From Halogeometricum sp. S1BR25-6 (lineage in GTDB: Archaea; Halobacteriota; Halobacteria; Halobacteriales; Haloferacaceae): a stretch of 64,000 nt of DNA. Made by a program: the position numbers and the translations under genes. The stretch covers positions 1,798,001 to 1,862,000 of the forward strand of contig NZ_JAMQOP010000001.1 of the NCBI RefSeq assembly GCF_031624495.1, written 5' to 3'. The notes under the pieces are model-generated. The model searched no databases, was not told where the DNA came from, and was given only the letters and a program-made list of their open reading frames with translations. The first letter of the stretch is position 1. Each line of letters begins with the position of its first letter. Of the stretch, positions 1 to 64,000 are shown piece by piece.

Positions 1-676
1 CGGGGTAGGCGAACGAGACGCCGTCGAGGGGGCCGGTACCGAGGACGGCCTCGACGAGTCGCTCGTAGCGCGGGGAGATGCAGAGCGGTCCCTCGTAGTC
101 GGCGACGAACTCGCGGTTCAGTTCCGACCCCGGCGGGAGAAGCTCCGGTTTCGCCATCAGCGTGTGGTAGACGGTGTCGCCGAGGCCGCTCACGACGCGC
201 ACGTCGGTGTCCATCGGGTCGATGCGGGCGTTGATGTCGGCGAGTGAACCGACGCCTTCCTCCTCCAGTTGGACGACCTCTTCGAGGACCAGGTCGGCGC
301 TGTCGAACCCGAGGCCGAACTCGTGGGTGCGGAGCGCCCGAAACGGCTCCTCGCGGCCGACGAGTTGCACGGAGACGCCGTCGACGTCGAGGGTGACGCT
401 GTCGAAGACGATGCGGCGGGGCATCCCCTCCCGGTCGTCGCGGAGGAGCGTGTACTCCGGCGCCGCGGGGTCCGAGAGGTCCGAGTAGGCCGCGAGTCGC
501 TCGTACGCGTCGCGGTCGGGATGGGCGTCCCCCTTGGTGACCGCCTTCTCGTGTCGGAGCGTCGAGGTGATGTCGTCTGCGACCTGCGCCGCGTCGGCGC
601 TCGCGGCGAAGCGGTCGAGCACGGCTTCGAGCGGTCGCCCCTTCCGCGGCACGGCGACACGCACCGTCTCTGTCAT
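1..676 (-). CDS. Uncharacterised protein, HisG-like N-terminus (partial, C-terminus beyond window)
   Basis: About 225 residues are visible; the gene starts with ATG at 676 and runs off the left edge. The N-terminus (VRVAVPRKGRPLEAVLDRF) resembles the opening strand-turn of HisG ATP phosphoribosyltransferases, and a later segment (LCISPRYERLVEAVLG) could match the second lobe of that periplasmic-binding-protein-like fold. The PRPP-binding signature of true HisG is not evident in the visible part, and the rest of the sequence is acidic and unfamiliar. It could be a HisG-fold paralogue or an unrelated haloarchaeal family. Function is not assigned. Confidence 0.6.
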   Translation of the reverse strand, partial: MTETVRVAVPRKGRPLEAVLDRFAASADAAQVADDITSTLRHEKAVTKGDAHPDRDAYERLAAYSDLSDPAAPEYTLLRDDREGMPRRIVFDSVTLDVDGVSVQLVGREEPFRALRTHEFGLGFDSADLVLEEVVQLEEEGVGSLADINARIDPMDTDVRVVSGLGDTVYHTLMAKPELLPPGSELNREFVADYEGPLCISPRYERLVEAVLGTGPLDGVSFAYP

Positions 677-735
677 TGTCGGGTGCACGGGGACGGCGAT
701 TAAACAGGTTGCGCTTCGATTCGGTGTCTCGGCGC

Positions 736-2391
736 CTACTCGCCGGGGCCGGGGCCGAACGCGTCGTTCAACCGTTCGCGGAACGCCATCAGCACCTCGA
801 TGTCGTCCTCGATGCTGTCGACGCGGGACTTCACCTCGTCGAGTTCGTCGAGGTCCGAGCGCAGGTCCTCGATGTCGCTCGACAGCGACTCGCGCGCCGC
901 GACCACGTCGCCGTCCAGGTCGGCGATGTCCTCGCGCACGTCGCCGAGTTCCTCGTCCAGTCCGGCCGTCGCGGAGGCGGTCTGGCTCAGGTCCTCGGAC
1001 AGTTCCGCGACGTCGGCGCGGACCGTCTCCATCTCCTCGTCCAGCGTCGCGCTCAGTTCTTCGACGCCCGCGACGGCCTCGGTGGCCCGGTCGTCGACGT
1101 CCGAGAGGCGCGCAGCGGCGTCCTCGACCTGTTGGTCGAGCGCCGAGAGGTCGCCTTCGAGCGCCGAAACGCCTTCGCGGATGTCGCCGCGGTCGGCGTC
1201 GGCCGCGGTCATCTCGGCGTCGAGGGCGGCGAGGTCCTCGCTGAACGTGTCTATCTCCTCGTTCAGCGCCTCCACCTCGCGCCGCAGGCCGTCGACGAGG
1301 TCCTGACCGGTGCCCTCCTCGTCGATGAACTCCGCGAGCGCATCGCTGTACGCCTGCAGGTCGTCCATCTGTGCCTGCAACCGACGGATTCTGACGTCGG
1401 CGCTGCGCGGCAGGCCGAAGTCGAGTTCCGAGCGGAGGAGGTCGAGGTCCTCCTCGGACACCTCGCCCGCCCGCAGTTCGGCCGCCAGACCGGCCGCGAA
1501 CGACCCCGGCGCCGCGCCGTCGTCAACCGTCGCGTCGCCGACATCGACGTCGGCCGCCGCCGTTTCGGCTTCGTCGTCACCGACCGACGCCTCGATGTCG
1601 ACGTAGTCGTCGGTCGCGTCGGCGGCCGCCCGGGCGTCCGCGTCCGACTCCCGTTCCGCGTCGGCGGGCGTCTCGACCGCGACGTCGACCGCCGAGTTCG
1701 AGTTCGAGTCCGACACGCGCGTTATCGCGGGTGTCGTCTCGGCGGCGAGTTCTCGCGGGGCGACGTCGGCCGCCGCGGCCGCCCCCTCCCGGTCGCCGAG
1801 AGCGGACTCGACGTCCGCGGCGGACGCCGACGCCGTCGACTCGGCCTCGGGTACCTCGGTCTTGGTCTCCGCCTCCGCGTCGCCGATGGTGGCCTCGACG
1901 GTCTCCCGGCCCTCCTCGTCGGCGAGACTCCCGTGCCCCTGTAGGGCGTCGCGGACGAGTTGGCTTCGGTCCTCGCCGAGGATATCCTCGACGCCGCTGT
2001 CCTCGTGGTCTGCGCCCGCCTCGGGGACGGGCGGCCGTTCGAGGACGGGGTCGACGAGGAACGCCTCGGCCTCGCTCAGTTCGTCGAGTCGGACGCCGTA
2101 GACGGTGATAATCTCCTCGTTCGGGTCGAGCGTTCGCTCGTACTCCACGCGGTGGTCTTTGTACGCCGCCCAGTTGTCGCTCTCGTACTCCGGGTGGAAC
2201 CCGATGCCTTCCATCGGGAACTCCTCGGGAATCTGGTCGACGATACGGATGTGTTCTGGCTCCTCGCTGTCTGAAACGATTCGGAACTTGATGGCGGGTA
2301 CCGGAAACTCGTCGGCGACGAACGACTTCTCCACTAAGACGTTCCCGTTCGAGACGGACACCGGTTCCCCCACATCGGACTCACGGCTCAT
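736..2391 (-). CDS. Acidic coiled-coil protein with conserved haloarchaeal N-terminal domain
   Basis: 551 aa. I chose ATG 2391 over an in-frame ATG at 2418 because GGTGG, a good Shine-Dalgarno, lies about 8 nt upstream. Residues 1-110 form a compact beta-rich-looking domain (EKSFVADEFPVPAIKFRIVS, then EEFPMEGIGFHPEYESDNW). Residues about 115-320 are Ala/Asp/Glu-rich and probably disordered. From about residue 330 to 545 there are continuous heptad-like repeats rich in Asp, Leu, Val and Ala, consistent with one long coiled coil. No membrane segment or ATP-binding motif is visible. The layout suggests a scaffold, cytoskeletal-like or receptor-linked protein, but the family function is not known to me. 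Confidence 0.85.
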   Translation of the reverse strand: MSRESDVGEPVSVSNGNVLVEKSFVADEFPVPAIKFRIVSDSEEPEHIRIVDQIPEEFPMEGIGFHPEYESDNWAAYKDHRVEYERTLDPNEEIITVYGVRLDELSEAEAFLVDPVLERPPVPEAGADHEDSGVEDILGEDRSQLVRDALQGHGSLADEEGRETVEATIGDAEAETKTEVPEAESTASASAADVESALGDREGAAAAADVAPRELAAETTPAITRVSDSNSNSAVDVAVETPADAERESDADARAAADATDDYVDIEASVGDDEAETAAADVDVGDATVDDGAAPGSFAAGLAAELRAGEVSEEDLDLLRSELDFGLPRSADVRIRRLQAQMDDLQAYSDALAEFIDEEGTGQDLVDGLRREVEALNEEIDTFSEDLAALDAEMTAADADRGDIREGVSALEGDLSALDQQVEDAAARLSDVDDRATEAVAGVEELSATLDEEMETVRADVAELSEDLSQTASATAGLDEELGDVREDIADLDGDVVAARESLSSDIEDLRSDLDELDEVKSRVDSIEDDIEVLMAFRERLNDAFGPGPGE

Positions 2392-2470
2392 GAGCCCACC
2401 TACCAGAAGAGATGACATAAATCAACCGGGGAAAATATGAGATTTGAGAAAGGGAAGTGCGACGGACCCG

Positions 2471-3304
2471 CTACAGGTCAACGCGGTCGCCTATCTCGAC
2501 GATATCGAGCCGTTCGGGGTGGTCGTAGCTCTTGGCGTGGTGGTGGAGCACGGTCGGGTCTGCGGTCAGACCCTTCCACATGTCCCAGTGAGTCGGGACG
2601 AGACGGTCGAACTGCAGGTCCGAGGCGGCCTTCACCACCTCGTTCTCCGTGGAGTACCACTTCGTTCTGATAGGCTCGCCCGTCTCCTTGTCGTCGATGT
2701 TGCCGACCGCGCCGAACGCGAGGACGCCCACGTCGATGTCGTACGTCTCGCCGAGTTCGTCGAACTCCTCGTGCGGTTTGGTGTCGCCGCCGTGGAAGAA
2801 CGTCCCCGAGTCGTGTTCGATGACGTAGGAGACCGGATGGGTCGAATCGGGGTCGTGGGAGAACTCGACGTGGATAGTGAACTCGCCGACCTCGAAGGTG
2901 TCGCCCTCCGCCACCTCGGTGAACCGCTCCTTGGAGAGGTCGTACTCGTCCAACCACGCCTCGTCTTCGTACACCACGTCCAGCGAATCGTCCGGCGCGT
3001 AGTACTGCGCGTCGGTCGCTTCGAGGATGGGCGCCTGACTCGGCCCGTGGACGTGGTCGGTGTGTTCGTGAGTGGCGAGCACCGCGTCCATCTCGTCGAT
3101 ATCGTCGGGGTCGAACGGCACCGGAATCATGCGGACGGTCCGCGGCGGGTCGCCCAGACCGACGTAGGGGTCGATGGCGACCGTCGTCCCTTCGCTGCCC
3201 TTCAGGAAGAAGCCGTTGCAGCCGAGATACCACGCGGCGACGGTGTCCGGCGACGCCGACTCGACGGCGCGCGGGAGCCAATCGTCCCAGTCGCTGACGC
3301 TCAT
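2471..3304 (-). CDS. MBL-fold metallo-hydrolase, UlaG-like
   Basis: 277 aa, starting at ATG 3304. The metallo-beta-lactamase signature THEHTDHVHG lies near residue 80, with further likely metal ligands in FSHDPDSTHP, FFHGGDTKPH and the late VPTHWD segment. The overall pattern matches the UlaG (L-ascorbate-6-phosphate lactonase-like) branch of the superfamily, which occurs widely in archaea as hydrolases of unknown substrate. No ascorbate-pathway genes are nearby, so a lactonase role should not be assumed. The fold and metal-hydrolase assignment are firm; the substrate is not. Confidence 0.88.
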   Translation of the reverse strand: MSVSDWDDWLPRAVESASPDTVAAWYLGCNGFFLKGSEGTTVAIDPYVGLGDPPRTVRMIPVPFDPDDIDEMDAVLATHEHTDHVHGPSQAPILEATDAQYYAPDDSLDVVYEDEAWLDEYDLSKERFTEVAEGDTFEVGEFTIHVEFSHDPDSTHPVSYVIEHDSGTFFHGGDTKPHEEFDELGETYDIDVGVLAFGAVGNIDDKETGEPIRTKWYSTENEVVKAASDLQFDRLVPTHWDMWKGLTADPTVLHHHAKSYDHPERLDIVEIGDRVDL

Positions 3305-3585
3305 GCCCGTGCGTGCGTCCGGGCGGAGGCTAAGTGTTGCGGACCCCGGCGAACCAAACTGTGTAGGGGTGTGGATTCATACTCCCGAGGAACGAAACGA
3401 AGACGAACGCTTCGGGCCGCCGACCCGATGGCCGCGACTCGCTTGCCCCCTCGTTTCGCGCGTTAGGGAGGCGTAACCATCACGAAAGAAAACAACGAAC
3501 GTACCGATTAGGGCCTCTATAATCTACATACGAATAGGGAATCTACTCACTACTACACGTTAGCAAACTAATATCCGGCATAAGG
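3305..3585. other. Intergenic region without recognised gene
   Basis: About 280 bases between the divergent MBL-hydrolase gene and the promoter at 3586. The last 100 bases are much more AT-rich than the surroundings. No tRNA, stable palindrome or convincing reading frame is seen; it probably carries the promoter of the MBL gene on the minus strand. Confidence 0.5.
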
Positions 3586-3592
3586 TATATAT
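3586..3592 (+). promoter_or_regulatory. TATA box before the 34-aa ORF
   Basis: TATATAT inside an AT-rich stretch, centred about 30 nt before ATG 3619. This is the distance expected for an archaeal TATA box driving a leaderless transcript that begins at the start codon. Confidence 0.5.
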
Positions 3593-3618
3593 CACCCACC
3601 GACGTTTGATAGTACGTC

Positions 3619-3723
3619 ATGTCAGTTCATCGCAGACAGACGGCCGACTTCTCGCAGATGGACGAGACGATGCGCCTGCTCGGGCAGTGGGACCCGGAAC
3701 CCCCGGCTTCCAACCTGGACTGA
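3619..3723 (+). CDS. Possible 34-aa microprotein
   Basis: ATG 3619 to TGA 3723 encodes 34 residues beginning MSVHRRQTADFSQMDETMRL and ending in a Pro-rich acidic tail. Support comes from the well-placed TATA box about 30 nt upstream, with no Shine-Dalgarno, which is the usual haloarchaeal leaderless layout, and from a high third-position GC in the second half. No family is recognised and there are no Cys pairs or membrane segments. It lies alone between the divergent MBL hydrolase and the TIGR00725-like gene downstream, for which it could alternatively be an untranslated or leader-encoded segment. Confidence 0.45.
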   Translation: MSVHRRQTADFSQMDETMRLLGQWDPEPPASNLD

Positions 3724-3838
3724 GCACTCGGCGCGCCGCCCGTCCCCCCGCAATCGAATCGCCCGCCCTCGACGACGACCGCTTTCTCGGTCCGTTTTCG
3801 GACGAAACACGTACCAGCGACGGCGCTGACGAACCAGC

Positions 3839-4285
3839 ATGCGAATGAGTATCATCGGCGGCGGCACAGTCGGCGAAGAGACCCGCGAGACGGCCGTCGC
3901 CGTCGGTCGTATCGTCGCCCGGCGCGGACACACCGTCGTCTGCGGCGGCCTCGGCGGGGTGATGGAGGCGGCCTGCCGCGGCGCGAAGAAGGCGGGCGGC
4001 GACACCGTCGGCATCCTCCCCACCGAGCGACGCGCGGACGCCAACGAATACGTAGATATCGCCATCGCCACCGGTCTCGGTCACGCGCGCAACGGCCTCG
4101 TCGTGATGAACGGCGACGGCGTCATCGCCATCGACGGCGCCGGCGGGACGCTCACGGAAGTGGGGTTCTCGCTGGTGTTCGACCGTCCCATCGCGGGGTT
4201 AGGCACGCACGACGTCCCCGGTGTGGAGGCTTGTGAGACGCCCGCGGACGCGGTTCGGTACGTCGAGAGCGAGTTAGGAATCTAA
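3839..4285 (+). CDS. TIGR00725/LOG-like Rossmann-fold protein
   Basis: 148 aa. Begins MRMSIIGGGTVGEETRETAV (a second ATG at 3845 is possible) and has the nucleotide-binding-like glycine-rich turns GGGTVG, CGGLGGVMEAAC and GAGGTLTE typical of the TIGR00725 branch of the SLOG/lysine-decarboxylase-like superfamily. Relatives such as LOG release cytokinin nucleobases from their monophosphates, but the canonical PGGxGT motif is altered here to GAGGT, so the reaction is uncertain. Length is normal for TIGR00725. It stands as a single gene, with a converging membrane-protein gene ending 20 nt beyond it. Confidence 0.85.
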   Translation: MRMSIIGGGTVGEETRETAVAVGRIVARRGHTVVCGGLGGVMEAACRGAKKAGGDTVGILPTERRADANEYVDIAIATGLGHARNGLVVMNGDGVIAIDGAGGTLTEVGFSLVFDRPIAGLGTHDVPGVEACETPADAVRYVESELGI

Positions 4286-4304
4286 TACCGTCCACAGCGT
4301 CCCG

Positions 4305-4898
4305 TCATTCCTTCCGGTTCTCCCAGTACCGCGACGCGACGGCGCCCATCCCGACGGTTCCGAGGACGAAGTTGGTCAGGTCGCCGACGACGGGAACAAT
4401 AGACAAAACGGAGACGGCCACGGCGCCGACGACGAGGCTCTTCCACGGGTCGGCGCTCCCGGCGGCGCGCGCGAGGACCGCACCGAACGCCACCATCGCG
4501 AGGAGGTTCGCCGCGAGACCGACGATAGCGACGACGATGACGCCGGGAATCACCACGACGATGCCGATGACGGTGATGGTGAGTGCGACGACTGCGACGA
4601 AGACGGAGACCAGCGTCAGAAGGCCGTAGACGAACGACTCGACGGGTTGCGAGCGGATTCGTGCCACGAGCGCGCGGGAGTACTGCGGGGCGACTCCGAG
4701 AACGAACGCGCCGAACAGGAGGTTCAAGACGAGTGCCACGACGAACGCGAGCAGCGGTCCGAACACGGGCGCTCGCGGCATCTCCGGGACGGTCTGTGCC
4801 GCGGCCGGTTCGACGAAGGTGGCGACGCAGGTGACTCCCGCGAGGAAGGCGACGACGGACGCTACGAATGGCTCTGAGTTGACACGTGCGGAGGGCAC
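4305..4898 (-). CDS. Membrane protein with four or more predicted TM segments
   Basis: 197 aa. A possible cleaved signal or first TM segment (residues about 10-35, ending AAAQ) is followed by hydrophobic stretches around residues 48-70, 90-130 and 150-185, the middle one very rich in Val and Ile. The pattern resembles haloarchaeal membrane proteins related to the bactofilin-associated (polymer-forming cytoskeletal) membrane domain, but this is similarity of style rather than a firm family call. It converges with the TIGR00725-like gene and lies downstream of dph2 on the same strand with about 65 nt between, so it may share that transcript. Confidence 0.75.
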   Translation of the reverse strand: MPSARVNSEPFVASVVAFLAGVTCVATFVEPAAAQTVPEMPRAPVFGPLLAFVVALVLNLLFGAFVLGVAPQYSRALVARIRSQPVESFVYGLLTLVSVFVAVVALTITVIGIVVVIPGVIVVAIVGLAANLLAMVAFGAVLARAAGSADPWKSLVVGAVAVSVLSIVPVVGDLTNFVLGTVGMGAVASRYWENRKE

Positions 4899-4964
4899 GG
4901 CGGAGAGAACGCGAATCGAGATAAATGTCTTGTGGAGGTGAGAGTTCCGGAGACGGAGGCCTCC

Positions 4965-5999
4965 TCACCAGGTGCCGTGGAACGTGTCGAACTCCAGGGA
5001 GTCGAGGGGTTTGTCGCCGACGGCGATGCGGTACTCGCCGGGCGTCAGCATCGGCTTGTGGAAGCGCGGGCCGTCGTCGGTGGTGATGCGGGGACAGCCG
5101 GTGTTGACGAAGGCGTCCATGTCGAAGTTTCTGAGTCGGTCCGGCGTCACCTCGTCCATCGTGATGAGGTAGGCGTTCGGGTTGTCGTCGAGTATCTTCT
5201 CGGCGATTTCCATGCGACCCTGTCCGATCTTCGTACAGAAGATGACGCCCCACTTCTCGGCGTCCATCGCCTTGTGGACGGAGGCGTAGCGCTGCTTCAT
5301 GAACTGCTCCGTGTCGGCTATCTTCACGACGTTGTTGACGGGGTCGGCGATGACGACGTTCTTCTCGGGGTGTTCCATCGCCAGTCCGAGCGGGTGGAAC
5401 TTCCCGCCGCCGACGTACAGCACCTGGTCGGCGTCGATATCCGCGGAGGCGTAGTTACAGCCGAGCACCTGCCCCTCGTGGGAGAGGCGGTCGTCGCCGC
5501 GGCGGGTGTGGACGTCGTAGCCGCGCTCTTCGAGCCAATCGCACATGTCCTCGAAGCGGTTCATGTGCTGGGCGGTGGTGACGAGGCCGACCTCCTCGCC
5601 GTCGAGTTTCTCGAGGGAGTCCTCCAGGATGGGCATCGGGTCGACGTTCGAGAACAGCGGCACGTAGATGATCTTGTCCGACTCCTTCATCGGCGAGTGG
5701 CCGAAGTGGACGAAGACATCCGTCCGGCGCATCAGGTAGGTGTCGAGGTCGCAGGCGCCGTAACAGGGCTGACCCGACAGCATGAACGTCACGTCGTCGC
5801 CGCACAGTTCACGCAGGTCGTCGGCGACGGCCGGGCCGCGGCGTTTCAGGCCCTCCGGGAACTGCAGGCCGACCCGGTTCGCGTCCCGTTCTTCGACCTC
5901 CTCGACGATGCGTTCGAGTTCGTAGTCCCACTCCCGGTCGTGCCGCAGCGACATCCCGGTGTTCCTGAGGTCCCCCTCGGTGGTCGCGTCTTGACTCAT
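4965..5999 (-). CDS. dph2: 2-(3-amino-3-carboxypropyl)histidine synthase Dph2
   Basis: 344 aa. Archaeal Dph2 is a radical-type [4Fe-4S] enzyme that transfers the aminocarboxypropyl group of SAM to a histidine of elongation factor 2, the first step of diphthamide synthesis. The start at 5999 (MSQDATTEGD) is preceded by GAGAGGT; longer in-frame starts lack support. Candidate cluster ligands are Cys83 in CYGACD, Cys181 in LGCNYA and Cys302 in TGCPRI, spread over three domains as in the archaeal homodimer. Motif VGLQFPEGLKRR near residue 43 is diagnostic. Length is normal. Confidence 0.95.
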   Translation of the reverse strand: MSQDATTEGDLRNTGMSLRHDREWDYELERIVEEVEERDANRVGLQFPEGLKRRGPAVADDLRELCGDDVTFMLSGQPCYGACDLDTYLMRRTDVFVHFGHSPMKESDKIIYVPLFSNVDPMPILEDSLEKLDGEEVGLVTTAQHMNRFEDMCDWLEERGYDVHTRRGDDRLSHEGQVLGCNYASADIDADQVLYVGGGKFHPLGLAMEHPEKNVVIADPVNNVVKIADTEQFMKQRYASVHKAMDAEKWGVIFCTKIGQGRMEIAEKILDDNPNAYLITMDEVTPDRLRNFDMDAFVNTGCPRITTDDGPRFHKPMLTPGEYRIAVGDKPLDSLEFDTFHGTW

Positions 6000-6200
6000 T
6001 GCACCTCTCTTGCCAGTCGGGAGGGATAACGTCGGCGGTTCCTGACCCTTCGATTCCGGCGGGAGAGGTCTGTGAGCCGCTCGCACTCTCCGCGACGGAT
6101 TTTCTCATCGCGAGTCGTATCTCGTCCGTACCGTTGAGAAACCGAAAGGCGACCGGTCGAGTGCGCCGACTGCGGGGCGACATCGAAGACGAAGCGTCGC

Positions 6201-7811
6201 TCACCGCGGAGCGCGCCCGAACTGACCGCCGACTGTCGAGGGCCGTACGTCGGACGGAAGGGGAGGAATCCGTGGCTCTGTCGCGTCGGTCGCTCTCCCG
6301 GAGGGCGCAGTCGCGTTCGATTCGGTGGCCGTCGGCGGCGTGCGAGATTCGTTGGCGTCCGCGCGGGTAGCGGTGGCGGTGCCGGTCCGGTTCACGGGCG
6401 TCCGGTCCGGCGTCGACATCGGGGGCGGCGACTCGGACTCCGCCGCGTCCCGAGTGCGTTCGTACCACGGCGGCGGCGAAATCTGGACGGCGTCGACGCC
6501 CGAGTACCAGAGGTGGTACCGCACCGACCGGTTCTCCCCGCCGTCGGCGACGACGTACGAGACGCTGAGACGCCGGACGAACCCGTCGGGTCCGACCCGC
6601 GCCTCGGCGCGGTAGTCGCTGACGTTCTCGGGGTCCGCGAACGCCTCCGGCGTTCCCGTGGCGACGACGCGGTACGGCGACTCCGGTTCCGCCTCCGCCT
6701 CGCGCGTGACGGACGTCCGGGTCGCGTCCAGATACCGTTCGACGGCGGTAGCGGCGCGCCGTTCGAACGGACCGCGACCGCTCCGGTCGAGGCGGACGCG
6801 GAAGCGGGAGACGTCCCCTTCCCCCCGTTCGTTGTGGACGTACGCGTACCGCCCGTTCGCGTACGCGGTGTAGTGAACCAGCCTATCCCCGTCGCCGGCG
6901 GTCGGGGTAGTATCCGCCCCGCCGGTTCCGGTCGAGTCGCCCGCGTCACCTCCCCCGCCGGAGGCGTTCGTCCCGGCGCCGTTCTCTTCGACGCGGACGG
7001 ACCCGGCGACGACGTAGCGGAACCGGCGCGGACTCTCGACGGCCGCCTCCCTCCAGACGTCGTCCCAGACGTCGCCCCGCCAGGTCTCGGTGCCCGACTC
7101 GCGGACGACAAGGCGGTAGGACCGTCCGGTGACGGCGTCGGCGTGGGCGGCCGCGAGCCGTTCGGGCCCCGTCACGCCCGTCGGACCGATTCCCGGCGGG
7201 AAGGACTCGCTCTCGGTTCGGGCGGCCGCCGAGTCCGCGCGCCCACTCTCCGAACCCGAGGTCGACCCCGCGGCGCCCCCGGCCGGGGGGTACGCGAGGC
7301 CCAACGGGCCGAACAGCGCCGTGACGACGAGCGCGGCGAGGACGACGGCGGCGATTCCGACCACGAGGGAGTCTCCGACCCGCCCGAGAGCGGCCCGGCG
7401 GCCGGACGGGGTCTCCGACTCCGGCGCGTCGACGACGGGCGAGGCGTCGAAGTACTCGTCGAAGAGGCGCTCGGCGTCCCGGCGGTCGAGGGCGTACAGC
7501 GCCAGGTCGCGGAGTTCCGCGGGGCCGACGACGGCTGCGTTCGCGCGCGCCGCGCGGCGACGGAGCGCGGGGGTGGGTCTCGCCGCGACCACGACGTCGG
7601 CGTCGGCGGCGACGCTCGGCCGGCGAAGCCGTCGCCGAGCGGAGACGGGCGAGAGCACCCGGTCGCCCCCGTCGAGGACGACCGCCCCGTCGTCGCGGAC
7701 GACGACCGACTCCCCCCGGGCGGCGTACAGGTCGGCGACGAACGACGTCAGGGCCTCCCCGTCGAGTCGGCGGAGCCACCGGGCGAACTCCGCGCGCGTG
7801 ACGACCGTCAT
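6201..7811 (-). CDS. Membrane-anchored protein: restriction-endonuclease-like N-domain, TM helix, extracytoplasmic C-domain
   Basis: 536 aa. ATG 7811 (MTVVTRAEFARWLRRLDG) is preferred to an in-frame GTG at 7826. Residues 1-125 look like the Mrr/REase-like fold used in many prokaryotic proteins (FVADLYAARGESVVV, then ADVVVAARP and AAVVGPAELRDLALYAL). One TM helix follows near residues 153-180, then a Gly/Ser/Asp-rich linker and a 250-residue beta-rich outside domain reminiscent of haloarchaeal lipoprotein domains that relate to LolA-like folds. The tail is Thr/Pro/Glu-rich and could be glycosylated. Catalytic residues of an active nuclease are not obvious. Function unknown. Confidence 0.8.
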   Translation of the reverse strand: MTVVTRAEFARWLRRLDGEALTSFVADLYAARGESVVVRDDGAVVLDGGDRVLSPVSARRRLRRPSVAADADVVVAARPTPALRRRAARANAAVVGPAELRDLALYALDRRDAERLFDEYFDASPVVDAPESETPSGRRAALGRVGDSLVVGIAAVVLAALVVTALFGPLGLAYPPAGGAAGSTSGSESGRADSAAARTESESFPPGIGPTGVTGPERLAAAHADAVTGRSYRLVVRESGTETWRGDVWDDVWREAAVESPRRFRYVVAGSVRVEENGAGTNASGGGGDAGDSTGTGGADTTPTAGDGDRLVHYTAYANGRYAYVHNERGEGDVSRFRVRLDRSGRGPFERRAATAVERYLDATRTSVTREAEAEPESPYRVVATGTPEAFADPENVSDYRAEARVGPDGFVRRLSVSYVVADGGENRSVRYHLWYSGVDAVQISPPPWYERTRDAAESESPPPMSTPDRTPVNRTGTATATRADANESRTPPTATESNATAPSGRATDATEPRIPPLPSDVRPSTVGGQFGRAPR

Positions 7812-7939
7812 ACGATATCGTACCACTCGAAAGGTGACGGCTCTTTCCCCCGCGGAGGGGGAGGACGAGACAGTGGAGGCGGTCGCCCGACACCGCCGCC
7901 TCCGGCAGGTTCAAACGAATCGACTTCCAAAATTCACGT

Positions 7940-8314
7940 ATGAGCATCCAGACCGAGCGGCTCGAAGACATGGGGCGCGAACTCGGCGACGCCATCGCGG
8001 AGACGCCGGAGTACGAGGCGTTCGAGGAGGCGAAGGCCGCCGTCGAGAACGACGAGGACCTGCAGGCCGAGATACGCGAGTTCCAGCAACGCCGCGAGGA
8101 GTTCATGCTCGCCCGACAGCGCGGCGAGGCGACGCAGGAGCGACTGGAGGAGGTCCAGACCGCACAGCGCGACCTCCACTCGAAGGACAAGATGGCGACG
8201 TACCTAGAGGCCCAAGAGACGCTGCAGGAGCGGCTCGAAGCGGTCAACGAGGCCATCTCCGACCCCCTCGCCGTCGACTTCGGCGGCGAGGCCGGCGGCT
8301 GCTGTCAGGACTGA
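7940..8314 (+). CDS. YlbF/YmcA-family protein with C-terminal Cys pair
   Basis: 124 aa, ATG 7940. An all-helical, highly charged protein of the YlbF/YmcA type (ETPEYEAFEEAKAAVENDED, then LQAEIREFQQRREEF), a family that in Bacillus works with YaaT in RNase Y-linked regulation and binds Fe-S clusters. It ends GGEAGGCCQD, so a tandem cysteine pair sits in a flexible tail. A TATA-like stretch precedes it, and it is followed 85 nt later by the ParA/MinD-like gene on the same strand. The archaeal role is unknown. Confidence 0.85.
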   Translation: MSIQTERLEDMGRELGDAIAETPEYEAFEEAKAAVENDEDLQAEIREFQQRREEFMLARQRGEATQERLEEVQTAQRDLHSKDKMATYLEAQETLQERLEAVNEAISDPLAVDFGGEAGGCCQD

Positions 8315-8398
8315 GCGAAACGCGAACCCGGTCCGGCGCGCGCCGCGGACCTCGACCTCGACCTCGACTTTTTCTCCGATGAGGCGGCCAGTCGCCCC

Positions 8399-9067
8399 AT
8401 GCTCGCGATAGCCGGCGGCAAGGGCGGATGCGGGAAGACCACGACGACGCTCGGACTCGCGGCCGCGCGCGACGGCCCGACCCTCGTCGTCGACGCCGAC
8501 GCCGACATGCCGAACCTCCACGCGATGGCGGACGTCCCGCGCGACCCGCCGTCGGGTCCGAACGCCGGTTCGGACTCGCACCCGGCCCCGAACCGCCTCG
8601 GCCACCGTCACCCCGACCACGGCGACCTGAGAGTCAGGCCGGCGCCGACGGCTTCGAGGGGACCCGAGACCGCCGGAGGCGACGAAATCACGGCGCACCT
8701 CGGCCGCGTCAGCGAGGCCGTCTCGGGGGAGAGGGCGGTGCTGGTCGACTGCCCCGCCGGCGCGGGACCGGACGCCGCCGCGCCCGTCCGCGCCGCCGAC
8801 GGCGTCCTCCTCGTCGCGTCCGCGTGCGCCCCCTCCCTGCGCGACGCGGCGAAGACGGGGGCGACGGCCCGCGCGCTGGGGACACCGGTCGTCGGCGCCG
8901 TCCTCACCCGTTCGCGACTGGCGCCGGCAGGCGTCGAGTCGCTGCTCGGGTGTCCCCTCCTCGGCGCCGTGCCGCCCGTCGACCCGCCCGTGCTAGACGA
9001 CGTGCGCGTCGAGAAGGCGTACCGAGACGTGGCAGCGGAACTACAGCAGCACAAAGACCTAAGATAG
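8399..9067 (+). CDS. ParA/MinD-family P-loop ATPase
   Basis: 222 aa, ATG 8399. The N-terminus carries the deviant Walker A of the SIMIBI ParA/MinD class (GGKGGCGKTTTT, residues 6-17, with the signature lysine), then Walker A' VVDADADMPN and a switch-II-like VDCPAGAG. An insertion of about 45 residues rich in Pro, Gly and His separates these elements. The C-terminus lacks an obvious amphipathic membrane-targeting helix of the MinD kind. It is followed after 21 nt by a KaiC/RadA-like gene on the same strand, probably one operon. The partner being positioned is not known. Confidence 0.88.
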   Translation: MLAIAGGKGGCGKTTTTLGLAAARDGPTLVVDADADMPNLHAMADVPRDPPSGPNAGSDSHPAPNRLGHRHPDHGDLRVRPAPTASRGPETAGGDEITAHLGRVSEAVSGERAVLVDCPAGAGPDAAAPVRAADGVLLVASACAPSLRDAAKTGATARALGTPVVGAVLTRSRLAPAGVESLLGCPLLGAVPPVDPPVLDDVRVEKAYRDVAAELQQHKDLR

Positions 9068-9088
9068 CGGACTGTCTGTATTCGTGTC

Positions 9089-9712
9089 GTGTCCGACCGA
9101 CTGACGACCGGAATCACGGTCCTCGACCGCGAACTCGGCGGCGGCATCCCCGCGGGGAGCATCGTCGCCCTGTTGGCCGACCCGGCCAGTCAGTCCGAAC
9201 TGTTCCTCTACGAACTCACCGCCGTCCGCGGGACGCTGTATCTGACGACCGTCCGCTCGGACCAAGCCGTCGAGGACGCCATCGCGCGCACGCGAACGCG
9301 CGTCGGGTCGCCCACCGTCCGCGACGTGGGCGCGGAGGCGCCCCTCGACGCGGCGAACAAACTCGTCCGCGACCTGCCGGAGGGCGCGAACCTCATCGTG
9401 GACGTGGTGGACGTGTTGGAGACGGCAGACCCCGTTCGGTACCGGGCGTTCCTGAACGGTCTCCAGACGCACATGGTGAACACCGGCGGCCTCGCCGTCC
9501 TCCACGGGATGAAGGGGGATGCGCCGACGAACCGTCGGTACACCGAGCACATGGCCGACGTGGTGTTCGACCTGCGGACGGCCGTCGACGGCGCGGAGAT
9601 AGAAAACCGCCTCGCCGTCCCCAAGTTCCGCGGCGGCCGCGCCCCCGAAGAGACCATCAAACTCCGTCTCAGCGAGCAGGTGGCCGTCGACACCAGCCGC
9701 GACATCGCCTGA
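9089..9712 (+). CDS. KaiC/RadA-like protein with degenerate Walker A
   Basis: 207 aa from GTG 9089. The opening LTTGITVLDRELGGGIPAGS is the RecA/RadA/KaiC core entry, but the P-loop expected next reads ALLADPASQSE instead of GxxGxGKT, so nucleotide binding in the usual way is unlikely. The Walker B-like strand NLIVDVVDVLE and later strands (GLAVLHGMKG) of the fold are retained. Length is shorter than RadA and equals one KaiC-like domain. Its close spacing behind the ParA-like ATPase suggests the two act together, this one perhaps as a non-hydrolysing adaptor. Confidence 0.82.
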   Translation: MSDRLTTGITVLDRELGGGIPAGSIVALLADPASQSELFLYELTAVRGTLYLTTVRSDQAVEDAIARTRTRVGSPTVRDVGAEAPLDAANKLVRDLPEGANLIVDVVDVLETADPVRYRAFLNGLQTHMVNTGGLAVLHGMKGDAPTNRRYTEHMADVVFDLRTAVDGAEIENRLAVPKFRGGRAPEETIKLRLSEQVAVDTSRDIA

Positions 9713-9729
9713 GACCGGCTTCGACCCGT

Positions 9730-9999
9730 TCAGACCGCGTAGTACAGCAGCGTCGCGACCGTCAGAGCGACCGTCAGCGCCGACCAGTTTCGGACGCTGG
9801 CGAGTGCGTCCACCTCCGTCCGCTTGGCGAAGAGGTACGCGAAGTAGGGAATCAGCGGCGCGAGACGGACGAGAGAGGAGACGTCGCGGTTCAGGACGAA
9901 CTGGAGGACGAGCGTCAAGCCGACGGTGCACCCGGCGGCGACGGCGGCCAGTTTCAGGTCGTCGGCGGGGACGGACGTCGGGGGCGACTCCTCGGACAT
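9730..9999 (-). CDS. Small membrane protein
   Basis: 89 aa, ATG 9999 (MSEESPPTSVPADDLK). After a polar 20-residue head there are hydrophobic stretches near residues 20-37, 45-58 and 70-88, giving two or three TM helices. It converges on the KaiC-like gene, ending 17 nt from it, and stands downstream of the FKBP gene on the same strand. No family function is recognised. Confidence 0.8.
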   Translation of the reverse strand: MSEESPPTSVPADDLKLAAVAAGCTVGLTLVLQFVLNRDVSSLVRLAPLIPYFAYLFAKRTEVDALASVRNWSALTVALTVATLLYYAV

Positions 10000-10069
10000 G
10001 GCTCTCGGTCTTCCTGCGCGGGTGTCCCAAAAGAAAGCGCTGGTTCGGATTCGACTCCGAGCGTCCGCG

Positions 10070-11083
10070 TTACTCCTCGTCGGCGTCCGCTTCGACGTCG
10101 AGGTCGCCCTCTTCGAGTTCCTCGACGAGTTCGTCGGCGTCGACGTCGACGTCCTCCATGGCCGCCTCGATGTCCTCGGCGTCGGCGCCGCCACCGCCGC
10201 CCATACCGCCCATCATACCGCCCATGCCGCCCATCATGCCGCCCATCCCGTCGATGGTCTCCTGCACGATGACGCGGTCGAGGTCGAGACGGTCCATGAG
10301 GTCCTGTGCGATCTGCTGCTTCGAGAACATCCACTGCTGGTTCATCGTCATCTGCTGGGTGGCCTCGATGTACAGCGTCTCCTTCTCGGTGGTGACCGTC
10401 TCCGTTTCGGGTTCGCCCTCGTCGTCGTCGTCGTCGGACTCGACGACCTGCTCTTCTTCCTCCTCGTCGGTCTGAATCCAGACCTCGGGGACCTGCTGGA
10501 GGTACATGCCGAGGAGGCCCTCGGCCTGCTCCTCGCGGTCGTCGACGAGTTCGAGTATCTCGTACTCGTACTCGAGGTCCTCGCCGGCGAGGGGGTGGTT
10601 GAAGTTGACGCGGGCGCGGCCGCCGATGATGGTCTCGACGCGACCCTGGTCGCCGTCGACCTGCACCTGCGCGCCGGGGTAGCGGTCGTCCTCGTCGATC
10701 TTGTTGGCGCTGACCGTGCGCACCTCGTCGTCGTCGAACTCGCCGAACGCCTCGGCGGCCGGAATCTCGACGGTGTCGGTGTCGCCGACCTCGGCGCCGA
10801 CGAGGGCGTCGTCGACCGACTCGAAGATGTGGCCCGCGCCGACGATGATGACTCGGGGTTCGAAGTCGTACTCGTCGGTGTCTATCTCGGCCTCCTCGGC
10901 CACCTCCTCGTCGGTCGTGTCGACGACGGTGTCGTCCTCGACCGTTCGGACCGTGTAGGCGAGGCGAACGAAGTCGCCGTCCTGAATCCCGCCCTCGGTC
11001 TCCTCCTCGGCGACCTCTTCTTCGACATCTTCCGCTGCATCGGCCTCCGCCTCGGCGGCCTCCGCCTGCTGTTCGTCACTCAT
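10070..11083 (-). CDS. FKBP-type peptidyl-prolyl isomerase, SlyD-like, with Gly/Met-rich tail
   Basis: 337 aa; ATG 11083 chosen (MSDEQQAEAAEAEAD) since the in-frame upstream start has no support. After a Glu/Ala-rich head, residues about 30-180 form a SlyD-type FKBP domain with its inserted flap (GDFVRLAYTVRT, AEAFGEFDDDEVRTV, GRARVNFNHPLAGEDLEYE). The part beyond residue 190 is a haloarchaeal extension: an acidic linker, a helical segment with several Gln/Met, then repeats of the form MGGMMGGMGG around residue 285-300 and an acidic end. It is a cytosolic folding catalyst and chaperone by family. The GGM tract recalls chaperonin C-terminal tails and is discussed separately. Confidence 0.92.
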   Translation of the reverse strand: MSDEQQAEAAEAEADAAEDVEEEVAEEETEGGIQDGDFVRLAYTVRTVEDDTVVDTTDEEVAEEAEIDTDEYDFEPRVIIVGAGHIFESVDDALVGAEVGDTDTVEIPAAEAFGEFDDDEVRTVSANKIDEDDRYPGAQVQVDGDQGRVETIIGGRARVNFNHPLAGEDLEYEYEILELVDDREEQAEGLLGMYLQQVPEVWIQTDEEEEEQVVESDDDDDEGEPETETVTTEKETLYIEATQQMTMNQQWMFSKQQIAQDLMDRLDLDRVIVQETIDGMGGMMGGMGGMMGGMGGGGGADAEDIEAAMEDVDVDADELVEELEEGDLDVEADADEE

Positions 11084-11331
11084 ACGCGCAACAATACCCG
11101 TGCGACCCTTAAGAATCACGTTTCGTCGATGGCAGAAACGGACCGCTCACGACCGCACGACCGAGTCGTTCGGCGGCGGCGAGGCGCCGTCGCGGGTCGA
11201 CCCCGCACGCCCGGAGACCGGCGCGTCGCCCGTCTCCGGTCGTCTGCCCGCACCCCGCCGACCGGGCGAGTGCGAACGCGAACGTTTATGTTCGATACTG
11301 TAATCATTGTTAATGATGGGTGACTGTTGAC

Positions 11332-11769
11332 ATGGCACAGGAAGCGCTGTTCGCGGGTCTCGTCTTCGGAGTCGCCCTCGCGGCCGCCGTCGTCCTCGCC
11401 GGTCGCGGGCGGCGAGAGCACTCCGTGGCCGGCGGGTGGACGACGCGGACGTCGCCGTCGACGCTGTCGCGGACCGCCGACAGCCCCGCCGCGTGGACCG
11501 CGGCGTTCGTCGCCGTCGCGTTGGCGTTCGGCGGAGCCGGCGTCCTGTTCGTCGCCGGCGGGGACGTGCCGGCCGAACTGGCCGCCGTCGGCGGGGCGTT
11601 CCTCCTCGCCGCCGCGGTGCTCGTCTTCGGCCTCTACGTCTTCTACGGGACGTTCGTCTCCGCGCGCGGGCGGGGTCTGAAGAACGCGCAGGCCGCCCTG
11701 CTGGGCGTGTGCGCGCTCGGGTCGCTGTTCGTCCTCGCCGTCACCCTCAAACTGCTCGGCGCGTTCTGA
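11332..11769 (+). CDS. Four-TM membrane protein of the cox region
   Basis: 145 aa from ATG 11332 (MAQEALFAGLVFGVALAAAV). Hydrophobic helices lie near residues 7-24, 58-78, 83-105 and 122-143. The region upstream (11285-11320) is AT-rich and fits a promoter. Only 2 nt separate it from the next membrane-protein gene, so the three genes 11332-13498 form one transcription unit. These genes face the cytochrome oxidase operon and are probably accessory, but no specific function is recognised. Confidence 0.8.
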   Translation: MAQEALFAGLVFGVALAAAVVLAGRGRREHSVAGGWTTRTSPSTLSRTADSPAAWTAAFVAVALAFGGAGVLFVAGGDVPAELAAVGGAFLLAAAVLVFGLYVFYGTFVSARGRGLKNAQAALLGVCALGSLFVLAVTLKLLGAF

Positions 11770-11771
11770 CC

Positions 11772-13214
11772 GTGAACGACCCTCCCGTCCGCGCGCCGTC
11801 GACCCGACTCCCCGCCCGCCTCGGAGCACTCGCGTTCGCCCTCGTCCTCGGAGCGGCGCTGTACTCCCGGCCGGCGCTCGCGCACGCGGGGTCGCTGGCC
11901 GGGTCGCTCCGGTCGGTATCCGCCCCGTTCTGGCTGGTCGTCCTCTCCGGCGGCGGCGTCGTCGGCGTCTCCTTTCTCTTCTCCAGTTTCGTCACCGACG
12001 CGGCCGCGCTGAACGCGCTCGCCCGCCCTCGCCGGCTCTTCGGGTCCCGCCGCCGACGCCGCGCCGCCGCCGAACGGGGTCGCCGACTCCTCGGCTGGGC
12101 GAGCGTCGCGGTCCTCGCACTCGTCGTGTGGACGGGACTGACCGGGCCGACGGTCCCGCTGGCGAACCTCGCCGTCCTCGTCGTCTGGGTCGGCTGGTGG
12201 GCGGGGTTCACCATGTTCACTTACCTCGTTGTCGACGCGTGGCCGGTCGTGAATCCGTGGCGGACGCTCGCGCGCGCCGTCCGTCGAGTCGCCGCCGAGA
12301 GAGAATCGGGCCGCGCACCCGCCCGACTCCCCATTCGCCTCGGCGCGTGGCCGAGCGTCGTCGGCCTCCTCGGCCTCGTCTGGGTCGAGGTGGAGAGCCC
12401 CGTCGCCTCGGATCCTCGCGTCCTCGCCGCCGCGGTCCTCGCGTACACCGTCGTCACCGTCGCCGGAGCGGTGCGGTACGGGCCGGCGTGGTTCGAGCGC
12501 GTCGACCCTGTCTCGCGCGTCTTCCGCCTCTACGGGCTGCTCGCACCGATTCGCCGCACCGACGACGGCCTCGCCGTCTCGGTGCCGGGGGCCGCGCTCG
12601 TCCGCTACCCGGAGGCAATGGCCGAGGACGACGCGGCGTTCGTCGTCGCCCTCCTCTGGGTGACGACGTACGACGGCCTCGCCGCCACCGCCGCGTGGGA
12701 CGGCGTCCGCGACTGGGCCGCGGGCGTCGGAGCGCCCGGATGGCTCCTCGGCCTCGCCCTCGCGTTCGCCGGCTTCGCCTGCTTTCTCGCCGTCTACCGC
12801 CTCGCCGCCCGCCTCGCCCGCCGGACGGCCGACACCTACGTCACCGCGCGGTTCGTCGCCGGGTGGTTCGCACCCGCCCTCGTTCCCATCGCCGCCGGCT
12901 ACCATCTCGCGCACTTCCTCGGCTACTTCCTCGGTCTGCTCCCGGCGTTCGTCGCCGTCGCCTCGACGCCGCTCTCGCCGCCCGCGGCCCTCCCCGTCCT
13001 CGCCCTCCCGGCGTGGTTCGGGGCGGTGCAGTTGGCCGTCGTCGTCGGGGGGCACCTCGTCGCCGTCTGGGTGGCGCACGCGCGGTCGTTCGACCTGTTC
13101 CCCGGCCGCCTCCAACCGCTCCGGAGCCAGTACCCGTTCGTCGCCGTCACCGTCCTGTACACCGTGATCAGCCTCTGGGTCGTCGCCCAACCGGTCGCCG
13201 AGGCGATACGATGA
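11772..13214 (+). CDS. Polytopic membrane protein, uncharacterised
   Basis: 480 aa from GTG 11772, two bases after the stop of the previous gene. About ten to twelve hydrophobic segments are visible, with conserved-looking Trp, Pro and Arg positions in loops (for instance WAGFTMFTYLVVDAWPVVNP and AGYHLAHFLGYFLGLLPAF). Histidines in the latter segment might bind metal or heme, as in assembly factors, but that is a guess. It overlaps the next gene by an ATGA. The position beside coxAC suggests a role in oxidase assembly or electron transfer. Confidence 0.78.
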   Translation: MNDPPVRAPSTRLPARLGALAFALVLGAALYSRPALAHAGSLAGSLRSVSAPFWLVVLSGGGVVGVSFLFSSFVTDAAALNALARPRRLFGSRRRRRAAAERGRRLLGWASVAVLALVVWTGLTGPTVPLANLAVLVVWVGWWAGFTMFTYLVVDAWPVVNPWRTLARAVRRVAAERESGRAPARLPIRLGAWPSVVGLLGLVWVEVESPVASDPRVLAAAVLAYTVVTVAGAVRYGPAWFERVDPVSRVFRLYGLLAPIRRTDDGLAVSVPGAALVRYPEAMAEDDAAFVVALLWVTTYDGLAATAAWDGVRDWAAGVGAPGWLLGLALAFAGFACFLAVYRLAARLARRTADTYVTARFVAGWFAPALVPIAAGYHLAHFLGYFLGLLPAFVAVASTPLSPPAALPVLALPAWFGAVQLAVVVGGHLVAVWVAHARSFDLFPGRLQPLRSQYPFVAVTVLYTVISLWVVAQPVAEAIR

Positions 13215-13498
13215 GGGCGGACGTCGCCCCCGAGACGGCGGTTCCCGACGGTGAGGACCCCCCGGCGACGTGCCCGTACTGCGGCCGCCCGTTCCGAACG
13301 ACGCGGCTCCGCGCCCTCCACGTCGGCGAGGCGCACGCGGTGCGGCGGACGGACGCCGAACGGGAGGCGTACGAGTCCGCGGTGGTGGCGGAGGAGGACG
13401 ACCTCTTCCTCTATCACCTGAAGGTGGTCGCGGCGCTCGGGAGCGTCTACGCCGCGTTCGTCATCCTCGGCATCATCGGGTTCAGTATCGCCGGGTGA
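13211..13498 (+). CDS. C2H2 zinc-finger protein with C-terminal TM helix
   Basis: 95 aa, starting at ATG 13211 in an ATGA overlap with the preceding gene. Residues 21-42 read CPYCGRPFRTTRLRALHVGE followed by AH: a C-x2-C-x12-H-x4-H finger. A charged linker leads to a single TM helix (residues about 70-93, VVAALGSVYAAFVILGIIGF). A membrane-tethered zinc finger next to the cox genes could be a metallochaperone-like or assembly factor. DNA binding is possible but less natural for a membrane protein of this size. Confidence 0.82.
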   Translation: MRADVAPETAVPDGEDPPATCPYCGRPFRTTRLRALHVGEAHAVRRTDAEREAYESAVVAEEDDLFLYHLKVVAALGSVYAAFVILGIIGFSIAG

Positions 13499-13543
13499 AC
13501 CGCTCGCGTCGCGGGAGCGGAGAGGCGAGAAGCCGGAGAGCGC

Positions 13544-13747
13544 TCAGTGCCCCGCTTCGTCCGACTCCTCCGGGTCCGGGAGGCGGGCGACGTGCGCGGT
13601 GAGGATACCGACCCCCGTGAGGGCGACGACGCCCCCGACCGGAACGAGCGTGGTCGTCATACCGGCGTACTCGCCGTACAGAAGCGCGACCAGTCCGACG
13701 ACGAGCGCCGCCGTCGCGGCGCCGAGGGCGAGCAACTCTGCATTCAT
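13544..13747 (-). CDS. Two-TM small membrane protein
   Basis: 67 aa, ATG 13747 (MNAELLALGAATAALVVGL). Two TM helices (residues about 4-25 and 30-53) and an acidic tail containing a final His. It converges with the zinc-finger gene and is divergent from the acetyltransferase gene at 13835. Such small proteins are common companions of haloarchaeal respiratory clusters. Function unknown. Confidence 0.75.
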   Translation of the reverse strand: MNAELLALGAATAALVVGLVALLYGEYAGMTTTLVPVGGVVALTGVGILTAHVARLPDPEESDEAGH

Positions 13748-13834
13748 GTGGTTTGTGTTGTCACGACTCGTGTTAAAGACTCGCTCTCCGACGGCGGTGG
13801 AACGAAGTGCGCTCCGTCGAAACCGGCGGTCGAC

Positions 13835-14371
13835 GTGCGCCTCCGTCGTCTCCCCGCCGAGGAACCCGCCGTCCGTCGCTACGTCGAGGAGTTGTGGCTG
13901 CCGTACCACCGCGAACTGGCGGCGACAGTCGCCGACCACGCCCTCGCCGAGGACGTCGACGTCGTCGACGAGGAGATGTCGTTCCGCCTCGACCGCCTCT
14001 CCTCGGAGGGCTATCGAACGTGGGTGGCCGTCGACGAACCGGCGGAGGGACGGACGGGCGGCGACGACCCGCTGACCGACCCCGAGAGCGCGCTCGCCGG
14101 GTTCGTCTCGGCGGACGTCGAGCGGTCCCCGAGCGTCTTCGACCGGCCCGACAGGCTGGTCGTCGGGGATATCTACGTGCGCGCGGCGTTCCGGGGGACA
14201 GGGCTCGCACACCGACTGGTCCGCCGGGCCGCGCGCTACGGACGGGAGGCCGAGTGCGGCGAACTCGCCCTCGACGTGGACGCGGACAACGAACGGGCGC
14301 GCTCGTTCTATAGTAGCGTCTGCAACTGGTTACTCATCCGACCGCACGCTGTCGTGCGGTCGAGTGTGTGA
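13835..14371 (+). pseudogene. GNAT acetyltransferase gene broken by an 80-bp element
   Basis: As it stands, GTG 13835 to TGA 14371 encodes 178 aa. The GNAT core is clear: VGDIYVRAAFRGTGLAHRLV is the acetyl-CoA pyrophosphate-binding motif A (RGTGLA) and LDVDADNERARSFY starts motif B. At that point the palindromic element 14311-14390 begins and gives 20 foreign residues and a stop. Past the element the expected continuation YDSLGFETRRHRMVVA is present from 14391, but shifted by one base relative to the original frame because 82 bases were added. The last strand of the fold is therefore lost and the product is likely inactive. No near stop follows in the downstream frame, so the ancestral end is not defined. 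Confidence 0.82.
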
Positions 14372-14390
14372 TGACTTGCAGACGCTACTA
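14311..14390. mobile_element. 80-bp MITE-like palindromic element
   Basis: Perfect 15-bp terminal inverted repeats TAGTAGCGTCTGCAA at 14311-14325 and its complement at 14376-14390, flanked by a TA on each side (14309-14310 and 14391-14392) that counts as a 2-bp target duplication. The centre holds a second perfect 10-bp stem, CGACCGCACG-CTGT-CGTGCGGTCG. No coding capacity. TA duplication with short inverted ends fits a non-autonomous relative of IS630/Tc1-mariner elements. Removing the element plus one TA restores a continuous acetyltransferase frame, which proves the insertion. Confidence 0.85.
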
Positions 14391-14468
14391 TACGACTCGC
14401 TGGGGTTCGAGACCCGTCGGCACCGGATGGTCGTCGCCGCGGACGAACTGGAAGGCGGAGGCGGCCCC

Positions 14469-14687
14469 TCACTCCGCTTCGCCCCCCGTCGCCGCGACGG
14501 CGACGAGGAGGAACACGCAGGCGGCGACGACGGCCCCCGGCGCGAACACGAGGGGCTTCGAAAGCGGTCCGCCGACCACCTTCAGCATCATCACCGTGAT
14601 ACCGAGCGCCATCGGGAGCGAGAACAGCAGGGCGTAGCCGAGGGCGCGCCGGTCGAACCGCCCCGCCGGCGAGTGTGTGTGGCTCAC
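14469..14687 (-). CDS. Small membrane protein of the cox operon
   Basis: 72 aa from GTG 14687, preceded by GAGGTGTC as ribosome-binding site and 8 nt from the stop of the subunit IV gene. Begins MSHTHSPAGRFDRR, then two hydrophobic helices (residues about 15-35 and 45-66). It is the last gene of the coxB-coxAC-subunit IV transcription unit. Probably a minor or accessory oxidase subunit; no family function known. Confidence 0.78.
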   Translation of the reverse strand: MSHTHSPAGRFDRRALGYALLFSLPMALGITVMMLKVVGGPLSKPLVFAPGAVVAACVFLLVAVAATGGEAE

Positions 14688-14695
14688 ACGACACC

Positions 14696-14953
14696 TCAGA
14701 GGATGGAGTACGACGCGGCGAACGTCAGCGCCAGCGCCGCCGCGAGGCCGATTCCGATGAGGTACGTCAGCGACCGGGGTTCCCACCGCAGGTGCTGGAA
14801 GTAGGCGGCGACGAGCACCGCCTTCATCGCCGAGAGCACCATGATGAGCGCGAACGCCGTCCAGTAGGCCAGTCCGGCGAACTCGACCAGCACTTGCACC
14901 GTCGCCGAGACGAACAGTACGACGTAGATTGCCGTGTACAGTTTAGTGTTCAT
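14696..14953 (-). CDS. Cytochrome c oxidase subunit IV (prokaryotic COX4 type)
   Basis: 85 aa, ATG 14953, 11 nt after the coxAC stop. Three TM helices; the middle segment MVLSAMKAVLVAAYFQHLRW is the hallmark of the small bacterial/archaeal oxidase subunit IV family (KAxLV-x3-F-x-H). It packs beside subunits I/III and is thought to aid assembly. The end (FAASYSIL) abuts the next small gene, so translation of the operon is tightly linked. Confidence 0.88.
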   Translation of the reverse strand: MNTKLYTAIYVVLFVSATVQVLVEFAGLAYWTAFALIMVLSAMKAVLVAAYFQHLRWEPRSLTYLIGIGLAAALALTFAASYSIL

Positions 14954-14964
14954 TTTTTATCACC

Positions 14965-17577
14965 TCACAGGATGTAGAACAGCGGGAAGAGGAACAGCCA
15001 GACGATGTCGACGAAGTGCCAGTAGAGGCCGAAGTACTCCACCGAACTGCTGTCCTCCAAGTAGGCGCCTCGCCACGCGCGCGCTATCAGGTACAGTGTC
15101 ACGATCAGACCCACGATGACGTGCGCGGCGTGCAGGCCCGTGGTGAGGAAGAACGTCGAGGCGCGCACGTTCGAGGAGAGCCACAGACCCTCGTGGAACA
15201 GGTGGTCCCACTCGATACCCTTGTTGATGAGGAAGCCGACGCCCAGGAGGAACGTCGCGACGAGGCTGGCGACTAGCCCCGTTCGGTTCTTCTTCTCCGC
15301 GGCGACGAGGGCGAGGACGACGGTGAAACTGCTCGTCAGGAGGAGGTAGGTGTTCACCAGCCCCGGGACGGGGTTCTGAGGGATGGGCTCCCACGCCGTC
15401 CACCCGAACGCGACGCGCGTGAACACGTAGGCGCCGACGAATCCGCCGAACAGCACCACGTCGCTGGCGAGGAATATCCACATCCCGACTTTTCCGTACT
15501 CCAAGCCGCCGAACGGCCACGACTCGCCGTCGACGAGCGCGGGGCCGTGGAACGGCTCCAATCCCATGAACACGAGCGACCCGAGCGTGACGACGCCGCC
15601 GAGGACGGCGGCGCCGAGGTAGACGCTTCCCGCGATTCCCTCCGGGAACGTCGCGTTCCGGAGGCCCGAGAGGCCGAGGAACAAGAGGAACGTCCCGACG
15701 CCGACGACGAACGGCCAGTAACTCGCGTGGCTGGCGTGCTCTTCGTGTTCCGCCCGGTGTGCGGCGGGCGTCGACGCCGCGTCGGCGGTGGCGACGCCGC
15801 CGTCGGTCGCCGTTTCCCCGCCGTCCGCGGCCGCCCCGCCGCCCGCCGCCGTCGACTCTTCGCGGAAACTGAGCGACCCGTCGCGGTACGTCGGCAGGCC
15901 GGGGAAGTTCTCCAACGGCGGCGGCGAGGGAACGGCCCACTCCGCGGTGGTGGCGTACTCCCAGGGGTTGTCGCCCGCCGGGTCGCCCGAGAGCGCGCTC
16001 TTCGCCAGGTTGTAGAACATGACGAGGAACGAGAGTCCGAGGACGAACGCGCCGACGGTGGCGAGTTGGTGCCAGATTTGGAGGCCGGCCGAGTAGTCGA
16101 ACACGCGGCGCGGCGTCTCCCACGCGACGAACAGCGGGAAGTAGAGGAGGTTGAAGCCGACGAAGTAGATGCCGAAGTGGAGTTTCCCGAGGAACTCGTC
16201 GTACATCCTTCCGGTTATCTTCGGGAACCAGTAGTACAGCCCACCCACGAGGGCGGTGACGCCGCCGACCATCACGTAGTGGAAGTGCGCGACGACCCAG
16301 TACGTTCCTCTGAATTCGTAGTCGAGGACGATGGCGCCGAGGAAGACGCCTGTGATTCCCCCGATGATGAACAGCAGGAGGGCGCCGAACACGAAGAGGA
16401 ACGGCGTGGTGAAGCGTATCTTCCCCTTCAGCATCGTGTAGATGAGCGCGAACACCATCAGGTCGAACGGCAGCGAGATGCCGATGGTGGTTATCATGAA
16501 GAGCGTCTTTATCTGGAGGTTGATGGTCGTCAGGAACATGTGGTGCATCCAGACGACGAAGCTCTGCAGGGCGACGAGCACCATCGCCGCGATGAACCAC
16601 TTCCGGCCAACGATGCGGCGGCCGGTGAACGTCTGGAACACCTCGGCCATGACGCCGAGGGCGGGGAAGAAGACGATGTACACCTCCGGATGTCCGAAGA
16701 ACCAGAACAGGTGCGCCCACAGCATCGACCCCGCGGGCGACTCCAAGGTGAAGTAGGTCGTCCCCAGAAGCCTGTCGGAAGAGAGGATGACGAGCGCCGC
16801 CAGCAACGCGGCAAACGCGAACAGCATCATCCAGACCGTGAGGAGGATGGACCACGTGAACAGGGGGAGTTTCCTGAGGGTCAATCCCTCCGCGCGCATC
16901 GTGTGCATCGAGGTGAGGAAGTTGACCGACGAGACGGTGACGCTGGCGACGAACAGCGTGAGCGCCAGGACGGCGGTACTCGCGCCCACGTCGGGCGTGA
17001 ACGTCGGAACGTTCAACGGCGCGTACATCGTCCACCCGCCGGCGAACGTCCCCCCCTGGAAGAACGAGACGCTGAACAGGATGCCCGAGAACAGGTAGAG
17101 CCAGTACGACAGGGCGTTCAGTCGGGGGAAGGCGAGGTCCTTCGCGCCGATTTGCAGGGGAACGACGTAGTTCGCGAAGCCGAACGCGAACGGCGAGAGG
17201 AACCAGAACACCATGATGAGTCCGTGCGCGGAGACGGCCTGGTTGTACGCCAGCGGTTCCAGCACCGTCGTCGTCGGCGTCCGCGGCGCCCACAGTTGGA
17301 TTCGGAGGAGCCACGCGAGGACGCCGCCGAGGACGAGGAAGAACAGCGAGGTGACGATGTAGAGGATGCCCACGTCCTTGTGGTTGGTCGTGACGAACCA
17401 CCGGCGGATGCTCCCCATCGCCGGGAACGACGACGCCGTCTCCTCGTAGTCGCCCTCCGTCGCCGGGGCGGTCAGTTCGCCCGCCGCCGTCGAGGCGTCC
17501 GCCCGGCCCGCGCTCCCGCCGTCGGGTCGGTGCGCCGAGTCGTTCGTTCGGTCGTTCCCGGGTGCGCCGTCGGTCAT
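14965..17577 (-). CDS. coxAC: Fused cytochrome c oxidase subunits I and III
   Basis: 870 aa. Catalytic core of a heme-copper oxidase. Subunit I part, residues about 55-560: heme a ligands His118 (SAHGLIMVF) and His433, heme a3 ligand His431 (VVAHFHYVMVGG), CuB ligands His296, His345 and His346 with the Tyr300 cross-link motif GHPEVYIVF, as in A-type oxidases. An Ala/Gly/Thr-rich linker (about 575-620) with His pairs leads to a subunit III part ending GLYWHFVDIVWLFLFPLFYI. Such I-III fusions are known in haloarchaea and some bacteria. Start ATG 17577 overlaps the coxB stop by four bases (ATGA), showing coupled translation. Confidence 0.96.
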   Translation of the reverse strand: MTDGAPGNDRTNDSAHRPDGGSAGRADASTAAGELTAPATEGDYEETASSFPAMGSIRRWFVTTNHKDVGILYIVTSLFFLVLGGVLAWLLRIQLWAPRTPTTTVLEPLAYNQAVSAHGLIMVFWFLSPFAFGFANYVVPLQIGAKDLAFPRLNALSYWLYLFSGILFSVSFFQGGTFAGGWTMYAPLNVPTFTPDVGASTAVLALTLFVASVTVSSVNFLTSMHTMRAEGLTLRKLPLFTWSILLTVWMMLFAFAALLAALVILSSDRLLGTTYFTLESPAGSMLWAHLFWFFGHPEVYIVFFPALGVMAEVFQTFTGRRIVGRKWFIAAMVLVALQSFVVWMHHMFLTTINLQIKTLFMITTIGISLPFDLMVFALIYTMLKGKIRFTTPFLFVFGALLLFIIGGITGVFLGAIVLDYEFRGTYWVVAHFHYVMVGGVTALVGGLYYWFPKITGRMYDEFLGKLHFGIYFVGFNLLYFPLFVAWETPRRVFDYSAGLQIWHQLATVGAFVLGLSFLVMFYNLAKSALSGDPAGDNPWEYATTAEWAVPSPPPLENFPGLPTYRDGSLSFREESTAAGGGAAADGGETATDGGVATADAASTPAAHRAEHEEHASHASYWPFVVGVGTFLLFLGLSGLRNATFPEGIAGSVYLGAAVLGGVVTLGSLVFMGLEPFHGPALVDGESWPFGGLEYGKVGMWIFLASDVVLFGGFVGAYVFTRVAFGWTAWEPIPQNPVPGLVNTYLLLTSSFTVVLALVAAEKKNRTGLVASLVATFLLGVGFLINKGIEWDHLFHEGLWLSSNVRASTFFLTTGLHAAHVIVGLIVTLYLIARAWRGAYLEDSSSVEYFGLYWHFVDIVWLFLFPLFYIL

Positions 17578-18347
17578 CTCGCCACCTCCGCGAGCGCTCC
17601 GCCGGGGTCACTCTCCGCCGTCGTTTCGCCGGTCGTCGACCCGTTCTCGGTTCCGCCCGCCTCCGTGCTCTCGTACCACGATTCGTACTCGTCCGGTTCC
17701 ATCACGACTACCGTCGCCGTCATGAACGAGTGGCCGGACCCGCAGAGTTCGTAGCACTGCGCGGTGTAGTTGCCCGTCTCCTCGGCCCGGAACCACGTGT
17801 CCGTCTCCTGTCCGGGAATGGCGTCGGTCTTCACCCGCAACGCGGGGATGCCGAAGTTGTGGAACACGTCGTCGGAGGTGACGACGAGCCTCACCGACTC
17901 GTTCCGCGGAACGCGGAGGGTGTCGGACTCGTGCCCGTTCGGGTAGACGAAGCGCCACCCGAACTGGTAGCCCTCCACGCGGACCTCCATCGTGTCCTCC
18001 GCCTCCGGTCCCTCCTCGACGAACAGGAGCGTCCCGTACGTCCAGGAGACGAGCGAGATGACGACGACGGTGCTGAGGAAAAAGGAGGTGAACAGTTTCC
18101 GACCGCCGCCGCTCCCGGACGGGAGTTCGCCGAGGACGGGCCGGTCGGCGTCGCTCCCCCGTCCGCCGCCCGCGCGGTACTTGTAGGCGTTGTACAGCAT
18201 GTAGCCGACGACGACGACGCCGACGGCCGTCCCCAACAGGAGGAACACCTCGAAGATTCGCTCGAAGACGAACGCTCGCGTCCCGCGCGGAATCAGACCC
18301 GTCTGGGCGAGGACGCCGAACGTTACGCCCGTGATAATTGTTGGCAT
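17574..18347 (-). CDS. coxB: Cytochrome c oxidase subunit II
   Basis: 257 aa, ATG 18347. Two TM helices (residues about 30-55 and 85-110) anchor an outside cupredoxin domain. The binuclear CuA site is complete: His163 (DVFHNFGIP), then Cys198, Glu200, Cys202, His206 and Met209 in CYELCGSGHSFM. It accepts electrons from a soluble or membrane donor (halocyanin or cytochrome c in haloarchaea) and passes them to coxAC. A short Thr/Gly/Glu tail follows. First gene of the operon with subunits I/III and IV. Confidence 0.96.
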   Translation of the reverse strand: MPTIITGVTFGVLAQTGLIPRGTRAFVFERIFEVFLLLGTAVGVVVVGYMLYNAYKYRAGGGRGSDADRPVLGELPSGSGGGRKLFTSFFLSTVVVISLVSWTYGTLLFVEEGPEAEDTMEVRVEGYQFGWRFVYPNGHESDTLRVPRNESVRLVVTSDDVFHNFGIPALRVKTDAIPGQETDTWFRAEETGNYTAQCYELCGSGHSFMTATVVVMEPDEYESWYESTEAGGTENGSTTGETTAESDPGGALAEVAR

Positions 18348-18369
18348 ACGAGCACGAGTAGGTAATTAT

Positions 18370-18377
18370 TATTTATA
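18370..18377 (-). promoter_or_regulatory. TATA box of the cox operon
   Basis: On the minus strand TATAAATA lies centred about 26 nt before the coxB start codon at 18347, in a very AT-rich stretch (18360-18390). Its position implies transcription beginning at or beside the ATG, so a leaderless operon mRNA. Confidence 0.65.
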
Positions 18378-18438
18378 CTATTTATCTGTTTTCCCGGTAC
18401 CGCGCGCCGGAAGCGCGGCGGAGCGGATACGGGGTGGC

Positions 18439-18957
18439 TCAGACGTTGTGCTGCGGGATACCGGTCGTGCGGTGGAGCACCACGCCGAGCGTCAGCCCGT
18501 ACACCCAGTGGGCGAGAAGCGAGAAGAGGAGGAAGGAGAGGACGGTGAGAAGGCCGGCGTCCGGCCAGAACGCCGGGAGGAACCCCGTCCAGAAGAATGT
18601 CGCGAACGTCGCGCCGCGGAGGTAGCGCGGCGACTCCGGCGGGAGGAACGCCCCGAGGACGAGAAACGTTAGAGGGAGGACGACGGTGCCGCCGAACCCG
18701 AACAGGACGACGCCGAGCAACAGCGTCGGTTCGAGGCCGAAGAACGCGGCGAACCCGGCGAACGCGGTGATGGGCGCCGTCTGGAACAGTCCCAGCAGTT
18801 CGGGGATGCCGACGAGGACGGGCATCATCAGCACCGTACCGACGAACCCGCCCGTCATCGCCATCAGGACGACGCGCCCGCTGATGGGGATTTCGAACGG
18901 TTCGGCGAACGATTCCTCGATGCCGACGGACTCCCGTTCCGTGAGTTCTCCACTCAT
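18439..18957 (-). CDS. Six-TM membrane protein beside the cox operon
   Basis: 172 aa from ATG 18957 (MSGELTERESVGIEESF). After a 30-residue polar head come about six hydrophobic helices in a small bundle, with a His-containing end (GVVLHRTTGIPQHNV). It resembles the integral membrane proteins usually found in haloarchaeal cox clusters and annotated only as cox cluster proteins. It lies upstream of coxB on the same strand with its own AT-rich promoter region near 18980-19005. Confidence 0.78.
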   Translation of the reverse strand: MSGELTERESVGIEESFAEPFEIPISGRVVLMAMTGGFVGTVLMMPVLVGIPELLGLFQTAPITAFAGFAAFFGLEPTLLLGVVLFGFGGTVVLPLTFLVLGAFLPPESPRYLRGATFATFFWTGFLPAFWPDAGLLTVLSFLLFSLLAHWVYGLTLGVVLHRTTGIPQHNV

Positions 18958-19068
18958 GGTATATACTAGCACGAAGTGGTGGGTGATAAATCATTACATA
19001 AAATGGTGGATACGAACTGCGGCGGCGAGAACGTGCGTTTTTACCCGCCTCGAACGCCACTCGGAGGT

Positions 19069-19632
19069 ATGTACGAGGTGGAGGTCAAACTCCGCGCGGA
19101 CCACGAAGCGGTCCGGGCGCGACTCGCAGAGGCGGGGGCCGTCCGCGAGGCCAGCGTCGAACAGACGGACACCTACTACGACGCCCCGCACCGCGACTTC
19201 GCGGAGACCGACGAGGCGCTTCGAATCCGCCGGGAGACGCGCGTCGACGACGACGCGTCCGACGGTGACGGCGGGGAGACAACGAAGGTGACGTACAAGG
19301 GTCCCCTCGTGGACGAGGCGTCGAAGACGCGGAGCGAACACGAGACGACGCTCGGGGACCGAGAGAGCGCCGAGGGTATCCTCTCGGGTCTCGGCTTCGA
19401 ACCGGTCGAGACGGTGGAGAAAGACCGCGAGTTCTTCGCCCTCGACGGTTACACCGTCACCCTCGACGCCGTGACGGGCCTCGGCGAGTTCGTGGAAGTC
19501 GAGGCGGCGGTCGAGACGGAGGCCGAGATAGACGCCGCCCGGGAGGGCGCGTTCGAGGTTCTCCGCCGCCTCGGCCTGGACCCCGACGAGCAGATTCGGA
19601 CCTCCTACCTCGCCCTCCTCCTCGCGGAGTGA
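19069..19632 (+). CDS. CYTH-domain protein (class IV adenylate cyclase-like)
   Basis: 187 aa from ATG 19069 (MYEVEVKLRA), with GGAGGT directly upstream. The N-terminal ExExK motif (EVEVK) that opens CYTH triphosphate tunnel enzymes is present, with further signature charges in EALRIRRETR, TKVTYKGP, TVEKDREFF and GLGEFVEVEA. The CyaB-like branch contains class IV adenylate cyclases and thiamine-triphosphatase-like enzymes. Archaeal members of this type have usually unknown substrates, so cAMP synthesis should not be assumed. A short acidic insertion follows the first Arg-rich strand. Confidence 0.88.
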   Translation: MYEVEVKLRADHEAVRARLAEAGAVREASVEQTDTYYDAPHRDFAETDEALRIRRETRVDDDASDGDGGETTKVTYKGPLVDEASKTRSEHETTLGDRESAEGILSGLGFEPVETVEKDREFFALDGYTVTLDAVTGLGEFVEVEAAVETEAEIDAAREGAFEVLRRLGLDPDEQIRTSYLALLLAE

Positions 19633-19643
19633 GACCGCCGCGT

Positions 19644-19686
19644 TCGTATTCCCACCAGTAATACGAGGGCGGAAGAAGTTTTCCGC
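19644..19686. promoter_or_regulatory. Two adjacent palindromes before the AdoMet synthetase promoter
   Basis: A 7-bp inverted repeat TCGTATT / AATACGA (19644-19650 and 19660-19666) is followed by a 6-bp stem GCGGAA / TTCCGC (19669-19674 and 19681-19686). A TATA-like TTATAG (19690-19695) lies right after, about 29 nt before ATG 19722. They may be operator sites or the terminator of the upstream gene. Confidence 0.45.
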
Positions 19687-19721
19687 AAGTTATAGCACCG
19701 AGTGGGTCGGAAAGGGAGGTA

Positions 19722-20927
19722 ATGACCGAGCGGAACATCAAGATCGAGGCGGTCGAACGACTCGCCGTCGAGGACCAGAGCGTCGAAATCGTCGAGCGGA
19801 AGGGTATCGGTCACCCCGACTCCATCGCCGACGGCATCGCCGAGAACGTCTCGCGCGCGCTCTCGAACCTCTATCTCGACCGGGTCGGCAAAGTCCTCCA
19901 CTACAACACCGACGAGACGCAGATCGTCGCCGGCGAGTCCGCCCCCGAGTTCGGCGGCGGCGAGGTCATCGAACCCATCTACATCCTCCTCGTGGGTCGT
20001 GCGACCAAGCAGTACGACGGCGAGAAACTCCCCGTCAACGCCGTCGCCCTGGAAGCGGCGCGCGACTACCTCGCGGAAAACATCCCCGAACTGGAGTTCG
20101 GCACGGACGTCATCGTCGACGTGAAACTCGGCGAGGGGTCCGGCGACCTGCAGGACGTCTTCGGCGAGGACGCCGTCGAGGTTCCGATGTCGAACGACAC
20201 CTCCTTCGGCGTCGGTCACGCTCCCTTGACCGAGACCGAAAGCATCGTTCTGAACGTCGAGCGACAGTTGAACGGCCCGTACGCCGAGCGCCACCCCTAC
20301 GTCGGCCCCGACGTGAAGGTGATGGGCAAGCGCGAGGACGACACCATCGACATCACCGTCGCCGCCGCGATGGTCGACGCCTACATCGCCGACCTCGAAG
20401 AGTACAAGGACGCCGTCGAACACGTCCGCGAGTACGTCGGCGACGTGGCCGGAGACTACACCGACCGCGAGGTGAACGTGCAGGTGAACACCGCCGACGA
20501 CTACGAGGAGGGCTCTATCTACCTCACCGTCACCGGCACCAGCGCCGAAATGGGCGACGACGGCTCCGTCGGCCGCGGCAACCGCGCCAACGGCCTCATC
20601 ACGCCCAACCGCCCGATGAGCATGGAGGCCACATCCGGGAAGAACCCCGTCAACCACATCGGGAAGATATACAACCTGCTGTCGACCGACGTCGCCGAGT
20701 CAGTCGTCGCCGACGTCGACGGCATCCGCGACCTGCAGGTCCGCCTGCTCTCACAGATCGGTCGCCCCATCGACGAACCCCACGTCGCCGACGCGAAAGT
20801 CGTCACCGAAGAGGGCGTCGCCCTCTCGGACATCGAGGCCGACGTGGAGGCCATCATCGACGAGAAACTGGCGAACGTGACGAACGTGACGCGCCGCGTC
20901 ATCGACGGCGAGATGTCGACGTTCTGA
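19722..20927 (+). CDS. mat: S-adenosylmethionine synthetase, archaeal type
   Basis: 401 aa, ATG 19722 after GGGAGGT. Makes S-adenosylmethionine from ATP and methionine. The sequence follows the archaeal MAT family rather than bacterial Met[21 protein letters not shown] near residue 25, [18 protein letters not shown], then [19 protein letters not shown], and the [15 protein letters not shown] motif. The product feeds the methylase-type and radical enzymes seen nearby such as Dph2 and fibrillarin. Length is typical (about 400 aa). Confidence 0.96.
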
Positions 20928-21048
20928 CCGCGGGAACGCTCCGGTCCGTTCTCTACCTCCCGCGTCCTCGGTAGCCGTGCCCCCCGCCGAGCGTTCTCTC
21001 CGCACTCGCACCGGGACGCTGATACCGGTCGGCGGTCAACGCCGGAAC

Positions 21049-22230
21049 GTGACCCAAGCGGACGCCGTCCTCGTCGGGTTCGGCGAGTTCGGGGCCAAGA
21101 GCAGCGAGGTCCGAACGAAGATGGCCCGCCGACTGGCCGGGAGCGTGCGCCACCTCCTCGACGAACAGGGATTCGCGGGGGAAGTGGAGCGCCGGTGGTC
21201 TCGTATCGTCGTCCACACGCCGGACGCCGAGGAGGCGCGGGCGGTCGCGGCGGCGGTGGCGACGCTCCCCGGCGTCGCGTTCGCCCGGCCCGTCGTCGCC
21301 GTCGACGCGACGCGCGAGGCGGTGTTCGGCGCCCTCGAAGCCCTCACCGCCGACCACCCGGCGGGGACGACGTTCGCCGTCGACGCCGACCGCGTCGGCC
21401 CCGCCGACGACCACAGGTTCTCCGGCCGGGACCTGAACGTCGAAGGGGGGCGACTGGTGGAGGACCTGACGGGTGCGACGGTGGAGTTGGACGACCCCGA
21501 CCGGACCTACCGCATCGAGGTCCGCGGGGACGAGGCGTACGTCTCCGTCGTCCGGTTCGACGGGCCGGGCGGCCTCCCCCTCGGAACGCAGGGCCGCGTC
21601 GCCGTCCTCGTCAGCGGCGGCATCGACTCCCCCGTCGCCGCGTGGCGACTGATGCGCCGCGGATGCGTTCCGATTCCGGTGTACGTCGACATCGGCGACT
21701 ACGGCGGCGCCGACCACCGCGCTCGGGCGTTCGAGGTGGTTCGGACGCTCGCCGCCCGCGCGCCGGGCGAGGACCTGCGCCCGCGCGTCGTCGACGGCGC
21801 GGCGGTGGTCGACCGTCTGGTCGCGGCCGTCGACGACACGCGCATGCTGTCGCTCCGCCGAGCGATGCTCGTCATGGCCGAGGCGGTGGCCCGGCGCGAG
21901 GACGCCCACTCGATAGCGACGGGCGAGTCCATCGGGCAGAAGTCGAGTCAGACCGGCCCGAACCTCGCCGTCACGGACGCGGCGGCGACGCTCCCCGTCC
22001 ACCGACCGCTGGCCGCGTCGGACAAATCCGACGTCGTCGAGGCCGCGCGCCGCCTCGGCACCTACGACGACTCGACGCTGCCCGCGGGGTGCGAACGGGT
22101 CGCGCCACCGCACCCCGAGACGAACGCCTCCCTCGCGGACGTCGTCGCCGCCGAACCAGACGGCCTCCTCGACGCGGCGCGGGAGGCGGGGCGGACGGCG
22201 TCGACGGAACCGCTCGACCGAGACGTGTGA
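21049..22230 (+). CDS. thiI: tRNA 4-thiouridine synthetase ThiI
   Basis: 393 aa from GTG 21049 ([19 protein letters not shown]); an earlier in-frame GTG at 20977 would add 24 unusual residues and is less likely. Order: ferredoxin-like domain, THUMP domain (about 60-170), then the PP-loop ATPase with SGGIDSP at 189-195 and the later [13 protein letters not shown] motif. It adenylates U8 of tRNA and directs sulfur transfer. The C-terminal rhodanese domain of the E. coli enzyme is absent, as in archaeal ThiI. It follows mat on the same strand after 120 nt. Confidence 0.92.
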
Positions 22231-22314
22231 TTGGCTACCACTACTCGGATGACACCTGCGAAGTAACATCACTATTTTCCACACGAACGGCCACGTACCG
22301 AATGAAAAACCAGG

Positions 22315-22330
22315 TGTAAATGCCTTTACA
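22315..22330 (+). promoter_or_regulatory. Palindrome overlapping a TATA box
   Basis: TGTAAA-TGCC-TTTACA is a perfect inverted repeat. Its right half lies 25-30 nt before ATG 22355 and is the best TATA candidate for that gene, so a factor bound to the palindrome would compete with TBP. Confidence 0.4.
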
Positions 22331-22354
22331 TAGTCTGAACCCGTACGTTCGCCC

Positions 22355-22627
22355 ATGTCCGAGACTCGCAGCCCCTCCCCCCCGCCGACCGGCGCGGGAT
22401 GGACCGTTCTGCAAGTCGTCCCCCGCAGTCGCTGGCGGACCGGTACCGACACCTGCCCGACCTGCGGCGCGACGATCGAACTGGACGAACCGCACTACCA
22501 GGCCGAACTCGACCGCGAACGCTCGCCGAACCGCACGGAGAAGTTGACGCACGAGCGTCGACTCCTCTCCTTTTGCGACGAGGCGTGCGCCGCCGACTGG
22601 GTCGAGGCGTACGAACACGACGCGTAG
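22355..22627 (+). CDS. Small zinc-ribbon protein
   Basis: 90 aa, ATG 22355. One half-site is DTCPTCGATIEL (CPxCG), the other is FCDEACAADW (C-x3-C), which together suit one zinc ion in a treble-clef or ribbon fold. The region between is Arg/Glu-rich and helical. Small CPxCG proteins are very frequent in haloarchaea and largely unexplored. It has its own promoter and does not overlap its neighbours. Confidence 0.82.
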   Translation: MSETRSPSPPPTGAGWTVLQVVPRSRWRTGTDTCPTCGATIELDEPHYQAELDRERSPNRTEKLTHERRLLSFCDEACAADWVEAYEHDA

Positions 22628-22739
22628 CTCCCTTCTCCGCGACGCTCCGCTCTTTTCCCGACCGCCGCGGGGCGGCGTCCCGCCGGACCGGCGGCCCGCA
22701 TCGGAACGGATAAACCCCGTCCGCGTCAGGTCTCGGACC

Positions 22740-23195
22740 GTGACGCGGGTCTGTTTCGTGGGGTCGCCCGGCGCGAACGTGCAGTACGAACTCCTGTCGA
22801 GAGACACCGCCCGGGCCGCCCTGTCGACGTACGACATCCGCACCCCGTTCGAGAACTCTCTGGCCGTCGACACGGTGAGCGTCGGCGCCGCCGTCTCCCT
22901 GTGTAACGACCTGAACTGGTATCTCGTCCGCTTCGTCGACCACGTCCTCGTGCGGGAACCGAGCGTCTCCTCGGAGGAGTGGCTCTCGCGCCGCCTCGCG
23001 GAGGCGGTACGGGACGGCGAGGTCCGACCCGAGGAGACGGGCGAGCGACTCGCCGTCTACGGCCTCGCGGACGGCCGCCTCGTCGAACCGATGTTCGTCT
23101 CGCGCCGCCCGGACGGGTCGATTCCGTCCTACGACCTGCGGGAGGTGAAGGAGACGGTGGTCGTCCGCGTCCACGAGTCGGAGTTCGGCGCGTGA
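22740..23195 (+). CDS. Conserved haloarchaeal protein (DUF5804-like)
   Basis: 151 aa from GTG 22740. The N-terminus MTRVCFVGSPGANVQYELLS and NDLNWYLVRFVDHVLVREPS match a protein family I know only from haloarchaea (DUF5804). No catalytic motif, membrane segment or metal site is obvious; a central Arg/Glu-rich helix follows and then beta strands. The tail is convergent with cysteine synthase, 13 nt away. Function unknown. Confidence 0.8.
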   Translation: MTRVCFVGSPGANVQYELLSRDTARAALSTYDIRTPFENSLAVDTVSVGAAVSLCNDLNWYLVRFVDHVLVREPSVSSEEWLSRRLAEAVRDGEVRPEETGERLAVYGLADGRLVEPMFVSRRPDGSIPSYDLREVKETVVVRVHESEFGA

Positions 23196-23208
23196 GGCGC
23201 AAGAGGCC

Positions 23209-24240
23209 TCAGTCGAACATCCCGGTGGACATGTAGCGTTCGCCGCTGTCCCAGAACACCGTGAGGACGAGGGGGCAGTCGTCGGCTTCTGCGCCCCCGT
23301 CAGCGCCCGCCGGGCCGCCGTCGGCGCGGGCGCCTCCGGGTTCGACGTCCTCGCGGATGTCGTCCGCCGCGTCCTCGATGACGTAGCGTTCGGGCGGTTC
23401 GGGACAGTCCGCCTCCGGGGTGGCGAGTTCCTCGGCGACGCGGCGCGCGGCGAGGTTCGAGGCGCCCGACGACTGGCCGACCAGTATCCCCTCCTCGCGG
23501 GCGAGGCGGCGGCACTCCGCTTCGGCCTCTTCGAGGGGCACGAGTTCGATGTCGTCCACGAGATTCAAATCGAGGTTGGGGCTGACGAACCCCGGCCCCA
23601 TCCCCTGGTAGTCGTCCGGGCCGGACTCGCCCGTCGAGAGCACGGCGTTCTCCGCGGGTTCGACGGCGACGACGGTCATCTCGGGGAACTCCTCGCGGAG
23701 ACGGCGCCCGATACCCGAGAGGGTGCCGCCGGTGCCGACGCCCGCGACGAGGGCGTCTATCTCCCTGTCGCCGACCTGTTCGAGAATCTCCTCGGCCGTC
23801 GTCCGGTAGTGCGCGCGGGGGTTCGCCTCGTTCTCGAACTGCCGCAGTTGCGTCATCCCCTCGGCCTCCAACTCGTCGGCGCGGTCTTTCGCCGCGGAGA
23901 TGTCACCCTCGACGAGTTCGATGTCGGCGCCGTAGGCGCGCATTATCTCCCGGCGCTCCTTCGAGGCGGAGTCGGACATCACGATGGTCATGTCGTATCC
24001 CTTCGTCGCCGACACCATCGCGAGGCCGATGCCCGTGTTGCCGCTGGTCGGTTCGACCAGGCTGTCGCCCGGCGAGATGTCGCCGGCGCGCTCGGCAGCC
24101 TCTATCATCGCCAACGCCGGGCGGTCCTTCGCGGACCCACCCGGGTTCTTCGACTCCACCTTCGCCGCCACCGTCGCCCCCTCGGGCGACGACACCTCGA
24201 CCAACGGGGAGCCGATGGTTTCGAGGATGTTCGCGTCCAT
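23209..24240 (-). CDS. PLP-dependent cysteine synthase family protein
   Basis: 343 aa, ATG 24240. Fold-type II PLP enzyme of the cysteine synthase / cystathionine beta-synthase family. Lys38 in KNPGGSAKDRPA should hold PLP; TSGNTGIG (about 65-72) and GVGTGGTLSG bind the cofactor phosphate and ring; VGQSSGASN is near the end of the core. O-acetylserine or O-phosphoserine sulfhydrylation is the likely reaction. An unusual Pro/Gly/Ala/Asp-rich insertion of about 50 residues stands between the core and the last strand (PLVLTVFWDSGERYMST). Near neighbours include thioredoxin-like proteins. Confidence 0.92.
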   Translation of the reverse strand: MDANILETIGSPLVEVSSPEGATVAAKVESKNPGGSAKDRPALAMIEAAERAGDISPGDSLVEPTSGNTGIGLAMVSATKGYDMTIVMSDSASKERREIMRAYGADIELVEGDISAAKDRADELEAEGMTQLRQFENEANPRAHYRTTAEEILEQVGDREIDALVAGVGTGGTLSGIGRRLREEFPEMTVVAVEPAENAVLSTGESGPDDYQGMGPGFVSPNLDLNLVDDIELVPLEEAEAECRRLAREEGILVGQSSGASNLAARRVAEELATPEADCPEPPERYVIEDAADDIREDVEPGGARADGGPAGADGGAEADDCPLVLTVFWDSGERYMSTGMFD

Positions 24241-24433
24241 GCGAGTTCAGTAGAGGACTCCGACCGAAAACGATGGCGGACGGGGGCAAGAGACGCCGAT
24301 ATCTCCGTCTCGGTCCGTTCGTCGCCGTCGGCGTTTCAGCGCTCGCCGCCGACGCTCACGGTCCGAACGTCCGCCGCTGGCGAGCGTCTCCGACACCGCG
24401 CGGTTTACGTCGCCGCGTTCGCTATCCACCCCC

Positions 24434-24820
24434 ATGGCCGACGCCGAATCCGGAACGCTAGAGACGATGCGAGCGAACCCCGCCTGGGACGCCGAGTCCT
24501 ACGCCGACGCCGTCGAGACGCTCTCCGAAGAGGGTCTCGACTTTCGAATCTGGGGCGGCGACTGGTGCAGCGACTGCCGCAACCAACTGCCCGACTTCGG
24601 GGCCGCCCTCGACGCCGCCGAGGTGCCCGAGGAGAACATCCACCATTACCCGGTGGAAAAAGAGGAGGACGGAAGCAAGACCGGACCGCTCGTCGAGGAG
24701 TACGGCATCGAACTGATTCCGACGGTCGTCGTCGAACGCGAGGGAGACGAGGTAGCCCGCTTCGTCGAGGAGGAACCCGTCTCCGTCGCCGTCTACCTCG
24801 CCGACGAACTGCGGCGGTAG
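24434..24820 (+). CDS. Thioredoxin-like protein with WCSDC active site
   Basis: 128 aa, ATG 24434. The thioredoxin fold is indicated by FRIWGGDWCSDCRNQLPDFG, with a redox-active CSDC instead of CGPC, and by the cis-proline loop IELIPTVVV. The gene is divergent from cysteine synthase and 33 nt before the next gene. The C-x2-C is intact, so a disulfide reductase or bacilliredoxin-like role is plausible. The physiological reductant is unknown. Confidence 0.9.
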   Translation: MADAESGTLETMRANPAWDAESYADAVETLSEEGLDFRIWGGDWCSDCRNQLPDFGAALDAAEVPEENIHHYPVEKEEDGSKTGPLVEEYGIELIPTVVVEREGDEVARFVEEEPVSVAVYLADELRR

Positions 24821-24853
24821 GCTGACGGTCGCCGCGTCCGACTCTCCGGCGAC

Positions 24854-25660
24854 ATGCCCTCCACCGACTTCCACGGGACGCACACGCTCCTGAGCGGCGA
24901 CTACGTCGACGCCCTCTCCGGTCTGCTCGACGCCCTGTTCCCGTGCGCGGACCGCGGACTCGTCAGACTGGACGAAGAGTGGCTGGACGAAGCGCCGGAC
25001 GTCGAAGACTGCGCGTGGGCGTGGGACGCGATTCGCGGAAGGTTCGATAGACTCTCGAACCGAGACGAACACGGCTGGACGGCGTGGGGCGTCGAACTCG
25101 ACGACCCCGGCCGCGACGCGATGCGCCGCCTCGTCGAACTGACGAACGACGCCGTCGGTTCGCACTTCGTCGCCGAGATTCTGCTCGTCCGCGACGGTCG
25201 GACGGTGCTGTCGGCGATTCCGCACCACTCGGACCTCGCCGTCGACGCGGACGTACTTCGGGAAGACGCGTTCGCGGCGGCGGAAGCCTCGCTCGCGGGC
25301 CTCGAAGCCTGTTTCGTCCCGGTCGAACCGCACGACGAGTGGGAGGCCGGGAATCGGCGATGGAGCGTCGGCCCCGCCGTCTGCAAGGAGACGCTAGACG
25401 GACGGCGGACCAGTTGCTACGGCGTCTCGAAGCTCAGAGGACTCCGCACGGCCGACGACGGAACGACGCTCGAACTGGCGTGGGACCTCGGCGAACCGCT
25501 CTCCGAGGACCCGATAGGAAAGGCGCTGTCGTGGACGCTGGAGAAACTGCACCGACCGCCGGGGGCGCTTCCCTGCGGCGACGAGCAGCGAGCGGAGCGA
25601 GTCGCTGACTTCCTCGCCGAAACGCTCCGACGCTACGACGGCCGCGAGATTCGGGTCTAA
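24854..25660 (+). CDS. Uncharacterised protein
   Basis: 268 aa, ATG 24854 (MPSTDFHGTHTLLSGDYVDA). Soluble, acidic, Trp-rich, with mixed helix and strand. Segments that look conserved are VGSHFVAEILLVRDGRTVLS and WSVGPAVCKETLDGRRTSCY. No known catalytic signature is seen. It probably shares a transcript with the thioredoxin-like gene before it and converges on the DUF255 gene 3 nt later. Function is not assigned. Confidence 0.8.
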   Translation: MPSTDFHGTHTLLSGDYVDALSGLLDALFPCADRGLVRLDEEWLDEAPDVEDCAWAWDAIRGRFDRLSNRDEHGWTAWGVELDDPGRDAMRRLVELTNDAVGSHFVAEILLVRDGRTVLSAIPHHSDLAVDADVLREDAFAAAEASLAGLEACFVPVEPHDEWEAGNRRWSVGPAVCKETLDGRRTSCYGVSKLRGLRTADDGTTLELAWDLGEPLSEDPIGKALSWTLEKLHRPPGALPCGDEQRAERVADFLAETLRRYDGREIRV

Positions 25661-25663
25661 GCG

Positions 25664-27841
25664 CTATTCGTCGTCGAAGTTCAGTTCCGACTCGTCGAGG
25701 TCCACGTCTGAAGGCTCCACGTCGAGGCCGCCGTCGCCGCCGAACCACGAGAGCGCCTCGTCTACCGAGTGCGCCGGCGGCGAACAGGCCCGTCCCTCGC
25801 AGGCGTAAACTGTCGGGTCGCCGTCACGCATCTCTCTGCCCTTCCAGACGGGCGGCGCCTCCGCGAGGCCGAGAGCGTCGAGCCACGGCGACAGGTCGTC
25901 GTCCGTCGGCGGTCGGACCGAGAGGACCGACCCGGGGACGTAGCGCGCGGCCAGCGTCTGGCGGAACGACTCGGGGAGCGAGTCGGCCGCGACGACGATT
26001 TCCGACCCGCCGCGGGCGCGCTTCTCGCTAGCGAGGGCGAGCGAGACGTGTTCGAGCGGCCGCCCCCGAATCCGGTCGGCGTGCGTGTCGAGCACCGACC
26101 CCGCGACGGCGGCGAAGTCGGCGTCGGGGGCGAACGAATCGAGGTCGAGGAGCAGGGAGGCGGCGACGCCGACGCTGGAGGGCGTCGACTGGTCCTGTAG
26201 CTCCTGCGGACGGGTGACCAGCGCCTCGCCGTCGGCGGGCGTGAAGTACAGCGTCCCCGCCGACTCCTCGTAGAACAGGTCGACCAGCGTCCGCGAGAGG
26301 TCGACGGCGAACGCGAGGTGGTCGACGTCGCCGGTGGCCTGGTAGAGGTCGAACGCGCCGCGCGCGAGGAACGCGTAGTCTTCGAGGTAGCCGTCGCCCT
26401 TCACGTCGCCGTCCTTGAACCGGCGGGAGAGCCGCCCTGTATCTGAGTCCCACAGGTGCTCGCGAACGAATCCGAGCGCGTCGGCCGCGCGTTCGGCGTA
26501 CTCGTCGCCGAGGACGAGCGACCCCTGCGCGAGGCTCGAAATCATCAGCCCGTTCCAGCCGGCGAGCACCTTCTCGTCGCGCGGCGGGCGCGTCCGCGAC
26601 TCGCGCGCCTCGAACAGCGTCTCGCGGGCGGCGTCGAGATGGTCGACCGCTTCGTCGGTCGTTAGGCCGTGCTCTTCGGCCACCTGGTCTATCGGCGTCG
26701 AGACGGTGAGGACGGTGGTGCCGTTCTCGAAGTTGCCGCCGGCGGTGACGCCGTAGTAGTCGCAGAACACGTCGGCGCGCGCCTCGTCGTCAAGTGCGTC
26801 GCGCACTTGTTCGGGCGTCCAGACGTAGAACGTCCCCTCCTCGCCGCCGCTCTGGGCGTCGAGCGTGCTGTAGAAGCCGCCGTCGGGGTGGCGGAGTTCG
26901 CGCGAAACGAAGTCGAACGTCTCGCGGGCGATGTCGGCGTAGTCCTCCCGACCCGTCAGTCGGTGAGCGGCGAGGTAGACGCGGGGAATCTCCGCGTTGT
27001 CGTACAGCATCTTCTCGAAGTGCGGGACGGTCCACTGCCGGTCGGTGGCGTAGCGGTGGAAGCCGCCGCCGACGTGGTCGTACATCCCGCCGCCGGCCAT
27101 CGCGTCCAGCGTCTCCATCGCCACGTCGAGCGGTTCCTCCTCGTCGGAGTGGACGTAGGAACGGAGAAGCGCCTCGACGCGGCCCGGTTGGGGGAACTTC
27201 GGCCCGCCGGACCCGAACCCGCCGTACTCGCGGTCCGCGCCGCGCAGGGCGGCCTTCGCAACCTCGCCGAGCACCTCCGTCCCGGGCGCCTCGCCCACCT
27301 CGTCGGGCGTCTCCTCCAACTGGTCCTTCAACGCGTCGGTCCACTGCTGCGCCCGGTTCTCTATCTCCTCTCTGTCGGTCTCCCACGCGTTCGCGAACGA
27401 CTCGCAGAGGTCGAGGAATCCGGGGACGTTTCCTCTATCTCGGCGTTCCTCTTTCGGGAAGTACGTCCCGACGTAGAACGGCTTTCCTTCAGGAGTAAGC
27501 CACACCGACAGCGGCCACCCGCCGCCGCCGGAGACGAGTTGGCAGATGGTTTGATATATCCGGTCTAAGTCGGGTCGCTCCTCTCTGTCCACTTTGATGG
27601 GGACGAACGACTCGTTGAGCACCCGCGCCACCGCCTCGTCCTCGAAGCTCTCGTCGGCCATGACGTGACACCAGTGACACGCCGAGTAGCCCACCGAGAG
27701 GAAGATAGGTTTGTCCTCCTCGCGGGCGGTTTCGAGGGCCGCCTCGTCCCACGGCTGCCAGTTGACCGGGTTGTCGGCGTGCTGTCGGAGGTACGGGCTC
27801 TGTTCGTCGCCGAGCCGATTTCGCCCCGTCGCGTCACTCAT
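25664..27841 (-). CDS. Thioredoxin-domain (DUF255/YyaL-type) protein
   Basis: 725 aa, ATG 27841. The first 160 residues form the DUF255 thioredoxin-like domain: [20 protein letters not shown], then the CxxC in [17 protein letters not shown], and the conserved [20 protein letters not shown]. Residues about 200-560 form an (alpha/alpha)6-barrel like glycosidases or cellobiose 2-epimerases ([27 protein letters not shown]). Homologues include bacterial YyaL and human SPATA20. Substrate unknown; a redox-related role is inferred from the CxxC. Confidence 0.93.
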
Positions 27842-27948
27842 GGGTGAGAGACGACGCCGCGGAGACTAAAGGGACGTGGAGACGGCGAGGCCGACGGGGT
27901 CGGCGCCGAGGAACCGATGGCGGCAGACGTAGCAACGGCCGCGCGCGC

Positions 27949-29352
27949 TCAGGGGGTCAGAGCCAACAGGTTCGACTCGCCGTCGCCCACGTAAACCGCT
28001 CCGTCGAGTCCGAGCGCGTCGAAGACGGTGTCGACGCCGAACGACTTCGTCGCCTCGCCGTCCCCGGTCACCGAGTAGACGGTGTAGAACGGGTCGTCCG
28101 CGTCGTCGGCGGTGATAGCGGTGGCGACGAGGCTGTCGGCCGTCGCCGCCTCCGGCCACGCGTTGTCCGACGGCGGGTCGAACGTCCAGCGCGCTCCCCC
28201 GTCCGCGTCGCCCGAACCGACCGCGTCGTACGCCGTCGCGGCGTCCGCCGCCACCCCAGACCGCGTGTACAGCGTGTCACCGTCCGGGTCGAGGAGGAGC
28301 CACCGGCCGTAGCCGTCGTCGCGCCAGTCGACTGCGCCGTCGGCGTCGACGGCGAGAACCGCGTCGCCGCCGGCGTACAGTCGGTCCTCGCCGAGGAGCA
28401 GTTCCCCGACGGGCGCGGAGAGTCGCCAGTCCACGTCGCCGTTCGGGGCGACGCCCGAGAGCGTCGCGTTCCCGTCCTCCCCCGTGAGTAGGAACGCCCG
28501 GTCGCCGTCGACCTCGACCCGTCTCGCGGGAGCGCCGCCGCCGAGCGTGAACCGCGTCTCGCCGTCGAGGTGGAGACAGACCAGACGGTCCCCGGCGGCG
28601 ACGTACACCCCTTCAGAACCGACGCCGACGTCGGAGACGGCCTCGAACTTCCGCGTCCAGCGGACGCCTCCGTCGTCCGCGTCGAGTCCGTAGACGACGG
28701 TCGTGAGGGGTTCCTCGGGCGTCTGATGGCTGGTCGGCGTCACGCCCGGCGGCGGGAAGAACTCCAGTCCCGCGGCGACGAGGAGGCCGTCGGAGACGCC
28801 GGCGACCGAGAGCCGCCGATTTCGTCGGAGCGACCAGCGACGCTCGCCGGTCGAGCGGTCGAGGGCGTGCAGGGCAGTCCACTCCCGTTCGTCCGCCCGG
28901 CCGGCGACGGCGTAGACGGCGTCGCCGGAGAGCGTCGTTCCCCACCCGCCGCGGGCGATGCCCCGCGCCGAGGCGTGCGACCCGGCGACCGCTTCGCCGT
29001 CCATCGCCGTCCGCCAGCGGACCGATTCGTCGGCGGGGTCGACGGCCGCGACGGCGGCGTCGCCGCCCTCGTCGCTCACGGCGGCGAACAGCGGACCGGA
29101 ACCGTCCGCGTCGAGTCCGAGCACGTTCGCGTCGTCGAACGACAGCGTCCAATCTGGATTCCATTCGGAAAGGTCGAGGGGGGACGCGGACTCGTCCCCG
29201 TTCTCTCCCGTCGTCGTCCCGTCGGTCGGTTCTGACGCGTCGGTGACCGGCACGGTGTCGTCGCCGCCGTGCGAACTGCCGATGCATCCGGCGGCCGCCG
29301 TCGCCGTCGCCGCGCCGGCGCCGAGATGGAGAAAGCGTCTGCGAGAGACCAT
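27949..29352 (-). CDS. Tat-exported lipoprotein with PQQ-like beta-propeller
   Basis: 467 aa, ATG 29352. The N-terminus MVSRRRFLHLGAGAATATAA leads to AAAGC, a twin-arginine signal and lipobox, so the mature protein is tethered by Cys outside the membrane. The rest has repeated blade-like motifs (VRWRTAMDGEAV, RRWSLRRNRR, VRWTRKF, VDWRLSAP, VDWRDDGYGRW, ARWTFDPP), i.e. a PQQ-quinoprotein-like or BamB-like eight-blade propeller. No dehydrogenase active-site residues stand out, so a binding or scaffold role is likelier than catalysis. Divergent from purD. Confidence 0.88.
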   Translation of the reverse strand: MVSRRRFLHLGAGAATATAAAGCIGSSHGGDDTVPVTDASEPTDGTTTGENGDESASPLDLSEWNPDWTLSFDDANVLGLDADGSGPLFAAVSDEGGDAAVAAVDPADESVRWRTAMDGEAVAGSHASARGIARGGWGTTLSGDAVYAVAGRADEREWTALHALDRSTGERRWSLRRNRRLSVAGVSDGLLVAAGLEFFPPPGVTPTSHQTPEEPLTTVVYGLDADDGGVRWTRKFEAVSDVGVGSEGVYVAAGDRLVCLHLDGETRFTLGGGAPARRVEVDGDRAFLLTGEDGNATLSGVAPNGDVDWRLSAPVGELLLGEDRLYAGGDAVLAVDADGAVDWRDDGYGRWLLLDPDGDTLYTRSGVAADAATAYDAVGSGDADGGARWTFDPPSDNAWPEAATADSLVATAITADDADDPFYTVYSVTGDGEATKSFGVDTVFDALGLDGAVYVGDGESNLLALTP

Positions 29353-29514
29353 ACGCCCACTCGGAAAGAGGACGGAAAGGGTCTTCTGGTGGGTCAAACG
29401 TCGGTTTGACAGACGTGCGGGCGTCGCGTCGAGAGGGGGTCGTATGCACGAACGCGCACATATTTGCCCTCCTGAAGAGCAATCTTTACACTCCCGTGCC
29501 GAGGTCAGGCGAGT

Positions 29515-30807
29515 ATGACGGAGACTGCGCTCCTCGTCGGCGGCGGCGGCCGCGAACACGCCATCGCGCGCGCCCTGACGGCGGATTCGGACTGCGAACT
29601 GTACGCCTGCGCGAGCAACCGCAACCCCGGCATCGCGTCGCTCTCGGCCGGATTCGAGCAGGTGTCGGAGACGGACGCCGACGCCATCGTCGCCTACGCC
29701 GAGGACGTCGGCGCAGACGTCGCCGTCGTCGGCCCCGAGTCGGCCCTCGAAGCGGGCGTCGCCGACGCGTTGGACGACGCCGGCGTCTACACGTTCGGTC
29801 CGAAGTCCAACGACGCGCGCATCGAGACGGACAAGGCCTTTCAGCGGGAGTTCATGGCCGACCACGACGTTCCGGGCTGTCCGGACTTCGCCGTCTTCGA
29901 GGACACCGAGGAGGCCTGCGCCTACATCGACGACTACGAGGGCGACTTGGCCGTCAAGCCCGCCGGCCTCACCGGTGGAAAGGGCGTGAAGGTCACCGGC
30001 GACCAAGTGACCAAAGCGGAGGCCAAGGAGTACCTCCGCGACTCCGAGTACGACGAAGTCGTCCTCGAAGAGCGTCTCGTCGGCGAGGAGTTCACCGTGC
30101 AGGCGTTCGTGGCGAACGGCGAGGTGCGCCCGACGCCCGCCGTGCAGGACCACAAGCGCGCCTACGAGGGCGACGAGGGGCCGAACACGGGCGGCATGGG
30201 CAGTTACAGCGATTCGGCCGCGGAACTGCCGTTCATGTCGTTCGAGGAGTACACCGAGGCCGTCGAGGTGTTGGAGGCCGTCGTGGGGTCGCTGGACGAC
30301 TACAAGGGCGTCCTCTACGGGCAGTTCATGCTGACCACCGAGGGGGTCAAGGTCGTCGAGTTCAACGCCCGCTTCGGCGACCCGGAGGCGATGAACACCC
30401 TGCCCGTCCTCGAAACGCCGTTCCTCGACGTGGTGACCGCCGCCCGCGACGGCGAGACGTTGCCCGAACTGGCGTTCGCCGGGAAGGCGACCGTCTGCAA
30501 GTACGCCGTCCCCGGCGGCTACCCGACGGACCCCGACTCGGGGGCGAAAATCGACGTCGACGAGGAGAGCGCGGGAGACGCCCTCCTCTTCTACGCCAGC
30601 GTCGACGCCCGCGAGGACGGCCTCTACACCACCACCTCGCGGTCGTTCGCCGTCGTCGGCGTCGAGGACACAATCGAGGCGGCCGAGGAGGCGGCCGAGG
30701 CGGCCCTCTCGGCGGCCGGCGAGGGCCTGCGTATCCGGCACGACATCGGCAAACCGGAGTTGGTGCAGCAGCGAATCGACCACATGGCCGAGTTGCGCGG
30801 GGAGTAA
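29515..30807 (+). CDS. purD: Phosphoribosylamine-glycine ligase
   Basis: 430 aa, ATG 29515; a TATA-like CTTTACA about 27 nt upstream fits a leaderless transcript. ATP-grasp enzyme of purine synthesis joining glycine to 5-phosphoribosylamine. Diagnostic segments: LLVGGGGREHAIARAL at the start, VVGPESALEAGVADAL, KPAGLTGGKGVKVT, the GNTGGMGSY-type loop written here GPNTGGMGSYSDS, and VVEFNARFGDPEA. Length is typical. It is followed by an acyltransferase gene after 59 nt. Confidence 0.96.
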   Translation: MTETALLVGGGGREHAIARALTADSDCELYACASNRNPGIASLSAGFEQVSETDADAIVAYAEDVGADVAVVGPESALEAGVADALDDAGVYTFGPKSNDARIETDKAFQREFMADHDVPGCPDFAVFEDTEEACAYIDDYEGDLAVKPAGLTGGKGVKVTGDQVTKAEAKEYLRDSEYDEVVLEERLVGEEFTVQAFVANGEVRPTPAVQDHKRAYEGDEGPNTGGMGSYSDSAAELPFMSFEEYTEAVEVLEAVVGSLDDYKGVLYGQFMLTTEGVKVVEFNARFGDPEAMNTLPVLETPFLDVVTAARDGETLPELAFAGKATVCKYAVPGGYPTDPDSGAKIDVDEESAGDALLFYASVDAREDGLYTTTSRSFAVVGVEDTIEAAEEAAEAALSAAGEGLRIRHDIGKPELVQQRIDHMAELRGE

Positions 30808-30866
30808 GCGGAGTCGGCACCGTACGACTGCGGAGCCTTTTGTACGAACGCGACCAATCGACGGAC

Positions 30867-31424
30867 GTGAGCGACGACACCGACGACGCGGCGGGACCCC
30901 GACACCGCCGGGTGACCTCGCATCCGACGCCCGGCCCCCTGAACTCCCTCCAGTACTGGACCGACGCCAAGCCGGTGTGGCGGGTGACGCTGAACTACCT
31001 CCTCGTGTGGGTGGCCCGGGTTGCGCCGTTCTTCCGGTGGAAGAACTGGGCGCTCCGGCGACTCGGCGTCACCGTCGGCAGCGGCGTCTCGTGGGGCCTC
31101 GAAGCCACCCCGGACGTGTTCTGGCCCGAACTCATCACGCTCGGCGACGACGTCATCGTCGGCTACGACTCGGTCCTCCTCTGCCACGAGTTCTTGCAGG
31201 AGGAGTACCGAACCGGGGAAGTCGTCCTCGAAGACCGGGCGATGATAGGCGCGAAGGCCGTGATTCTCCCGGGGGTCACCGTCGGCGAGGACGCGCAGGT
31301 GGCCGCGAACTCGCTCGTCACGCGGGACGTGCCGCCGGGGACGACGGTGGCGGGCGTCCCCGCCCGTCCGATGTCGAGCGCGGAGTTCGAAGACGGCGAC
31401 GGCGATAGCGATAACGACGACTGA
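30867..31424 (+). CDS. Left-handed beta-helix (hexapeptide) acyltransferase
   Basis: 185 aa, GTG 30867 (VSDDTDDAAG); this is the only start giving a sensible head. A membrane-proximal helix (WRVTLNYLLVWVARVAPFFR) precedes hexapeptide repeats (LGVTVGSGVSWGL, VIVGYDSV, AMIGAKAVILPGVTVGEDAQ) ending with VPPGTTVAGVPARPM, the standard tail of the LbH acetyltransferase group. A His in VLLCHEFLQ is the probable catalytic base. Substrate unknown; sugar or lipid modification is plausible. Confidence 0.88.
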   Translation: MSDDTDDAAGPRHRRVTSHPTPGPLNSLQYWTDAKPVWRVTLNYLLVWVARVAPFFRWKNWALRRLGVTVGSGVSWGLEATPDVFWPELITLGDDVIVGYDSVLLCHEFLQEEYRTGEVVLEDRAMIGAKAVILPGVTVGEDAQVAANSLVTRDVPPGTTVAGVPARPMSSAEFEDGDGDSDNDD

Positions 31425-31567
31425 CTACGGCCCCGAAAGAGACGTAGTACGAGGCGGGGGCGGCGACGACTACCGACGCCCAGAGCCACAGCATCCGCGC
31501 GTAGGGGTCCGGAGGCACGAATCCGACGGCGGGGAGGACGGAGAGTTAGAGCGGAAGCGTCGGTGGG

Positions 31568-32659
31568 TCAGACGCGCGCCAGTCGGATTTTGAACGTCGC
31601 GCCGTTCGAGTCGTTGCTCTCCACCCAGATGTCGCCGCCGTAGCTATCGAAGACGCTGTCGGCGAAGAACAGGCTGATTCCGGTGCCGTGGTGGAGTTGG
31701 TCGTACTCCTCGCGCCCGAAGATCAGGTCGCGTTGGGACTCCGGCACGCCGGGGCCGTTGTCGGCGACGGAGAGGACGACGTGGTCCTCGTTGACCTCCA
31801 CGTCGACGGTGACGACCGGGTCGTCGGCGTCGTTGTGCGCGACGGCGTTCTCCAACACCGCCTCCACCGCCGTCGACAGCAGGTCGTCCGCGTTGACGAC
31901 GACTTCCGGAAACACCTCGAAACGGAACGTCGCGCCGGGAAACTCCCGCATCACCTCGACCATCGCGTTGTTGAGAACGATGTCGAGGCGGACGGGGCGG
32001 TTGGTCGCGGCGTACGACCGCTCCAACAGGTCGCGCAGGTCGCGCGCGCGCTCGGACTTGCGGACGATTTCGAGGATGAGCTTCTGGGCCTTCTGGAGAC
32101 TCTCGGTCGCCTCCTCCTCCGAGTCGGCCGACTGCGCCCGCTGGATGTGGCCGTACATCACGTTGAGTTCGTTCCGCAGGTCGTGTCTCAGCAGTCGGTT
32201 CAACACCTCCGAGGCGTTCTCGTACTGCTGTTGTTTCGTCGTGTCGACGAAGATGGCGACGACGCCTTCGACGTCGTCGTCGACGAGGATGGGAGCCGCG
32301 GTTCCGCGGCCGTACACCTTGTCGCCGTCGCTCGTTCGGGCGACGAACCGACCGCTCCACGTCTCGCCGCGCGAGAGGTGGTCGACGATGTCGGCGTAGA
32401 TGTCGTCCTCGCCGGATATCTCGGCCGCCGAGCGCCCGACGAGTTCGCCCGGTCGGTAGCCGAGAAACTCCAGACCACTATCGTTGACGTCTCGGATGAC
32501 GAAGTTGGGGTCGGCGATGAGCGCGGGAGCGCCGGTGCTACGGAAGGCTTGGCGGTACACTTCACCGCCGAGGCGGACGTCGTCTTCGTCGGGGCTCCAC
32601 TCCACACTCTCACCAGACGCCCAGAGTATTTTATCCTCCGGGTTCGACAGGTCGGTCAC
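31568..32659 (-). CDS. PAS-domain sensor histidine kinase
   Basis: 363 aa from GTG 32659, which overlaps the stop of the upstream gene as GTGA. A PAS domain (about 34-145: APALIADPNFVIRDVNDSGL) is followed by the dimerisation H-box with His159 in NRLLRHDLRNELNV and a HATPase domain with N-box AVLENAVAHNDADDP and G-box DNGPGVPESQR. There is no TM helix, so it senses an internal signal or the partner protein. No response regulator gene lies next to it. Typical of the large haloarchaeal PAS kinase family. Confidence 0.93.
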   Translation of the reverse strand: MTDLSNPEDKILWASGESVEWSPDEDDVRLGGEVYRQAFRSTGAPALIADPNFVIRDVNDSGLEFLGYRPGELVGRSAAEISGEDDIYADIVDHLSRGETWSGRFVARTSDGDKVYGRGTAAPILVDDDVEGVVAIFVDTTKQQQYENASEVLNRLLRHDLRNELNVMYGHIQRAQSADSEEEATESLQKAQKLILEIVRKSERARDLRDLLERSYAATNRPVRLDIVLNNAMVEVMREFPGATFRFEVFPEVVVNADDLLSTAVEAVLENAVAHNDADDPVVTVDVEVNEDHVVLSVADNGPGVPESQRDLIFGREEYDQLHHGTGISLFFADSVFDSYGGDIWVESNDSNGATFKIRLARV

Positions 32660-33384
32660 GCCGAGGGAGGGGTACCCCTGAGTTCGAAGACCCGGTGGTA
32701 GTACGCGGCGACGATTTCGCGGATCGCGTCGAGGTCGCGGTCGCGGTCGGCGCGACTCCACCGGTCGTGTAGCTTCACCCCCGAGAGAAAGCACTCCGAG
32801 AGCGCCGCCGCCTCGTCCGCTTCGCACCCCGTGACCATCGCCTCGACTTTCAGCCGGTGCGCTTCGAGCGCCGTCCGGACCCAGTTCTCGTCGCGTTGGC
32901 CGTGCTGCCGCCAGAACTCGGTCTGACGCTCGCCGTAGGCCGCGTCGATACCGGTCTCCGCGCAGACGCGACAGAGCAGGTTCCGAACCACCTCCCAGCG
33001 GGGGTCGTCCGCGACGTCCCCGTCGTACGCCTCCGAGAGGTCGGTGAAGAGAAACTCCGTCGCGGGGCGGTCGAACGCCGCGGCGTTCGCCCGGAGTGCG
33101 GACCAGTTCTCGATTTCGTCCTGAACGAACAGGGCGCGCGCGAACGTCCGTCCGGCGCGTTCGGCGCGTTCGGGCGGGCGTTCGGGGAACTCCGCTCGGA
33201 ACACCGCGGCCATCGCTTCGGTGCTCGCGTCGGCCGCCTCGACGGCGCCCGCGACGTCGCCTCGCAGGAGGCACTCCTCACGTATGTCCTGCTGATAGAA
33301 CGCTTCGAGGAGGGTCTCCGCTACGTCGCGTGCCGCGGTGGAGGGAGCGTCGGAGCGGAGCGTCGGGGGGAGGTCCGGAGTCAT
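32656..33384 (-). CDS. Uncharacterised helical protein, partner of the histidine kinase
   Basis: 242 aa, ATG 33384. Mostly alpha-helical with Arg/Glu/Ala-rich segments and several cysteines (LLCRVCAETG, VTGCEADEAA). The stop overlaps the kinase start by four bases, so both are made together. Such overlap suggests a sensor or input subunit, but no domain is recognised and no membrane segment is visible. Might bind a ligand or cofactor through the His/Cys positions; that is a guess. Confidence 0.78.
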   Translation of the reverse strand: MTPDLPPTLRSDAPSTAARDVAETLLEAFYQQDIREECLLRGDVAGAVEAADASTEAMAAVFRAEFPERPPERAERAGRTFARALFVQDEIENWSALRANAAAFDRPATEFLFTDLSEAYDGDVADDPRWEVVRNLLCRVCAETGIDAAYGERQTEFWRQHGQRDENWVRTALEAHRLKVEAMVTGCEADEAAALSECFLSGVKLHDRWSRADRDRDLDAIREIVAAYYHRVFELRGTPPSA

Positions 33385-33474
33385 GTATGCTGTGCGGGAG
33401 GTTCGCGTTCGGGCGATAGTCCCCGTGACAGCGCAAAACAGTTTTGGTAACTGACTTGTCAGATTCGGGCGCTA

Positions 33475-34323
33475 TCACCGCACACGGACGATACCCTCGT
33501 CGAACACTTTCCGGTTGGGGACGATGTACTCCTCGCCGTCGTCCTCGACGTGCGTGACGAACAGGTCGACTTCCTGGACGATGCCGTCGGTGTCGCCGAC
33601 GCGAATCTCGTCGCCGATAGCGTAGGGTTGCGTGAGAAGCAGGTACGTCCCCGCCGCGCCCGACTGGAGCATGTCCCGGAAGGCGATGCCGCCGAGGAAC
33701 ACCACGGCGAACAGGTACGCGGCCAGGAGGACGACGAGCGCCGTCGTGGCGACGCCGAGTTGCGAGAGGGCGATGAGCGCCGCGAGGAAGAACACGGTGA
33801 ACTTCGCGGCCGCGGGAATGACGCCCACCTGCGGGAGTTTGACGCCGCGCAGTCGCTCCGCGATGAGCAGTCCCACTTTGTCGCCGACGACGATGCCGAC
33901 GATGACGATGACCACCGCGAAGAACAGCATCGGGAGGAACTCGACGACCTGACTCCAGAAGCGGTCGGCGTAGTTCACGTTCGCGATGGAGAGCGCGGCG
34001 AGGACGGCGACGCCGACGACGAAGTAGCGGACCAACCACCCGAGCAGTTCGACCGTCGAGGTGTCGAAGTTGCGCGCGGTCCGCTCGAACGACGTCCCCT
34101 CGATGGAGTCCGGAACGCCGAGTCCTTCGAGGACCCGTCGCGTGAGCGTCCCGAGGAGGAGGGCGACGGCGACGCCGACGACGAGGACGACGAGTGCGAA
34201 CCAGATATCCCGAGGGAGGAGGCCGAATATCTCCGAGAGGAACGGTTCGGCCGCCTCGGGCGCGTCGGGCGCCTCGGTCGGCACGCCGGTCTGCGCCGTC
34301 CAGAGCGTCACCGCGGGCGTCAT
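33475..34323 (-). CDS. MscS-family mechanosensitive channel
   Basis: 282 aa, ATG 34323. Polytopic head with hydrophobic segments near 42-60, 95-115 and 130-150, then the MscS pore and vestibule region (VFLGGIAFRDMLQSGAAGTY, LTQPYAIGDEIRVGDTDGIV, DGEEYIVPNRKVFDEGIV). It opens at high membrane tension to release solutes. Start overlaps the dacZ stop by one base (TGATG), so translation is coupled to the c-di-AMP synthase gene. It ends right after the core domain, shorter than E. coli MscS. Confidence 0.92.
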   Translation of the reverse strand: MTPAVTLWTAQTGVPTEAPDAPEAAEPFLSEIFGLLPRDIWFALVVLVVGVAVALLLGTLTRRVLEGLGVPDSIEGTSFERTARNFDTSTVELLGWLVRYFVVGVAVLAALSIANVNYADRFWSQVVEFLPMLFFAVVIVIVGIVVGDKVGLLIAERLRGVKLPQVGVIPAAAKFTVFFLAALIALSQLGVATTALVVLLAAYLFAVVFLGGIAFRDMLQSGAAGTYLLLTQPYAIGDEIRVGDTDGIVQEVDLFVTHVEDDGEEYIVPNRKVFDEGIVRVR

Positions 34324-35147
34324 CAGTAGTCCTCCGGATCGATCTCCAGGATCATCTTTCCGCCCTTGAACGCGCGGACGAGGCCGTCGGACTCCGAGAG
34401 CACGATGCTCGTCGTGTTCGTATCGCGGGTGATAGCCGCACCGGACATGTGGCGCGCGCCGAGGCCCTTCGGGATGTCGACCCCCTCCGCGGCGGGTTCG
34501 AGGTAGCGGTAGGCGCTGACGATCTTCCCCGAGTCGGAGATGATGAAGGCGCCGTCGAGGCGCGAGAACTCCTTGAGCATCACGTTCACGATGGGGTCGC
34601 CGACGTGGACGTGCGACTTCTCGAAGGGGTTGTACGACAGCGGTCGGGACTTGTTCATCACCTTGCCGGCGTCGCCGACGACGAACAACGCCCCGACGGG
34701 CTTGCCCTTCTGTCCCTTCTTGCCGAGTTCGATGGCCACCTCGAACACGTCGCGGATGACGCTCGGGTCCGCGCGGGAGTTGGCGAACAGGTCGTAGATG
34801 CCCGAGCGCATCTTCTCTTCGACGCGGACGCGGATGACCGCGTCCTGGTCGCCGTCGAACACGGCGACGTTGCAGGCGACGACGTCGCCCTCCTCGACGA
34901 CGCCGGCCTCCATCGCACCCTCGATACCGAAGCGGATGCGGTCGCGGACGTTGTTGAACTCCAAGGGGAGTTCGATGTACGTCTCCGCGTCGACGGCGTT
35001 CTCGGGTGCGACGACTACGATGGGCGTGTCGAGGTTCGAGTCGGGGTCGGTGAACCGCTCGTAGTACGAACTGCTGGGAGAGAACACGAACAACGCGTCC
35101 ACGTCCGCCACGACATCGTCGAGGAGGTCCGATAGCGCCACCATCAC
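34323..35147 (-). CDS. dacZ: Diadenylate cyclase DacZ
   Basis: 274 aa, ATG 35147 or the next codon. Makes c-di-AMP from two ATP. The DAC domain occupies the C-terminal half with the two signature motifs: DGA at 198-200 (FSRLDGAFIISDSG) and RHx in GARHMSGAAIT at 230-240. The N-terminal 110 residues form the archaeal DacZ-specific domain. DacZ of Haloferax volcanii is a characterised member of this family, where c-di-AMP level matters for osmotic balance. Here it sits in one operon with an MscS channel, consistent with that role. Confidence 0.94.
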   Translation of the reverse strand: MMVALSDLLDDVVADVDALFVFSPSSSYYERFTDPDSNLDTPIVVVAPENAVDAETYIELPLEFNNVRDRIRFGIEGAMEAGVVEEGDVVACNVAVFDGDQDAVIRVRVEEKMRSGIYDLFANSRADPSVIRDVFEVAIELGKKGQKGKPVGALFVVGDAGKVMNKSRPLSYNPFEKSHVHVGDPIVNVMLKEFSRLDGAFIISDSGKIVSAYRYLEPAAEGVDIPKGLGARHMSGAAITRDTNTTSIVLSESDGLVRAFKGGKMILEIDPEDY

Positions 35148-35342
35148 CTACACGTCATCTGCAGCGAGAAAAAGGCTTGTGGGACGTTCTCGGAGGTGAT
35201 ATCGACTGACGTGCGTCAGACAATCGGTGTGGGGTGAGCGCGAGAACGGCCGACCGAGGGCGAGTGAGCGGATGCGAGCGGTTGAATCGACGTCGGAAGG
35301 ATGGACTTGGTTCTCTGTCGTGACCGACGTTCTGAGAAGCCA

Positions 35343-35363
35343 TGCGCGGGACCGGATTCGAAC
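35343..35363 (-). repeat. Partial tRNA-Leu 3' end, copy 1
   Basis: 21 bases identical to the last bases of the tRNA-Leu gene (T-loop, 3' half of T-stem, 3' strand of acceptor stem and discriminator), same orientation. It lies 208 bases beyond the tRNA 3' end. Flanked by degenerate inverted sequence rich in TTCG, AACTCG and CGAGTT. Probable remnant of an attachment site for an integrated element. Confidence 0.75.
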
Positions 35364-35444
35364 TTCCGAAACTCGCTTCGTTCGTTTCGACGTTCGAGTT
35401 CCTCCGTTGCGCATACATGCCTCTCACGTTCGTTCGAGGCAGTA

Positions 35445-35466
35445 TGCGCGGGACCGGATTCGAACC
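35445..35466 (-). repeat. Partial tRNA-Leu 3' end, copy 2
   Basis: 22 bases identical to the tRNA-Leu 3' end, same orientation, 106 bases beyond the tRNA's own end and 102 bases from copy 1. The evenly spaced series tRNA, copy 2, copy 1 points to repeated site-specific integration and loss, or to tandem duplication of a 100-bp segment. Confidence 0.75.
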
Positions 35467-35550
35467 CCGGTCGCTCACTCCGTTCGCTCCCTGCTTCGAA
35501 TCCGCTCGTTTCGCACTTCCCGCTCTTCACATCCGTTCAGAGCGGAGAAG

Positions 35551-35635
35551 TGCGCGGGACCGGATTCGAACCGGCGGACTCCTACGAGACAGCGTCCTAA
35601 GCGCTGCGCCGTTGGCCTAGCTTGGCTACCCGCGC
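35551..35635 (-). tRNA. tRNA-Leu (anticodon UAG)
   Basis: 85 bases. Acceptor stem GCGCGGG / CCCGCGC with discriminator A; D-arm TAGCCAAGCTAGGCCAACGGC; anticodon stem CAGCG / CGCTG with loop CTTAGGA, anticodon TAG, reading CUA codons; long class II variable arm TCTCGTAGGAGTC; T-arm GCCGG-TTCGAAT-CCGGT. No intron, no encoded CCA. The long variable arm fits Leu. Confidence 0.95.
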
Positions 35636-35801
35636 GCAGTGGATAGTATCAGGAATCGAGGTAAGAAGTTGTCGTTCGTCGGCGAGTCAAGCACCGGCGG
35701 AGGCTCCCAACGGAGCCCCCAGACCGCGGAATCGACCCCGTCGGCCGATTCGCGGGGTCGTTCGGAGCAAGCGTCAAGTGCGTCGACGCGGAGCACTCAG
35801 T

Positions 35802-36110
35802 ATGTACAGCGCCCGGGACAGGGTCGACAACGAGGAGTGGTTGCAGCGAATCGAGGCGGGCGGGGACCGCTTGGAACTCGGGTCCGAAGCGCGGTCGTAC
35901 GCGAGCGACATGTTCCTCTCGCACGTGCCCGACACCGACCGCTCGAAGCGCGCCGTCGCCGCCGCGAGCCTGTACGCCGCCGCGCTCATCGCCGGCGAGG
36001 AGCGCTCGCAGTCGCGCGTCGCCGACGCGATGGATGTGACCCGGCTTAGCATCCAGCAGCGCTGGAAGGACATCCTCGAAGACGCGGGCTTTCGGCCGCC
36101 GACGTGGTGA
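35802..36110 (+). CDS. Miniature TFIIB-like protein (one cyclin repeat)
   Basis: 102 aa, ATG 35802 (MYSARDRVDNEEWLQRIEAG). The C-terminal half KRAVAAASLYAAALIAGEER followed by SQSRVADAMDVTRLSIQQRW aligns closely with the second cyclin repeat of the full TFB in this window (LAAAAVYAAALLTNEKVTQS, with QVSEVASISEVTIRNRYKEL). No zinc ribbon, B-reader or first repeat is present. It could bind DNA or TBP as a partial competitor, or be a domesticated HTH-like regulator. It lies just after tRNA-Leu, in a region with past integration. Confidence 0.82.
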   Translation: MYSARDRVDNEEWLQRIEAGGDRLELGSEARSYASDMFLSHVPDTDRSKRAVAAASLYAAALIAGEERSQSRVADAMDVTRLSIQQRWKDILEDAGFRPPTW

Positions 36111-36145
36111 GACGGAGACGGTGAGAACCGAAATCGAACGCGGAC

Positions 36146-36646
36146 TCAGGCGTCGTCCGGGCGGGTCGCCTCGCGGCCGTCGCGTTCGGGCGTGAGGTTG
36201 CCGTGGCGGTCTATCTCTCCCCGGATGATGCGCGTCGAGGAGATGCGCTCGCCGTCCTCGGCGGCGACGTGGTCGACCACTTCGATGTCGAGGGGGTCGA
36301 GGTCACGCGCCTCCCGAATCTCGTTCACCCGCGCGCCGCCGTCTTTCGTCTCCGGAGAGACGATGAGCACGTCGAAGCCGGGTTCGGTGGCGATGCCGGT
36401 CGGTTCGTCGAGTTCCCGGATGTCGAACTCCCGGTCGTGCTCTTCGGCCAGCGGTCGTAGATGGTTCGTCAGGTCGCGCTTTCGCTCCTCGAACGGCCGG
36501 ACGTACCGGTCGACGTGGCGGGTCTTCGGTGCGAGTTCGTCGCTCGTGAGACCGACGGTCACGTCGCCGAGTTCGAAGGCCCTCGCGAACAGTGCGAGGT
36601 GGCCGTCGTGAACCGGGTCGAAGGTCCCGCCCAGCGCGACGTTCAT
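36146..36646 (-). CDS. coaD: Phosphopantetheine adenylyltransferase, archaeal type
   Basis: 166 aa, ATG 36646. Transfers AMP from ATP to 4'-phosphopantetheine to give dephospho-CoA. The nucleotidyltransferase signature GGTFDPVHDGH (HxGH written HDGH at residues 13-16) and the late ISSTRI motif are both present, as in the eukaryote-like archaeal CoaD group. A conserved acidic middle (EEHDREFDIRELDEPTGIA) follows. Short unstructured tail. Converges on the mini-TFB gene. Confidence 0.93.
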   Translation of the reverse strand: MNVALGGTFDPVHDGHLALFARAFELGDVTVGLTSDELAPKTRHVDRYVRPFEERKRDLTNHLRPLAEEHDREFDIRELDEPTGIATEPGFDVLIVSPETKDGGARVNEIREARDLDPLDIEVVDHVAAEDGERISSTRIIRGEIDRHGNLTPERDGREATRPDDA

Positions 36647-36713
36647 ACCCGGGGGTCGGCGGCTCTCGACTTAAAAAGGTCGGCTTACGGAGGCGCGGAC
36701 GGCGGGTTCGGAT

Positions 36714-37256
36714 TCAGTCCTCGGCGTCCGGGCGGACGGTGATGGTGACGGGTTCGATATCGCCCGCCTCGTCGTCCCCGAGCAGACGCCGGTCGAGGTT
36801 GAAGACCGTGTTCAGTTGCGATTGGACCTGTCCGACGACGCTCTGGACGAGGTCGCTCGGCGGGATGGCGGTGTACTCGTAGGGGTTGTTACCTGCGCCG
36901 GAGTTCTTGCGCTTGCGCCGCGTCACCGTCTCCTCGGTGTGGAGTTCGGCGAGTGCCTCGCGGACGGTGCTGGGGTAGAGGCCGGTGCCGTCGGCCACCT
37001 CGTCGCTCGTGGTGTGGGGGTTCTGCCGGAGATAGACGTAGATGCGGGCGCGCGTCTCCGTGTCGAGCAACCACGCCAAGAGGTCGACGATGTTCTCGTC
37101 GAACTCCGAGACGGCCCGGTCGGCCTCCGCTTCGAGTCGCTCGCGGGTCGACTGCTCTGAGGGCGTTTCGGTCGGGTCGGCCACCTCGTCGCCCTCCGAA
37201 CCCTCCTCTCTCGTGTCGTCGGGAGTGTCGTCCGCAGACATACTGTTCTGCCCCAT
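36714..37256 (-). CDS. Winged-helix transcriptional regulator
   Basis: 180 aa; ATG 37256 is likely because a TATA-like TTTTTAAG lies about 27 nt before it (leaderless layout), though ATG 37241 is possible. A disordered acidic head (1-50) precedes a wHTH domain: IVDLLAWLLDTETRARIYVY, then the recognition helix region TSDEVADGTGLYPSTVREAL and a basic wing TVTRRKRKNSGAGNN. The C-terminal 45 residues may form a dimer helix. Resembles ArsR/TrmB-like haloarchaeal regulators; target genes unknown. Confidence 0.85.
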   Translation of the reverse strand: MGQNSMSADDTPDDTREEGSEGDEVADPTETPSEQSTRERLEAEADRAVSEFDENIVDLLAWLLDTETRARIYVYLRQNPHTTSDEVADGTGLYPSTVREALAELHTEETVTRRKRKNSGAGNNPYEYTAIPPSDLVQSVVGQVQSQLNTVFNLDRRLLGDDEAGDIEPVTITVRPDAED

Positions 37257-37293
37257 AGGTCAAAACCAGCCACTTAAAAACCTTTCCGAACGG

Positions 37294-38370
37294 TTAGTCG
37301 AGACACAGACGTTCACAGAGGGCGTCGAGACCCGATTCGGCGTGAATCCGTCGCTGTCGCTCGGTTCCGCTCTCGACGTCGTACACGCTGCGGAGGCCGT
37401 CGACGCCGAGTCGGTCGCACTCCCGGTCGACGAACTCGCCGAGCGACACCGTTCCCTCGGCGTCCCGGGCGACGAACTCGGCGTCGTGGCCGTGCCGCGT
37501 CGCGCGCCACTTGTTCTCGTCGAGGAGTTCCCGACGGAGGTCCGTCCCCGACTCGCCGTCCTCGTAGCGTTCGGCCAAGTCGAGGACGAGGGCGTGGACG
37601 TACTCGACGAACGCCATCGTCTTCGCGGGGTCCGACTGCGCGTCGGGCGTCCGGACCTCGACGGTGCCGTGGCCGGTGTGCGGGCGCACGTCGAACCAGA
37701 GTTCGCCGCGGTCCTCGATGGACCCGAACTCGACCATCCGGCGCTCGAACTCCCGGAACGCCTCGAAGTCCGAGAAGCGCGAGGGCATCCCGGTGTTCGG
37801 GAGGTTCTCGAATATCTTCGCCCGCGCCGAGGAGAGGCCCGTGTCGAACCCGTTCCAGAAGGGGGAGTTCGCCGACAGGGCGAGCAGCGGCGGGAGGTAC
37901 CACCGCGCCTCGTTGGCGACCCACGTCGCCTTGTCCGCGTCGTCGACGCCGACGTGGACGTGCAGGCCGGCGGTCGTGTTTCGGTGCTGGGGGTACTGGA
38001 TGCGGTCGAGTTGCGACTTGTACCGCGGTTTCGTCGCGTGGTCGAGTTCGCGCCACTTCGCCGCCGGATGGAGGCCTGCCGCGGCGATGCGGTAGCCGTG
38101 GTTGGCCGCGTGGTCGACGAGGGCCTCCCGGACGGCGCGGACCGTCTCTCCCGCCTCCGCGGGGTCTTCGATGAGGGGCGTCTGCGTCTCGACGGTGAAC
38201 TTAAAGAGTTCGTGGTCGATGCGGTCGTCGAGGAGCCCCTCGGGGGGGTTGTCGTAGACGAGGTCCGAGATGCCCGACGCGGGACGGCCGTCGCCGTCGA
38301 CGATGTAGAACTCCTCTTCGACGCCGAGCGTGCCCATCCGGTCGAAGGCGTCCGCGGACCCTAGTTCCAT
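37294..38370 (-). CDS. gshA: Glutamate-cysteine ligase, GCS2 family
   Basis: 358 aa, ATG 38370. Makes gamma-glutamylcysteine, the main low-molecular-weight thiol of haloarchaea. GCS2 (YbdK-like) signature residues: [11 protein letters not shown] near residue 15, [26 protein letters not shown] around 137, the [19 protein letters not shown] motif and the final [14 protein letters not shown]. Length is normal. It stands alone on the minus strand with AT-rich spacing; the cysteine synthase in this window could supply substrate. Confidence 0.92.
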
Positions 38371-38451
38371 CGCACGGTCGTTCGGGGGGGCCGATTAAAT
38401 AGGTCGTGGACCCCGGCGACCCGTGCGGGCGACCGACGGACGCGGAGAGAC

Positions 38452-39087
38452 TTACCTCGGCCGGGCGACGACGCCGAGGTGGTCCTCGTGGTACCGGTCC
38501 AATCGCTCCGTCTCCAGCACCTCGTAGGACTCGCGCAGGTCGTCGAGGAACCTCTCGAACACGTCCTCGGGGTCGGCGACGACGTCCTCGCTCCGCGCCT
38601 TCACGGCCGCGAGAAGGCGGCCGTCGTCGCCGAGGAACCGCCGGTTCCGCACCGCCACGTCGGCCTGTCCGCGCGTCGCGACGTCCTGCACGATGCAGTC
38701 GAGGTTCGACTCGACGACGTGCGCGTACGTCTCTGGCTTTCGCGCGTCCTTGAGGAGGGGAAAGAGGTTCTCTCGGTCCTCGGCGACGCCGAGGAGGTCA
38801 CGAACCGGCCGCGCGGCGAACTCGACGGCGTACGTCGGCCCCGCGAAGTCGGCGACGTGCGACACCGTAGTCCCGGACGCCGCGCCGAGATACAGCACCG
38901 ACTCGCCGCCGACGAGACCGGTGTCCATCCCCTGTTCGAGCATCGCGCCGAGTTTCGACCGGCCGGCGTCCCACGCGCGCCACCCGTCCTCGTCGCGGGG
39001 TTCGCCGTACACCGTCTCGCCGCGCGTGGCGAGTCGCTCGCGGCCGTCGAACGCGCGGCGCTCGACTCCTCGAGGTACGTCGGTCAC
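38452..39087 (-). CDS. flpA: Fibrillarin-like rRNA/tRNA 2'-O-methyltransferase
   Basis: 211 aa from GTG 39087, overlapping the nop5 stop (GTGA) with GGGAGGT upstream. SAM-dependent methyltransferase guided by C/D-box sRNAs. Fibrillarin signatures: WDAGRSKLGAMLEQGMDTGL, the SAM loop VLYLGAASGTTVSHVADFAG, VYAVEF-type strand TYAVEFAARP, and NLDCIVQDVATRGQAD. It works in a complex with Nop5 and L7Ae. Typical archaeal length. Confidence 0.94.
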   Translation of the reverse strand: MTDVPRGVERRAFDGRERLATRGETVYGEPRDEDGWRAWDAGRSKLGAMLEQGMDTGLVGGESVLYLGAASGTTVSHVADFAGPTYAVEFAARPVRDLLGVAEDRENLFPLLKDARKPETYAHVVESNLDCIVQDVATRGQADVAVRNRRFLGDDGRLLAAVKARSEDVVADPEDVFERFLDDLRESYEVLETERLDRYHEDHLGVVARPR

Positions 39088-39938
39088 TCTCCTACCTCCC
39101 GCGCTCGAATCGTCTCCATCCGCTCGCGTAACTCCTCGTGTACCTCCGGTTTCAGCTCCCCGGAGTAGTGGTCGATTCGAGCGGCGATGGTCAGTTTGCC
39201 GGCGAACGCGCGCGCCGCCGACCCGCGGTGGTCGGGGTGGGTGCCGCGCACGTAGTCGTGGACGTAGATGACGCCGTGCTTCGGGGAGGGGGCTCGCCCC
39301 TTCAGATGCGCGAACAGGGCGTCCTCCGCGCCGAGCACCTGAACGGTCCCGGAGGGCTTCTTCGCCAGCGATTCGAGGCCGCCCGCGAGGGCGACGAGGC
39401 GCGCCGCGAGGACGGGGCCGGCCATCTCCGCGAGGTTCGGTGCGACGGCGGGCGCCCGCGACTCGATGAACGCCCGTAGGTCGTCGCGTTCGTCTGCGAG
39501 GTCCGCGACGCGCCCGGCGAAGGAGACGACCCGCTCTTCGAGGGGCGTCGTCGGTTCTCTGTCGGCCACCTCGCGGGCGCCGTCGATGCCCGCGTCGACG
39601 TCCTCGAACAGCGTCCCGGCCCACTCGGCGAGGCGTTCGGCGAGTTCGTTGGCGGTCCGTTCGGCGTCGTCCATCGCGCGAATCGCGTGGACCAACTGCT
39701 TGTCGTCCGCTCGCTCCCGTTCGCGGACCTCTCGCCTCGTCGCGTTCAGGGTCACCTCGTGAAGCCGGTCGTAGTACTCCGCCTCCGAGTCGGCGTACCC
39801 GGATTCGACCGCGACAGCGGGCCAGTTCCGCGGCTCCTCAGTCTCGCCGTCGGTTACGGCCTCGTTGGCGCTCTCCGCGTCGTCGGGGTCGATACCCTCG
39901 AACCACCCCGCGTTCGTCGAGGGCGCACCGTCGTTCAT
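39084..39938 (-). CDS. Nop5 (NOP56/NOP58-like) C/D-box RNP protein
   Basis: 284 aa, ATG 39938. Scaffold of the archaeal box C/D RNP, linking fibrillarin to L7Ae and guide RNA. The C-terminal Nop domain is clear: FIESRAPAVAPNLAEMAGPV, the LVALAGGLESLAKKPSGTVQ segment with VLGAEDALFAHLKG, and HDYVRGTHPDHRGSAARAFA. The N-terminal half is acidic and helical (coiled coil about 70-140). Haloarchaeal forms are shorter than other archaeal Nop5. Coupled to fibrillarin by a four-base overlap. Confidence 0.93.
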   Translation of the reverse strand: MNDGAPSTNAGWFEGIDPDDAESANEAVTDGETEEPRNWPAVAVESGYADSEAEYYDRLHEVTLNATRREVRERERADDKQLVHAIRAMDDAERTANELAERLAEWAGTLFEDVDAGIDGAREVADREPTTPLEERVVSFAGRVADLADERDDLRAFIESRAPAVAPNLAEMAGPVLAARLVALAGGLESLAKKPSGTVQVLGAEDALFAHLKGRAPSPKHGVIYVHDYVRGTHPDHRGSAARAFAGKLTIAARIDHYSGELKPEVHEELRERMETIRAREVGE

Positions 39939-40142
39939 GCTTCCACGCTGTCCCCGGACCGGTATATCCGTCCCGGTACGCGGTGCCGGCTGATATTCGA
40001 CCGCGGTCGTCGTCCGAGCGCGTCACTGGCGTCGGGCACGCGCTGTCGACCTGCAGTTTTATGCTTTCGAATATGAGTGATATTTAGGTTATTTTCAAGA
40101 GTTCAAAAGAAATTTACTCGGATACGTGTTACAGAGACGGCG

Positions 40143-41492
40143 ATGGCAGACGACAACGAAACGAGAGAACCGACTCGTCGTTCGTTCGTGAAAGCCGCGG
40201 GCGTCCTCGGCGTCGCCGCTACCACCGGCCTCGCCGCCGGGTCGGGGTCGGCCGCCGCCGACTCCGTCGGCTATCCGGACGCCGCGGACTGGACGCGCGA
40301 GCAGGCCGAACAGATAGAGCGGACGGACGACACGACCGCACCGCTCATCGACGACTCCGTCGAGCAACTCTCCGAGGAGCAGTACGTCTGGGACACGTGG
40401 CCGCTCCGGAACCGCGACGGGTCGCTCGCGAAGGTGAACGGCTACCAGATTATCTTCTCGCTGACCGCGACGGACGACGTCGTGCCGGGGGCCCGGCACA
40501 ACCTCGCCAGCATCCGCTACTTCTACTCGCACAACGGCCACGACTGGCAGCAGGGCGGAGAAGTGTTCGACGCGGACGCCGCCCTCGGCCACCACCAGTG
40601 GGCCGGGTCCGCCATGTACGACGAGGAGACGGGAGACGTCAACGTGTTCTACACGGCCGTCAGCGCGGCGCCCGAGTACCGCCAGCGCCTCGCCGTCGGC
40701 ACGGGAGCGTCCCTCGAAACGTCGGGTAACAGCGTCGAGATAACCGGTGGGTTCGACCACGGCATCATCGCCGAGGCGGACGGAGAACTGTACCAGACGC
40801 TGGAGCAGTCCCGCGACCAGGGCATCATCTACGCCTTCCGCGACCCGTGGTTCTTCGAGGACCCGGAGACGGGAGACGTGTACGCCCTGTTCGAGGGCAA
40901 TACCCCCATCGAGAACCCCTCGGAATACACCGACTGGAACGGGAACGTCGGCATCGCGAAGGCCACGGGCGACGGGTTGGACGAGTGGGAACTGCAAGAA
41001 CCGCTCGTCGAGGCCATCACGGTCAACCAACAGCTCGAACGGCCGCATATCGTCGTGAACGACGGGAGCTACTACCTGTTCACCATCAGCCACAAGTTCA
41101 CGTTCGCGCCGGGACTCACCGGTCCCGACGGGCTCTACGGGTTCATCGCAGACTCGCTCGACGGCGACTACGAACCGCTCAACGAGGGCGGACTCGTCGT
41201 CTCGAACCCCGAGTCGGCGCCGTTCCAGACGTACTCGTGGCTCGCGCTTCCGATGGGTGACGACCTCGCGGTCACCAGCTTCTACAACTTCCGCGAGACG
41301 GACTCGCTGCAGGACGTCGGCGGCCTCCCCGCGGACGAGCAGAAACGGCTGTTCGGCGGGACGCTCGCGCCGAGTCTGCAAGTCCGGATAGACGGAACGG
41401 AGACCGAAATCGTGCGCGAGATGAAGGACGGGTACTTCTCGCCCGCTATCGGCGCCCAGCAGCGGGGTAACGGTCGGAGCAAGCAACACTGA
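40143..41492 (+). CDS. Secreted GH68 fructosyltransferase (levansucrase-like)
   Basis: 449 aa from ATG 40143. A twin-arginine signal (TRRSFVKAAGVLGVAATTGL) ends near residue 40 (GSAAAD). GH68 catalytic residues are all visible: nucleophile Asp84 in YVWDTWPLRN, stabiliser Asp234 in AFRDPWFFED, acid/base Glu299 in QLERPHIVV. The five-blade propeller enzymes of this family split sucrose and build levan or inulin, or hydrolyse fructans. No sugar transporter or sacA-like gene adjoins it. The stretch 40080-40140 is unusually AT-rich, holding the promoter. Confidence 0.93.
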   Translation: MADDNETREPTRRSFVKAAGVLGVAATTGLAAGSGSAAADSVGYPDAADWTREQAEQIERTDDTTAPLIDDSVEQLSEEQYVWDTWPLRNRDGSLAKVNGYQIIFSLTATDDVVPGARHNLASIRYFYSHNGHDWQQGGEVFDADAALGHHQWAGSAMYDEETGDVNVFYTAVSAAPEYRQRLAVGTGASLETSGNSVEITGGFDHGIIAEADGELYQTLEQSRDQGIIYAFRDPWFFEDPETGDVYALFEGNTPIENPSEYTDWNGNVGIAKATGDGLDEWELQEPLVEAITVNQQLERPHIVVNDGSYYLFTISHKFTFAPGLTGPDGLYGFIADSLDGDYEPLNEGGLVVSNPESAPFQTYSWLALPMGDDLAVTSFYNFRETDSLQDVGGLPADEQKRLFGGTLAPSLQVRIDGTETEIVREMKDGYFSPAIGAQQRGNGRSKQH

Positions 41493-41582
41493 CACGAATC
41501 CTCACGCGAGGCGAGGACACACGCGAGTAAAACAGGGAGTCGCGGGTTCGAGGGCGGAATCACCGCTCTCGGTCGGCGGCGC

Positions 41583-41816
41583 TCAGACGCCGGCGCCGCG
41601 ACCATCGGGGCCGTCGTCGAGGTACGCGCGAAGGCCCACTCGCGCCGCGCGGCGCGATTCGAATCCGAACCCGACGGCGGTACAGTCCGACTCGGGGCAG
41701 ATCCATCCGTAGGTTGCCGACCGTTCGTCGACGAACACGTCGGTGTCGCCCCCGCATCGCGGGCAGGCGAACCCCCACAGGAACGCGCCGCCGAGTCCGC
41801 GTGGTCTCTTGCTCAT
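41583..41816 (-). CDS. Small zinc-ribbon protein
   Basis: 77 aa, ATG 41816 (MSKRPRGLGGAFLWGF). Two half-sites, FACPRCGGDTDVF and ICPESDCTAV (C-x3/4-C), give four cysteines for one zinc. The C-terminus is basic then acidic. Possibly an RNA- or DNA-contacting ribbon by analogy with other small haloarchaeal CPxCG proteins; function unknown. Confidence 0.78.
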   Translation of the reverse strand: MSKRPRGLGGAFLWGFACPRCGGDTDVFVDERSATYGWICPESDCTAVGFGFESRRAARVGLRAYLDDGPDGRGAGV

Positions 41817-41979
41817 GAGATCCACCCGCATAGATATCGTCTAACGTCGAAATCATGGTACCTATATTCATAGCACTACCCGAACCGGGACGCTATACAG
41901 TGAAACGGCGGTCCGTCCGAGGGGGGACTAGCTGCGGTAACGTTTAACACGCCGAGTCCCTAATTGTCTTCCGTCAACG

Positions 41980-42114
41980 ATGAGTGAACGGTCACCTTTC
42001 GTCTGTCGCGAGTGCGGGAACCGCGTCTCGGCGGGGTCGTTCCGGTCGACCTGTCCCGACTGCGGTGGAGAGCTCGGGCCGTTCGGCGGACCGACGAGAG
42101 TCACCGGTGACTGA
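41980..42114 (+). CDS. 44-aa rubrerythrin-like zinc-ribbon microprotein
   Basis: ATG 41980 to TGA 42114. The two CxxC pairs in FVCRECGNRVSAGSFRSTCP and CPDCGG are spaced as in rubredoxin/rubrerythrin-like zinc ribbons, a group of 40-60-residue haloarchaeal proteins. Upstream AACGTTTAACACG offers a TATA element at about the right distance. The next gene starts eight bases before its end, so both should be co-translated. The metal could be zinc or iron. Confidence 0.75.
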   Translation: MSERSPFVCRECGNRVSAGSFRSTCPDCGGELGPFGGPTRVTGD

Positions 42115-42562
42115 CGAGTCGGACCCGAGCGCCGGCGAGTCGCGGGCGAGTCCCGAGCGCATCAGGTCCCTGGCGGTGACGGCCGACGACGTGGTCACGG
42201 CGCTCGAAGCCAACGAGCGGCGCGACCAGAACGCCGTCCTGCGCGTGACGCCGCCGTTCGCTGGGCGGATGCGCGCTCGCCTCCACCTCGCGGGCGCCGA
42301 GGGCGGGTACGACGACGACGCGCGTCCCGTCCACCTCCCGCCGGAGCGACTGGTCCGCGACGTCCCCTCCTTCCCGGCCGTCGACGAGACGGGCGACGAA
42401 CTCCGCGCCTCCGAGGAGCCGTACAGCCGCGAGCGACACCGCGAACGGCACGCCGAAGCCGTCGAGGCGTGGCGACGGGCCGTCCGCGATAGTCTCGACG
42501 AACGGGCGACGCTGGAGACGCCGGCGGGCCCGCACGAAGTAGACGTGAACTACCTCGGTTGA
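42107..42562 (+). CDS. Uncharacterised haloarchaeal protein
   Basis: 151 aa from GTG 42107, overlapping the zinc-ribbon gene by eight bases. Acidic, with SLAVTADDVVTALEANERRD, then NAVLRVTPPFAGRMRARLHL and a helical, Arg/Glu-rich end and DVNYLG tail. No known motif. The tight overlap makes a shared function with the zinc-ribbon microprotein likely. Confidence 0.75.
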   Translation: MTDESDPSAGESRASPERIRSLAVTADDVVTALEANERRDQNAVLRVTPPFAGRMRARLHLAGAEGGYDDDARPVHLPPERLVRDVPSFPAVDETGDELRASEEPYSRERHRERHAEAVEAWRRAVRDSLDERATLETPAGPHEVDVNYLG

Positions 42563-42653
42563 ACCGGCGTCGAACCGAGCGCAGCGACCGAGAAGGCGGG
42601 AAACATGAAGACGCCGCGACGGGCTTTTACTCCGGCGGCGGGACGGAGATGAT

Positions 42654-43133
42654 ATGAGCGGGACGAGCGACGACGGCTACCGACGCGGCCGCCGCGTCGA
42701 AGCGGAGCAGAGACAGCGAGTGCGGAGCGTCTACCGCAGGCTCCTACTCATCATCTGGACCATCGGAACCGTCATGGCCCTCGCCGTCTTCGGCGCGAAC
42801 GTCAGCGGCGCCTTCGCCGTCGTCGTGGTGATGCACATCTTCTTCTCGGGTCTCATCTGGGCGGACATCCGCGCGCTTCGGAAACAGGGCGTCGAGTGGG
42901 GCCTCTCCCGACACCTCTGGTTCGCGTCGGCGCTGGTGTTCCCGTTCGTCACGCTCCTGTACTGCTGGTACGTCGGCCGCGTCGTCCGACGGGAGAACGA
43001 GCGACGCGGGCTCTCCGAGGACGAACCGTCGGACGGCGCCGCCGACGAGACGGGAACGAAGGGCGACGAGACGACGGAATCGCCGAAGTCGCCGGAACCG
43101 TCGACGGAACGCGAACGGACAGGTTCTCGATAA
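42654..43133 (+). CDS. Three-TM membrane protein
   Basis: 159 aa, ATG 42654. Basic head (RRGRRVEAEQRQRVRSVYRR), hydrophobic segments near residues 30-52, 55-70 and 88-108 (RHLWFASALVFPFVTLLYCW), then an acidic Pro/Glu/Thr-rich cytoplasmic tail of about 45 residues. No family function is recognised; the tail resembles a low-complexity linker. Confidence 0.78.
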   Translation: MSGTSDDGYRRGRRVEAEQRQRVRSVYRRLLLIIWTIGTVMALAVFGANVSGAFAVVVVMHIFFSGLIWADIRALRKQGVEWGLSRHLWFASALVFPFVTLLYCWYVGRVVRRENERRGLSEDEPSDGAADETGTKGDETTESPKSPEPSTERERTGSR

Positions 43134-43264
43134 ATCGACCGGTCGGCGTCGGGAGAGACGCCGCAGCGAGGAGAACGGAGCGATACGCCCGAACGGAAGA
43201 AATGAAACTAGATAGATAATTCTCCGAACAACTTATTCCTTCTCGCGAGAAAAGTCAGATTACG

Positions 43265-43909
43265 ATGACCTCCAAACGAGTCGTCGCCGCGGTGCTCGCG
43301 GTGGCGATGCTCACGACGACGTCCGGTTGTATTGGCTTCCTCACGGGCGACGAGGCGCTCTCGTTCGCCGCCGAACCCGCGGTGGTGGACGAGTCGGCCG
43401 CCGACAGCGCCGGGTATTCGACCGACGGGCCCCGCGTCCTCTCGGTCAACAGAACGGTGTCCGCGGCCGGACAGGAGCGGCAAGTGGTCGCGGAGAACCA
43501 GGTGACCACGTACCGGAAGACGCTCGATCTGGGCATCTTCGAGGCCGACTTGGGCGTGTTCACCGTCGTCTCGACGCCCGCCGTCGAGATAGCCGGGCAG
43601 ACGCTGAACCCCATCGGGGAGTTCTCGAATCGACGACTCGTCTCCCTCGTGCAGGACCAGTATCAGGGACTTAACGATGTCCAGGAGGTCAGTTCGCAGA
43701 CGATAACGGTCCAGGGCCGGCAGACCGAGGTGACGAAGTACTCCGGGACCGCCACCGTGCAGGGTCAGGAAGTCGACGTGTACGTCCACGTCACGAAATA
43801 CCGCGACGGCGATGACTTCGTCGTCGCCATCGGCGTCTACCCGCAGCGACTGGACGGCGAGGAGGCGAACGTGCTGTCGATGATGCGGGCCATCGAACAC
43901 CCGGCCTAA
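43265..43909 (+). CDS. DUF6517-type lipoprotein
   Basis: 214 aa, ATG 43265. Signal peptide with lipobox TTTSGCIG (Cys22), so membrane-tethered outside the cell. The next part GFLTGDEALSFAAEPAVVDE matches a haloarchaeal lipoprotein family with one beta-rich domain (VVAENQVTTYRKTLDLGIF, VTKYSGTATVQGQEVDVYVH). The role is unknown. The promoter region 43195-43260 is AT-rich. Confidence 0.85.
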   Translation: MTSKRVVAAVLAVAMLTTTSGCIGFLTGDEALSFAAEPAVVDESAADSAGYSTDGPRVLSVNRTVSAAGQERQVVAENQVTTYRKTLDLGIFEADLGVFTVVSTPAVEIAGQTLNPIGEFSNRRLVSLVQDQYQGLNDVQEVSSQTITVQGRQTEVTKYSGTATVQGQEVDVYVHVTKYRDGDDFVVAIGVYPQRLDGEEANVLSMMRAIEHPA

Positions 43910-43971
43910 AGCGCGCGGCCGAACCGCCCCGCCGAACAACGCTTTTCTCGTCGCCGCGGGACGTACCGCGC

Positions 43972-44133
43972 ATGAACCGCGAACGGACCGCCGGAACCGT
44001 CCTGACCGGCCTCTCGGTCTTCGGCTACGGCGTCGGCGTCGTCGCTTCTTACCCGGGTCGGTCGGTCACCATCGTCGGCCTCATGGTCGGCGTGACACTG
44101 GTCGCCGTCGGGACGCGCGGGGGCGGCGCGTGA
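43972..44133 (+). CDS. 53-aa two-TM membrane protein
   Basis: ATG 43972 to TGA 44133. Two hydrophobic helices (GTVLTGLSVFGYGVGVVASY and SVTIVGLMVGVTLVAVG). Its stop overlaps the corA start by GTGA, hence translational coupling. It could be a small accessory protein of the CorA transporter. No known family. Confidence 0.75.
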   Translation: MNRERTAGTVLTGLSVFGYGVGVVASYPGRSVTIVGLMVGVTLVAVGTRGGGA

Positions 44134-45125
44134 TAGACGCACGCGTGTACGACGCGGGCGGCGTCGACACGAGGAAGATCGACTCCGAGGCGGCCCTCGA
44201 ACGGGCGCGCGACGCGCCGGGGACGACGTGGGTCCGCGTCAGCACCGCGACGGAGGCCGAGATGGAGGCCGTCTCGCGGGTGTTCGGCATCCACGCGTTG
44301 GAACTCGAAGACGTGCGGAACGACGTGCGACCGAAGACGGAGGAGTTCCCCGACCACACGTTCGTCCTCGTGAAGGCGGCGTCGCTCAGGCGCGGGGAGA
44401 CGACGTTCGACGAGGAGGTGCAGACGAAGCCCGTCGGTCTGTTCGTCGGGGAGGAGTGGGTGCTCACGCTCACCGTCGAGGACGCCGTCGTTCCGGCCGT
44501 CGAACGCATCTGGCGGTCCATCGAGAACCGCGAGGGGCGCATCCTCGTGAACGGGCCGGACTTCGCCGCCTACCGCGTCATCGACCGCGTCATCGACGAG
44601 TACTTCACCCTCTTGGACGACGTCGAGGACACCATCGAAGAGATAGAGGAGGGGGTACTCGAAGGCCCGGACGACGACGTGCTCGACGGTCTCAACGCCG
44701 TTCGGCGCGACCTGCTGTCGTTCCGGAAGGTAGTGTGGCCGACCCGCGAGGCCGTCTCGATACTCGCCCGCGGCGACGCCGCGCACGTCCGCGAACCGAC
44801 CGAGAAGTACTACCGCGACGTGTACGACCACCTCGTCGAGGTGGTCGACCTGACGGAGACGTATCGCGATTTAGCCCGGGGCGCGCGCGACATCTACCTG
44901 AGCGTCGTCTCCCAGTCGACGAACGAGGTGATGCGGCGACTCACCGTCGTGGCGACCATCTTCATCCCCCTGACGTTCGTCGTCGGCGTCTACGGGATGA
45001 ACTTCTCCGGAACGGGAAACATGCCCGAGTTGACGTGGCCGTACGCCTACCCGGCGGTGATGGTCGGGATGACCCTCGTCACGGTCATCCTCCTCCTGTA
45101 CTTCGAGCGGGAGGGCTGGCTCTGA
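44130..45125 (+). CDS. corA: CorA-family divalent cation (Mg2+/Co2+) transporter
   Basis: 331 aa from GTG 44130. The cytoplasmic funnel domain holds the long helices (YFTLLDDVEDTIEEIEEGVL), and two TM helices follow at about 270-290 and 300-322. Between them lies the diagnostic selectivity motif YGMNF (GMN). CorA forms homopentamers that admit Mg2+ along its gradient. The start overlaps a 53-aa membrane protein gene. Length is normal. Confidence 0.94.
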   Translation: MIDARVYDAGGVDTRKIDSEAALERARDAPGTTWVRVSTATEAEMEAVSRVFGIHALELEDVRNDVRPKTEEFPDHTFVLVKAASLRRGETTFDEEVQTKPVGLFVGEEWVLTLTVEDAVVPAVERIWRSIENREGRILVNGPDFAAYRVIDRVIDEYFTLLDDVEDTIEEIEEGVLEGPDDDVLDGLNAVRRDLLSFRKVVWPTREAVSILARGDAAHVREPTEKYYRDVYDHLVEVVDLTETYRDLARGARDIYLSVVSQSTNEVMRRLTVVATIFIPLTFVVGVYGMNFSGTGNMPELTWPYAYPAVMVGMTLVTVILLLYFEREGWL

Positions 45126-45253
45126 ACAACCGAAAGGGATAAGTAGTTCACTCATCCCCCTGACTATCGTTCACGATTTATCCGGAACTGCCCGAAATCC
45201 ATCTGCTCGGTGCCTCTGTGCTGCGTTTTTCTCGGGCCTAATTTGGGGAAACA

Positions 45254-45261
45254 TTTAAATA
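45254..45261 (+). promoter_or_regulatory. TATA box of tfb with a long leader
   Basis: TTTAAATA preceded by purine-rich GGGGAAACA (BRE-like). Transcription would begin near 45285, leaving an untranslated leader of about 70 nt before ATG 45357. This is long for a haloarchaeal gene, and there is no clear Shine-Dalgarno before the ATG. Confidence 0.6.
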
Positions 45262-45356
45262 CTTTCCATGGTTACTAAGAGTAAGGACTCGGGCCACCTG
45301 GTGTCTCTCTCACTTCTTATTTCTTCACCCGGCTGGCGACGGGTCCGCATCCCACC

Positions 45357-46355
45357 ATGAGCGACACGACAATCAGAGAGTACGTCAGCACCGACCGACG
45401 ACGCGAGAGCGTCGACGAGACGGCGACGGAGCAGGAGACGGAGGCGGAAGGAGAGCGACAGGTGTGCCCCGAGTGCGGCGGGTCGCTCGTCGCCGACGAG
45501 GCCCGCGGCGAGACGGTCTGCGGCGACTGCGGCCTCGTCGTCGAGACGGACGCCGTCGACCGCGGCCCCGAGTGGCGCGCGTTCGACTCCTCGGAGCGCG
45601 ACTCGAAGTCCCGCGTCGGCGCGCCGACGACCCAGATGATGCACGACAAGGGGCTGTCGACCAACATCGGCTGGCAGAACAAGGACGCCTACGGCAACTC
45701 GCTGTCGGCGCGCCAGCGAGAGCAGATGCAGCGGCTCCGCACGTGGAACGAGCGCTTCCGCACGCGCGACTCGAAGGAACGCAACCTGAAGCAGGCGCTC
45801 GGCGAAATCGACCGCATGGCCTCCGCGCTCGGCCTGCCCGAGAACGTCCGCGAGACGGCCTCGGTCATCTACCGCCGCGCGCTCGGGGACGACCTGCTGC
45901 CCGGCCGCTCCATCGAGGGCGTCGCCACCTCGGCGCTGTACGCCGCCGCGCGACAGGCCGGGACGCCCCGGTCGCTCGACGAGTTGGAGACGGTCTCCCG
46001 CGTCGACAAGATGGAACTGACCCGGACGTACCGCTACATCGTCCGCGAACTGAAGCTGGAAATCGAGCCCGCCGACCCCGAACAGTACGTCCCGCGGTTC
46101 GCCTCCGAACTCGGAATCTCCGACGAGGCCGAACGGCAAGCCCACACGCTGCTCCAGGGGGCGAAGAAGGCCGGCATCCACTCGGGGAAGTCGCCCGTCG
46201 GCCTCGCCGCCGCGGCCGTCTACGCGGCCGCCCTGCTCACCAACGAGAAGGTGACGCAGAGTCAGGTGAGCGAGGTGGCGAGCATCTCCGAAGTCACCAT
46301 CCGGAACCGGTACAAAGAGCTGCTCGAAGTGGATGATGCGGGCCTGTTCGCCTGA
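45357..46355 (+). CDS. tfb: Transcription initiation factor IIB
   Basis: 332 aa, ATG 45357. Recruits RNA polymerase to TBP-bound promoters. The N-terminal zinc ribbon uses Cys37, Cys40, Cys55 and Cys58 (CPECGGSLVADEARGETVCG). B-reader/linker RDSKSRVGAPTTQMMHDKGL follows. Two cyclin repeats (about 130-225 and 230-325) end with the HTH used for BRE contact (VTQSQVSEVASISEVTIRNR). A 30-residue acidic head precedes the ribbon. Haloarchaea carry several TFB paralogues; which one this is cannot be told. Confidence 0.96.
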   Translation: MSDTTIREYVSTDRRRESVDETATEQETEAEGERQVCPECGGSLVADEARGETVCGDCGLVVETDAVDRGPEWRAFDSSERDSKSRVGAPTTQMMHDKGLSTNIGWQNKDAYGNSLSARQREQMQRLRTWNERFRTRDSKERNLKQALGEIDRMASALGLPENVRETASVIYRRALGDDLLPGRSIEGVATSALYAAARQAGTPRSLDELETVSRVDKMELTRTYRYIVRELKLEIEPADPEQYVPRFASELGISDEAERQAHTLLQGAKKAGIHSGKSPVGLAAAAVYAAALLTNEKVTQSQVSEVASISEVTIRNRYKELLEVDDAGLFA

Positions 46356-46369
46356 TCCCGTCGGCCGTA

Positions 46370-46374
46370 TTTTT
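46370..46374 (+). terminator. Oligo-T terminator of tfb
   Basis: TTTTT 15 bases after the tfb stop in an otherwise GC-rich stretch, the simple archaeal termination signal. Confidence 0.4.
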
Positions 46375-46472
46375 CGACCGAACCGGCGGCGGACGGCGCG
46401 GCCGGACCCGACGTGGAACGCGACTGTTCGATGCGGAAACCTTTATTCCTGCACCGCGAGTCAATGGCAACC

Positions 46473-46652
46473 ATGGTCGAAGCGTTTGTTCGATTGCTGT
46501 GCCCCGAGTGCGGGAAAGACTGGGAAACGAACCCGTCCGAACTCCCCGGCACCAAGAAGAACTACACGTGCTCGTCGTGCGGCGTGACCCGCCGCCTCGC
46601 CGAATTCATGCGAACCGAACGCGACCTCCAGACGGTGAAACAGTTCGAGTAG
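46473..46652 (+). CDS. Small zinc-ribbon protein
   Basis: 59 aa from ATG 46473 (MVEAFVRLLCPECGKDWETN); ATG 46464 would add three residues. A TTTATT box about 28 nt before suits leaderless transcription at 46473. Two CxxC pairs (CPECG and CSSCG) form a zinc ribbon, then LAEFMRTERDLQTVKQFE. A conserved haloarchaeal putative zinc-binding family. It lies between tfb and the converging aIF2-beta gene; a link with transcription or translation is possible but unproved. Confidence 0.82.
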   Translation: MVEAFVRLLCPECGKDWETNPSELPGTKKNYTCSSCGVTRRLAEFMRTERDLQTVKQFE

Positions 46653-46700
46653 CGCGGCGTCGGACGCTCCCGCGAGGACTGTCGACGGCCGGCTTCTCTT

Positions 46701-47108
46701 CTACAGGTCCGGAACCGCCGAGAGCGCCCCGCACGCGTCGCACTTCAGCACCGTCGTCCCCTGCTCGGTGACGAGACGCGTGTCGGGCGACTCGCACTCG
46801 GTACAGCGGACGTAGTCCTCGACGTACTCGTCGAGTGCGACCTGCAGGCGCCGGTCGTTGAAACTCCCGGTGAGGCGGAGGCGCCCCTTCGAGTCTATCT
46901 CCGCGCTCGTTCCGAGTTCCGTCTGTAGCGCCTTCATCAGGTGCGCGGGGTCGCGGGCGAGTCGGTCGCACGTCTCGTCGAAGTTCTCGTACACCGTCGC
47001 GTTCCCCTCCGAGCGAATCCGCGGGTCGGGGACCTGAAAGCGGTCGCTCCCGTCGGCGACGTCGGGCGACTGTTCGAGCGCTCTGTCGAGTTGTTCCTCG
47101 TAGCCCAT
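46701..47108 (-). CDS. eif2b: Translation initiation factor aIF2 subunit beta
   Basis: 135 aa, ATG 47108. Part of the aIF2 heterotrimer that delivers initiator Met-tRNA. The family opening MGYEEQLDRALEQSPDVADG, the central KALQTELGTSAEIDSKGRLR domain with FNDRRLQVALDEYV, and the C-terminal zinc ribbon (CTECESPDTRL, CDACGALSAV) are complete. Length and order match archaeal aIF2-beta. Confidence 0.95.
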   Translation of the reverse strand: MGYEEQLDRALEQSPDVADGSDRFQVPDPRIRSEGNATVYENFDETCDRLARDPAHLMKALQTELGTSAEIDSKGRLRLTGSFNDRRLQVALDEYVEDYVRCTECESPDTRLVTEQGTTVLKCDACGALSAVPDL

Positions 47109-47398
47109 GCCGGAGAGAAGGGAACGCGACGTCTAAAAACGTTCAGAAGTGCCGGCGCGCCCCGCCCGCGCCGCGTCGGCACCGCGTCCGCGAACCGTCA
47201 GCCCTTAACTCGCGAGCGACGAACGACGGCTACGAACGACTGTATTCGAACGCGACTCGACCGCGAATCCGGTCGAACTGTCATCATCTAACGTATTGAA
47301 AACGGGCCGCAGACGGTATTTTCCGGCGGTTTAGGCAGGGTGTGCTAACGAGGGTCAAGATAGTAATATAATCCTCCAGTCTCAAGTGGGGTTTGCTC

Positions 47399-47635
47399 AT
47401 GAAGAAGCAGGAACTCATCCACCTGCACGGCCTGCTCGCAGAGGTACACACAGAGATCGAGGAGCGCGAAGACAGCGATATTCCGCTCACAGCATACAAC
47501 GAACTCGGCGTCCGACCGACGTCGATTCACAAGTCTAAGACCGACCACAAGGCTGCTGTTTTCAAACTCGTGAAAGGAATCACCTCGTCGATGGACGAAC
47601 CCGAGCAGGAAGCCGTCGCACCGCACGCGGACTGA
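47399..47635 (+). CDS. UPF0058-family protein
   Basis: 78 aa, ATG 47399 (MKKQELIHLHGLLAEVHTEI). The conserved block GVRPTSIHKSKTDHKAAVFK is the UPF0058 hallmark. All-helical and small; known only in archaea, function unknown. An AT-rich TATA candidate (TAATATAAT, near 47372-47380) is about 23 nt upstream. Confidence 0.88.
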   Translation: MKKQELIHLHGLLAEVHTEIEEREDSDIPLTAYNELGVRPTSIHKSKTDHKAAVFKLVKGITSSMDEPEQEAVAPHAD

Positions 47636-47863
47636 AACGCCCACAGAACAACGACTCCTGCGGACCCTTTGAACCGACGAGTCCCGTCTCTCCTCGGCGA
47701 GAGGGCCGTCGTCTTCGTCGGCGGAACGGCGCGTCGAGTTTCGACGACGGACGCTCCGAGCGTCGCGGGCGGGTGCGCCGGGGCGCCGAAAAACAGCACG
47801 GGTTTCGGTCGCGAGACAGGGTGTGACGGAGCGCCGGTCGAGGCCGAGTCGGGGCCGCGCGCC

Positions 47864-48289
47864 TCAGGAATCGTCCATCAGGTCGTCGAACTCCGGGATG
47901 AGGTCGTCGTCGTCCGCGTCCCCGTTCGCTTCCTCGGTCTCTTCTTCCTCCTCGTCGGGGAGGACGTCGACGCGGAGCACCTTCAGCGGGACGCTCTCCA
48001 GTCGCTGACCGATCTCTTTGCGCGCGATGCGCGCGGCGTGTTCCTCCTGTTCGACGTTGAACACGGTCATCTCCAGTTCGAGGGCGACCAGCGCCTCGTC
48101 GGCGGCGACGAACGCCGGGACGAGTTCCTCGCCGGCGGGCGACGTGCGCGACCCCATGCTGATTTCGACGTAGTTGAGGTCCGGGTTCAGCAGTTCGCCG
48201 GTCTTCGAGATGGCGATGCGGATGGCCTCGTCCTCCGTCTCGACGTCGTACACGGGAACCGCGGCCTCGACGACGACCCTGCAGTCCAT
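47864..48289 (-). CDS. DUF555/UPF0212-family protein
   Basis: 141 aa, ATG 48289 (MDCRVVVEAAVPVYDVETED). The blocks ISKTGELLNPDLNYVEISMG and ALVALELEMTVFNVEQEEHA follow the archaeal DUF555 family. A 30-residue Glu/Asp-rich tail ends the protein. The head may adopt a ferredoxin-like fold; role unknown. Its neighbourhood to ogg is probably accidental. Confidence 0.87.
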   Translation of the reverse strand: MDCRVVVEAAVPVYDVETEDEAIRIAISKTGELLNPDLNYVEISMGSRTSPAGEELVPAFVAADEALVALELEMTVFNVEQEEHAARIARKEIGQRLESVPLKVLRVDVLPDEEEEETEEANGDADDDDLIPEFDDLMDDS

Positions 48290-48478
48290 GATAACTCGAA
48301 GTTACGTCGGGCGCCGCATGAAGGTTGGCCCGAAATTACAAATCGTGCGGGACCCTAACCCCCCGCCTTCGGGGCGAGCAACGCGGTATTCCGGGGTATC
48401 GGATTCCAGTCCACCCGCAGTCCTCGGGACCGAACCGATCCGGTCCGCCCGCCGCCGAACCGGGTGCGGGCCGTACGG

Positions 48479-49411
48479 TCACTCTCCGCCAGCGCGGAGG
48501 TAGTAGAACAGGTACGTCTGGGCGTACCCGGCGTATGTCCCGCCGAGTCGGTCCCGGATGGCCCGGGAGGTGTCGGCGTACGACCCCTTCTCGCAGTCGG
48601 GATAGTGTTCTTCGATAGCGGAGCGGATCCACGTGTCGAGGGGAACCGCCTCCAGATAGCCCAAAGAGAACAGGAGCACGCAGTCGGACACCTTGTCGCC
48701 GACGCCGACGAACCGCCTCAGCGACTCGCGGGCCTCCTCGTAGGGGAGTCCCGCGGCCTCGTCGGGGTGGGCCTCGCCGTCGGCGACCATCTCGGCCGTT
48801 CGCTGCACGTAGGGGGCACGGTAGCCGAGCGAGAGGTCGCGGAGTTCCGCCTCCGTCCGCGCGGCCAACCGCTCGGGCGTCGGGAACGCGTGGAACGTCT
48901 CGCCGTCGACGGCGACCGACTCGCCGTACTCGCGGGCCAGTCGCATCTGCATCCCGTGGATGCGGGAGACGCGCATCTGCGCCGAGCAGATGAACGATAT
49001 CAGGCACGGAAACGCCGGGTCGCGCACGAGGCGCATGCCCTCGTAGGCGTCGTAGGCGCGGTCGAGCAGGGGGTCGTCGGGCGTCGCGTCGAGTATCGCG
49101 TCCAAGTCGTCGTCGAGGCGGAGGAGGTGGGTGAGAATCGGCACCGCGTCCGCCGTCGCCTCCCACTCCAGACGCCCCGCGCGTTCGTCCCCGGTCTGTC
49201 GGACCCGGACCGCGACCGACTCCTCGGAGACACCCGGAATCGGCGGCACGACCGTCTCGTACCACGCGTCGCCGCCGTGCACGCTCATCGTCTCGTACAT
49301 CCGGCCGTCCGCGCGGTCCCAGAGGTACGACTGCCCGCTCTCCAGCGTCGCCTGCAGGTCGAACGCGCCGTCGAGGTCCGACAGGGGAATCGTCCCGGTT
49401 TCGAACTCCAT
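48479..49411 (-). CDS. ogg: 8-oxoguanine DNA glycosylase, OGG1-type
   Basis: 310 aa, ATG 49411. Bifunctional glycosylase/AP lyase that removes 8-oxoguanine. N-terminal OGG domain (FDLQATLESGQSYLWDRADG) and a HhH-GPD core. The catalytic Lys240 in FVGVGDKVSDCVLLFSLGYL and Asp259 in AVPLDTWIRS are 19 residues apart, as Lys249 and Asp268 in human OGG1. The length is close to human OGG1. Likely guards against light and oxygen stress in brine. Confidence 0.93.
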   Translation of the reverse strand: MEFETGTIPLSDLDGAFDLQATLESGQSYLWDRADGRMYETMSVHGGDAWYETVVPPIPGVSEESVAVRVRQTGDERAGRLEWEATADAVPILTHLLRLDDDLDAILDATPDDPLLDRAYDAYEGMRLVRDPAFPCLISFICSAQMRVSRIHGMQMRLAREYGESVAVDGETFHAFPTPERLAARTEAELRDLSLGYRAPYVQRTAEMVADGEAHPDEAAGLPYEEARESLRRFVGVGDKVSDCVLLFSLGYLEAVPLDTWIRSAIEEHYPDCEKGSYADTSRAIRDRLGGTYAGYAQTYLFYYLRAGGE

Positions 49412-49479
49412 CGTCTCGGGTCAGGGAGGCGGCGGGTATCGGGGTTTCGATGCGCCGGCGCTCCCCGGCGCGGGGCGCC

Positions 49480-50436
49480 TCAGCGGTTCCGGCTGACGGG
49501 GAACTTCACCCGCTCGGGTTCCTCGTTGAACCGCGCGAGCACCCGTTCGTAGATAGCGTTGCGGTTCCGGGTGACGCGCCGCGGGAGCGAGAGGAAGCGC
49601 AGGCGGAGTTCGACCCACGACTCCCGCTGAACGACGTTCACGGTCGGCCGGTCGTGCACGTCGAGGACGACGGCCGTCTCGTCGAGTCGCTCGCGGTACG
49701 AGCGCACGGCCGCGGCCATCTCGTCGCCGAGGTGGTCGTCGGCCGCCTCGACCATGACGGCGCGGGCGAACGCGAGGTCCGTCTCGTAGGCCACCTGCAC
49801 GGTCACCTCCGCCCAGACGTGGCTGAACAGCGCCGAGTCGTTCGTCACCTGCGAGGAGAGCACCTGCGCGTTCGGGACGGTGACGACGCGGCCCGACGGT
49901 TGCCCCGTCGAGACGAGCGGTCCCTGCACCTCCCAGAGCGTCGTCGCGAGAAAGCCCACGTCGACCACGTCGCCCCGCGTCCCGCCGACTTCGACGCGGT
50001 CGCCCACGGAAAACGGCCGCTTGAGCATCACGTAGAACCACGCGATGAGCGACAGCAGGGGTTGCTGGAGGGCGAACGTGATGGCGAACCCCACGACGCC
50101 GAGCGAGAGGAGGACGCCGACCCACTGGTCGGTGACGACGCCGAGGACGGCGACGAGACCGACCGCCCCGAAGAAGAGGCGGAGGACGTTCCGCGCGTCG
50201 TGTAGCCGGCGCTTGCTGTCGAACCGGGCGGCGACGGCGTGTTCGACCACGAGGTACGCCCCGAACGCGGCCGACGCGGTGGCGGCGGCCGTCAGTCCCC
50301 GCGAGACGAGGAACGTGAGCAAGACGTCGCCCACGGCGGCGTCGCCGAACAGCGAGAACGCGGAGACGACGCTGGCGGCGACGAGGAGGAGGGGCGCACA
50401 CAGCAGCGAGAGGTAGCCGAGGCGGCGGCGTGACAC
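49480..50436 (-). CDS. MscS-family mechanosensitive channel (second copy)
   Basis: 318 aa, ATG 50436. TM helices near 8-28, 38-60, 84-105 and 108-135; pore and beta region FALQQPLLSLIAWFYVMLKR, PFSVGDRVEVGGTRGDVVDV with FLATTLWEVQG and VTVPNAQVLSSQVTN. A complete C-terminal domain (about 205-310) follows, unlike the shorter channel next to dacZ. Opens on hypo-osmotic shock. The gene is monocistronic. Confidence 0.92.
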   Translation of the reverse strand: MSRRRLGYLSLLCAPLLLVAASVVSAFSLFGDAAVGDVLLTFLVSRGLTAAATASAAFGAYLVVEHAVAARFDSKRRLHDARNVLRLFFGAVGLVAVLGVVTDQWVGVLLSLGVVGFAITFALQQPLLSLIAWFYVMLKRPFSVGDRVEVGGTRGDVVDVGFLATTLWEVQGPLVSTGQPSGRVVTVPNAQVLSSQVTNDSALFSHVWAEVTVQVAYETDLAFARAVMVEAADDHLGDEMAAAVRSYRERLDETAVVLDVHDRPTVNVVQRESWVELRLRFLSLPRRVTRNRNAIYERVLARFNEEPERVKFPVSRNR

Positions 50437-50510
50437 GGGTCGTCGTCTCCGCGGGGCGGCGAAAAGCTACCGGAAGGCGGCTTTACCTCCCCCGACGCCG
50501 AAGCGTCCGT

Positions 50511-51092
50511 ATGCGCACCGCCTTCGTCGCCTTCGACGAGATGACCGCCCTCGACTTCGTCGGGGCGTTCGACCCGCTGACCCGCCTCGACACGATGGAC
50601 CTCACGCCGTTCCCGTTCGAGTGGGACGTCTGCGCCCCCGCGGAGACGGTGACGGCGACGGCGGGTCTCAGGTTCGAGGCCGACAGCGTCGGCGAACCCC
50701 TGGACGGGTACGAGTTGGTAGTCGTCCCGGGGGGCGCGGGTACCCGAACCCTGCGGACGGACGAGCACTTCCTCGCGTGGCTCGAAACCGCCGACGCTGA
50801 CCTGCTGGCGTCGGTCTGCACCGGGTCGCTGCTGCTCGGCGCGGCGGGGTTCTTGGCGGGGAAGACGGCGACGACGCACCCCGGCGCGACGGAGGAACTC
50901 GCGGCGTACTGCGAGGTGTCGTCGGACCGCGTCGTCGACGAGGGCGACGTGGTGACCGCCCGCGGCGTCGCCTCGGCGCTGGACCTCGGTCTGTACCTCG
51001 TCGAGCGACTGACCGACGCCGAGACGCGGGCGGCGGTCGCAGAACAGATGGATTACCCGAACGGGGAAGGAGACGGTCGCTCGGCGCCCTAA
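50511..51092 (+). CDS. DJ-1/PfpI-family protein
   Basis: 193 aa, ATG 50511 (MRTAFVAFDEMTALDFVGAF). The nucleophile elbow has Cys in LASVCTGSLLLGAAGFLAGK, and the opening and VVPGGAGTRTLRTD match the GATase1-like DJ-1/PfpI group (isonitrile hydratase-like branch). Could act as a glyoxalase, protease or deglycase-like enzyme. Its stop overlaps the end of the converging CBS gene by four bases. Confidence 0.9.
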   Translation: MRTAFVAFDEMTALDFVGAFDPLTRLDTMDLTPFPFEWDVCAPAETVTATAGLRFEADSVGEPLDGYELVVVPGGAGTRTLRTDEHFLAWLETADADLLASVCTGSLLLGAAGFLAGKTATTHPGATEELAAYCEVSSDRVVDEGDVVTARGVASALDLGLYLVERLTDAETRAAVAEQMDYPNGEGDGRSAP

Positions 51093-52186
51093 CTCGGCGT
51101 CGCGTCGCCGCGGTCGGACGGGTTGCGGTCGTCCCCCGCGTCCAGCGGGTCCTCCAGGTCGCCCATCACGGCCTCCAGCGCGTCCGTCGCGGTGATGAGT
51201 CCGATGGCGTCGCCGTCGGCGAACACGACAGCGAGTTCCTGTCGCTCCGCCTGGAAGCGGTCTATCGCGTCGCTGACGGTCGTCTCCGCCGATATCGTCA
51301 TCGGGGGAGCGGCGATTTCGGCGAACGTCACGTCGCCGGACCGCAGGTCGTCGATGCGGTCGACGACGCTGGGAACGTAGACGACGCCCTCGACCGATTC
51401 GAGGCCGCCGTCGACGAGCGGATACCGGGTGTGCGGCGTATCGGAGACGCGACGGAGGTTCTCCTCGGGCGAGGCGTCCATCGAGAGGTAGACGGCGTCC
51501 GAAGCGTCGACCATCACGTCTCTGATCTGAATCTCCCCCGCCTCCAAGGCGTTCAGCACCTCCTCGTGTCGCTCGCCGGATATCTCGCCGCGGTCCAGGA
51601 GCGAACTCATCCGGTTGTGGAGTTGCGCGCGCGTCTCGATGACGTCCTCTTCGGTTTCGAGCCACGCGCCCGTCATCTCGATGCCGAACAGTTTGAGCGT
51701 CCACTTCGCCACCGCGTCGCCCAGCGTGATGAGCGGCGAGATGACGACGTAGAACCAGTACAGCGGGGCCGCGCCGTACCGACACACCGTCCGGGAGCGC
51801 TCGACGCCGAGGTACGTCGGCGCCTGCTCTCCGTGGGTGAGGTGGACGAGGTTGATGATACCGTACGCGAGTATCGCGCCCGCGCCGACCGTGGCGAGCA
51901 CCGTACCGCCGAACAGCGGTTCGAACAGGGCCGCCAGCGCGGGTTCCGCGACGATACCGACCGCGATACTCGACGCGGTGATGCCGACCTGACAGGTGGT
52001 CAAGTAGAGTTCGAGGTCCTGCGTCATCGACCACGCGCGTTCGAGTCGCGAGTCGTCGCCGACGAACTCGTCCTCGGTGAACTGCCGGGCGCGCGTCAGC
52101 GCGAACTCGATAGCGACGAAGAAGCCGTTCGTGAGGATGAGCGCGACGCCCGCGAGAAGACGAAGACTGATGACTGTTGCGTTCAT
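51089..52186 (-). CDS. CNNM-type membrane protein with CBS domains
   Basis: 365 aa, ATG 52186. An N-terminal DUF21/CNNM membrane domain (residues 1-170; NGFFVAIEFALTRARQFTED, TCQVGITASSIAVGIVAEP) is followed by paired CBS domains (about 215-340). This family is related to CNNM/CorB-type Mg2+ exporters and hemolysin-C annotation. The extra C-terminal CorC_HlyC domain seen in many members is absent, so the protein ends shortly after CBS. Regulation by adenosyl nucleotides is expected through CBS. Confidence 0.9.
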   Translation of the reverse strand: MNATVISLRLLAGVALILTNGFFVAIEFALTRARQFTEDEFVGDDSRLERAWSMTQDLELYLTTCQVGITASSIAVGIVAEPALAALFEPLFGGTVLATVGAGAILAYGIINLVHLTHGEQAPTYLGVERSRTVCRYGAAPLYWFYVVISPLITLGDAVAKWTLKLFGIEMTGAWLETEEDVIETRAQLHNRMSSLLDRGEISGERHEEVLNALEAGEIQIRDVMVDASDAVYLSMDASPEENLRRVSDTPHTRYPLVDGGLESVEGVVYVPSVVDRIDDLRSGDVTFAEIAAPPMTISAETTVSDAIDRFQAERQELAVVFADGDAIGLITATDALEAVMGDLEDPLDAGDDRNPSDRGDATPS

Positions 52187-52328
52187 CTGGTAGTGGCTCT
52201 CCGTTCCTGCCGCAGCAGTTAGAACCCATCGGCCGTCGGATACGATATATAATTTCAGGACGGGTCGGGAGAAAACTACCCGCCTTACTGCGGTTCCGTC
52301 ATCTCGTGGGTCACGGCGCGCGGGCCGC

Positions 52329-53819
52329 TCAGTTTCGGATGTGCTCGTCGGTGAGGCTGGCGAGGCGGTTCGCCGCGTCGGCGTCGAACCCTTCCCTGGT
52401 GCAGCGCCAGCGCCAGTTGCCCTGAGCGGTGCCAGGGAGGTTGAAGCGCGCCTCCGAGCCGAGTCCGAGGACGTCCTGTATCGTCGTGAACGCGATGACG
52501 GCGTTCGACCGCCAGACGGCGTCGATGACCGACCAGTGTATCTCGGAGCCGTCGGCCCCGACGTTGTAGTGGAGGCAGTCCTTCTGGCGGTCCGGCAGGT
52601 CGCGGTAGTAGCCGACGAACGTGTTCGTGTCGTGCGTCGAGGTGTAGCCGACGCTGTTGTCGGGGAAGTGCATCGGCTGGTACATATCGCCCTGTTGGCA
52701 CCAGTCGGCGTACTGGGGGACGCGCATGCCGGGGAAGCCGAACCGGTCGCGCAGGTCCACCATACTCTGGTCGATGAAGCCGAGGTCCTCGACGATGAAC
52801 GGCAGGTCGCCGAACCGCGCTTCGGCGGCCTCGAAGAAGTCGGCGCCGGGTCCCTGCCGCCACTCGCCCTCCGCGGGGGAGTGGGCGTCGGCCGGGATGG
52901 CCCAGTACTCGTCGAAGCCTTTGAAGTGGTCGATGCGGGTCACGTCGACGAGTTCGAACAGTCTGTCGAGTCGGTCCATCCACCAGTCGTAGCCGTTCTC
53001 ACAGAGGTACTCCCAGTCGTAGAGAGGGTTGCCCCAGCGCTGGCCGTCGTCGCCGGGGTTCGGCGGGACGCCCGCGACGGCGGCGGGTTCGTTCTCCTCG
53101 GTCAGGTCGAACGCCTCTGGGGAGGCCCACACGTCGGCGCTGTCGAGGGCGACGTAGATGGGCAGGTCGCCCACCAGTTCGACGCCCTGCTCGTTCGCGT
53201 ACTCCTTCAGGTCGCGCCACTGCCGGTCGAAGACGAACTGGACGAACTCGCGGTACGCGACTTCGTCGGCGAGGTCCTCGCGGTGTCGTTCGAGGGCCCC
53301 CTCGTCGTGCGTGCGTATCTCCTGCGGCCACTCGATCCACGCGCCGTCGTAGCGCGTCCGCAGCGCCATGAACAGCGCGTAGCCGTCGAGCCAGGCGGAC
53401 TCGCGTTCGCGGAACGCCTCGAACGCCTCGCGGTCCTCGTCGGTCGCCTCGGACTCGAAGCGGTCGTGCGCCGTCCGGAGCATCTCGGTCTTGTACTCGC
53501 GGACGCGGTCGTACTCCACGTCGTGCGGCGAAAAGTCGGGAACGGGTTCGAGGTCGTCGTCGGTGAGGTAGCCGTCCGCTCGGAGTCGGCGGAGGTCGAC
53601 GAGCAGCGGGTTGCCGGCGAACGCCGAGTACGACTGGTACGGCGAGTCACCGTGAATCGACGCCGTCGGCCCGAGCGGACAGAACTGCCACAGCGACTGC
53701 TCCGCCGACGCGAGCCAGTCGACGAACGCGCGGGCGCCGTCGCCGAGGTCGCCGATGCCGTGCGCACCCGGCAGCGACGTGACGTGCATGAAGACGCCCG
53801 ACTGTCGGTCGAATCTCAT
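52329..53819 (-). CDS. malQ: 4-alpha-glucanotransferase, GH77
   Basis: 496 aa, ATG 53819. Amylomaltase that moves glucan chains between maltodextrins. GH77 signatures: RQSGVFMHVTSLPGAHGIGD and GPTASIHGDSPYQSYSAFAG at the start, VTRIDHFKGFDEYW with the nucleophile Asp (about 290), FIVEDLGFI with the acid/base Glu (about 340), and TSTHDTNTFVGYY with the stabiliser Asp. Length matches the common bacterial-type enzyme. No other glycogen genes adjoin it. Confidence 0.94.
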   Translation of the reverse strand: MRFDRQSGVFMHVTSLPGAHGIGDLGDGARAFVDWLASAEQSLWQFCPLGPTASIHGDSPYQSYSAFAGNPLLVDLRRLRADGYLTDDDLEPVPDFSPHDVEYDRVREYKTEMLRTAHDRFESEATDEDREAFEAFRERESAWLDGYALFMALRTRYDGAWIEWPQEIRTHDEGALERHREDLADEVAYREFVQFVFDRQWRDLKEYANEQGVELVGDLPIYVALDSADVWASPEAFDLTEENEPAAVAGVPPNPGDDGQRWGNPLYDWEYLCENGYDWWMDRLDRLFELVDVTRIDHFKGFDEYWAIPADAHSPAEGEWRQGPGADFFEAAEARFGDLPFIVEDLGFIDQSMVDLRDRFGFPGMRVPQYADWCQQGDMYQPMHFPDNSVGYTSTHDTNTFVGYYRDLPDRQKDCLHYNVGADGSEIHWSVIDAVWRSNAVIAFTTIQDVLGLGSEARFNLPGTAQGNWRWRCTREGFDADAANRLASLTDEHIRN

Positions 53820-53913
53820 AGTTTCCCTGTCCGAGTCCGGGGAGATAAGCGTGTGGCTGTCGAGACGAGGAGCGGCCTCCGACGGGTTCGGAGGGGGCCG
53901 TCGTCGTCTCCGG

Positions 53914-54831
53914 TCACAGCCGAAAGCGCGCGACGACCGGCAGGTGATCCGAGCGATAGCCCTCCTCCCGGATTCCGAGCGTCCGGTAGCCGAGCACGTC
54001 CGCTTCGCGGGGGGCGAACGCGTAATCGACGCGGTCCTCTAAGGTCTCCGAGAAGGAGTGGTACGTTCCCTGGGGACCGGATACCGACTCGGCGTCCGCC
54101 GCCCGTCGGCCGTCGACGAGCGGACTCGGGTGGCTCTCCGAGTTCCCCGTGAGGCGGCCGTAGGCTGGGGACTCCGGGGCGGCGTTGAGGTCGCCCGTCA
54201 GAATAATCGACTCGCCGCTCTCCGAGCGTTCGACCGCCCGCTGTCGGATGAGTTCCGCCGACCGGAGGCGCGTCTCCTCGTCGGCCCACGAGAAGTGGGT
54301 GTTGCAGAACCAGAGGTCGGTCCCCGTCTCCCTGTCGGTGAGGCTCACCCACGTCGAGATGCGGCGGTTGCCGGCGCCCCACCCGGCGCTCGGTTCGCCG
54401 GGAGTCGACGAGAGCCAGAAGTCTCCCCGGCCACGCGCCTCGAAGCGGTCCGCCGACCAGACGACGGGGACCGCCTCGCTCTCGTCGCCGCCCTCGCGGC
54501 CGCGGCCGTACCACTCGTAGCCGTCGAGCGCCGCCTGCAGGTCGCTCCGCTGTTCCGGCATGACCTCTTGGAGGCCGAGCAGTTCGGCGTCGACGCGTTC
54601 GATGGCCTCGACGACGCGGGGGAGCCGGGACTCCCACGGGAACTCGGCGTCGGAGGTTTCGTGCAGGACGTTGAACGAACAGGCCGCGAACGTCGCGTCG
54701 CCGGACGGCCCGCCGGTTCCGAGCGGGTCGAAGCCGAGACGCTCCCCGACCAGCGCTCCGCCCCCGACCGCACCTGCGGCGACGGCGGCGCCGGAGAGCG
54801 CTTCGCGTCGTGACAACGAACGAATATCCAT
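53914..54831 (-). CDS. Tat-exported endonuclease/exonuclease/phosphatase-fold hydrolase
   Basis: 305 aa, ATG 54831. Twin-arginine leader SLSRREALSGAAVAAGAVGG. The EEP core is complete: CSFNVLHE, ELLGLQEVMPEQ (metal Glu), NTHFSWADEE, LTGDLNAAPESPAYG (GDxN motif) and final YRSDHLPVVARF (SDHxP). Could hydrolyse nucleic acids, phospholipids or sugar phosphates outside the cell. As a Tat substrate it fits the export pattern of haloarchaea. Confidence 0.9.
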   Translation of the reverse strand: MDIRSLSRREALSGAAVAAGAVGGGALVGERLGFDPLGTGGPSGDATFAACSFNVLHETSDAEFPWESRLPRVVEAIERVDAELLGLQEVMPEQRSDLQAALDGYEWYGRGREGGDESEAVPVVWSADRFEARGRGDFWLSSTPGEPSAGWGAGNRRISTWVSLTDRETGTDLWFCNTHFSWADEETRLRSAELIRQRAVERSESGESIILTGDLNAAPESPAYGRLTGNSESHPSPLVDGRRAADAESVSGPQGTYHSFSETLEDRVDYAFAPREADVLGYRTLGIREEGYRSDHLPVVARFRL

Positions 54832-55009
54832 TCAGGTGCGTGTGTGCGGCGGTGCAAAGGTATTTCGTTGTCTCCTGAACTCGCGCTTTTCGGGAGTCGG
54901 TCGCTCCCGCGGGACGCGCGCCGGAGGCGGCGTCGCGGACCGGTCGCAGCGGCGACCGTCCTCGACGGCCAGCGCGCCCGTGCGACCCCGTAGCGCCCTT
55001 CAAAAACAC

Positions 55010-55014
55010 TTATT
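55010..55014 (+). promoter_or_regulatory. TATA element of thrS
   Basis: TTATT in CACTTATTCG, about 27 nt before ATG 55039; the first bases of the transcript contain GTGCG and CGCAC as a short inverted repeat. Confidence 0.5.
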
Positions 55015-55038
55015 CGTGCGCTCCGATTCCGAACGCAC

Positions 55039-56964
55039 ATGAGTGAAATCGTGGTGACGCTCCCCGACGGCTCGGAGCTGTCCGTCGAGGAGGGTGCGAC
55101 GGTCGCGGACGTCGCCTACGAAATCGGGCCGGGGCTCGGAAAGGACACGGTCGCGGGCGTCGTCGACGGCGAACTGGTCGACAAGGCCGCCCCCGTCTAC
55201 GACGGCGCGCAGGTCGTCATCGTCACCGACCAGAGCGACGAGTACCTCCGCGTCCTCCGGCACACGGCCGCGCACGTCTTCGCGCAGGCGCTCCAGCGTC
55301 TGCACCCCGAGGCGAAACTCGCCATCGGGCCGCCGACGGACGAGGGCTTCTACTACGACGTGACGGACGTCGACCTCGACGCCGACGACCTCGAAGCGAT
55401 CGAGGCCGAGATGGAGGAGATTATAGACGAGGACCTTCCCGTCGAGCGCGAACTCCGCTCGCGCGAGGAGGCGCTGGAACTGTACGAGGACAACCCGTAC
55501 AAACGCGACATCCTGGAGAACGAGGCCGCCGGCGACGACGAACTCTCCTTCTACGTGCAGGGCGACTTCGAGGACCTCTGTAAGGGCCCGCACGTCGAGT
55601 CGACGGGGGAAATCGGCGCGGTGCAGCTTCTGAACATCTCGTCGGCGTACTGGCGCGGCGACGAGGACAACGAGACGCTGACGCGCGTGTACGGGACGGC
55701 GTTCGAGTCCGAGAAGGACCTGACCGAGTACATGGAACTGCGCGCGGAGGCCGAAGAGCGCGACCACCGCAAACTGGGCCAGGAGATGGACCTCTTCTCC
55801 ATCCCCGAGGTGACGGGGCCGGGCCTGCCCCTCTACCACCCGAACGGGAAGAAGATACTCGACGAACTGTCGGGCTTCGCGGAGTCGCTGAACATCGACG
55901 CCGGCTACGACCCCGTCGAGACGCCGCACCTCTTCCGGACGGAGTTGTGGAAGCAGTCGGGCCACTACGACAACTACGTCGACGACATGTTCCTCCTCGA
56001 CGTGAACGACGAGGAGTACGGATTAAAGCCGATGAACTGCCCCGGCCACGCGACCATCTTCGACCAGCACTCGTGGTCGTACCGGGACCTCCCGGTCAGG
56101 TACTTCGAGGACGGGAAGGTGTACCGAAAAGAACAGCGCGGCGAACTGTCCGGCCTCTCGCGCGTCTGGTCGTTCACCATCGACGACGGCCACCTGTTCT
56201 GCCGCCCCGAGCAGATAGAGGCGGAGATTCGACAGGTGATGGACTCCATCTACGAGGTGCTGGAGACCTTTGGATTAGAGGCCCACGTCGCTCTGGCCAC
56301 GCGCCCCGAGAAGTCCGTCGGGAGCGACGAGATATGGGAGCAGTCGGAGACGCAACTCCGCTCCGTGCTCGACAACCAGAACATCGACTACGACCTCGAA
56401 CCGGGCGACGGCGCGTTCTACGGGCCGAAGATAGACTTCGCGTTCGAGGACGCCCTCGGCCGGAAGTGGGACGGGCCGACGGTGCAGGTGGACTTCAACA
56501 TGCCCGAGCGGTTCGACCTGACGTACACGGGCGAGGACAACGAGGAACACCGCCCGGTGATGATTCACCGCGCGCTGTACGGCAGTTACGAACGGTTCTT
56601 CATGGTCCTCATCGAGCACTTCGACGGGAAGTTCCCGCTGTGGCTGGCGCCCGAACAGGTCCGAATCCTCCCCATCTCCGACGACCAACTCGGCTACGCC
56701 CACCGCGTGAAGAACGAACTGGGTGACTTCCGCGTCGACGTGGAGGACCGCTCGTGGACGCTCGGGCGGAAGATACGCGAGGCGCAGGAGGACAACGTGC
56801 CGTACATGCTCGTCGTCGGCGAGAACGAGGCCGAGTCCGGCACCATCTCCGTGCGCGACCGGAAAGAGCGGGAAGAACAGGACGTGTCCGTCGAGGCGTT
56901 CCGCGAGCACCTCGACGCCGAGTACGGCGAGAAGCGCCTCGAACCCGACTTCCTCGCCGACTGA
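55039..56964 (+). CDS. thrS: Threonyl-tRNA synthetase
   Basis: 641 aa, ATG 55039. Order: TGS domain (1-60), editing domain with [11 protein letters not shown] (HxxxH) and the [10 protein letters not shown] motif near 185, class II catalytic core (about 260-530; motif 2 [20 protein letters not shown]), and the anticodon-binding domain ([20 protein letters not shown]). This is the bacterial-type ThrRS layout, with a bacterial-type editing domain rather than the DTD-like one common in other archaea; haloarchaea are known to use this form. Normal length. Confidence 0.96.
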
Positions 56965-56978
56965 CGCGGCCGTCCTCC

Positions 56979-56995
56979 GTTTCTCTTCTTCTTTC
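56979..56995 (+). terminator. Pyrimidine-rich terminator of thrS
   Basis: A T/C-only run with several TT and TTT clusters 15 bases after the thrS stop, in a convergent gene junction. Confidence 0.4.
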
Positions 56996-57021
56996 CCTCG
57001 CCGAGCGGACGGGCGCCCCGT

Positions 57022-58491
57022 CTACGCCGAAGGTCCGGTTGCCGCTTCGGTGGCGCCGTCTCCGTTCGCCTCGTCCGAACGCGCTTCGGCCAGACGGTCG
57101 AGTTCGTCGGTCAGGACGTTTCTGAAACCGTCGTCGCGGGCGAGGCGCGTCGCGGTGCCGACGTGGCCGCGGTCCCACACCATCACGTTCCGCCGGGGGA
57201 CGTCCCAGCGGCGGAGGAGGCTCGCCATCCCCTCGGCGGGCGCCACGTCGTCGCGGGAGCCGTAGCAGGCGAGGATTCGCTCGGGCGGCAGCGCCGGTTT
57301 CGCGGGCGGGTTCAAGAGGGGGGCGAACTCGTTCAGGTCGTCGCCGGTCCACCCCGCGGCGGTGAGGGCGTCGTCGACGCCGAGGACGGAGACGAGGCGC
57401 GACCCGGTGAGCGCCTGCGCGACGGAGCCGACGCCGGAGACGGGGGCGACGAGGTCCGGACGCATCGACGAGGGCCAGTCGCCGCAGCGACCCGCGACGT
57501 GCAGCGAGACGATGGCGCCGAGGCTCAGACCGCCGAGGGCGACGGCGGGCGCTCCCTCCGTCCGCGCCCATTCGACCAACACGCCCGCCTCCTGGGCGGC
57601 GGCGCCGTACAACTCGAAGTGGCCGACGGGCGCCCGGGCGAGGTAGGGTTCGCCCGCGTAGGCGCCGAGGGGTTCGCGCCGGCCGTGCCACGGCGCGTCC
57701 GGCAGGACGACCCGGTAGCCCTCGCGCGCGAGGGGCCGTGCGACGGCCTCCTCTTCGAGCCAGTAGGCCGACCGGTCGCCGGCGGAGCCGAGGCCGGAGA
57801 AGAAGACGAGCGTCGGCAGGTCGTCCGCCGGCGACTCGGGTTCGTACACCCGGGCGGCGGCGGTGTCGCCGACGTGCAGCGACGGCGTGTCGAACCGGAC
57901 GCGGTACTCCACCGTCTCGGGGCCGTGCACCGTCCTCGACCGCGAGACGCGCGGGAGCGACTCGCTCACCGTGGAGTCGGCGAACCCGTACAGTCGCTCC
58001 GGTTCGGCGAGTTCGTGCGCCCAGCGCTCCCGGGCGTCGCCGGGCGTCGGAATATCGAACGCGACGGGCGGAACGAGGTGGTCGCGTTCGAGGAAGCCGA
58101 ACAGGTCGTCCGGAGCGACGTGGGCGTCGTCGGCCGCCCGTCGCTCGCGTTCGCGGGCGACGCGTTCGTCCGGCGTCGTCCCCTCGTCGCCCCAGAACGC
58201 CGCCTCCCAGCGGTCGGCCGCGTCCTCGTGTCGCTCGCGGACCTCGGCGAACCGGGCCAGAGCGGTCTCGATTCGGTCGTGGAGGTGCGGCGCGGGCGGC
58301 GCGTCGGCCGCCCGGAGGAACGCCGCGGGACCGGAGCCCAGCGACACGTCGGCGGCGGCGCGGGCGCGGCGGACCGCGTACCGACGCCGGAGTCGACGCA
58401 ACGCCACCGTCTCGTACGTCTGCGTCTCGAACAGGCCCCCGAGGCGGGAGCCGAGAAGTCGGTGTCGGCGCGGGGTGTCGAGGCTGTCCAT
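57022..58491 (-). CDS. Alpha/beta-hydrolase
   Basis: 489 aa, ATG 58491. The catalytic domain is C-terminal: nucleophile elbow ALGGLSLGAIVSLH (GLSLG), a late Asp in YGSRDDVAPAEG and the His in WDRGHVGTATRL make a triad. The N-terminal 200 residues are helical and Arg/Ala-rich, of unknown role. LVFFSGLGSAGDRSAYWLEE and VVLPDAPWHGRREPLGAYAG resemble the ABHD18/DUF2048 type of lipase-like proteins. Substrate unknown. Confidence 0.87.
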   Translation of the reverse strand: MDSLDTPRRHRLLGSRLGGLFETQTYETVALRRLRRRYAVRRARAAADVSLGSGPAAFLRAADAPPAPHLHDRIETALARFAEVRERHEDAADRWEAAFWGDEGTTPDERVARERERRAADDAHVAPDDLFGFLERDHLVPPVAFDIPTPGDARERWAHELAEPERLYGFADSTVSESLPRVSRSRTVHGPETVEYRVRFDTPSLHVGDTAAARVYEPESPADDLPTLVFFSGLGSAGDRSAYWLEEEAVARPLAREGYRVVLPDAPWHGRREPLGAYAGEPYLARAPVGHFELYGAAAQEAGVLVEWARTEGAPAVALGGLSLGAIVSLHVAGRCGDWPSSMRPDLVAPVSGVGSVAQALTGSRLVSVLGVDDALTAAGWTGDDLNEFAPLLNPPAKPALPPERILACYGSRDDVAPAEGMASLLRRWDVPRRNVMVWDRGHVGTATRLARDDGFRNVLTDELDRLAEARSDEANGDGATEAATGPSA

Positions 58492-58619
58492 GCCATCCCT
58501 ACGGGGGGACGTTTCTTCACTCTAGGCCGGCGGCGTCGAAGCGGCCGGCGCCGACCCCGCGGCGTCGAAGTCGCGGCGGCCGCGCGCGTCCGTCCTCTCT
58601 CTCCATCGCTCCGGCACGC

Positions 58620-59201
58620 CTACACGCCGAAGTCGTCCGTGTCCTCGTGGAACTCGCCGTGGGCGGCCTCGCGTTCGTACACCGGTTCGCGCCGGACGAC
58701 GGCGGTCTCGCCGGATTCGAGCCCCGCGGCCCACACCTCGTCGAGGAACCAGACGGGTTCGAGCGCGCCGACGTCGACGCCGCCGGCGCGCCGCAGGTGG
58801 TCGAACGCGGCGCTCCGGGTGGTGAACAGGCGGTCGGCGCGGCGGCGGCGGAAGTCGGGCGCGACGTAGGACCGCCACGCCGTCCCGGCGACGGCGAGGT
58901 GGTCGTCGGCCCTGTCGTCGGGGTCGGCGTCGCCCCAGCGGTGCCGAAGCCAGACGCGCGCGCCGGATTCGGTCTCGGCGCACAGTTCGACCTCGCCGAG
59001 AACGATGAGGTCCTGTATCGCCCGGGGGACGTTGAGGTCGGGGAACAGCCCCCCGTAGGCGTGTTGGAACTCTTCTGTCACCTGAGCCAGCGACACCACC
59101 CCTTCGGGAAGCGAACGGAGCGTCTTCCGCAGTCGCTCGTAGGCCTCCTCCGGTGGTGCGTCCGCGCGGAACATGAGGTGAAACGAGGCGACCGACGGCA
59201 T
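58620..59201 (-). CDS. Possible winged-helix protein, uncharacterised
   Basis: 193 aa, ATG 59201 (MPSVASFHLMFRADAPPEEA). After a helical head, LSLAQVTEEF-like and NVPRAIQDLIVLGEVELCAE followed by a two-strand wing (SGARVWLRHRWGD) look like a winged-helix fold. The C-terminus is acidic and mixed. It stands between the hydrolase and the MFS transporter on the same strand, 41 nt after the latter's stop, so the three may be one unit. A regulatory role is inferred only from the fold-like pattern. Confidence 0.75.
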   Translation of the reverse strand: MPSVASFHLMFRADAPPEEAYERLRKTLRSLPEGVVSLAQVTEEFQHAYGGLFPDLNVPRAIQDLIVLGEVELCAETESGARVWLRHRWGDADPDDRADDHLAVAGTAWRSYVAPDFRRRRADRLFTTRSAAFDHLRRAGGVDVGALEPVWFLDEVWAAGLESGETAVVRREPVYEREAAHGEFHEDTDDFGV

Positions 59202-59242
59202 AAATCCGACCGGTCGGTTATCTTGAATGATAGCCGGGGCGC

Positions 59243-60523
59243 TCACCACTCGGTGAGTGCGCTCGGACCGAAGTCGTAGACGAGAACCGCGAGGAAGGCG
59301 AGCACGCCCGTCAGCGCCGTCGCGCCGCCGACGAAGAACACCCACTCCATGCCGATTTCGTACATCAGCCACCCGCCGAGGAGGGGACCAATGACGCTGC
59401 CCGGCCGCCACAGCAGTTCGCGGATGCCGAACGAGGAGGCGACGCCGCCGCTGTCGGTGCCCTCGTCGGCGAACAGCGCCATGCTGGCCGGTTCGCGAAA
59501 GCTGTCGGCGACGCCGAGCAGTCCCGACAGCCCCACGAGCGGGAGGAAGGCCGGCGAGAGCGGTCCTAGAATCGGGAACGCACCCGGCAGGTCGAGGGCG
59601 GCGCCGATGGCGGGGGAGAACGGCACCGCGAGGGCGACGAGGCCGTACGCGCCGCCGCCGACGAAGACGAACAGCGCGCGGCCGTAACGGTCCGAGAGCG
59701 TCCCCGTCCGGGGCTGAAACAGCATGTTCGTGAACTTCTCCGCGACGACGGTGAACGAGACGGCGAGGCTGGCGTACGCGAGTCCGCCCGTGGCCGCCGA
59801 GACGCCGGCGTAGATGGGCACCCACGTCCGGACGAGGGTGACGGCGACGGCGTACTGCGTGCGGAAGGTGGCGATGGTGAGGATGCGTCGGTTCAGCGCG
59901 AGGTCGGTGAACGGGAAGCCGCGAATCCGGGTGTCGTCGTCGTCGAGGAACAGCCAGCAGGTGACGGTCGCTATCGCCATGATGACGACGATGATGGCGA
60001 AGATGGGCGTGAAGCCGAAGGCGTCGTACAGCGCCCCCGCGAGGAGGCTGCCGAGGATGGAGGCGGCGAACGCCGACGCGTTCGCCTTGCCGATGTTGTT
60101 CGCGCGGGACCCGACGGCGGAGAGTTCGCCCACCAGCGCCAGCGACATCAGGCCCGCACCGGTGACGGCGACGCCCTGCAGGGCCCGGACGCCGATGAAC
60201 CCGAGACTGGAGTCGACGGGGACGAAGAGCGCGTACGCCACCGTCCCGAGGGCGAGGACGCCGACGAGCACGTCGCCCTTGTCGAAGCGGTCGCCCGCCC
60301 ACGCGAGGGGGACGACGGCGACGGTCTGCGCGCCGGTGAACCCCGCCGTGTACATCCCGACGACGAACCCCGCCCCCACCGTGAAGAGGCCGAAGACGGA
60401 GACGCTCGTGGGGTCGAGGGCGTCGATGTACTCCGAGAGGAGCGTGATGAGGGTGATGAACCCGTAGCCGCCGGCGAACCGCGTGAGGTAGAGCGCGTAG
60501 AACTGTATGTTATCCCGGTTCAC
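59243..60523 (-). CDS. MFS transporter
   Basis: 426 aa from GTG 60523 (VNRDNIQFYALYLTRFAGGY). Twelve TM helices; loop 2-3 motif WAGDRFDKGDVLVGVLALG and the second-half equivalent GTLSDRYGRALFVFVGGGAY are the major-facilitator signature A. It resembles drug/metabolite exporters of haloarchaea; the substrate cannot be predicted. Confidence 0.9.
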   Translation of the reverse strand: MNRDNIQFYALYLTRFAGGYGFITLITLLSEYIDALDPTSVSVFGLFTVGAGFVVGMYTAGFTGAQTVAVVPLAWAGDRFDKGDVLVGVLALGTVAYALFVPVDSSLGFIGVRALQGVAVTGAGLMSLALVGELSAVGSRANNIGKANASAFAASILGSLLAGALYDAFGFTPIFAIIVVIMAIATVTCWLFLDDDDTRIRGFPFTDLALNRRILTIATFRTQYAVAVTLVRTWVPIYAGVSAATGGLAYASLAVSFTVVAEKFTNMLFQPRTGTLSDRYGRALFVFVGGGAYGLVALAVPFSPAIGAALDLPGAFPILGPLSPAFLPLVGLSGLLGVADSFREPASMALFADEGTDSGGVASSFGIRELLWRPGSVIGPLLGGWLMYEIGMEWVFFVGGATALTGVLAFLAVLVYDFGPSALTEW

Positions 60524-60591
60524 GGCGGTACTGCGCGGGAGGGTCGAAAAGCGGTTTCGATTCGTAGTAAACGGTCCGGGATCGGAAGCGC

Positions 60592-61581
60592 TCAGTCTGC
60601 GTCGTAGCTTCCGTCGGTCCGCGTCGTCGTCGCAGAGCCGTTCGGAACGGCGGCGGGGGCGGAACGGCCGAACAGACGCGCTCGGAGCGTCTCGCGCGTG
60701 ACGAGGGCGAAGCCGACGAAGATGACGAGGAAGCCGGCGAGCGTCGTCGCGTCGACGACCTCGCCGAACAGCGCCCACCCGGTGACGGCGGCGGCGACGG
60801 GTTGGAGGTAGCCGACGAGGTTGATCTCGGTCGCGCCGACGCGGTCGAGGAGGGCGAAGTAGATGAGGTAGCTGACGACGCTGGAGACGAGCGTCAGGTA
60901 GCCCAGCGATGCGAGGGCGGGGAGCGTCAACTCGATGGCCGCGACGGACTCGCCGCGGGCGGCCGACACCGCGAGGAGGACGGCGGCGCCGATGAGCATC
61001 GCCCACGCCTGCATCGACTCGGTGGGGAGCGTCGTCCGGAGGGGCGCCGTGAGCACGGACCCGAGGGCGAAACTGGCGGCGCCGAGAAGGACGAGGACGA
61101 TGCCGAGCAGGTTCGACGACAGGAAGTTCGCCGGGTCGGGGTTGGCGACGACGACGACGCCGAGGACGCCGAGGAGGAAGCCGACGCCCGCGACGGCGTC
61201 GAGCGACTCGTCGAGCATCGCGGCGGCGAACACCGCCGTCAGCACCGGCGAGAGGCTGACGACGACGGCGGCGACGGGCGCGGAGACGTGCATCTGTCCG
61301 AGGTAGGCCAGCGCGTGGTAGGCCGCGATGACGAACAGACCGGCGACGCCCGCGCTGAGCCACTCCGCGCGGGTGCGCGGAACCCAGCGGTCGGTGGTGG
61401 CGACGGCGTAGGCGAGGACGACGAGGCCGGCGAGGACGTAGCGCACACCCGCGAACAGCACCGGCGGGAAGTATTCGAGTCCGGTTTCGATAGCGACGAA
61501 CGACGTACCCCAAAAGCACGCGAGGGCGAGGAAGAGGAGGGCGTTCCGGTCGGCGGTGGAGGAGGAGGTTCGGAGCGACAT
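60592..61581 (-). CDS. EamA/DMT-family transporter
   Basis: 329 aa, ATG 61581. Ten TM helices in two EamA halves (FWGTSFVAIETGLEYFPPVL opens the first; NLVGYLQPVAAAVTGWALFG lies in the second). Members export amino acids, sugars or metabolites. It is divergent from an Lrp-type regulator across a 180-bp AT-rich gap, so amino-acid efflux under Lrp control is a reasonable inference. Confidence 0.91.
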   Translation of the reverse strand: MSLRTSSSTADRNALLFLALACFWGTSFVAIETGLEYFPPVLFAGVRYVLAGLVVLAYAVATTDRWVPRTRAEWLSAGVAGLFVIAAYHALAYLGQMHVSAPVAAVVVSLSPVLTAVFAAAMLDESLDAVAGVGFLLGVLGVVVVANPDPANFLSSNLLGIVLVLLGAASFALGSVLTAPLRTTLPTESMQAWAMLIGAAVLLAVSAARGESVAAIELTLPALASLGYLTLVSSVVSYLIYFALLDRVGATEINLVGYLQPVAAAVTGWALFGEVVDATTLAGFLVIFVGFALVTRETLRARLFGRSAPAAVPNGSATTTRTDGSYDAD

Positions 61582-61761
61582 CTGCGTAGTATATTCATTC
61601 GTCCGCGGGTAATTAAACCTGTCTACAAGAGTTCGTTAGAAAGCCGATTTTGGTGCAATCTTGTGTCCCAGGGACCCGTGGTAATTCGATACACGGGTCG
61701 CAGAGTTGCAGCGGCGCGTTACTCCGAGCGGAAGACGGAACATACAACCGCCGAGCGACGT

Positions 61762-62268
61762 ATGGAGAGACAACTGGGCATGGACGAACGTGATATACGC
61801 CTGCTGAAGGCCATCTCGGACCTCGAAACCGGGAGTCCGGAACGACTCCACGAGGAGACGGACATCCCCGTCTCGACGATACACTACCGGCTGAACAACC
61901 TGCGCGACGCGGGTATCATCAAGAACGACCTGTACGACATCGACCTGGAGAAGGTGGGACTCGGCGTGACCGTACTGGTCGAGTTGCTCACCGACTACAG
62001 CGGTCCCCACCACACCTTCCAGGACAAGATTCTCGACGTGGAGGGCGTCACGCAGGCGTACTTCACGATGGGCGAAACGGACTTCATCGTCGTCGCCCAC
62101 CTCTCGGGTCGGGAGATGGTCGAACGACTCATCACCGACTTCGAGCAGATAGACGAGGTGGAACGGACCAACTCCACGTTCGTCGTCTCGACGCTCCGCG
62201 ACAGTTCGCGCGTCCTCCAGAACTACGAGTTGGAGACGCTCCTCGACGAACTGCTCGAAGACGAGTAA
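61762..62268 (+). CDS. Lrp/AsnC-family transcriptional regulator
   Basis: 168 aa from ATG 61762; ATG 61780 is nearly as good, preceded by GGAGAG. HTH (residues about 10-60; GSPERLHEETDIPVSTIHYR is the recognition part) is followed by the RAM/AsnC ligand domain (VTVLVELLTDYSGPHHTFQD, VTQAYFTMGETDFIVVAHLS). Haloarchaeal Lrp proteins control amino-acid metabolism genes. Divergent from the EamA transporter, its probable target. Confidence 0.92.
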   Translation: MERQLGMDERDIRLLKAISDLETGSPERLHEETDIPVSTIHYRLNNLRDAGIIKNDLYDIDLEKVGLGVTVLVELLTDYSGPHHTFQDKILDVEGVTQAYFTMGETDFIVVAHLSGREMVERLITDFEQIDEVERTNSTFVVSTLRDSSRVLQNYELETLLDELLEDE

Positions 62269-62392
62269 GCGCCGAGCGCCCCGTCCGAGAGACGAGATAT
62301 TTCTTCACACGTTTAGACTATTCTCAAGAATTGATAATAAATCCAGCGGGTGCAAACTAGAGTTTAAGATGGTGTGGTGACAGGTGTTCAAT

Positions 62393-62737
62393 ATGTGGTC
62401 TCACACCACCAACCCATCCGGCGCGGAGACGACGACGGCGCGAATCGAGTGGCCGATGAACGACCACAGTGCGATGACGGTGCGCGTCGAGGCGTCCAAC
62501 GAGGTGCGGCAACTGGTCGAGTACGAGAGCGAGGCCGTCCGGCGCACGTTGTCGAGGCTTCCGGCGGGCGCGACGGTACCCCTGAAGATGGAGTCGCTCG
62601 GGTCGCGCGGAAACGCGTGGCGCGTCACCGAACTCGTCGGCGTCGACCACACCCGGCGGAGGGTGACCTCGAATCGCGAGGACGTCCGCCGCGCCGACGA
62701 GGAACGCGGCGAACGCGAGCGACGCGTCAAAGTCTGA
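62393..62737 (+). CDS. Uncharacterised haloarchaeal protein
   Basis: 114 aa. ATG 62393 (MWSHTTNPSGAETTTARIEW) fits a leaderless start, with TTTAAG at about -27. The core MTVRVEASNEVRQLVEYESE and AVRRTLSRLPAGATVPLKME looks like a small beta/alpha domain; the end is strongly charged. No known function, no neighbours in the same unit. Confidence 0.78.
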   Translation: MWSHTTNPSGAETTTARIEWPMNDHSAMTVRVEASNEVRQLVEYESEAVRRTLSRLPAGATVPLKMESLGSRGNAWRVTELVGVDHTRRRVTSNREDVRRADEERGERERRVKV

Positions 62738-62994
62738 CCGGAACGTCGGTACGGCGACTCGATTCGCCCCTCTTCTTCGCCGGACTCCTCCGTCGAGCGA
62801 ACGGGACGGACCTACCCGGCGCCGTTCGCGGCGACGGATGCCGTCGCCGGTCGCCTAAACCACGTTCGAAACTTCCGAGAGCAAAAGTACCGAATATCGG
62901 GGATTCGATGGCTCTCTCCGGACCTTTCACCGGAAACGAGGTGTGCTACCGGGTCGCGCCGCTCGGCGGGTGTGGATTCCGAAGAGAATGTGAG

Positions 62995-63068
62995 CGGGCC
63001 GGGAGGGAGTTGAACCCCCGACCGTCTGATTAAGAGTCAGACGCTCTCCCTAACTGAGCTACCGGCCC
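62995..63068 (-). tRNA. tRNA-Lys (anticodon CUU)
   Basis: 74 bases. Acceptor stem GGGCCGG / CCGGCCC with discriminator G; D-arm TAGCTCAGTTAGGGAGAGC; anticodon arm GTCTGACTCTTAATCAGAC with CTT; T-arm GGGGGTTCAACTCCC with the TTCAA loop. No intron or encoded CCA. G73 is usual for archaeal tRNA-Lys. Confidence 0.96.
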
Positions 63069-63248
63069 GTGCAGTCGTTCGTTTCCGCGGGGAAACTAAA
63101 GGCCTTTCGTTTAAGTCCCTCGGTGGGAGAACGGCGCACGCCGGCCGACGGACGGAACGGGGGGTCGTCGGCGAACAAGTCGGTTCGCAGACGCTACTGC
63201 GGGAAACGAGTGCTGTTAAGTGTCGTCCGACCAGACGTGGTGACAATT

Positions 63249-64000
63249 ATGAGTGCTGGGGTCACCATCTCCTCGATGTCCACCTACGCGATTCTGGGAT
63301 GCGGGAGCGTCGGCCACGCCGTCGCCGAGGAACTCACCGAGGAGGGAAAAGACGTCCTCATTCTCGACAAGGACGAGAGCCGCGTCGAAGCCCTCCGCGA
63401 CCAGGACCTGAACGCGCAGACGACCGACATCTCCGAACCCGAGGTGGCGGACGACGTCGGCGGCCGGGACGTGATTCTCATCCTCTCCTCGGACGTCGAG
63501 GCCAACAAGGCGGCGGTGTCGGCCATCCGAGAGCGCGGCGGCGAGCAGTTCATCGTCGTCCGCGCCTCCGACCCCGTCTCCGAGGACGAACTCGCCGAAC
63601 TCGGCGCCGACGTGGTCATCAATCCCTCGGAGGTCATCGCCGACTCCGCGCTCCGCTCCTTGGAGTCGGGCGAGTTGGAGTACAAGGCCCGGCAGTTGGC
63701 CGACCTGCTGGAGTCGACGGAAGGGACGCTCGCCATCCTGACGCACGACAACCCGGACCCCGACTCCATCGCCAGCGCCGCCGCCCTGCAGGCCATCGCC
63801 GCCGAGTACGACGTGGAGGCCGACATCCTCTACGACGGCGAGATGGGCCACCAGGAGAACCGGGCGTTCGTCAACCTCCTCGGCATCGACCTGCTGCGAC
63901 TGTCGGATGCGCCGGACCTCGCCTCCTACGGCGCGGTGGCCCTCGTCGACCACATGAAGTCGGGCGAACCCGATATCGGGACGGAGGTGGACGTGTTCAT
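63249..64000 (+). CDS. TrkA-N / DHH phosphoesterase fusion (partial, cut by right edge)
   Basis: About 250 residues visible from ATG 63249 (a later ATG at 63276, MSTYAILGCGSVGH, is the alternative). Residues 10-140 form a Rossmann TrkA-N/RCK-like NAD-binding domain (YAILGCGSVGHAVAEELTEE, then VLILDKDESRVEAL). From about 170 a DHH domain begins: AILTHDNPDPDSIASAAALQ holds the metal-binding DNPDPDS motif, and VALVDH is the DHH-equivalent. DHH enzymes of this layout may cleave cyclic dinucleotides or short RNA. The C-terminus is outside the window. Confidence 0.9.
   Translation, partial: MSAGVTISSMSTYAILGCGSVGHAVAEELTEEGKDVLILDKDESRVEALRDQDLNAQTTDISEPEVADDVGGRDVILILSSDVEANKAAVSAIRERGGEQFIVVRASDPVSEDELAELGADVVINPSEVIADSALRSLESGELEYKARQLADLLESTEGTLAILTHDNPDPDSIASAAALQAIAAEYDVEADILYDGEMGHQENRAFVNLLGIDLLRLSDAPDLASYGAVALVDHMKSGEPDIGTEVDVF

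Follow-up and report, generated by a model that had tools for sequence, protein, structure and literature searches.

A palindromic 84-bp element inside a haloarchaeal acetyltransferase gene: an IS630-type MITE of order-wide spread, with ISNpe3-group elements as its likely partner

Within the 64,000-bp stretch of the Halogeometricum sp. S1BR25-6 genome analysed here (the window, G000:C1:1798001-1862000, G000 being the source genome), a GNAT acetyltransferase gene runs into a short palindrome that has a TA on either side. The locus raises three questions: what the palindrome is, whether it was inserted into the gene, and which enzyme could have moved it. The relevant features, in window coordinates, are:

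13835..14371, + strand: truncated GNAT acetyltransferase ORF (GTG start; PF00583), its frame entering the element and ending there at the stop codon TGA 14369-14371
14309..14310, no strand: left TA target copy, with C just before it; a single TA stands here in the empty sites of G004 and G001
14311..14390, + strand (defined by the left end AACTG): 80-bp palindromic non-autonomous element, 84 bp including both TAs
14311..14325, + strand: left terminal inverted repeat (TIR) TAGTAGCGTCTGCAA, read from the sequence and aligned with the ISNpe3-type left end
14339..14362, no strand: inner hairpin, a 10-bp stem with a CTGT loop, from sequence and fold
14376..14390, - strand: right TIR TTGCAGACGCTACTA, read from the sequence and aligned with the ISNpe3-type right end
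14391..14392, no strand: right TA target copy, from the sequence and the empty sites
14391..14453, + strand: severed GNAT 3' end YDSLGFETRRHRMVVAADEL, compared with G004 and G001

The inverted ends are perfect over 15 bp, or 17 bp when the TAs are counted, and the inner stem pairs CGACCGCACG (14339-14348) with CGTGCGGTCG (14353-14362) around the loop at 14349-14352. These ends, the stem, the loop and the flanking TAs lie exactly where an earlier sequence-only reading of the window had placed them. A repeat search returned arms of 40 nt each (14309-14348 and 14353-14392) that are 83% complementary and separated by 4 nt, and the fold energy with DNA parameters was -31.3 kcal/mol, compared to -11.3 +/- 2.2 for shuffled sequences (z = -9.3). 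The source genome holds 23 near-complete copies, spread over six of its nine contigs, and a chance origin is excluded because of this number. Being short, non-coding, multicopy and bounded by terminal inverted repeats, the element is almost certainly a MITE.

The gene that it interrupts matches the GNAT domain PF00583 with E = 4.2e-12 in a Pfam scan. It lies on the + strand and adjoins two genes on the - strand, COX4_pro and a COX1-COX3 fusion, consistent with the earlier description of an acetyltransferase remnant among cox genes. In this fusion (window 14965-17577, - strand), COX1 and COX3 form one 870-aa protein, with Pfam matches at residues 69-512 and 696-869, respectively. The insertion adds a net 82 bp and thus a frameshift, so that the residues following ARSFY are replaced by SSVCNWLLIRPHAVVRSSV and the C-terminal residues of the GNAT protein are lost. 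When the flanks are joined with one TA, the reading frame continues as ARSFYDSLGFE, as had been proposed, and the identical sequence is present in the congeners G004 and G001. G004 reads GCGCTCGTTC-TA-CGACTCGCT where the source genome carries the element, and its GNAT ortholog is intact (183 aa from ATG, 86% identity upstream of the insertion point). In G001 the site is likewise empty and holds a single TA, within a flank that is 96% identical over 491 bp. The comparison with close relatives that the earlier reading had called for thus gave an empty GNAT site in both.

For each of the 22 further copies in the source genome, the flanks were rejoined with a single TA, and a composite query built from them was searched against four congeners. 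Single-TA empty sites were found at seven loci, the GNAT site and six more: L001 in G004 and G001, L018 in G001 (filled in G004, locus L034), L011 and L009 in G004, L013 in G001, L023 in G001, G003 and G004, and L012 in G001 and G002. At L003, L007, L014, L019 and L022, relatives lack the element but the position of the TA is shifted, which speaks for absence and not for duplication. Filled and empty sites with a duplicated target, the mark of a mobile element, are therefore on record for this family, and the proposed TA duplication holds at the GNAT site and at the six other loci.

The insertion had also been called recent on account of its perfect ends. The empty site in G001, with its 96% identical flank, is good evidence for this, but the perfect ends are weak evidence, as they also occur in 3 other copies of 20 in the source genome. 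From the empty site we infer that the copy in the GNAT gene arrived after the split from G001. The gene is decaying beyond the insertion, because its ancestral stop codon has been lost too: positions 14451-14453 are GAA in the source genome, whereas the stop TAG is present there in G004 and G001. The ortholog in G001 has decayed independently, with most of its first half deleted and an in-frame stop (L055, L059; G001:C4, about 114279-114758). Given the stop lost in the source genome and this separate decay, selection on the gene may have been weak already before the insertion.

The sequence-only reading had proposed a small non-autonomous family active in this lineage. A non-autonomous family it is, but not a small or local one. 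Within the genus, copies occur in G001, G003 and G004 and none in G002; further copies were found in G010, G028, G041 and G057, with dozens in G041 and dozens among the matches listed for G057. Across the order, the family is present in 63 of 293 genomes, belonging to 25 of 87 genera and six families. The 20 ungapped copies of the source genome include no identical pair (of 84 positions, 2-3 differ between the most similar copies and 11 in the median pair). The fetched loci include 50 intact copies, 47 of them 84 bp long and the other 3 83 bp, a count conditioned by a search that began from 84-bp homologues. Plasmid records contain 65 places in 14 records, of which 29 are on Haloferax mediterranei pHME505, and no copy was found in the phage records searched. 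The element is thus of an ordinary type, with a spread that is wider and more uniform than expected.

Which transposase family serves these elements is indicated by the target, its duplication and the ends, and for these reasons the assignment of the MITE to the IS630/Tc1-mariner family is strong. C precedes the left TA in 31 of 39 intact copies and G follows the right TA in 30 of 39; 23 of 39 (59%) lie in CTAG, in which only 14 of the 1028 TA sites of the window (1.4%) are found. For IS630 itself, a preference for TA within CTAG has been reported (Tenzen and Ohtsubo 1991, as cited in PMC2170065). The ISNpe3-type IS630 elements of other haloarchaea, about 1059 bp long and with ISNpe3 among them, share this preference: in 59 complete elements, C precedes in 45, G follows in 46, and the site is CTAG in 36. 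Their ends are TA-TAGTARYCGTTAGAAC and TA-TAGTARNMRTTAGAARTA, and one such element in the congener G004 (L063) encodes its transposase, with HTH_33, HTH_32 and DDE_3 domains, in two overlapping ORFs.

Both the MITE and these IS ends start TA-TAGTAR, and their column consensus, TATAGTAR....T..AA.T..TTRCWCA, extends the in-register likeness to about 30 bp. When columns were shuffled over positions 8-36, the left-left comparison gave p of about 7e-4 and the right-right comparison p of about 1e-4, both better than left-right. At MITE position 18, the left arm has an invariant C and the mirror position on the right arm an invariant G (47/47); the IS ends differ at that mirror place too, the left having mostly C and the right A or G. 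The TA target, a CTAG preference equal to that of the ISNpe3-type elements and the terminal likeness together bear out the class that had been proposed from the TAs. However, TIR positions 8-15 are unlike between MITE and IS. A transposase with ends starting TAGTAGCG, sought at the suggestion of the earlier reading, was not found, the IS630 elements recovered being those starting TAGTAR; nor did any autonomous element recovered match the MITE, whose end is TAGTAGCGTCTGCAACTG, exactly in its subterminal sequence. Other haloarchaeal IS630 groups (ends CTGTC, CAGTCGTG, GGGTC and GTGTTTAG) were considered as a match and set aside, their ends being unlike those of the MITE.

The source genome has no DDE_3 domain, no ISNpe3-type transposase and no end pairs of an autonomous element, which weakens the assignment of the partner but not that of the class. 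For a MITE, an autonomous element with fully matching TIRs in the host genome is helpful, not obligatory. MITEs that move in the absence of a functional transposase in the genome have also been noted in Haloquadratum (PMC3119063). Over the 293 genomes, co-occurrence is weakly positive: with kinship among the genomes ignored, DDE_3 is present in 33 of 63 genomes with the MITE versus 81 of 230 without it (p = 0.02), and ISNpe3-type elements in 17 of 63 versus 35 of 230 (odds ratio 2.1, p = 0.04).

Taken together, we predict that the family is very probably mobilised by IS630-type transposases, and these are likely to belong to the ISNpe3 group itself, not to a sister group that has been lost. 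With considerable confidence, we regard the element as an IS630 (Tc1/mariner) MITE that moves by cut-and-paste. A transposase of the ISNpe3 group, or of a close sister, would recognise both MITE ends in trans, would cut the MITE out, and would paste it into a TA, preferably within CTAG, so that the TA would be duplicated.

A MITE of the same class might instead have its proper partner in another IS630 subgroup, lost or unsampled, with subterminal CGTCTGC or CAACTGA; this is possible, though we think it rather unlikely. TIR positions 9-15 vary in step on both arms across subfamilies (GTCTGC, GTTCGC, GTTTGC, AACTGA, GGTCTTG), as would be expected if different transposases read the subfamilies, and the MITE-rich genomes G041 and G057 are without DDE_3. 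As the survey of IS ends started from transposases, it would miss an IS whose ends matched better but which has since disappeared. Against such a partner, neither the matches listed for ten genomes nor any of the fetched haloarchaeal loci included two MITE-type ends spaced by about 1 kb and lacking inner partners, apart from a single MITE that holds a nested ISNpe3-type IS.

The two stems themselves invite a functional reading. In the outer stem, 86% of cells in 47 distinct 84-mers are paired, versus 13-22% when the arms are slid, and positions 11, 12, 13 and 15 have often changed on the two arms together. Partner changes are also seen in the inner stem, where GACCGCAC becomes GATCGCAC as GTGCGGTC becomes GTGCGATC in other subfamilies, and a one-base shift of this stem, as read by eye, leaves the total at 84. 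It is conceivable, but improbable in our judgement, that the 84 bp (eight helical turns) and the two stacked stems are kept across the order because the hairpin, or else the phasing of the ends, is needed for mobility or for a host role, while paired substitutions let the ends follow shifts in transposase specificity. The paired changes fit two ends that have to suit the same transposase, or imperfect palindromes corrected in a template-directed way; a hairpin function is possible, but they do not require one.

For the same reason they count for little in favour of a structured element with a host role (terminator, attenuator, small RNA or protein-binding cruciform) that spreads little, even though the order-wide spread and uniform length agree with it, as does the position of the best matches on annotated plasmids, mostly outside the genes listed in a gene table that is incomplete. 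Such a role is very unlikely: congeners differ in the presence of the element at the same site, a coding gene has been hit, the TA duplication is clean, and the Rfam covariance models gave no match to the 84-bp element.

Haloquadratum provides another precedent in its small mobile repeats (SMRs), which have terminal inverted repeats, are 80-110 bp long and have an unknown mobiliser (PMC3119063). Like the MITEs of that genus, they resemble the 84-bp family in being short haloarchaeal repeats that have terminal inverted repeats and carry no transposase, and size and form agree; however, SMRs are defined by the lack of target duplication and of likeness to transposon ends (PMC3119063), whereas the 84-bp family has both the duplication and the likeness, so that we give this identity only a slight chance. 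The imperfect palindrome with two stems might recall the REP/REPIN type, which goes with a RAYT-type tyrosine (IS200/IS605-like) transposase and makes no TIR-based target duplication. This reading is hardly credible, as the 84-bp element has genuine terminal inverted repeats and duplicates its TA, and IS605-type elements do neither (PMC3119063).

The 84-bp family is therefore best filed as an IS630-type MITE, a known kind. Like the RUP element of Streptococcus pneumoniae (about 107 bp, with IS630-Spn1 as its proposed mobiliser; PMC3049150), it is short and non-coding, has IS630-like ends and a target duplication, occurs in many copies and occasionally disrupts a gene; unlike the AT-rich RUP, it has another sequence and host and occupies an archaeal order rather than one species. 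From the ISNpe3/ISNamo16 group (IS630, about 1059 bp), whose TA duplication, CTAG preference, TAGTAR termini and roughly 30 bp of terminal likeness it shares, it differs in TIR positions 8-15, in its inner hairpin, which the group lacks, and in having no counterpart to their transposase (HTH + DDE_3). Literature searches returned no description of the family in the papers covered, and the Haloquadratum MITE families were compared with it by description, so that sequence identity with one of them is possible. It adds a clear IS630-type MITE family of order-wide spread, provides an insertion marker that is easy to recognise in haloarchaeal genomes, and accounts for many palindromes that carry no annotation, such as the 29 places on pHME505. 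Its subfamilies with paired end changes form a natural series for what an IS630 transposase reads.

Several minor observations concern the surroundings of individual copies. Lone MITE ends in G000, G001, G003 and G004 were set aside as truncated or decayed copies or chance matches, and end pairs 0.15-4 kb apart in all loci as neighbouring MITEs, one IS within a MITE, or low-identity pairs on viral contigs. The IS within a MITE is an ISNpe3-type IS630 nested inside an 84-bp copy at L211 996-2136 (G104:C3, about 209495-210635). About 450 bp from an IS630 element, at L063 2433-2585 (G004:C9), lies a divergent palindromic repeat that ends GTTTCAAAGCAACTATAGAAGTCAGAACGAC, is apparently akin to the MITE, and has its last part again 65 bp further on. 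The copies L016 (G000:C7:106897) and L017 (G000:C5:247173) lie on different contigs and have similar flanks; this flanking sequence, also present at G004:C7, about 113827, with a decayed end, seems to be a repeated segment in its own right. At L189 (G276:C3 213793-214402) and at L192 (G254:C1), two MITE copies stand no more than a few hundred bases apart, those at L189 being oppositely oriented.
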